DNA of 23,518 bases from a virus. The stretch covers positions 1 to 23,518 of the IMG/VR virus record IMGVR_UViG_3300046463_000481. One strand, given 5' to 3'. The translations under genes and the position numbers were made by a program. The notes beneath the pieces were generated by a model, which worked only from the letters and a program-made list of their open reading frames with translations, was not told the origin of the DNA and did no database searches. Of the stretch, positions 1-23,518 are shown in pieces. Every line of letters starts with the position of its first letter. Within the stretch, counting starts at the first letter, position 1.

Positions 1-70
1 TGCCGTCCAATTCAAAGAGCAGCACTTCGCTGCCAGGCTCAAGCACCTGGATGTCACTGATCAGCGGCAT
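1..70 (-). CDS. Phage minor tail protein L-like, N-terminus only
   Basis: Only the first 23 codons are present; the gene runs off the left edge. The translation begins MPLISDIQVLEPGSEVLLFE, matching the start of lambda gpL-type minor tail proteins, which have an LEPG..V.LFE.D opening. In that family the protein carries an iron-sulfur cluster and sits at the tail tip near gpM and gpK. An AAGGGG ribosome-binding site lies 4 bases before the ATG. It follows the gpM-like gene after 9 bases, as in lambda (H-M-L order). Confidence 0.8.
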   Translation of the reverse strand, partial: MPLISDIQVLEPGSEVLLFELDG

Positions 71-79
71 GATTGCCCC

Positions 80-418
80 TTATGGTTGGAATGCCCGCTC
101 GAAAGTGGCGGTGAGTTTGAAGACCCCGCCGCCCATTGGTGTGGGAGCGGGATTTTTGCAGGTGAACAGCCCGAGTTCGCCGAGCGGTGTTGTCCAGAGG
201 AACGCCTTTGCCCCGGCGTGACGGTCGAGGAACTCCATGATCTGCTGCACCTTGGCCTTCTGGCCGACGCAGGTGACCGGATAGGAGTCCTCTTTGTTGT
301 TCGGGCCGTCGCCGACGTTCTGCGCATAGCCGTTGCCAAACTTCGAGGTGCGCACCCGATAATTGATATCGGGCGTTTCCCCGCGCTCGGTTGGCCAAGT
401 GAATTTCTCGATGGCCAT
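80..418 (-). CDS. Phage minor tail protein M-like
   Basis: 112 residues starting MAIEKFTWPTERGETP. The aromatic N-terminus, the V...FGNGY.Q....G.N segment (about residues 22-38) and the FLWTTPLG motif (about 80-90) are characteristic of the Phage_min_tail (lambda gpM) family, a tail-tip component placed between tape measure and gpL. The ATG at 416-418 overlaps the tape-measure stop codon (TGATG), which indicates translational coupling and excludes the longer upstream reading. Length is close to lambda gpM (109 residues). Confidence 0.85.
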   Translation of the reverse strand: MAIEKFTWPTERGETPDINYRVRTSKFGNGYAQNVGDGPNNKEDSYPVTCVGQKAKVQQIMEFLDRHAGAKAFLWTTPLGELGLFTCKNPAPTPMGGGVFKLTATFERAFQP

Positions 419-3400
419 CAGGCCCTCCCATTTGCGCGTCGGAAGCTGGCTCCACCAGGCTGCCAAGAGTCGGCCACGACTCTTTCCGCAACGGCGCGCA
501 TTTGTGTTTGGAGATTTTTCGAAAGGGCTTGCTGGTCAATCTGCATGCCTTCGGAGCCTCGATCCTGGGTCACCACCGTGACCGGAGCGCTGATGCTGAT
601 TGCAGTCCCGGAGCCACCGCCGGCGGCGAGAACACCCAGCTTGCCGCTGGAAGTCCGGGTCAGCGGCATGATCGCCTCCGGCCCCGCCTCCCCCATGACC
701 CCCGCCCGGCCGCCGGCCATCCCGAAGGCGGTCGGTGCGCTGACGATGCTGTTGGTGAAGGCGCCGCCGTTTGCGAACATTTGCACGCCCGAAGACCAGG
801 CCCCGCCGAGCGCCTGCGGGAAATAGCTGCTGGAGTAACCCGCCGAGGACGCGCCGAGATTCGACGACGTCGCACCTGCTGATCCGGCCGCCAGCCCATT
901 ACCGCCACCACCGCCCGTGAAGTAACTGGTGGCAGCACCGACAAGGCTGCTCAGCAACGCAGAACTGGCCTGACGGGTTGCGATCCGCGCCATGTCCGCC
1001 AAAATCGACTTGGTGAAGTCAGCAAACGACAGTTTCCCCGTCATGGCGAAGTTGACGACCGCGTCTTCCATCGAGCTGAAGGCATTGCCGAACAAGGTCT
1101 TTGTCTGTCCGGCAATGTTGCTCGCCGAATCCAAGTAGTTGGCCCAGGCCGACGTTGCACCCTTGGTCCAATCACCCTGTGCAGCCTCAACGTCCGCGTA
1201 GTTCTGGCGGATTTGGTCGGTGGCAGCCTTGTTCGCATCGGCGAGCGCCTGCGACTTACGGGTGAACTCCTCCTCCGACATATTCCGCGACGGATCGGAC
1301 TTCTGATTGGCGAGCTCAAGCGACTGCTGAGCGAACCGGTCTTGCTGGCTGTTCAGCTCGTTGTTGAGCGCGTTCTGACGATCGCCTTGGCCGACGCCGA
1401 GAACGGCGCGCTGTCCCGCCAATTCCAGAGCCCTCTGCTGCTGGGCCAAGGCCTGCACGTAGGTCGTGATCGACCGCTCTTGTCGAGCAAGGCGACCGGT
1501 CTCGTTCGTGGCCAGAACCTCAAGTTGGCTGTCCGCCTCCTTCTGCGCCTTGACCATCCCGGCTCGCGCATCGGCGATTTTTTGGTCGAGCTGAATGCTC
1601 TGTGCAGCGGAGGTGGTTTTCTTCGCCTTGGCGGATTCCAGCGCTGCGATCTCAGCCTCGTAGGCTGCGGTCACTTCATCGCGCTCGTTGCCGATCAGCG
1701 CTTCACGCTTCAGGGCATAGTCGGCCTGGGAAACGATCCCGGCCTTCTGCGCCGCGTCCAGTTCCTTCTGGGCGTTTTTGTATTCCTCGCCGATGGCCGC
1801 CAGATTGTTTTTGGCGTTGTTGAAACTGGTCAGATCAACCTGAGTGCCAGCGGCTTTCGGATCCTTGAACTGGTCGTTGATGTTCGCCAGGTTCTTGTCG
1901 ATCGCCGCCTGATTAAGGCGCGGGTCGTTGGGCGCGACCTTGCGGATGTCTTCGAGCTGCCGCTTGTACTCCTTGATCGCCTCGGTGCGTTTTTGCTCGT
2001 TCGTCCATGCCGATTTGGTCAGGGCGTCGATTTTCGCCATCGACGAAACGGCATCGCCTTGAGCCTTTGCCTGCTCTCCCTGCCACTTGGCAATGTCGGC
2101 TTCCGCAGCCTTTTGATCCTCGAGCATGTTCAGGCGGTTGCGCCGGAATTCGATGAGGGCATCCTTCGACTTTTGGCTTTGAAACAATCCGTCCATGGAT
2201 TCGGCTTCGCGGAGATCGTTCTGTGCGGTCTCGATCTCTGCATTGATGTCGCGACGGCCGATGTTCTTCAGTCCATCAGCGGCGCGGGCTACGGCGTTGT
2301 AACCCTTTTCCCAGAAGCTCAAGTTCTCCAGGATCTTCGGGGTGCGTTGATTGATCGCATCAGCGTACTGCTCTGTAGCCAGTTTCACGGCGCCGGCGTG
2401 GTCGCCCTGCTTCTCCAGTGCGGCGATCTGCGAATAAACAGATGCGGTCAGGTAGTGATACTGCTCATTCAGTGCAGCAGACGCCTTGACTGGGTCGTCG
2501 GCAAGCTTGGCGAACTCGGCCACCGTCTCGCTCACGGCCTTGCCCGTTGCTTCCTGCATCGACACGGCAGCCCGAGTGATACCGGTGAAGCTCTCACCGG
2601 CGATCTTGCCGTTGTCGGCGAGCAGCGCAAGCACGGCTGCGGCCTGGCCAGTGGTGCCGACGGTTGCACTGACCTGGCGGGCCATGTCGCCCAGTTGCCC
2701 AGCGCTCACACCGGCATAATTGCCGGTCAGGATCAGTGATTTGTTGTAGCTGTCCTGCTCCTCGCTGCCTTTGTAGAAGGCATAAGCAAGGCCGCCAACA
2801 GCAGCAGTGGCCAGCGCCAGCGGGCCGAGAATGGCCAGCAGACCGGCTGCGCCCGCACCAGCGCCGGCCCCCAACTGCGCAACGGCACGAACACCACTGC
2901 CCCAGTCACCCGAGGACAGTGCATTCCCCAGCTGTACGACGTTTTCCTGTGCCTGGCGGGTGCCGAGGCGCAGTTTGTCGAAACCGGTGGTAGTTTTGTT
3001 GAGCTTGTCGTAGTCCTTGTCGATCTTGCTCAGGGCGGAGTTGTACTCGTCCTGGCTGATCCGGCCGGCATCCAGGTGTTTTCCCAGTTGCTCGACCTGA
3101 GTATCCAGTTTCGCCAGCGCGGCGCGGGCCGGGTCAATGGCACCCAGCAGGCTGTTCAACGCCTTCTGCTCGTCCATGGCCGACTTGGCCAGGGCCACCT
3201 GCTGCTTATCGAGCTGTGCCGAGATCTTCGCGGCCTCAGCCTCGCCATATGCGCCGGTTTTGGTCAGCTTTGACAGCGCATCGCGCTGTTTCGCGAGATC
3301 CTGCGTGGTCTTGGCACTGGTCGAAAGCGATTTTTCCAGCGCCTGCATTTCGTTCATCAGCGAAACGGCGGACTGTTCGGCCCGGCCGCCGGCCTTCGCC

Positions 3401-3474
3401 ATTTCATCTAGGCTGGTTTTTGCCTCAATCGCATCGGCCGAGTCGATCTTGATGCCGAGTTCAGAAATGTTCAT
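418..3474 (-). CDS. Tail tape measure protein (lambda gpH type)
   Basis: 1018 residues, the longest gene in the window. It sets tail length and is ejected with the DNA. The N-terminal ~200 residues are helical with heptad-like repeats (prophage tail length tape-measure N-domain). A Gly/Ala-rich membrane segment lies at about 209-234. Long Gln/Ala/Lys-rich coiled coil fills about 395-750. Residues about 770-845 carry the lambda tape-measure C-terminal signature (WANYLDSA, then SMEDAVVNFAMTGKLSF and ADMARIA). The Gly-rich tail contains GEAGPEAIMPL. Start ATG has AAGGTGA upstream. It follows the G/T chaperone genes, as in lambda. Large plus-strand open frames inside it are shadows. Confidence 0.95.
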   Translation of the reverse strand: MNISELGIKIDSADAIEAKTSLDEMAKAGGRAEQSAVSLMNEMQALEKSLSTSAKTTQDLAKQRDALSKLTKTGAYGEAEAAKISAQLDKQQVALAKSAMDEQKALNSLLGAIDPARAALAKLDTQVEQLGKHLDAGRISQDEYNSALSKIDKDYDKLNKTTTGFDKLRLGTRQAQENVVQLGNALSSGDWGSGVRAVAQLGAGAGAGAAGLLAILGPLALATAAVGGLAYAFYKGSEEQDSYNKSLILTGNYAGVSAGQLGDMARQVSATVGTTGQAAAVLALLADNGKIAGESFTGITRAAVSMQEATGKAVSETVAEFAKLADDPVKASAALNEQYHYLTASVYSQIAALEKQGDHAGAVKLATEQYADAINQRTPKILENLSFWEKGYNAVARAADGLKNIGRRDINAEIETAQNDLREAESMDGLFQSQKSKDALIEFRRNRLNMLEDQKAAEADIAKWQGEQAKAQGDAVSSMAKIDALTKSAWTNEQKRTEAIKEYKRQLEDIRKVAPNDPRLNQAAIDKNLANINDQFKDPKAAGTQVDLTSFNNAKNNLAAIGEEYKNAQKELDAAQKAGIVSQADYALKREALIGNERDEVTAAYEAEIAALESAKAKKTTSAAQSIQLDQKIADARAGMVKAQKEADSQLEVLATNETGRLARQERSITTYVQALAQQQRALELAGQRAVLGVGQGDRQNALNNELNSQQDRFAQQSLELANQKSDPSRNMSEEEFTRKSQALADANKAATDQIRQNYADVEAAQGDWTKGATSAWANYLDSASNIAGQTKTLFGNAFSSMEDAVVNFAMTGKLSFADFTKSILADMARIATRQASSALLSSLVGAATSYFTGGGGGNGLAAGSAGATSSNLGASSAGYSSSYFPQALGGAWSSGVQMFANGGAFTNSIVSAPTAFGMAGGRAGVMGEAGPEAIMPLTRTSSGKLGVLAAGGGSGTAISISAPVTVVTQDRGSEGMQIDQQALSKNLQTQMRAVAERVVADSWQPGGASFRRANGRA

Positions 3475-3501
3475 CGACTCACCTTGAATAAGTGCCCGTG
3501 T

Positions 3502-3825
3502 TTACGGGCTGTTGTCGCGGCCTTCCGCCATAACCGCGATGGCTTCCGATTCCATGACACGGATATCCTGGAAAACACTCGGGCGCTCCTTCGCCGGGAT
3601 ACCGACAAGCTTCATCACGTTGGGTAGCACGCCATAATCGAGCCCGGTTGCGCCGCATGCGCCAGTGCGCCACTGGGTTCCCATCGCATCCATGACGAGA
3701 AAGGACGGCCAGTTGTCTGGCCAGACTTCGATGGTTTCGTCGTAGTCCTCCGGCGAGAAGCCGAACAAGGCCATCTGCTCCGCCGATCCTTCGGGTTCAT
3801 AGAGCGCACGGGCGGCGGCGGTCAG
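3502..3825 (-). CDS. Tail assembly chaperone, T-domain (DUF1799) made by -1 frameshift from the upstream gene
   Basis: The conserved part (90 residues from an internal ATG at 3774) starts MALFGFSPEDYDE and includes VWPDNWPS, TQWRTGACGATGLDY and DIRVMESEA, which is the DUF1799 pattern; in lambda-like phages this is the T part of gpGT. The open frame continues upstream with no stop as LTAAARALYEPEGSAEQ and enters the end of the preceding chaperone gene exactly at a GGGAAAC heptamer. Slippage there would give a 234-residue fusion (127 + 107). The internal ATG has GGAG 5 bases upstream, so independent starts are also possible. The fused reading is inference from a canonical site. Confidence 0.75.
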   Translation of the reverse strand: MTAAARALYEPEGSAEQMALFGFSPEDYDETIEVWPDNWPSFLVMDAMGTQWRTGACGATGLDYGVLPNVMKLVGIPAKERPSVFQDIRVMESEAIAVMAEGRDNSP

Positions 3826-4205
3826 TTTCCCAAGCGAGCTTTGCCGAAAGCTTCGCTGTAGGCCTTCACCACGGCATCCGATACGCCGACGCAGCTCTTC
3901 ACCAGTGCTGTGATGGATTCATCGCTGAGCTTGTCGGTGAAGCCCCAGGACATGACCAGTTCCTTGATCTGGTCGACACCCTGCTCAACCTCTGCGGCGG
4001 TAATTTCAGACAGCGTCGGCTCTGTCCCCTTGAAGCGCTCGCCGATCGCCTCTGCTCTTTCTTTCCAGGTATCGAACAATTCAGCCAGCGCAGTGCGGTC
4101 ACGGTATTTGAACGTGAACGGCACCATCGCCGGCTTGCCGCCGACCTGGGGGATCGCCACATCGACAGTGAACGTCGGCTTCGGCGCGATGGAAAACTTC
4201 GGCAT
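3822..4205 (-). CDS. Tail assembly chaperone (gpG-like)
   Basis: 127 residues starting MPKFSIAPKPTFTVDVAIPQ, followed by the PFTFKYRDRTAL segment and a helical C-terminal half ending FGKARLGN. Small acidic tail chaperones of this kind bind the tape measure during tail assembly and lie between the tube protein and the tape measure, as here. AAGGGG precedes the ATG. The last sense codons, GGA AAC, form with the preceding G a GGGAAAC slippery heptamer just before the TGA. The -1 product adds the DUF1799 domain encoded downstream. Confidence 0.85.
   Translation of the reverse strand: MPKFSIAPKPTFTVDVAIPQVGGKPAMVPFTFKYRDRTALAELFDTWKERAEAIGERFKGTEPTLSEITAAEVEQGVDQIKELVMSWGFTDKLSDESITALVKSCVGVSDAVVKAYSEAFGKARLGN
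3825..3831 (-). promoter_or_regulatory. Probable programmed -1 ribosomal frameshift site (GGGAAAC)
   Basis: Read on the minus strand the chaperone gene ends TTG GGA AAC TGA, so G GGA AAC is in the correct X XXY YYZ phase and abuts the stop codon. Lambda uses GGGAAAG at the equivalent G/T junction. Slipping back one base continues into the DUF1799 frame, which is open. No stimulatory structure was modelled. Confidence 0.75.
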
Positions 4206-4214
4206 GGGAACCCC

Positions 4215-4862
4215 TTAGGTGTTGTAGCGGGTTGGGCGGGAGGCGAACGAAAGAGTGATGGTTCGCGTCATGATGTTGTTGCGGCTCAACGTCGGGGTCG
4301 CGGTGATCGAAACATAGGCGTAGTAGTAGATCGTTGCGCCGCCCGGGAGATTTGCGCGGATCAGGCGCGGCTCTTTGTCTTCGTCAGCCGCTTCAACGAG
4401 TGCGACGTATGCCTGGGCTGGGTCATCCGCCACCGGCAGGGTCATGCTGCTGGCCGATTTCGTGGTCGGCAGCTGACGGTCATCGTCGTCTTCGAGGAAA
4501 CCGTAGGTGAGAAACTGTTGTTCGCCACCGTTCGCCGCCGGCTCAGTGATTTGCGAGATCTGCGTCCAGCCCGAAGCCTCGCGAACCTTGCCGGCGCCGG
4601 AACCGGCCGGGTAATTTTTCACGCTGGTGGTATCGATTCCTTCCGCCGCGAACTCGCCGGTGTCGGAGTCGATGACGCGCGCCGGGCGACCGTTCAGCTT
4701 CGCCCAGGCGGATTCGATGACGATCACGTCGCCATCTGTCAGACCGTGCGCGGCTGCGGTTAGCACTGCCGGCTTGGCGTTGCTGATGGCGGTGAACGGC
4801 TTCGCAAGGCTCAACGTCGCCGCAATCTCGAAGGTAGTGCCATTGGGAATTTTGACGCTCAT
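4215..4862 (-). CDS. Major tail tube protein
   Basis: 215 residues from MSVKIPNGTTFEIA. The beta-rich composition, position between the tail terminator and tail chaperone, and alternating hydrophobic strands fit a siphophage tail tube subunit. The middle segment AVLTAAAHGLTDGDVIVIES and the C-terminal segment RNNIMTRTITLSFASRP are consistent with tube-protein architecture. The start at 4862 was chosen because AGAGGAAACCCC precedes the ATG. A start nine codons upstream would place coding sequence close to the preceding hairpin and has no clear ribosome-binding site. Confidence 0.8.
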   Translation of the reverse strand: MSVKIPNGTTFEIAATLSLAKPFTAISNAKPAVLTAAAHGLTDGDVIVIESAWAKLNGRPARVIDSDTGEFAAEGIDTTSVKNYPAGSGAGKVREASGWTQISQITEPAANGGEQQFLTYGFLEDDDDRQLPTTKSASSMTLPVADDPAQAYVALVEAADEDKEPRLIRANLPGGATIYYYAYVSITATPTLSRNNIMTRTITLSFASRPTRYNT

Positions 4863-4889
4863 GGGGTTTCCTCTTTGCAGAAATGACAA

Positions 4890-4909
4890 AACCCGCTCAG
4901 TGGCGGGTT
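4890..4909 (-). terminator. Hairpin before the tail tube gene, weak terminator or attenuator
   Basis: On the minus strand AACCCGC-CACTGA-GCGGGTT forms a perfect 7-bp stem followed by TTGTC, so the U-tract is short. It lies between the tail-terminator gene stop (4932) and the tube gene start (4862). Within the late operon it may process mRNA or raise tube expression relative to upstream genes rather than stop transcription. Confidence 0.5.
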
Positions 4910-4931
4910 CTGGGTTTGCCCAATGGGCGGA

Positions 4932-5348
4932 TTAGTTGGTGTCGGCCCGGTAAGTGAACGAGACCGGTACGGTGTAGGTTGAGTCGCCGGTAATGCCGGG
5001 GCCCTGCTCAACCGGTGTCATTGTCACCACAGTCAGAGCCCCCTTTGTGTTTCGCTCATTCACGGGGAACAGTGCAGCGATCTGATCGGCAATGGCCCCA
5101 GCGGGGCCTCGATACTTACCTGACGGCGTCACGATGCTCACCTGAAACACGCCGGTGTACAGACGATGGTCACCGCCGAGGGTGTTACTCGCGGTATCTC
5201 CTGGAAGTGTGAACGCCTTGAGGTACGTGTCGTTGTCGCCTGGGTTGTAGGCCTCATTCTCAACGACCACCTTCAGTGGTGTCGGTAACGCCCTCGCCCA
5301 CGCGATCAGCTTGGCCTCGTAGATCGAAGCGATGATGTTGTGGCTCAT
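4932..5348 (-). CDS. Tail terminator-like protein (DUF4128 family)
   Basis: 138 residues starting MSHNIIASIYEAKLIAWARA. The YTGVFQVSIVTPSGKYRGPA segment (about 65-84), then ADQIAALFP and the final PVSFTYRAD strand are typical of the DUF4128 group, which occupies the tail-terminator position (lambda gpU role: capping the tube and joining it to the head connector). The ATG overlaps the stop of the upstream neck gene (ATGA). Assignment rests on motif recall and gene order. Confidence 0.75.
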   Translation of the reverse strand: MSHNIIASIYEAKLIAWARALPTPLKVVVENEAYNPGDNDTYLKAFTLPGDTASNTLGGDHRLYTGVFQVSIVTPSGKYRGPAGAIADQIAALFPVNERNTKGALTVVTMTPVEQGPGITGDSTYTVPVSFTYRADTN

Positions 5349-6001
5349 ACCTGATTGTTCCTGATGGCCTCCTGCACGATCTGCTGGAAGCGAGCCACGG
5401 TTACCCTAACCATGCCGCTCGGGGCCTGGGTCGAGTGTCCGAACTCCAACGGGATCGCGTAGGGCAAGTTGTTGATGAGGTAGACCATCTGGCCGGCGGT
5501 GAAGTCGCTGATGGCGGCAACAAGGGCCGCGATGGTCTCGGCGCCGCTCGGGTCAACCTCATCGAATGTGACGTTCTCGACAACGCCGATGGACAGATGC
5601 CAGTTCGCCCGGAAGCGGCCGCCGACGTAGTCCTTGCCGGCGACCAAGCCGTTCACGTTGAAGTTCTGGTCGCGCTCAGTCTTAGTCAGCGGCTTGGCGT
5701 ACTTCACGCCGCGCTTCAGCTTCCCCGCCTTGGTGAAATTGCTTTCGTCCAGATTGATAAGCGTGTTCCGTATGGCCACCTTGAAGTCGTAGTCGTCGGC
5801 CGCCCGGGTATTCGCCTGTCGGTGAGCGACGTTCGCCGCCCAGATCTCGGGGTTACCCACGGGGGACATGCGGATCAGGCTGCTACCCAGCTCGATGATG
5901 ATCTCGCGCACACTGGCATCGATGGCTTCACTGGTCTTGGCTGCAAACTCAGCCAGACTCAGGGCGAAGCTACCGGACTGGCCAGTACCTGCGCGGCTCA
6001 T
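5345..6001 (-). CDS. Probable neck / minor tail protein (HK97 gp10-like position)
   Basis: 218 residues starting MSRAGTGQSGSFALSLAEFA. An amphipathic N-terminal helix (about 12-45) leads into LIRMSPVGNPEIW; the YVGGRFRANWHLS segment (about 125-137) and the late NNLPYAIPLEFGHSTQAP motif are the usual features of neck or tail-completion proteins of the HK97 gp10 type, where PxDTGxxRxxW and YAxxxExGT are conserved. The gene overlaps both neighbours by ATGA, between connector and tail-terminator genes. Function is inferred from motif order and synteny. Confidence 0.65.
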   Translation of the reverse strand: MSRAGTGQSGSFALSLAEFAAKTSEAIDASVREIIIELGSSLIRMSPVGNPEIWAANVAHRQANTRAADDYDFKVAIRNTLINLDESNFTKAGKLKRGVKYAKPLTKTERDQNFNVNGLVAGKDYVGGRFRANWHLSIGVVENVTFDEVDPSGAETIAALVAAISDFTAGQMVYLINNLPYAIPLEFGHSTQAPSGMVRVTVARFQQIVQEAIRNNQV

Positions 6002-6366
6002 GACCGCACCTGCAGTTCATATAGGATTGGGGTGCCGGCCGGGCTGACCACTTTCAGCGGCGGAACAATGGACCAGGTGCGCCCCTGAATGATCACCTTG
6101 TTCAGCAGGTCCGGCACCCACTCCAGCCCCTGCGCGGCGATCTTCAACTTTTTGTCGCCCTGCTTGATGAGGCTGTTGCTCTGGAATTCCTGACCGGTGA
6201 AGTCGAGCAGAATGCCTTGGGCGGTCTGCTCTTTGGTGCTGTCGGGCGGTGCCGAACCGGTTTCCGGGTCGTACTCACCGACAGTCGTTGCGCGGATGGC
6301 CACCGGCTGACCAAACTCTCTGATCATGTCCAGAGCCATCACGGCCATTTCGTCGTAGAAGGCCAT
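5998..6366 (-). CDS. Probable head-tail connector (head closure) protein
   Basis: 122 residues starting MAFYDEMAVMALDMIREFGQ. The short N-terminal helix, then beta-rich body (KKLKIAAQGLE, VIIQGRTWSIVPPLKVVSPA, GTPILYELQV), matches the small head-closure/stopper proteins between the adaptor and the tail terminator in siphophages. AGGAG lies before the ATG. No specific family name can be given from sequence alone; it could also be annotated as a conserved phage protein of unknown function. Confidence 0.6.
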   Translation of the reverse strand: MAFYDEMAVMALDMIREFGQPVAIRATTVGEYDPETGSAPPDSTKEQTAQGILLDFTGQEFQSNSLIKQGDKKLKIAAQGLEWVPDLLNKVIIQGRTWSIVPPLKVVSPAGTPILYELQVRS

Positions 6367-6382
6367 GGCGGCTCCTGCTCAG

Positions 6383-6886
6383 CTATGCGCGGACGGCAAA
6401 CAAGCCCCGCTTCTGTAGGTAATCAGCAAACTGCGTTGCGCTAGGCCGGTCAGGCGCCGCCGGCAGCAGTCGTCCGCTGGTGTTGGGGATCGTCGCGTAT
6501 TCGCGAGTTACTGCGCCTTCGACACGCTCCAGTGTTACCGCGCCTTTGCGCTTTTCGGGCGGATCAATATCGTCCTGATGGATTTCCGCAGCCAGCGCCA
6601 TCTGGCCGTACTGGATCCGCGCCGGAAGGTAGTTGTCGGGCTTGATCTCGCGATCCAGCTCAACACCTAGGCGCGGCCATGACAGGGCCTGTTCGCTGCT
6701 GGTCTTCCGCCCTTTCCACGTCATGCCATCCATCGCCAGAGCGGCCCGGCGCAGCAGCGCTTCCTGTGCTGGCACTTCCGCCGGGATGACCACGCCGAAC
6801 TTCACAGCGTACATAGCCAGGTCTTCGGCGGATGCGTAGCTTTCGGCGTCAGGCTTGCCGGTGCCGTCCTCGATGATGAGAGTCAT
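6383..6886 (-). CDS. DnaT-like (DnaT_2) head-tail adaptor protein
   Basis: 167 residues starting MTLIIEDGTGKPDAESYASA. The opening L.IEDGTG.P.A.SY.S, the EALLRRAALAMDGMTWKGRK segment and SWPRLGV match the family named putative DnaT-like ssDNA-binding protein. In phages it is encoded in the head-tail connector cluster and probably acts as a neck adaptor; the DnaT label is likely historical. It follows the capsid and HeH-domain genes and precedes the head-closure gene. The start has only a weak upstream purine run. Confidence 0.8.
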   Translation of the reverse strand: MTLIIEDGTGKPDAESYASAEDLAMYAVKFGVVIPAEVPAQEALLRRAALAMDGMTWKGRKTSSEQALSWPRLGVELDREIKPDNYLPARIQYGQMALAAEIHQDDIDPPEKRKGAVTLERVEGAVTREYATIPNTSGRLLPAAPDRPSATQFADYLQKRGLFAVRA

Positions 6887-6940
6887 GAATAGCTCGCTGT
6901 GTTGTTTGAATCGGGCGCCATTGAATGGGCACCCAGATTG

Positions 6941-7513
6941 TTACGCCTTCGGCAGTTCCGAAACCGCCTTTTCCAGCGATTCAACCGAAGCATTCGCCCG
7001 GTACGGTACATTGGCTGCGTCAAGTTGCGCTTTGAGGCTTGCGATCTTCTCGGCGTTGTCTACCGGTTCCGCTGCTGCCTTAAGGCGTTCGACTTCGGTG
7101 CGCAACGATGCAACCTCTTCAGCTAAGTTGTCGCGCTCACCCGTCAGCGTTTCAAAGCCTTCATGGATGGACTTCAGCGCGTGAAACAGACGGATCGTCA
7201 GTTCACCCGCGCCCGGGTGTTCTAATTCCGATTGCCCCTCGGCGGCGTCGATCAGTCGCAGCAGGCCGTCGCGCTCAGCGTTCAGTTTGCCGACCACCTC
7301 ATGCAGTTCGCCACTACCTTGGCCAGCGCTTGGCAGCACCGGCGCCGAGTCGGTCTGTCGCAACGTCACTTCCGGCACATCGTGTGCCTCACCTTCGCGG
7401 CTTTCGGTGACGTTCGCGTCGATGATTCGGAGACCGCGCTCCTTCGCCAGCGCCTTCACGTCCTCCAGGTACTGGTGGAACGGACCGGGTAGATACCAAA
7501 TTTTGTTGTTCAT
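6941..7513 (-). CDS. Phage structural-region protein with coiled coil and C-terminal HeH/LEM-like domain
   Basis: 190 residues starting MNNKIWYLPGPFHQYLEDVK. The N-terminal 35 residues (WYLPGPFHQY then LRIIDA) form a compact segment. A central helical region, about 75-145, has coiled-coil character (LNAERDGLLRLIDAAEG, then LAEEVASLRTEVERLKAAAE). The C-terminal ~35 residues read IASLKAQLDAANVPYRANAS..SLEKAVSEL, which resembles HeH/LEM (SAP-like) helix-extended loop-helix domains seen at the ends of phage structural proteins. It lies directly after the capsid gene. The exact role is not known; decoration or connector association is possible. Confidence 0.6.
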   Translation of the reverse strand: MNNKIWYLPGPFHQYLEDVKALAKERGLRIIDANVTESREGEAHDVPEVTLRQTDSAPVLPSAGQGSGELHEVVGKLNAERDGLLRLIDAAEGQSELEHPGAGELTIRLFHALKSIHEGFETLTGERDNLAEEVASLRTEVERLKAAAEPVDNAEKIASLKAQLDAANVPYRANASVESLEKAVSELPKA

Positions 7514-7526
7514 GATTGCATCTCCG

Positions 7527-7553
7527 CCAAGCCGGGCACACGTCCCGGCTTGG
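7527..7553. other. Perfect 10-bp inverted repeat downstream of the capsid gene
   Basis: CCAAGCCGGG and CCCGGCTTGG flank a 7-base loop in the 51-base gap between the capsid stop and the next start. There is no T-tract on either side, so it is not a normal rho-independent terminator. A 3' hairpin that stabilises the abundant capsid transcript, or a processing site, would fit. Confidence 0.6.
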
Positions 7554-7564
7554 ACATCGCGTGG

Positions 7565-8533
7565 TTACTTGGAGGCGTCACCGATCAGAGCAACACCAGC
7601 GGTGTGCTTGATGCTGGTAGCGGTTTTGTCCCAGTTGGTGCCGGTTGCGATCTCAGCATCGGTTGGCGACTTGCCACCGTTGGTTTGATCCCAGGTGTAA
7701 CCCTTCAGACCCAGGCCAAAGGAATAGTCGACCTGAATGGTGGTCTCGATACGCTCTTTGCCGTTGGAGGTATCGACGTTCGATACCTGATCGCGGTTGT
7801 CGTGCACCAGCGCAGCGCCGGACACCAGAGACAGGATGATTTCCTTGTTCGGGGTGCCTGCCTGCATCAGCGCCGGCGCGTCAGTGACCACGGTGACTTT
7901 GCCCAGGATATCGACGACACGGACGTTGCCGGCGACGAACAGGTTGGTCGAGTTGGCAATGGCCTGACCGACCAGCTTGTGCCAGGTGGTGCCCTGCATG
8001 ACTTGAGCAACCAGAGATTGGCTCGCATCGCCGAACTTCGCATGTGCGTTGTTCAGGCCGGACTGGGTGATACCAGCGGTGGCGGACACATCGTTCACCG
8101 CAGTCGGCTGAGCGGTAATCGCACCCACCAGAGCAGCGATTGCGGTGTTCAACTCGTCCTTAAGCAGGATTTCGGCGAAGGCGCGGGAGGCAACCTCGAT
8201 GCCTTGAACAGTAGGGCGCTGCAGCCAGCTCATCTGGGCTGGCTCGTAACGGATCGGGCCGAAGCCGCCGGCGATTTTGACCGACGAGTTTTTCAGCTCG
8301 GTCAGGTCGGTGATCGGGGCGGCACCGTTGGCGGCGTAGCGATCAACGCGGCGCTGGGCAGCGGCCAGGGTCTGGAAGAACGACTCTTGAAGGAAGTCGC
8401 CGGTGAAGCCTTCCGCCGAGATGATGATCGCGCCATTGCTGGCAGCGTTGAACGCAGCAGTCATCTGATCCAGCGTTTCGAGAGTCGCCGGCATGATGTA
8501 CTGGTTGAAGACCTGCATTTGAGACAGGGACAT
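7565..8533 (-). CDS. Major capsid protein (Gp13-like family)
   Basis: 322 residues starting MSLSQMQVFNQYIMPATLET. It has the N-terminal helix, then TLDQMTAAFNAASNGAI, GDFLQESFF, a run of Ala-rich helices and a late VHDNRDQVSNVDTSNGKERIE region ending in DYSFGLGLKGYTWD, the layout of the Gp13-like major capsid family used by phages with a separate scaffold. The gene directly follows the scaffold and precedes the connector genes. It assembles the procapsid shell around the scaffold. Confidence 0.9.
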   Translation of the reverse strand: MSLSQMQVFNQYIMPATLETLDQMTAAFNAASNGAIIISAEGFTGDFLQESFFQTLAAAQRRVDRYAANGAAPITDLTELKNSSVKIAGGFGPIRYEPAQMSWLQRPTVQGIEVASRAFAEILLKDELNTAIAALVGAITAQPTAVNDVSATAGITQSGLNNAHAKFGDASQSLVAQVMQGTTWHKLVGQAIANSTNLFVAGNVRVVDILGKVTVVTDAPALMQAGTPNKEIILSLVSGAALVHDNRDQVSNVDTSNGKERIETTIQVDYSFGLGLKGYTWDQTNGGKSPTDAEIATGTNWDKTATSIKHTAGVALIGDASK

Positions 8534-8543
8534 GAGCTATTCC

Positions 8544-9251
8544 TTACGATTGAGGGAGATCTGGGAACTTGTCGGCAATTGCCGCAGTGCGTTCCGTTTT
8601 AGTGCCGCCGATATTTCCTTTCGGGGCCCCGCCCCCACCACCTGCACCGCCGGCCCCGCCGCCCGATGCCTTACTACCCGCGATCAATGGCGCAAACGCC
8701 GCGTCATTCGCGATTTCTGCTTTTAGCTCGTCCAGCGTTGCCGCCGAGAGCTTGCCCTGTGCGTCGAGTACGACCACAACAGGCTTCCCGTCGCGCTGTT
8801 CGACGCTCAGACGGCGTTCGATGTGCGGCAACAGGGCTTTGGCGCTACCTTGAACAGCCAAGGCAGACGCGATGTCAGTAGCGGTACGGCCGACAGTCAG
8901 ATCCCGGATCTGCCCGCTCAGCGTTGCGCGCTCCTGTTCCAGCGTGCCGGTCAGCTCAGCTTCACGGCGGGTGAATTTCTCAGTCCAGGAACGTTCGAGC
9001 TCTTCGACGTTGCCGGACTTGCGAGCGGCTTCTTCACGCTCAAGGCGTGCGGCTTCTTCAGCTTCGCGCGCTTTCTTCTCGGCCAGTTTCTTCTCGCCGA
9101 GCAGCTCATCAACCTTGGCCTTCAGGCCGGATACATCTTCTTGCTGCGGCAGACCTTCAATGCCGAGTACGAACTTGCCGTCCTTCTCGGTGTAAAGAGC
9201 GCGCACGGCTTCATCTACCCCTTCCAGGGTATCCAGTTGGAATTTCAGCAT
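8544..9251 (-). CDS. Capsid scaffolding protein
   Basis: 235 residues from MLKFQLDTLEGVDEAVRALY. A conserved opening (LDTLEGVDEAV..LYTEKDGKFVL) is followed by a charged Glu/Ala/Lys/Arg coiled coil (about 45-125), then a helical domain and a Gly-rich run near 200-215 before a short C-terminal helix. This is typical of phage scaffolds located just before the capsid gene; the protein would fill the procapsid and be removed before packaging. The start at 9251 is preceded by GGGAG; the longer open frame upstream reads through the 9302-9319 terminator and was rejected. Confidence 0.85.
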   Translation of the reverse strand: MLKFQLDTLEGVDEAVRALYTEKDGKFVLGIEGLPQQEDVSGLKAKVDELLGEKKLAEKKAREAEEAARLEREEAARKSGNVEELERSWTEKFTRREAELTGTLEQERATLSGQIRDLTVGRTATDIASALAVQGSAKALLPHIERRLSVEQRDGKPVVVVLDAQGKLSAATLDELKAEIANDAAFAPLIAGSKASGGGAGGAGGGGGAPKGNIGGTKTERTAAIADKFPDLPQS

Positions 9252-9301
9252 TGGGTGTCTCCCAGAGACGTAGGTGCAGGCCCTGCCTGCGGGCATAAAA
9301 A

Positions 9302-9319
9302 AACCCGCCGAAGCGGGTT
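9302..9319 (-). terminator. Rho-independent terminator after the 145-residue accessory gene
   Basis: On the minus strand AACCCGC-TTCG-GCGGGTT is followed by a run of T (plus-strand A-tract 9297-9303). The stem is perfect with a UUCG tetraloop, 10 bases after the stop codon at 9330. It would end transcripts initiated locally at the accessory gene, while an antiterminated late transcript could pass. Confidence 0.85.
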
Positions 9320-9329
9320 GGTGTAATTT

Positions 9330-9767
9330 TCAGATGAAATACATTCTTAAGGTATCGATAAGTTGGGGGCTCGGTGGAGCACCGAACATGTGCTGATCAA
9401 CATGGTCGGATATTGCAGTGACTGGAGCCACCTTAAACGTTACCCACATATCTGTGCTTGCTTCAAAATATCGAAGTCTCGATACGATTGAAGGGTTTGC
9501 GAGATTGACCAGCGCCCAGTCAAGTATCTGACTAGCTGGCCAATGTAGTAACGCAGCTCGCAGCGAGTGGTACGACTCGACCTCTCTAATCAGGCGAAAA
9601 AGGCTGCCATCGACTAAAAATCCCTCTCTCCTTGCCCGAACCAACTCAGAATACAACCTGCGTTCACGCTCTCGCCGAAAAGACGCATGTTCGTGGCGAA
9701 GTAGATAGTTTTTGATGGCAATTTCGAGCTCTGCCTTATTACTTCCTTGTGGCATTTGACCGAGCAT
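9330..9767 (-). CDS. Unknown accessory (moron-like) protein
   Basis: 145 residues starting MLGQMPQGSNKAELEIAIKN; no family recognised. The N-terminal half is strongly helical and basic (HEHASFRRERERRLYSELVR). The rest alternates hydrophobic strands and helices (LLHWPASQILDWALVNLANP, then STDMWVTFKVAP) and ends MYFI. There is no signal peptide or membrane segment. AAAGGA lies 5 bases before the ATG. The gene interrupts the usual MuF-scaffold order, is visibly AT-richer than its neighbours and is followed by its own terminator, all signs of a later insertion. A 43-base gap upstream contains a GATAAT/TAATAA sequence that could be a -10 box, but no good -35. Confidence 0.75.
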   Translation of the reverse strand: MLGQMPQGSNKAELEIAIKNYLLRHEHASFRRERERRLYSELVRARREGFLVDGSLFRLIREVESYHSLRAALLHWPASQILDWALVNLANPSIVSRLRYFEASTDMWVTFKVAPVTAISDHVDQHMFGAPPSPQLIDTLRMYFI

Positions 9768-9810
9768 ATGAATCCTTTAGGGGAAAATGCCATTATTATC
9801 CGAGTTTTGA

Positions 9811-10896
9811 CTAAATGTCTGCCAGCTCAAAAGCGAGCGGTTCAAGCGACCGCATTTGCACAAGGGTGAGCGGCGCAAACTTGCGATCAAGTTGCAGATC
9901 TGCGAAACGCTCAACGCTAAGCCCGCCATCTCGGAACAGCTTCGCCCGAACCGGTCCGATTGCCCTGTTCTGAAACGCCGCTGGCTGCTGCTTGAGCCAG
10001 TCGTAGTAGCTGAGTTCTGCCCTCACCTGCTGCGCGCCGTTATCGCCAACAGATGCCCGCGTGGCTCCCTCGGCAAACAGTGCGCTGAAGCGGGTAACCG
10101 CCACCACGGTCGAACGGCAGTTGATATGGATCGGCGGCCTTGGTCCTTCGGTCAGCTTGAAGCGGCGTTTGTCGAGCGTCCGGCACTGGCTGGTAGTCTT
10201 CGAATCCAGCGTGCTGACCCACTCCACCGACGGCACGACATCGGAGTTCGCTTTCAGTGTCTCCATGCGCGCCTGGGTGGCGACGTGTTGCACCGCAGTC
10301 CGCACAATCGAACCGGCGTTGCGGTTGGTCGTGGCCAGGATGCCGTCGTTGTACTTCAGCGCCTTGGTGCCGCGAATGTTCTTGATGATCTGGAAGTTGG
10401 TTTGGCCTTCGAAGAAGCCCTGCCTGATTGCGCCTGTGAGGCGTTGCCGCTCTGTGGTGGTGAAGCCATCAATGAACGACTTGAGCAGCTTCCCGCCATC
10501 AGCGCCGCGCACACTGAGCGGATTGGTGAGGATTGCCGCTCTGATTGCGGCGGCACCTGGCACCGCCGCGTCGAAGGTGACGCCAACCGGCGCCGCTCGG
10601 GTCAAACTGGTCGCTTCAAACTCCGCCTCGTAGTTGGCGATATCCACCAGATCGAGGTTCAGCTTCTCGCTGTACCGGTCGAAGATGCCCAGCAGCAGGC
10701 TGTCGACTTCGCTCAGCAGCCGCTCAAGGCGGGCGACGGTGTAATCCGTCAGATCCGCCCGGGTCAGCCGCTCACGAATCGAACGGTCGATCTCTTTGAG
10801 GAACGGCGCAAATTTCTCCACCTCCCCCGATTTCAGCTGCTCCAGGAAGACGGCGTGTCGGATGGTGGCGTCAAGGATTGCTTGGTTTGCCGCCAT
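9811..10896 (-). CDS. Minor head protein, Mu gpF / SPP1 gp7-like
   Basis: 361 residues starting MAANQAILDATIRHAVFLEQ. The N-terminal half is helical. Residues about 220-265 carry the head-morphogenesis signature: WVSTLDSKTTSQCRTLD, a short gap, then PPIHINCRSTVVAV. Such proteins enter the procapsid with the portal and help head assembly or DNA ejection. The start lies inside the portal gene (26-base overlap) behind a GAGG site, so translation is coupled. Confidence 0.88.
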   Translation of the reverse strand: MAANQAILDATIRHAVFLEQLKSGEVEKFAPFLKEIDRSIRERLTRADLTDYTVARLERLLSEVDSLLLGIFDRYSEKLNLDLVDIANYEAEFEATSLTRAAPVGVTFDAAVPGAAAIRAAILTNPLSVRGADGGKLLKSFIDGFTTTERQRLTGAIRQGFFEGQTNFQIIKNIRGTKALKYNDGILATTNRNAGSIVRTAVQHVATQARMETLKANSDVVPSVEWVSTLDSKTTSQCRTLDKRRFKLTEGPRPPIHINCRSTVVAVTRFSALFAEGATRASVGDNGAQQVRAELSYYDWLKQQPAAFQNRAIGPVRAKLFRDGGLSVERFADLQLDRKFAPLTLVQMRSLEPLAFELADI

Positions 10897-12331
10897 TCGG
10901 AATTACCTCATCGTCATCCAGATCAGGCCCAGTGCTTTGTGCCTCCAGTTCGCCCCGGATGTCGTCGTCCGTTTTCTCTGGGTTGATCACGCCGCGATCA
11001 CGCAGGTATTGCCAGAAGTCGCCTTCAGGCAGCTTGCCGCCCTGCACTGCATTGAACAGCGCTGCCAGGATCGTCGCGTCCAGAGTGATCTGGCTGAAGT
11101 CCTGATTGAGTTTGTACACCACCTCGCCGGGCGCGTTCACGAACTCGGCCATCCATTCAAGACACTGGCTGTAAGCTTCACTGACGTTGCTGACCACCAG
11201 CGACAGAACACTGTGTTCGGCGGCGCTATCGTTGTCGGCCTGGGTGGCGGTCTTCACCGCGCTACCTCGCTCAATTAGCCGGGCGCCGAGCGACACCATG
11301 TCCTGCTTCTTAGCGTCCATCGCCTCTTTCACAAGCGTGTTCGGCTCAGGCTGAGCAAAGCCGCACGACCCATTGGCCGGCAATGTAAGCGGCGCCCTGG
11401 AGCCGACATAAATGCCGTTCTCCTCAAGGTGATCGCGCCAGGCTTCGTCCAATCCGGAGATCCAGAACTGCGGTTGCCCGGAAAACCACACCGAGTCCTC
11501 GTAGTCCGCACTGTTGCAGTAATGACCGATGTTCAGCACAGCCATGTCGTATAGCGGCGCGTCGTCGATGCTGGTGTCGTTGTTCTCGCTGCCGAGAAAG
11601 TGAAACGGGATGATCCGCCAAGGCTGGCCGGCGCCGTTCAGTGGAGTGAAAGGGGGAGTAATCATAGCCGTTTGGCTTGAACCCTCTTCCCACACCTCCT
11701 GCGTGTAGACGCCGGTTTCATCCAGGCGAAGCACTCGGTATTGGGTAACCTTTTCGCTACCGAAGCCATCATCGGTATCGACATCCACGGATTCCTGCAG
11801 CACCACCAAGCTCAGCAGGTGCTGACCGCCAACTTTGCGGGTCTTCCAGTTCCTGATCGACTCGGCTGGGTAGCTTGCAACACTCGCTCGAGCGCGTCCG
11901 GCCTGCTCGTCCGCTTTGCTCACCGTGCCCGCCTGCACAGCGACGTAATCCACCAGCAATCCGTGTCGACCAACTTCGAGCAGGTGCCCAATGACCGATT
12001 GTGATTGCTGGTAAACGCTTACGCCCTGCCCGTCGATATCCGTAGACACGTAATCGAGCGCGCCGGGGACAGTGAGGGTTGGCCAAGTGCGGAACACCGC
12101 GCCGACCAAGCTGTGTTTCGTACGCCCCGTAGCGTTGTAAAACACGGCCCGCTGCTTGTAGGACTTGTACCGCTCGACGTTTTCCCGGCTGGTGTCGTGA
12201 TGGTTGGGCTTCGGCAAATACACATCGCCGCGAGCCTTTACAGTCTCGGAACCCTTGCACACGTCGCGCACCAGCCGCCAACGGGACTGTGCCGCGTCGT
12301 ATTCCGGGCGGGTGTAGGTGACGTCTGCCAT
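10871..12331 (-). CDS. Portal protein (DUF4055 family)
   Basis: 486 residues from MADVTYTRPEYDAAQSRWRL. The start matches DUF4055 phage proteins (Y..A...W..VRD...G), followed by YLPKPNHHD..RENVERYKSYKQRAVFYN and GRTKHSLVGAVF. These form the dodecameric portal in siphophages that lack a classical SPP1/HK97 portal annotation. It lies between large terminase and MuF protein as expected. The ATG shares one base with the terminase TAA (TAATG). An open frame extends 47 codons further upstream into the terminase, but synteny and overlap favour this start. Confidence 0.88.
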   Translation of the reverse strand: MADVTYTRPEYDAAQSRWRLVRDVCKGSETVKARGDVYLPKPNHHDTSRENVERYKSYKQRAVFYNATGRTKHSLVGAVFRTWPTLTVPGALDYVSTDIDGQGVSVYQQSQSVIGHLLEVGRHGLLVDYVAVQAGTVSKADEQAGRARASVASYPAESIRNWKTRKVGGQHLLSLVVLQESVDVDTDDGFGSEKVTQYRVLRLDETGVYTQEVWEEGSSQTAMITPPFTPLNGAGQPWRIIPFHFLGSENNDTSIDDAPLYDMAVLNIGHYCNSADYEDSVWFSGQPQFWISGLDEAWRDHLEENGIYVGSRAPLTLPANGSCGFAQPEPNTLVKEAMDAKKQDMVSLGARLIERGSAVKTATQADNDSAAEHSVLSLVVSNVSEAYSQCLEWMAEFVNAPGEVVYKLNQDFSQITLDATILAALFNAVQGGKLPEGDFWQYLRDRGVINPEKTDDDIRGELEAQSTGPDLDDDEVIPNGGKPSNP

Positions 12332-13818
12332 TAGCGTGCGAATCCCATTTTGATTGATTTGACCGGCTTCCTTGCGCTCTTGGAGACAGCGAAGTACCGG
12401 AAGGCGTCGGAGCCGTGAGACGTCCAGTCGTGCAGCGGTTTGTCTTTCCAGCAGCCGCGCTTGTCGTCCCACTCCTTGCGATAGTTCTCAAGGCACGCAA
12501 TGCCCTCCTCGCACTTGGATTCGTCGAAGGCGCACTTGGGAAGGATCTCGCGAGCCTGCTCAATGCCGTCGTTGATACCGAGCTTGGGAACGACCTGGAA
12601 CGTCATGCTGTACTTCTGCCCGTCGATCTCGTAGCCCTCGCGGGCCAGCTCGCGGCGGGTTTTGGCATCGCTGCCAAACTCGCGGTTGTCGATGTCGTGC
12701 GGCCCCCAGTGCTCGGAGTAGGTGTAGCCCTTGTCCTTAAGCACCTTCATGTAATGCCGCAGGCCTTCGCCGGAGTTCTCGTAGTAATCGATGATGTGGT
12801 ATTGCTCGCCGACCTGACGCACGAACCAGATGGCCGTGGAGTCGCCGACGCCGATGTCCCAGAAGGTCATCACAGGCAGGTGGCTGTTGTTTGGCAGCGT
12901 GCCGATGCGCTGAGCGGCGTAAAGCTTGTTGAACTGCTGGGCGTAGTAAGCGCCCTCGATCGACTGCTGGAATGCTTCGGCCGGCAGAGACGGGTATTCC
13001 CGCTTCATGTCGTCGCCGAGGGTCTTCTCCTTGGCGGCGTACCAGGCGCGCTGGCCCGGGTTGGTGTCGATGCCGTGCTTAGAAAACAACTCGTTGAAGT
13101 AGTCGGTCAGGCGCTGCGGGATGACCGCCTCAGTCGGATCGAGCCAGTAGGCCTTGTTCTTCCACCAGCTGAAGAAGAAAAACTTCCAGTCCAGCTTGCC
13201 GAGCGGCGTACCGGACAGCAGTTGCTTCTCCGCGCTCTGCGAGTAGTCGAAGAAGTAACCGGCCCGGCCTTCCGCCGTCGATTCAATCGTGACGAAACAG
13301 TCAGTGGCCACCGCCTCGAAGGCACCGGTGACGATCTCGCGCGCCTTGTGTGGAAACTTGGCGCAAATCTTCCCGAACTCCGAGACGTGCAGGTAACGCA
13401 GCGTGCCACCCCGGAATGAGGTGCTGACGTAGAGCGAGCCGCCCTTGCTGAACACCAGCTCGCCGGCGGCGTCGTTGCTCGCCGGGTTCGCGGCGCGGAT
13501 CTCTTTCGGCAGGTTGTCGTAGGCGTACTTCACCTTCTCCCGGAACAGGCGCTTGGCGTCGTTCAGGGTGTGGGCGATCAGTGCACACTTGGCCGACTCG
13601 AACAGAGCAGCGTCCAGCTGGATGATGCAGCACTCAGTGGTGAAGCCGAGCTGGCGAGCCTTCAGGATGATGTTACGGGTATGCATCCCATCGAAGTATT
13701 CAATCTGCTCGTCCGTCATCCGGAAGCGGACTTTTTTGCCCTGCTTATCAGTGATGAAGTAGAGATTGTTCAACCGCCAACGCTTATCCCGGAGCAGCTT
13801 CATGTGCTCGGGCTTCAT
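12331..13818 (-). CDS. terL: Terminase large subunit
   Basis: 495 residues. ATPase half: Walker A-like KARQLGFTT at 53-61, Walker B LRYLHVSEFG at about 140-149 with the catalytic Glu following, and coupling motif VTIEST at about 176-181. Nuclease half, RNase H-like: FWDIGVGDS at about 319-327 (first Asp), GPHDIDNREFGSDAK at about 372-386, and SHGSDAFRYF at about 467-476 (last Asp). It cuts and translocates DNA into the procapsid through the portal. It starts one base after the small-subunit stop. Confidence 0.95.
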   Translation of the reverse strand: MKPEHMKLLRDKRWRLNNLYFITDKQGKKVRFRMTDEQIEYFDGMHTRNIILKARQLGFTTECCIIQLDAALFESAKCALIAHTLNDAKRLFREKVKYAYDNLPKEIRAANPASNDAAGELVFSKGGSLYVSTSFRGGTLRYLHVSEFGKICAKFPHKAREIVTGAFEAVATDCFVTIESTAEGRAGYFFDYSQSAEKQLLSGTPLGKLDWKFFFFSWWKNKAYWLDPTEAVIPQRLTDYFNELFSKHGIDTNPGQRAWYAAKEKTLGDDMKREYPSLPAEAFQQSIEGAYYAQQFNKLYAAQRIGTLPNNSHLPVMTFWDIGVGDSTAIWFVRQVGEQYHIIDYYENSGEGLRHYMKVLKDKGYTYSEHWGPHDIDNREFGSDAKTRRELAREGYEIDGQKYSMTFQVVPKLGINDGIEQAREILPKCAFDESKCEEGIACLENYRKEWDDKRGCWKDKPLHDWTSHGSDAFRYFAVSKSARKPVKSIKMGFAR

Positions 13819-13819
13819 G

Positions 13820-14344
13820 TCAGGCGTCCTTCGATAGTTCGTCCATCATCGCGGCCAGGGTGTCGACTGTCTTGTCGCCCTCTTCCGTGTCGAGGTTGTA
13901 GGCTTGGCGCTCGCCCTTGATCACTTTCAGCTGAGCGTCGACACCTGCGTTGAGTGAGCGGGAGAAGTCGCCGATGTTGTCTTCGGTCACTTCAATGTCT
14001 TGCAGCGCATCACGCAGCTTGTTCGAGATGGAGCGCCACTGCGCAAGATCCACGCGGTGGGCCAGCACAACGGACGCCGCCTCTGTAGCGGCCTCCTCAA
14101 CGATTTGCGCATCTTCACGCACATCACGCTGCGTGACGTCACTGCGTGAAACTTCGCGTGAAAGCTTTCCTTTCGTTGCTGTGCGCACCTGCTCAGTGAG
14201 GTCACGCAACCAGCCATGTTTCTTTGCTCTGCTGCGTATCGTGCCTTCGTTGGTGTCGTACTTATCAGCGATGGCACGCAGGGAAAGCAACCCGGCCCGG
14301 TAGGCTCGTTCGATTGCCTCCCAGTCGGGTTGCTTGATTGTCAT
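13820..14344 (-). CDS. terS: Terminase small subunit
   Basis: 174 residues. The N-terminal helix-turn-helix is clear: WEAIERAYRAGLLSLRAIAD then KYDTNEGTIRSRAKKHGW (about 8-45), typical of small terminases (and of related phage DNA-packaging HTH proteins). A repetitive SREVSRSDVTQRDVREDA linker follows, then a helical oligomerisation region and an acidic tail. It recognises phage DNA and recruits the large subunit, encoded immediately downstream. The DNA coding for the linker holds repeated GCGTGA boxes (see separate entry). Confidence 0.88.
   Translation of the reverse strand: MTIKQPDWEAIERAYRAGLLSLRAIADKYDTNEGTIRSRAKKHGWLRDLTEQVRTATKGKLSREVSRSDVTQRDVREDAQIVEEAATEAASVVLAHRVDLAQWRSISNKLRDALQDIEVTEDNIGDFSRSLNAGVDAQLKVIKGERQAYNLDTEEGDKTVDTLAAMMDELSKDA
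14115..14161. repeat. Cluster of GCGTGA repeats inside the small terminase gene
   Basis: GCGTGA occurs at 14131, 14144 and 14156 (plus strand, 13 and 12 bases apart) and inverted as TCACGC at 14115 and 14124. The block lies within the terminase gene just after the HTH-coding part. In some phages (P22, SPP1) packaging sites lie in or near the small terminase gene, so a terminase binding role is possible; the repetitive peptide it encodes is an alternative explanation. Confidence 0.4.
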
Positions 14345-14357
14345 TTACATACATCCG

Positions 14358-14570
14358 TCAGCCAGCGAAAAATCCTCCAACCGAACCATCATCCAATTCA
14401 ATTTGCTCTTGGCGATAGATAACCGATTGGGGCTTATCAGTTTTATCAGTCCAGTCACATTTGACTAAAACTCCATCCTCATCCCCAGCTGATCCGGTAA
14501 CAGCGCCGACAGTCATCAGAGGGCCGCCGCATTTCAACCGAACTGTATTACCCACTGCAAAATCACTCAT
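14358..14570 (-). CDS. DUF2158 (YodC-like) small protein
   Basis: 70 residues from MSDFAVGNTVRLKCGGPLMT. The pattern F..GN.V.LKCGGP.MTV, then a central VKCDWTD and a C-terminal SVIYRQEQIEL matches DUF2158, a small SH3-like beta fold of unknown function common in bacteria and prophages. AAGGAG lies 7 bases before this ATG, which is why it was preferred over a start 11 codons upstream. It is unlinked in frame from the upstream trio (62-base gap) and directly precedes the terminase genes. Confidence 0.8.
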   Translation of the reverse strand: MSDFAVGNTVRLKCGGPLMTVGAVTGSAGDEDGVLVKCDWTDKTDKPQSVIYRQEQIELDDGSVGGFFAG

Positions 14571-14632
14571 TGCCTTGCTCCTTGATTGTTGAGAGCTAAT
14601 CATGGGGGCAGTCTGCGCAAATACAATGACGG

Positions 14633-14884
14633 TCAGCTCTCCTGATTAAGCAGCACATCAATCAGCTTCTGCTCACCCAGGCGCATGGCACCCAGGCATT
14701 GCAGGTCGTCGCACTTAGGGCCGAGCCCGAACACAGTCACCTGCCCTTTCGGGCCGATCAGGGTCAAGGCGCCTACGGTGCATTCCGGATGGACACCAGC
14801 ATCAAGGTCGTCGGCGATCTTGCGCAGTGTCTTCGCAGCGTCTCGCCATCCCTCGCGCTTGAAGTCGATCAGCTTGGCGCTCAT
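14633..14884 (-). CDS. Conserved small phage protein, function unknown
   Basis: 83 residues starting MSAKLIDFKREGWRDAAKTL. It has an N-terminal amphipathic helix (AAKTLRKIADDLDAG), a strand pair (CTVGALTLIGPKGQVTVFGL) and a C-terminal LGAMRLGEQKLIDVLL helix. I recognise the layout as recurrent in Pseudomonas phages but know no function. Its ATG overlaps the stop of the 63-residue gene (ATGA), so it belongs to the same translational unit as the Acb2-like gene, which makes a role in host takeover or defence evasion a reasonable guess only. Confidence 0.75.
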   Translation of the reverse strand: MSAKLIDFKREGWRDAAKTLRKIADDLDAGVHPECTVGALTLIGPKGQVTVFGLGPKCDDLQCLGAMRLGEQKLIDVLLNQES

Positions 14885-15072
14885 GCCTTCACCATTTCGT
14901 GGGTCTGGGCGTGAGCCTGCCCATGGAGGATTGCCACGACCAGACCCTGAGGCAGCCCGGCAGACTTGGCGGCGTCGATGGCCTTGGCGATCGCGGCATC
15001 CAGTTCAGTCACAGCCTTGTTGATGTCTGCGCTCAGCGGTAGCGCGTGGCGCAGGCGAGTTATGTTGCTCAT
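14881..15072 (-). CDS. Conserved small phage protein, function unknown
   Basis: 63 residues starting MSNITRLRHALPLSADINKA. Mostly helical: AVTELDAAIAKAIDAAKSAG then GLPQGLVVAILHGQAHAQT. No metal-binding or membrane features. The start overlaps the stop of the Acb2-like gene (TGATG) and its own stop overlaps the next gene (ATGA), so it sits in the middle of a tightly coupled three-gene unit. Function unknown. Confidence 0.75.
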   Translation of the reverse strand: MSNITRLRHALPLSADINKAVTELDAAIAKAIDAAKSAGLPQGLVVAILHGQAHAQTHEMVKA

Positions 15073-15302
15073 CAGCTGAAAGGATCAGCGGGCTTGGCGA
15101 TCGAGCGAACGAACCACATGAAGCCCTGCTGAAGATTGGTCTTGGCCAACGCCAACAGCCGAGGGTCAACACCTTCAATCTGGCCGATCTGCTTGAACAG
15201 CTCGCCGGCGTCAGCTTCCAGAGCCTTGATCGAGTTCATGCCGTCGATTTCAGACTGGGTCAGGTCGCGGTAGCCAGTGATCTTCTTGTGCTGGTTATCC
15301 AT
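15072..15302 (-). CDS. acb2: Acb2/Tad1-type hairpin protein, probable anti-CBASS nucleotide sponge
   Basis: 76 residues. The opening HKKITGYRDLTQSEIDGMN is followed by IKALEADAGEL, a variable middle (EGVDPRLLALA) and a helical LQQGFMWFVRSIAKP. This is the pattern of the small helical family that includes phage Acb2, which forms hexamers and sequesters the cyclic oligonucleotides that activate CBASS immunity. Tyr11 and Lys26 fall where I recall ligand-contacting residues in Pseudomonas Acb2; that alignment is from memory. AGGAG precedes the ATG. It is the first gene of a coupled trio between lysis and packaging genes, behind a palindrome-rich 59-base gap. Family call likely, activity untested. 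Confidence 0.72.
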   Translation of the reverse strand: MDNQHKKITGYRDLTQSEIDGMNSIKALEADAGELFKQIGQIEGVDPRLLALAKTNLQQGFMWFVRSIAKPADPFS

Positions 15303-15319
15303 GTAGCTCTCCTCGTCGC

Positions 15320-15362
15320 GTGTCGCGACACAATTTGCTGATTCGCGAAACGTGTCGCGACC
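15320..15362. promoter_or_regulatory. Palindrome-rich candidate operator before the Acb2-like gene
   Basis: The 59-base gap between the Rz1-like stop and the Acb2-like start holds a perfect 12-base palindrome GTGTCGCGACAC (15320-15331), TTCGCGAA (15342-15349) and CGTGTCGCGACC (15351-15362). A 37-base block, 15324-15360, matches 23235-23271 inside rha at 29 of 37 positions with identical spacing between the two conserved arms. No convincing -35/-10 pair was seen. Confidence 0.55.
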
Positions 15363-15628
15363 TACTTGCTCTGACTGCGCTTGATCTGCGCGTCAACCTG
15401 ATCTGCACAGGTGTCGAGCAGGTTGATGGCTTGGTTCTTCAATTCCCACAGTTGGCCGTTGTCGGCGAGGTCTTCATCAGCTACTCGCTCACAAGGCACC
15501 AGCTCAGGGGGCTCGACTCTTACTGCCGCCGTCCTTGTTACCACTGCCGGCTTTACCGCGCAGGCCGTCAGGCAGAGGCTGAGCAGCCCAATCACGAACA
15601 GGCTTGCTGTTGCGTTTGAGTTCTTCAA
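15362..15628 (-). CDS. Rz1-like outer-membrane spanin lipoprotein (LysC type)
   Basis: 88 residues. The signal sequence (about 9-22, LFVIGLLSLCLTAC) ends in an LTAC lipobox with Cys23 as the lipidation site, followed by AVKPAVVTRTAAVRVEPPEL. Spanin o-subunits of this type bridge to Rz across the periplasm and fuse the membranes at lysis. The gene starts inside the Rz-like gene in another frame (125-base overlap), the classic Rz/Rz1 nesting. The start appears to be TTG with GGAG 8 bases upstream. No ATG start fits. Confidence 0.85.
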   Translation of the reverse strand: MKNSNATASLFVIGLLSLCLTACAVKPAVVTRTAAVRVEPPELVPCERVADEDLADNGQLWELKNQAINLLDTCADQVDAQIKRSQSK

Positions 15629-15890
15629 AGTTCTTCTCCGCCTTTCTGGCTTTGGCCTGACTGGCCTGTAACCGCTTGTTCAGGTCTTTCTGGTAATCGG
15701 CGTTGCGCTGGGCTTCGGCGCGCAGGGTGGTGATCGTGGCCTGGCTTTCGAGGTTGGCGTCGACCGCCTTCTTCTTCTCGCTGGCTTCGAATGCCACCTC
15801 ACCGCGAAGGGCGATGACGCGCGACTGCTGGATCCCAATGAGGAGCAAGCCGACCAGGGCGATAATGATTGCAGCAGCGAAGGTCTTCAT
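15504..15890 (-). CDS. Rz-like inner-membrane spanin (LysB type)
   Basis: 128 residues from MKTFAAAIIIALVGLLLIGI. One N-terminal membrane anchor (about 3-22), then a periplasmic coiled coil (EASEKKKAVDANLESQATIT, continuing through ADYQKDLNKRLQASQAKARK) and a Pro/Gly-rich end (AAQPLPDGLRG). This is the i-spanin layout. The ATG overlaps the holin stop (ATGA) and the 3' part contains the nested Rz1-like gene. The longer open frame upstream of this ATG is a shadow of the holin gene. Confidence 0.85.
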   Translation of the reverse strand: MKTFAAAIIIALVGLLLIGIQQSRVIALRGEVAFEASEKKKAVDANLESQATITTLRAEAQRNADYQKDLNKRLQASQAKARKAEKNFEELKRNSKPVRDWAAQPLPDGLRGKAGSGNKDGGSKSRAP

Positions 15891-16210
15891 GCGGCATCCG
15901 CCTTGCGACCGAGGAAACGGGTCACCAGCTCGCGGATGGCTGTCACGCCGAGGAAACCAATAGTCCCTCCCGCAGCAACCGACAGGCTCGGGGGCCACTC
16001 CATCCACTCGATCACGCTCGATGCGACCAGGCTGAGAGATCCGCAGATAAGCGACTCGAACACGATTCGGCGCTTACTGGTTTCTTTCCCGTCGTAAATC
16101 ACGCGAAGCAAGCAAACTGTGATGGCCATGATGACGCCCGCCATTAGCGGATTGCTCAACGCCAGCCAGATCTTGGCCCATGTGTCTGGCTTGTCAGGCA
16201 TGTTTGGCAT
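15887..16210 (-). CDS. Phage holin (lambda-family / Phage_holin_3-like)
   Basis: 107 residues from MPNMPDKPDTWAKIWLALSN. Three membrane segments are visible: about 20-38 (PLMAGVIMAITVCLLRVIYD), 49-68 (VFESLICGSLSLVASSVIEW) and 75-93 (SLSVAAGGTIGFLGVTAI), with a basic C-terminus (RFLGRKADAA). It forms the inner-membrane lesion that starts lysis. GGAGG lies 9 bases before this ATG, so it was chosen over a start 22 codons upstream. It heads the holin-Rz-Rz1 cassette; no endolysin is adjacent. Confidence 0.85.
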   Translation of the reverse strand: MPNMPDKPDTWAKIWLALSNPLMAGVIMAITVCLLRVIYDGKETSKRRIVFESLICGSLSLVASSVIEWMEWPPSLSVAAGGTIGFLGVTAIRELVTRFLGRKADAA

Positions 16211-16301
16211 CCGGGTTGCCTCCCCCTTGGGGAGATTGATAAATCCGGCGTCCGCTGCACTCCCAGCTCGGGGCAATGGGTGTGGGGAGCCGAAAACGAA
16301 A

Positions 16302-16325
16302 AAGCCCCAGCGAGTGCTGAGGCTT
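16302..16325 (-). terminator. Rho-independent terminator between the cargo module and holin
   Basis: Minus strand: AAGCCTCAGC-ACTC-GCTGGGGCTT is a 10-bp stem (one G-U pair) followed by TTTCGTTTTC. It lies after the 106-residue gene and before the holin, closing the Com module downstream. Confidence 0.75.
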
Positions 16326-16342
16326 GAAATTTGGTTAGGAAA

Positions 16343-16360
16343 GGGCCGCGTTAGCGGCCC
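16343..16360 (-). terminator. GC-rich hairpin right after the 106-residue cargo gene
   Basis: GGGCCGC and GCGGCCC flank a 4-base loop seven bases after the stop codon. The minus strand continues TTTCC, a short U-run, so on its own it is a weak terminator. With the hairpin at 16302-16325 it forms a tandem end to the cargo module. Confidence 0.6.
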
Positions 16361-16366
16361 ATCCTT

Positions 16367-16687
16367 TTAAGACAACAGGTCGTAGGTCAAGCTCACACGG
16401 ATGTTGCCGTTCATCGACGTACACCACAACCCAAAGCCGGCCGGAAGAAGAACCGGATAAGGAAGTTGAATGGTGTTACCGCCCAGAGTAAGCAACGCAG
16501 GCTTTGTGCGATAGTCACTTGCATCCTTAGGCTTCGTAGTGCCGGTGATGAGCGCGGCATTGAACGAACCCGTCGCCGTGCACGTGCGGATTACGACACC
16601 TGCAACGTTATCTTCAGGCTTAATGAGCTCGGTTACTCCAATTGCGTCACTGTTGAAGAACTTTGCACCTAGAGTTACTGGTTCCAT
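16367..16687 (-). CDS. Unknown small protein, second gene of the Com cargo module
   Basis: 106 residues starting MEPVTLGAKFFNSDAIGVTE; no family recognised. The composition suggests a beta-sandwich: VAGVVIRTCTATGSFNAALI, KPALLTLGGNTIQLPYPVLL, PAGFGLWC and a final NGNIRVSLTYDLLS strand. There is no signal peptide. It could be a minor virion or surface component, but nothing shows that. The start is set by AAAGGUAU upstream of the ATG in a leader that copies the com-cargo junction upstream of the first cargo gene, including a com 3' remnant whose stop (TAA, 16691-16693) lies 3 bases before this ATG. It is followed by two hairpins. Confidence 0.75.
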   Translation of the reverse strand: MEPVTLGAKFFNSDAIGVTELIKPEDNVAGVVIRTCTATGSFNAALITGTTKPKDASDYRTKPALLTLGGNTIQLPYPVLLPAGFGLWCTSMNGNIRVSLTYDLLS

Positions 16688-16774
16688 TTTTTATACCTTT
16701 TGAGTCGAATGATTGTTCGCGGAAAATTCCGCTTTCATGTCGCTCAAAGGCGATAGGTTTGAAGCTCGAGGCTT
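16688..16774 (-). pseudogene. Duplicated com 3' end and leader (com remnant)
   Basis: Bases 16702-16754 match 17451-17503 at 49 of 53 positions, and after a gap of about 8-9 bases the shared GCTCGAGGCT continues the match to 16774. Read in the com frame it encodes PLSDMKAEFSANNHSTQKV then TAA, close to the end of Com (PLSDMKAESSATNHSTL). No Com zinc-finger part remains, so this is a fragment, not a gene. It provides the upstream leader of the 106-residue gene. The small GCGGA/UCCGC hairpin is kept with changes only in its loop (16719-16732). Confidence 0.8.
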
Positions 16775-16855
16775 TCTTCCAAGGCGAAAGGCAGACTGGG
16801 TCTTTCGACCAGCCAAACCCGTTTAACAAAACGTCCTTACTGAGTCGGCTAGCCC

Positions 16856-17437
16856 TTAGAGCGGAGCGACACTGACCTTGTCGATAAAGGCAAAGTGAGC
16901 ATTTGGATTTTGATCGTTCCAAAAGCTCAGAGTGGTTTGAGGCGTGGTTGCAGTGAAGTCGTAGGTCTTGGTTTCCCAGACAGTTGCATTACTGGTTGCG
17001 ACAGGGGTGTCGAAGCTGGTCGTTTGCCCGGCAACCTTGACGTTGATGATGCCATTGCCACTGCGATTCACATACGTGGAGTTACCGGCGCTGAAGGTCA
17101 AACGGTAACGGGCGCCAACAACAGTGTTGATGTTCTGTTGAATGCCGCCGCCATTCAGATAGGTGTAGTTGGCGAGGTCAACGCTCATCGAACCATCAGC
17201 GGCCGCGGAGTTACCGATCGCAGCACCGACGTTAATGTATTCAACGCCAGACAGAAAGGTCGTCCAGCCAGTGACGAAGTCGGCCTGGGCAGGAGTATTG
17301 AGGATGCAGTCGTTGCTGCAGCCAGGGGATTCAAAGCTGCCGTTTACTACCAGCTCTGCGCCGAAGGCGGCGCCACCCGATGCGAGCAAAGCAGCAGCCA
17401 ATGCGACCGGAGCAAAACCGTTTTTGATTGATTTCAT
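16856..17437 (-). CDS. Secreted beta-rich protein, DUF642/choice-of-anchor-like, first Com cargo gene
   Basis: 193 residues. A signal peptide is clear: MKSIKNGF, a hydrophobic APVALAAALLASGGAA stretch and AFGA before residue 28. The mature part begins ELVVNGSFESPGC, the typical opening of DUF642 and choice-of-anchor proteins with a galactose-binding-like jelly roll. GIQQNINTVVGARYRLTFSA, the WETKTYDFTATTPQTTLSFW region and IDKVSVAPL fit that fold. Cys40 and Cys44 may pair. There is no C-terminal sorting motif or anchor. It would be exported, possibly binding a surface glycan. The ATG lies 8 bases after the com stop, behind an AGG site. Phage carriage suggests lysogenic conversion or an adsorption effect; function is not established. 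Confidence 0.75.
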   Translation of the reverse strand: MKSIKNGFAPVALAAALLASGGAAFGAELVVNGSFESPGCSNDCILNTPAQADFVTGWTTFLSGVEYINVGAAIGNSAAADGSMSVDLANYTYLNGGGIQQNINTVVGARYRLTFSAGNSTYVNRSGNGIINVKVAGQTTSFDTPVATSNATVWETKTYDFTATTPQTTLSFWNDQNPNAHFAFIDKVSVAPL

Positions 17438-17445
17438 TTTTGTAC

Positions 17446-17631
17446 CTATAGAGTCGAATGATTTGTCGCGGAGGATTCCGCTTTCATGTCGCTCAAAGGC
17501 GATCGCTCGAGGCTCGCGGCCTTCTCATGATTCAACGTCCCGCATCGGGAACATTTGATCTGGAGCTCGGTAAACTCACCCACGCGGGCGAGAAGTCTGT
17601 TGCATTTTCCACATCTGCATTCTTTCAACAT
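17446..17631 (-). CDS. com: Mu Com-like zinc-finger translational regulator
   Basis: 61 residues from MLKECRCGKCNRLLARVGEF. The zinc-finger pairs are Cys7-Cys10 and Cys27-Cys30 (IKCSRCGTLNH), matching the phage Mu Com family (RCGKCNRLLA then L.IKC.RC...NH). Mu Com is a small RNA-binding protein that opens the mom message for translation. The C-terminal 25 residues are polar and extra to the core. The ATG is preceded by GGAC 8 bases upstream; a longer open frame to 17874 reads through the terminators and lacks family similarity. Downstream is not mom but a secreted protein. The 3' end of com is part of a leader repeated upstream of the second cargo gene. Confidence 0.85.
   Translation of the reverse strand: MLKECRCGKCNRLLARVGEFTELQIKCSRCGTLNHEKAASLERSPLSDMKAESSATNHSTL
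17449..17503 (-). promoter_or_regulatory. Candidate Com-responsive leader of the first cargo gene
   Basis: The com 3' end, bases 17451-17503, is duplicated at 16702-16754 (49 of 53 identical). On the minus strand it carries a GCGGA-AUCC-UCCGC hairpin (17468-17481) about 30-45 bases before the cargo ATG, then UUCGACUC and an AGGU ribosome-binding site. In the copy the stem is unchanged while the loop reads AUUU. Retention next to two unrelated genes suggests cis control of translation. Com binding is inference. Confidence 0.6.
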
Positions 17632-17781
17632 CTGCAAGTCCGTTTGATTTTCTGCTAGGCTCCGTCCCGCTCGCGCGAGCAGTGGGGGCCTTGGCTGGCT
17701 TGCAGGCTCTATCTGCGATCTGGCGTCTCTTTTGGGTGTTAGCGCACCCTCTGGAGTCGCCCTCTCTTTTTTCCGCGCATA
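17632..17781 (-). other. Leader region upstream of com
   Basis: About 150 bases between the tandem terminators and com without a convincing gene. It contains a perfect palindrome GCTCGCGCGAGC (17669-17680) and a G/C-rich CCAAGGCCCCCACTG stretch. No clear promoter was seen, so com probably depends on read-through of the terminators by antiterminated polymerase. Confidence 0.5.
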
Positions 17782-17810
17782 AAAAAGCCCCGAAGATGTC
17801 GGGGCTTTTT
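17782..17810. terminator. Strong bidirectional terminator, second of a tandem pair
   Basis: AAAAAGCCCCGA and TCGGGGCTTTTT form a 12-bp stem (7 GC-rich plus the A/U arms) with a 5-base loop, with T-tracts on both strands. It lies about 75 bases downstream of the predicted late transcript start and could serve as a tR'-like barrier to polymerase lacking antitermination factor. Confidence 0.85.
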
Positions 17811-17828
17811 GCTTTCTGGCGGACATAA

Positions 17829-17854
17829 AAAAACCGGCTCGCCGGCCGGTTTTT
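17829..17854. terminator. Strong bidirectional terminator, first of a tandem pair
   Basis: AAACCGGC and GCCGGTTT flank a 6-base loop, extended by A/T arms to give T-tracts on both strands. It lies about 30 bases after the predicted late transcript start, directly downstream of the promoter at 17893-17921. Confidence 0.85.
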
Positions 17855-17892
17855 AAGTAACTTGCCGTAGGCAAAATACTAACTATGGGGAA

Positions 17893-17921
17893 ATCATGCC
17901 CTCAGCCGTGCGGGAAGTCAA
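17893..17921 (-). promoter_or_regulatory. Predicted late promoter (pR'-like)
   Basis: On the minus strand TTGACT (17916-17921) and CATGAT (17893-17898) are separated by exactly 17 bases, a good sigma70-type promoter. The -35 overlaps the stop codon of the Q-position gene. Transcription would start near 17886 and meet two terminators within about 100 bases, the lambda pR'-tR' layout. Confidence 0.7.
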
Positions 17922-18499
17922 GCGGCCTCTTTCATCTTGTAAATCACTCCGCCGATTGGACTCAATGCCCGAGCGTCGATGTCGTAACAGGCATCGAAGC
18001 AAAGCTGCACGAATGGCTCCCAATCACGGCCCCAGGCTGCGGACGGCAGCTCGACTTCGTACTCCCCCTTCATCCAGGCTCGGAACAACTCCGGCTTTAT
18101 CAGCGGATCTGCGTTGGCCGATTGTCCGCCTTGGTGCATGTAGCGGTAACGACGAAACACGCCCTTGGCAACGTACTCGGCCCGCTCCCGCTTGCTGGCG
18201 GTCATGCGCGCTGCTCGCGAACATGCAAGATTGAAAACCGCAGCTTCGGCCTCCTCCCGATCATCATCTGTCGGCTGAGCCGCATACATGGCATTGCCGA
18301 AAGCCCGGAGTTGAAAGTGAAGCCGTGCGATAGCCGACTGAATATGACCGGCTAGCGTTGCGTGCATCGCGGGATTCGCTGTCGGGCCTCGCTCAGTGCT
18401 CTGCACCACCACACCCAATTCAGCAGCATCAGAAGTTTGGCCCGGGGCCGGGTTGTAGTTGCAGTCGTGCCAAGCTTGGCGCGCGGAATGGATTTTCAT
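17918..18499 (-). CDS. Unknown protein in the late antiterminator (Q) position
   Basis: 193 residues starting MKIHSARQAWHDCNYNPAPG. It is mostly helical with a conserved-looking centre (AVFNLACSRAARMTASKRER) and an aromatic C-terminal part (ELFRAWMKGEYEVELPSAAW, then WEPFVQLCFDACYDIDARA). I see no lambda Q zinc motif (C-x2-C-x-G) and cannot assign a family. It follows ninG with an ATGA overlap, and a promoter plus tandem terminators follow it, exactly where Q and its target lie in lambdoid phages. A Q-like role is inferred from position only. Confidence 0.65.
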   Translation of the reverse strand: MKIHSARQAWHDCNYNPAPGQTSDAAELGVVVQSTERGPTANPAMHATLAGHIQSAIARLHFQLRAFGNAMYAAQPTDDDREEAEAAVFNLACSRAARMTASKRERAEYVAKGVFRRYRYMHQGGQSANADPLIKPELFRAWMKGEYEVELPSAAWGRDWEPFVQLCFDACYDIDARALSPIGGVIYKMKEAA

Positions 18500-19077
18500 G
18501 CTGCCGTCCTCTTCAGTTCCCTTGTTTTCGCCCTATATTCGGCCTTGATATTTTTGATTTCTTCGACGGTGTGCTTGCAGGGTTCATGAGGCCCTTCAAG
18601 CCACTCGACTTGTTCCGCCCCTATCAACTGCAGGAGCGAAATCCGGTAATTCACCAGGTTGCCGGACAGATGCGTGTTGCACGGCGCGCACTGCTTCCAG
18701 ACATTGAGCGGCTCGAATCGCAACTCAGGGTTCGCTCCTACGGATCGGTAGTGCCCTGCGTGGTATTGGCCTTCGTGGTGCCGACCGCAACTGATACAAG
18801 GGCGATCGGCGTCACGCAGGCGAACCCACTCGTTGAATGTCGCCTGGGCTTCGCGCAGGTGATCCGCCCTGCTCTTCAGCTTCTCCTTGCGTACCTTGAT
18901 CTCTCGGCGCTCGATGCTCGCCAGCGACTTGCGCTTCTTCTCCCGCTTGTCCCGCGCGATGACAACGGCGCAGTCCGGCGAGCACCAAGACTGAAAGCTC
19001 ACCTTCGGGACGAATGAGGCCCTGCAGGTTTTGACTGAGCACTTTTTCGGGCGCGGCTGCTTCCTTTCAATCGTCAT
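18496..19077 (-). CDS. ninG: Recombination protein NinG (Rap)
   Basis: 193 residues. N-terminal zinc-knuckle cysteines (KKCSVKTC and SWCSPDC, about 12-37) are followed by a long basic helix (KREKKRKSLASIERREIKVR) and the HNH-like NinG core: CISCGRHHEGQYHAGHYRSV, then NVWKQCAPCNTHLSGN. Lambda NinG/Rap aids Red recombination by endonucleolytic processing of joint molecules. Length is close to lambda NinG (204). It overlaps ninB and the Q-position gene by ATGA. Confidence 0.93.
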   Translation of the reverse strand: MTIERKQPRPKKCSVKTCRASFVPKVSFQSWCSPDCAVVIARDKREKKRKSLASIERREIKVRKEKLKSRADHLREAQATFNEWVRLRDADRPCISCGRHHEGQYHAGHYRSVGANPELRFEPLNVWKQCAPCNTHLSGNLVNYRISLLQLIGAEQVEWLEGPHEPCKHTVEEIKNIKAEYRAKTRELKRTAA

Positions 19078-19544
19078 GCAGCCTCCTGGCTCAGCAGATC
19101 ATCGAAGTACACGCCCTGCTGTGCGAACCGCGCGACGATGCGGTCGGTGTACGCCACGCCCTGAGCGCGATTGAACAGGCTGGTCACCGGGAACCCGTCC
19201 GGGCCGAAGAGTTTGCAGCCGCCCATCATGGCCAGCTTCGTCTCGTACGGGAGGTGGCGCATGACGCGGTACCACTCAGCCTGAAAACCGGCGTCCTCGT
19301 TCAGCAGGATCTGCACGCCGACGTGCAACTTGCAGTACCGGCGAGCGTCGGCCTCGTCGCCGATCTGGGTCATCTCTGCGATGCGCTTGTACATCGCGAA
19401 CCACAGCCGGTTTTGGTCGAGCGTGCGGTCCTTTCCCGGGCGTAGCGATACGACGACGAACTTCTTGTCGCGGTACATGGCGCTAAGCTTCGTGATGGCC
19501 TCGGAGAGCTTGGCCTGACAGTTGACGCTGATTTTGTCGGTCAT
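19074..19544 (-). CDS. ninB: NinB / lambda Orf-like recombination mediator
   Basis: 156 residues starting MTDKISVNCQAKLSEAITKL. The key segment VVVSLRPGKDRTLDQNRLWF (about 30-49) matches the NinB family R.LDQN motif, and the C-terminus carries a FDDLL-type end. Lambda Orf/NinB is a RecFOR-like protein that helps load recombinase on SSB-coated DNA. It directly precedes ninG, the same nin-region order as in lambdoid phages. Its ATG overlaps the upstream stop (ATGA). Confidence 0.75.
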   Translation of the reverse strand: MTDKISVNCQAKLSEAITKLSAMYRDKKFVVVSLRPGKDRTLDQNRLWFAMYKRIAEMTQIGDEADARRYCKLHVGVQILLNEDAGFQAEWYRVMRHLPYETKLAMMGGCKLFGPDGFPVTSLFNRAQGVAYTDRIVARFAQQGVYFDDLLSQEAA

Positions 19545-20209
19545 AGCTGCGCCACCTCCGCCAAAACCGATTCAACAGTCGCGATCTCGAACCACTTGGT
19601 CCAGAACACGTCCTGCCGCTCACCAGATTCGTAAGCGATGAAGGCCGTGTGCCCTTCCTCGGGTAATTTCAGTTCGCCGATGACCTCGGCAACGGCCTCC
19701 TCGATGAGGCTGAAATCATCGTCGCCCATCCAATTGCCCAGCAGATGAGTAACCCGAACGGTGTATTCACCTTCTGTGATGTCACAACCGCACTCGGTTT
19801 CGATGGTGATTTCGAAGACCTTCTCCGCTCCGGCGCGCCCTTTGATTCGGGTGAGGTCGTATTCCTCAAAGCTGGAAACCCGGCTGCGCTCAAGATCGTC
19901 GATAGCGGAGTTCAGTGCCTCGTTCTCGGCCTTGAGTTGGTCAACCAGGCTGAAGTCGGGCTTCTCGCCAAGCGGCGGCTTCCAGAGCTCTGCGCCGTTG
20001 TCCGTGTAGCGGAGGTTGCCCAGCGTCCTGGCAGCAGACTGCAAGCGTTCGTTCTCGGCCAGCAGCTCCAGCGCCACCTCCTCCACGGTCTTCTCCCCGA
20101 GGAATTCCTGCAGCGCCTCGGTGTTGCGCTTCCAGTCTGCGCAGTCGGCACGGTAGGACGCGGCTTCGGCCCACAGCAGCTTCTGGAGTTTTTGTTTGTC
20201 GATGGTCAT
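19541..20209 (-). CDS. Hypothetical protein, Ea22-like N-terminal region
   Basis: 222 residues starting MTIDKQKLQKLLWAEAASYR. The N-terminal third is a helical WAEAASYRADCADW...VALELLAENERLQSAART pattern that resembles Ea22-like early phage proteins. A second helix (VDQLKAENEALNSAIDDLER) precedes a C-terminal alpha/beta domain with CGCDITEGEYTVRVTHLLGN. This last part is not recognised. It lies between the replication and nin genes, with ATGA overlaps to both neighbours. Function unknown. Confidence 0.65.
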   Translation of the reverse strand: MTIDKQKLQKLLWAEAASYRADCADWKRNTEALQEFLGEKTVEEVALELLAENERLQSAARTLGNLRYTDNGAELWKPPLGEKPDFSLVDQLKAENEALNSAIDDLERSRVSSFEEYDLTRIKGRAGAEKVFEITIETECGCDITEGEYTVRVTHLLGNWMGDDDFSLIEEAVAEVIGELKLPEEGHTAFIAYESGERQDVFWTKWFEIATVESVLAEVAQL

Positions 20210-21003
20210 TGAGCCGCACTCCTTGCTTCTAATTGTTCGGCCTGCTGAATCAGCAGCGCCCGGCGATCCGCCAGCTCATTGGCTGCCAGAATTCGCAGTT
20301 CTGTTTTTTCCTCGGCCGATGCTTGGCGCATGGCGAGCATCGAATCCTTTACCGCGGCGAGCTTCTCGCGCAGTTTTGGCGAAGGCCGCGCAACCTCACC
20401 GGTGAGCAGCGCAACGACGGCACGACCGTCTTCAGTGACCGGCGCGACACTCAAGTCGGCCAAGTACAACTGCCCGCGTTCATGTGGGATCCGTTGCATC
20501 TGCACAGCTTTGGTGATCGCCTGTGTGCGGCGGTTGGCGTCGAAACCGACCGACACGTGCCAATTGACGTGTTTGTTGTCCTCCCGAGCCTGACTCACCA
20601 AACGCTCGTAAGCGCTGTTGAACGCCATGCGCGCACCGACCTTGTCGCCGGCATCCAGGACAGGTTTCGCAGCTGCCAGCGCGAGCTGAATTTCATCAGT
20701 CAGCACCACTGTTTCGAACTCGTCGTTCGTCGTCATGGCGATCGCCCAAGCTTCGTCTTTGCCCGGGCGACCGTCGGCGATCTGAACTCGCTGGAGAATG
20801 TCAGCCATTGCCAACTTGCCTTTCACTTCGAAGCGGCAAGCCTTCAAAGCGGCCTTCACCACCTGAACCGGGTAAGCACAGAGATCTTCAGCCATGATCG
20901 CCGCAGTACCTGGGTTCATTTCCTGACCCATGGCCTCGGCGGTGGCGCAGATCGCAGCAGCGAGCCCGGCAACCTGCTGGTCATTCATTTCAAAGGTATT
21001 CAT
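20206..21003 (-). CDS. Possible replication accessory / helicase-loader-type protein
   Basis: 265 residues starting MNTFEMNDQQVAGLAAAICA. Residues about 28-70 (AIMAEDLCAYPVQVVKAALK then FEVKGKLAMADILQRVQIAD) resemble the N-terminal helical domain of phage helicase loaders, where a helix pair ends ...YP...V..AL......F....D.L. The middle repeats DEAWAIAMTTNDEFETVVLT, and the C-terminus is a basic coiled coil (KLREKLAAVKDSMLAMRQAS). It directly follows the O-like initiator with a 14-base overlap, the lambda P position. The loader role is inference; no ATPase motif is present. Confidence 0.55.
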   Translation of the reverse strand: MNTFEMNDQQVAGLAAAICATAEAMGQEMNPGTAAIMAEDLCAYPVQVVKAALKACRFEVKGKLAMADILQRVQIADGRPGKDEAWAIAMTTNDEFETVVLTDEIQLALAAAKPVLDAGDKVGARMAFNSAYERLVSQAREDNKHVNWHVSVGFDANRRTQAITKAVQMQRIPHERGQLYLADLSVAPVTEDGRAVVALLTGEVARPSPKLREKLAAVKDSMLAMRQASAEEKTELRILAANELADRRALLIQQAEQLEARSAAQ

Positions 21004-21919
21004 TGCGCTCTCCCGCTTGGCGCTTGGCCAAGACCATTTGCGCGGCCTGCTCGGCGGCGGAGACGTTCGCCTCGGTGCGCTCCATCTGGCGAGCAGTTGT
21101 CCCGTTGACGCGTTGACCGGTCACCCACTGGGTGTGGTAGCTCTCGGCGTTGGCCAGCAGTTCGTTGAGGCTGTGGCACTTGCGCAGGACGGCGGCATCG
21201 CTGGTTTTCAGGAAGTGGGCAGCGACGTGGTGAGCGACATCGGCGCCGAGGCGATCGACCAGTTGGCCGAGTTGTCCACCGACCTTGGCGTTCCACACGG
21301 GCCAGGTGCTGTAGCGCTTGCGGTAGGCCATGGCGTAGTTCGCCCAGACCTTGAAAGTTTTGCATGACTGGTCTTTTGGGCCCGGCATGTCAGCGGGAAT
21401 CTCAACCCGTGGCGCATCGGTGCGATCAACCACCAGCACCAAGCCGCGGGACTGAGCCGGCACAACCTCGGCGGGAGCCGGGGGTGCAATTGGTTCAATG
21501 ACCGGTTCCATGACTGATTCAAGAGAGTTACTGATTCTGGGTGCAGCTCCTGCACTACCCCCTGGTGCAGGAGATTCACTAGGGGGTGAACCTGCTGCAC
21601 TACCCGGATGAATCTTCTGCACTACCCCTGGTGCAGGAGGTGCACCACCACCGTCGAGGGTGAGGAAGTAAACGTTCGACGAATTCCCCTTTGGCCCACC
21701 CTTCCGGATCTCCTTGCGCAACAGTCCCGCATCACACAGAGCGGTGATGTGGTTCATGACAGAACGCTTGCTGATCTCGCACTGGTCGGCAATGTGCTGG
21801 TAGGAGGGCCAGCACTCGCCTACGTCGCTGGCGTTGTCGGCCAACTTGATCAGCACCAGCTTGCGCAGCGGATTACCAACGCGAAGCTTCATTGCGGCAA
21901 CCATAAGGCCCATGCTCAT
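20990..21919 (-). CDS. O-like replication initiator with winged helix (HTH_36)
   Basis: 309 residues. The N-terminal winged helix (about 12-85) reads NPLRKLVLIKLADNASDVGE, CWPSYQHIADQCEISKRSVM and HITALCDAGLLRKEIR, typical of HTH_36-type phage replication proteins. Residues about 95-165 are a Pro/Gly/Ala-rich linker whose DNA holds repeated CTGCACTACCC units. The C-terminal ~140 residues form a helical domain (KTFKVWANYAMAYRKRYSTW, QLGQLVDRLGADVAHHVAAH). In lambda, O binds iterons within its own gene and recruits P and DnaB; the layout here is comparable. Confidence 0.8.
   Translation of the reverse strand: MSMGLMVAAMKLRVGNPLRKLVLIKLADNASDVGECWPSYQHIADQCEISKRSVMNHITALCDAGLLRKEIRKGGPKGNSSNVYFLTLDGGGAPPAPGVVQKIHPGSAAGSPPSESPAPGGSAGAAPRISNSLESVMEPVIEPIAPPAPAEVVPAQSRGLVLVVDRTDAPRVEIPADMPGPKDQSCKTFKVWANYAMAYRKRYSTWPVWNAKVGGQLGQLVDRLGADVAHHVAAHFLKTSDAAVLRKCHSLNELLANAESYHTQWVTGQRVNGTTARQMERTEANVSAAEQAAQMVLAKRQAGERNEYL
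21541..21646. repeat. Iteron-like repeats inside the initiator gene, candidate origin
   Basis: CTGCACTACCC occurs at 21550-21560, 21595-21605 and 21617-21627. In the first and last copies it is followed by an inverted GTGCAG arm (CTGCAC-N8/9-GTGCAG). GGTGCAGGAG recurs at 21564 and 21630, and TTCAC/GTGAA form a further inverted pair at 21576-21590. All lie in the linker-coding part of the initiator gene, next to a more AT-rich stretch at about 21500-21540. Such placement recalls lambda ori inside gene O. Confidence 0.5.
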
Positions 21920-22503
21920 GCTGCACCTCCGGCGAACGCGCGGTAATCAATCGTCCGCACGCCCTTCCAGCTATTGCAGGACATGCAAAGGGTCTGGAGG
22001 TTGCCCAAAGAAGCCTCTCCACCTTGGCTTTCAGGTACGACGTGATCGGCCCTCAAGCGCATCAGCGCCGAGCAACCGCAGCGCAAACACGCGTGACCGT
22101 CGCGGGCGAATACCTGTGCACGCAAACCAGAAGGGATTGGTTTCTTTTTCGTCCTACGCCGAGGCGGGAGGACTGGCGGTTGGTAGGCGGTGATGTGACC
22201 CATACGGTTCGGGTTCCACTCACAGCCTTTTTCGGTGAGTCGGAATGCTTCAGGGCGAAGCTCAATCAAACCCGCCTCTTCCAGGGCCTTCAGCATGCGA
22301 TAAGCAGTGTCTGGCTTGTCAGTGAGCAGCGGCAGCTCCTCGATGATCTTGGCCTTGCTCAGCGCGAAGAAGATCCCGTCGTCAGTCTTGATTGGCTTTG
22401 TCCAGCTTGGGCAGCCATAGACAAAGGCGAACAGCAGAGCCTGCTGAGAATTCAGCCCCCACTCCAACGCCTTCACCTGATTGATCGTGACGGTGAATTG
22501 CAT
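21916..22503 (-). CDS. Winged-helix / HNH nuclease fusion protein
   Basis: 195 residues. The N-terminal ~95 residues form a winged-helix-like domain (EWGLNSQQALLFAFVYGCPS, then KAKIIEELPLLTDKPDTAYR and ALEEAGLIELRPEAFRLTEK). A basic linker PPRRRTKKKP leads to a C-terminal HNH domain: Cys139-x2-Cys142, Asp153-His154 (ADHVV), Asn168 and Cys173-x2-Cys176-Asn. All HNH residues are present. It lies between rha and the initiator gene, with ATGA overlap to the latter. Replication initiation-site nicking or a homing-type role are both possible. Confidence 0.8.
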   Translation of the reverse strand: MQFTVTINQVKALEWGLNSQQALLFAFVYGCPSWTKPIKTDDGIFFALSKAKIIEELPLLTDKPDTAYRMLKALEEAGLIELRPEAFRLTEKGCEWNPNRMGHITAYQPPVLPPRRRTKKKPIPSGLRAQVFARDGHACLRCGCSALMRLRADHVVPESQGGEASLGNLQTLCMSCNSWKGVRTIDYRAFAGGAA

Positions 22504-22504
22504 A

Positions 22505-23311
22505 TCAGGCCTTCCCGACCAGTTTGGCCAGTTCGAGGAAGCGATCGACGTACCAGTGAGGCTGCGTCTCGCGTGGGGATTGGGGGTTGGTCAGGTTCTT
22601 GCCGTAGGTCATGCCCTTCTCGGTCACCGACCAGAACGGAACCATTTCCTGTTTGGAGTTCTTGCGCTGGAGCTGCTTCAGAAAGCCCTTGGTTTCCAGT
22701 GCGCGGTTGAACGCAGCGGGAGACACGCGAATGCCATTGTCTTTCAGCAAGGCCGTGGCTGACTTGGTGGGCATTGAGGATCCGCCGGTAGCATCTGGCG
22801 CGGCGTCGACGGCGTAGCCTGGGAGAAACTTCGGGTCAAGACCGTTGTTCTGGGCGATCTTCGTGAGCATCGCCATCTGGCACGACGGCGCGGGCTTAAG
22901 CAGGCGCGTGAAGCACTCCATGATGGCGATCTCGCCCACCACCTTGGTGCCGCTGATCAGAACCTGCTCGCGAGCGCCCTGCTGCTGTTCAAGTTCGCGC
23001 CAACGGCGAATCACCTTCATGCGCATCGGGGCGCTGTAGCCGGTGAGAAGGCAGTCGGTGTGCTCTCGGTCGAGCATGTACTCAACCTGTTCCCGATTTT
23101 GGCCGTCCAGATAGATGTGCTCAAAACTGAGCACATCTAATTTTAGTTCTTTCAGCATCGCAGCAATGTCCCGCTTCACATTGTTGTGACGCTTACCGGT
23201 GACGTTGGCGATCTCGCGAGAGGACATAACGGTACGCGACACGTTTTCAGAATTCGAAAAACGTGTCGCGACACTTTGGGGGGTATTGCTTGAATTGGGT
23301 TGGCTCTGCAT
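22505..23311 (-). CDS. rha: Rha-family phage regulatory protein
   Basis: 268 residues. The Rha domain runs about 28-112: MSSREIANVTGKRHNNVKRD, then IAAMLKEL, YMLDREHTDCLLTGYSAPMR and VIRRWRELEQQ. The C-terminal half contains a second helical region (ATALLKDNGIRVSPAAFNRA, then FWSVTEKGMTYGKNL) resembling KilA-C/antirepressor tails. Rha proteins affect lysis-lysogeny and host IHF-dependent growth in lambdoid phages. The start at 23311 has GAGAGG upstream; an internal ATG at the Rha domain (23227) has no ribosome-binding site. The N-terminal codons hold a large palindrome (23235-23274). Confidence 0.85.
   Translation of the reverse strand: MQSQPNSSNTPQSVATRFSNSENVSRTVMSSREIANVTGKRHNNVKRDIAAMLKELKLDVLSFEHIYLDGQNREQVEYMLDREHTDCLLTGYSAPMRMKVIRRWRELEQQQGAREQVLISGTKVVGEIAIMECFTRLLKPAPSCQMAMLTKIAQNNGLDPKFLPGYAVDAAPDATGGSSMPTKSATALLKDNGIRVSPAAFNRALETKGFLKQLQRKNSKQEMVPFWSVTEKGMTYGKNLTNPQSPRETQPHWYVDRFLELAKLVGKA
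23235..23274. promoter_or_regulatory. Large palindrome inside the 5' end of rha, candidate operator
   Basis: CGCGACACGTTTT (23235-23247) and AAAACGTGTCGCG (23258-23270) are perfect 13-base arms around a symmetric GAATTC centre, with only two mismatched pairs over 36 bases. GTGTCGCGACAC (23263-23274) is itself palindromic and is found again at 15320-15331. The sequence also encodes VATRFSNSENVSR near the Rha N-terminus. Confidence 0.6.
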
Positions 23312-23338
23312 AATCGGGCCTCTCTAGTTTTGCGAATC

Positions 23339-23364
23339 AGCCGACCTTCTACGTCGGCTTTTTT
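23339..23364 (+). terminator. Plus-strand-oriented hairpin and T-tract upstream of rha
   Basis: AGCCGAC and GTCGGCT flank a 7-base loop, followed by TTTTT on the plus strand. On the minus strand the A-tract precedes the hairpin and no U-tract follows. It lies in the gap between the partial regulator gene and rha, where all genes are on the minus strand, so it could stop antisense transcripts. Confidence 0.55.
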
Positions 23365-23375
23365 GTGCCCGGAAT

Positions 23376-23518
23376 TCAGGCGGCCTTCACTGAGGCATCC
23401 ATCACGTCTAGGCTCTGCCGAACGTGGTTGATCTCCTGGCGGATCAAGTTTTTCTCGAAAGAACTGACGTGGTTGTCATCCAGCGCCTGGTGCACCGCGA
23501 TGGTCAGATCGGCGACCT
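23376..23518 (-). CDS. C-terminal end of an early phage regulator, possibly CII-like
   Basis: 46 residues before the TGA are visible, running in from beyond the right edge: VADLTIAVHQALDDNHVSSF and then EKNLIRQEINHVRQSLDVMD. This is a two-helix pattern reminiscent of the C-termini of phage CII-type (CP76) regulators, but the DNA-binding part lies outside, so the family is not certain. It precedes rha by 64 bases, in the expected place of an early regulator gene. Confidence 0.5.
   Translation of the reverse strand, partial: VADLTIAVHQALDDNHVSSFEKNLIRQEINHVRQSLDVMDASVKAA

Follow-up and report, generated by a model that had tools for sequence, protein, structure and literature searches.

A repeated leader with a predicted SD-hiding stem precedes exchangeable cargo genes, with and without com, in a tailed-phage genome and Pseudomonas prophages

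The window, the whole 23.5-kb virus record analyzed here, carries tailed-phage genes that include NinG, an O-like replication protein, terminase, and portal. On its minus strand, a terminator-like site is followed by com, a DUF642 gene, a leader (leader 2) that repeats the one at the end of com (leader 1), a gene for a 106-aa protein, a second terminator-like site, and a holin gene (Table 1). With a terminator-like site at each end, the cassette comprising com, DUF642, leader 2, and the 106-aa gene has the appearance of a complete, stand-alone cargo unit. The com product is a four-cysteine zinc ribbon that exceeds the Pfam cut-off for PF10122 (66.6 bits against 22.9), and the com stop codon (17446-17448) overlaps the SD of the DUF642 gene. 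No mom gene follows com in the window; the cargo consists of the DUF642 protein and the 106-aa beta protein. A sigma-70 scan for a com promoter gave one match where 0.7 was expected, and none was credible.

The 106-aa protein is predicted by AlphaFold to form a confident beta-rich domain, with a mean pLDDT of 92.9. A profile search of the PDB with its family returned no match, and a Foldseek search with the protein itself returned weak fold matches (best E values of 1e-3 to 4e-3); from the predicted model, there may be a weak likeness to general jelly-roll or nucleoplasmin-like folds, or to virion turret or cement proteins. Elsewhere in the window (20990-22503), two neighboring genes match opposite ends of a single PHROG, phrog_11527. 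The first comprises its N-terminal part and an HNH nuclease domain, and the next comprises an O-like replication domain and its C-terminal part, an arrangement that looks like a domain exchange or a homing insertion.

Table 1 Features of the com cassette in the window, listed in minus-strand order.
Feature	Position	Strand	Support
Intrinsic-terminator-like site upstream of com	17832..17847	-	
com, 61-aa Mu-type Com zinc ribbon (MLKECRCGKCNRLL...HSTL)	17446..17631	-	PF10122, E 1.3e-18; phrog_6417, translational regulator
Com leader 1 (com-linked), ending at the DUF642 start codon (17437-17435)	17434..17526	-	cmsearch, model R1, 106.3 bits, E 1.1e-23
Leader 1, box A hairpin AGGC-CGCGA-GCCT, motif CC(N)2GAG	17510..17522	-	motif, PMC6483171
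Leader 1, box B hairpin TCGC-CTTTGA-GCGA, motif CC(N)3GAG	17489..17502	-	
Leader 1, cap hairpin GCGGA-ATCC-TCCGC (hairpin of the first-pass annotation)	17468..17481	-	
Leader 1, 3' arm TCATTCGACTCTATAGG, including SD AGG (17445-17447)	17445..17461	-	pairs with 17484-17500
Cargo 1, DUF642 protein, 193 aa, signal-peptide-like N-terminus	16856..17437	-	PF04862, E 5e-18; phrog_18458
Com leader 2 (leader-only, no adjoining com)	16685..16778	-	cmsearch, model R1, 100.3 bits, E 3.4e-22
Leader 2, box A hairpin AAGC-CTCGA-GCTT	16762..16774	-	
Leader 2, box B hairpin TCGC-CTTTGA-GCGA	16740..16753	-	
Leader 2, cap hairpin GCGGA-ATTT-TCCGC	16719..16732	-	
Leader 2, 3' arm TCATTCGACTCAAAAGG, including SD AGG (16696-16698)	16696..16712	-	pairs with 16735-16751
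Cargo 2, 106-aa single-domain beta protein (predicted); family behind ~100 Com leaders	16367..16687	-	AlphaFold pLDDT
Intrinsic-terminator-like site downstream of cargo 2	16302..16325	-	

The first-pass annotation had reported that the 3' end of com, with its ribosome-binding region, reappears ahead of a second, unrelated gene. This was borne out: positions 17451-17503 and 16702-16754 are identical at 49 of 53 bases, and the two copies do precede different genes, that for the DUF642 protein with its signal-peptide-like start and that for the 106-aa protein. When extended without gaps, the match covers 67 nt at 90%, with the copies 749 nt apart; with the block that contains box A (GCTCGAGGCT), the full repeated element comprises about 93 nt. 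Both leaders lie on the minus strand. Leader 1 sits inside the 3' end of the com coding sequence, and no com lies within 230 nt of leader 2, for which the nearest com start is 853 nt upstream. Both copies are seeds of the covariance model R1, making their two scores in Table 1 partly a matter of construction; numerous non-seed leaders also score strongly with the model. No Rfam family matched leader 1 or leader 2 above its gathering score, and the weak Rfam matches in the window fall outside the leaders, mostly on terminators.

Published work on Mu Com places its binding motif, CC(N)2-3GAG, in a hairpin loop and gives the mom target as a 19-mer hairpin, AUGC-CUGCGA-GCAU (PMC6483171). Each window leader carries two such hairpin-loop motifs upstream of the start codon, which we term box A and box B. 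Among 42 non-redundant leaders chosen through the Com protein, box A was found in 33 and box B in 40, against chance rates in shuffled sequence of 1.6% and 4.4%, respectively. Box A of the two window leaders differs by a paired change, from G-C in leader 1 to A-U in leader 2 (AGGC/GCCU and AAGC/GCUU), and changes on both sides occur at all four of its pairs. The pairs of box B are nearly invariant, so that its own covariation is thin, and 15 of 76 sequences lack the outermost pair; the case for box B as a Com site would come mainly from its conservation and from its having the same form as the known Mu Com site, with a few swapped stems (AACGC/GCGTT) in addition. By this analogy, boxes A and B are likely the Com sites in these leaders. 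The small GCGGA/UCCGC hairpin that had been pointed out earlier in both copies is indeed conserved, and the covariation check proposed for it found both-side changes at all five cap pairs in the com-selected set, but it most likely caps an SD-sequestering stem, with Com binding at the two other hairpins. A random recombination scar, an outcome named beforehand as fatal to a control element, is ruled out by hairpins that are conserved and covary across the com-selected leaders.

When the leaders were folded with RNAfold, the box B strand paired with the region ending in the SD, with the GCGGA/UCCGC hairpin as the cap. In the com-selected set, the mean pairing probability of the SD with the box B arm was 0.77, compared with 0.35 when the intervening sequence was shuffled. 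In a swap test, cognate arms gave -9.70 kcal/mol against -7.97 kcal/mol for arms taken from other leaders, and none of 10,000 permutations was as low. Changes in the box B loop are matched by the bases preceding the SD (CCTACGAG/CTCGTAGG, CCTGCGAG/CTTCGCAGG, and CCTATGA/TCATAGG). Across 86 aligned leaders, both-side changes were found at 18 of 24 pairs (9.4 in shuffles) and in 103 cells (21 in shuffles), counts that overstate independence and inflate the shuffle statistics because the sequences share ancestry and were aligned to fit the structure; slid controls were far lower. The SD-box B arm pairing is absent or nearly so in some distant leaders (L193, L209, and L210). A structure that hides the ribosome-binding signals is therefore a predicted feature of the leaders, in which it appears conserved and coevolving.

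Box B and the SD stem share bases and are mutually exclusive, which suggests that the SD becomes accessible when Com holds on to box B. We consider it probable that the window carries two copies of a translational leader that responds to Com, each with a stem that would hide the SD in an OFF state and a box B that would be bound in an ON state. In the OFF state, the strand GCCUUUGAGCGACAUGA would pair with the 17 bases ending in the SD (UCAUUCGACUC...AGG) beneath the GCGGA/UCCGC cap, and the SD would be hidden. In the ON state, Com produced from the same cassette would bind box B (UCGC-CUUUGA-GCGA, CC(N)3GAG), aided by box A (CC(N)2GAG); box B would take up bases of the OFF stem, the SD would become free, and the cargo would be translated. 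Leader 2, lacking a com of its own, would place the 106-aa gene within reach of the same Com. In a review, the role of these Com proteins is described as still to be explored (PMC6240691), which would leave room for Com to repress rather than activate, or to be one of several regulators of the leader. Either seems highly improbable: activation is what Com does for mom in Mu and what an overlap between box B and the SD stem would predict here, and forcing box B to form in the fold calculation raises SD exposure, with SD pairing dropping from 0.86 to 0.60.

The leader is not confined to the window. A search with a 27-base DNA pattern identified 102 viral stretches; the seeds from this pattern fix the 5' arm, so invariance there is uninformative, and loci were re-sampled by the Com zinc-ribbon peptide (80 loci from genomes, mostly Pseudomonas, and 80 viral loci). 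In the loci examined, model R1 yielded a set of 244 leaders. The leader recurs in numerous other Pseudomonas prophages, with some copies far from com, and arrays of two to four leaders exist. The genes behind the leaders encode a ~107-aa family (102 proteins), LlpA-type lectins (54), a DUF6242-like protein (17), colicin M-like bacteriocins (12), DUF642 proteins (12), a GH5 enzyme, an alginate lyase, and a pectate-lyase-like protein. The ~107-aa family, with a predicted beta fold, is the most common of these cargos and is uncharacterized; 14 of the 46 members tested match a PHROG that itself has no function assigned.

Several individual loci deserve mention. A 320-aa DUF6242-like gene that carries its own com-linked leader recurs one unit upstream of other Com cargo units, as in L125, L133, L152, L167, L178, L179, and others. 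The third leader of the array in the Pseudomonas sp. GM80 prophage (L149, from position 6057; also present in L035 and L139) precedes a 382-aa protein with no Pfam match, the C-terminal part of which is lysozyme-like by eye. Searches of plasmid and phage DNA with the bare leader gave Pseudomonas phage DVM-2008 (L001) as the sole match, at a locus that is the R-tailocin cluster of P. fluorescens Q8r1-96. There, an unannotated second com (3425-3607) directly precedes the colicin M-like gene cma, and cma was rejected as a leader-only case.

A com HMM applied without a zinc-ribbon requirement matches the leader itself, and nearly all leaders then seem com-linked; a strict zinc-ribbon test was used instead. 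By this test, 43 of the 244 leaders have no adjoining com, 25 of which have a com further upstream on the same strand. When 399 Pseudomonas genomes were drawn, 62 were found to carry a total of 91 leaders: 66 com-linked, 13 leader-only within 6 kb of com, and 12 orphan, the last in nine genomes. All 62 leader-bearing genomes contain com, including the nine with orphans, compared with a base rate of 30% in the draw; the chance of finding com in all nine would be about 2e-5 if the lineages were independent, which they are not fully. The orphan leaders lie ~853 kb from the sole com in one genome (G020) and on the other strand, ~2.5 Mb from com, in another (G081), and the nine also include one with com just downstream (G373) and one in which the leader has decayed (G339).

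These copies bear on whether Com is needed at all. Ribosomes finishing com could open the stem without Com, which counts against a Com requirement at com-linked leaders. Under such translational coupling, they would unfold the stem and re-initiate on cargo 1, Com would be dispensable, and leader-only copies would be poorly expressed relics of exchange. The overlap of the com stop codon with the SD fits this explanation. So does the finding that a premature com stop in P. syringae left lscB expression unchanged (PMC3899960), though lost coupling should have shown there too. This negative result weighs most heavily against a general Com requirement, unless additional com copies in the strain compensated. 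Leader-only and orphan copies, however, have no com reading frame ahead of them and in several cases are out of the com frame, yet they retain both Com boxes, the SD stem, and the spacing to the start codon; orphans, moreover, occur solely in genomes that have com. We therefore regard coupling as unlikely and prefer a Com-responsive leader.

A LexA-like box (CTGGTTGCATGTACAG or similar; CTG-N10-CAG) is located mostly at about -100 of first-in-line orphan leaders. With likeness to LexA boxes judged by consensus only, it was found upstream of 12 of 18 com-free leaders (L317, L322, L324, L326, L410, L412, L413, L416, and L417 are among the leaders that have it) compared with 1 of 189 com-linked leaders, and in seven of the nine orphan genomes; none was found upstream of the window leaders. 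The pattern suggests that orphan cargo may be transcribed in the SOS response, with translation also needing Com. We put forward, tentatively, a trans-acting regulon in which a single Com would switch on mobile leader-cargo modules chromosome-wide, including the orphans with LexA-like boxes, such that DNA damage and Com would form a two-key gate on the production of bacteriocins and secreted proteins. The benefit would be joint control of these secreted and bacteriocin cargos.

The window and the GM80 prophage region are close relatives. The stretch over which they are collinear (88.6%) starts upstream of com, takes in DUF642, and stops ~10 nt short of the second start codon. Past the second leader the cargo differs, being the 106-aa protein in the window and an LlpA-type lectin in the GM80 prophage. 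Leader 2 of the window has its counterpart in the collinear leader 2 of the GM80 prophage and is therefore, on this alignment, not a recent copy of leader 1. An LlpA module common to L149, L150, and L161 has its start within the leader and stops short of the next leader or unit, and the ~200 nt upstream of com through leader 1 are common to prophages with different cargo. The leader and its cargo thus appear to be exchanged as units, with breakpoints within or adjoining the leader. The earlier proposal that one control element had been copied in front of non-mom genes is upheld as regards a conserved leader with a Com motif, placed before several unrelated and exchangeable cargos, but not as regards a recent duplication.

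Junctions within the leader or at its edge, and a central block that is almost invariant, as a good recombination joint would be, raise the alternative that the repeat is a patch of DNA homology that mainly serves cargo swapping, its RNA structure inherited from the coding end of com. We find this quite improbable, given that paired changes preserve the stems of the sense-strand RNA, that the loop and the SD strand coevolve, that a start codon is present at every copy, and that orphan copies stand by themselves behind LexA-like boxes; recombination and RNA roles may also coexist. With a Com-responsive leader as the preferred reading, the finding is sound and larger than the first-pass annotation stated, namely a two-box leader that is portable, is predicted to hide the SD, and is found both with com and without it. 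Its description there as an undescribed modular cargo system holds for the leader-only copies, which are not in the literature searched, but not for the linkage of com to non-mom cargo, which is already published (PMC6240691, PMC3899960). As far as the open literature is searchable, we found no report of leader-only copies or of a box B/SD switch. Com leaders offer a route to new cargo, including the large uncharacterized ~107-aa family, and the leader may serve as a natural portable ON switch for translation.

In Pseudomonas, com has been described before LlpA, tailocin-cargo bacteriocins, and some lytic enzymes (Ghequire and De Mot; PMC6240691). It has also been described ahead of genes for levansucrase and glycosyl hydrolase (PMC3899960). 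The com-LlpA and tailocin accounts agree with our findings in the com family, the class of cargo, and the position before the cargo; the available text reports com itself, whereas leader RNA, leader-only copies, Com boxes, and orphans are absent from it (PMC6240691). The role of com before bacteriocins, a question left open in that text, is here put in testable form (PMC6240691).

The phage-associated promoter element (PAPE) of the P. syringae lscB/lscC and glycosyl hydrolase genes (PMC3899960, PMC3973379) is likewise a mobile unit of promoter, com, and leader ahead of different genes. Its lscB leader matches model R1 (37.9 bits) and has both Com boxes, and in the fold calculation the lscB unit has an SD stem with a different cap. 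As in PAPE, com in the window lies within a conserved upstream unit common to unrelated genes. The conserved 48-nt coding start of PAPE is not found in the window, where the DUF642 and 106-aa starts are unlike each other and unlike lscB. In contrast to the leader studied here, PAPE is described in the available text as a promoter, with a com in each copy, with Com immaterial for lscB, and with no leader-only modules (PMC3899960, PMC3973379). The com-dam and com-methyltransferase units of Pseudomonas phages B3 and UMP151 and Burkholderia phage Mana have tandem CC(N)2GAG and CC(N)3GAG hairpins in the 3' end of com, as here, but their cargo is a DNA methyltransferase and their leader is much shorter, with little room for an SD-hiding stem; a second leader was not seen within the stretches scanned.

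For decades, work on Com has treated it as an activator dedicated to a single gene, mom. The Mu com-mom system resembles the Pseudomonas leaders in its homologous Com zinc ribbon, its CC(N)3GAG hairpin with a six-base loop just before the start, and its hidden translation signals. It differs in that the Com hairpin lies beside the translation inhibition structure, whereas box B overlaps the SD-hiding stem, and in having a single well-formed box in the stretch scanned, compared with two Com boxes here. The Pseudomonas leaders also precede cargo other than mom and occur in several copies, some without com. Com may consequently be viewed as a possible regulator of a movable gene set, with a defined RNA target in Pseudomonas.
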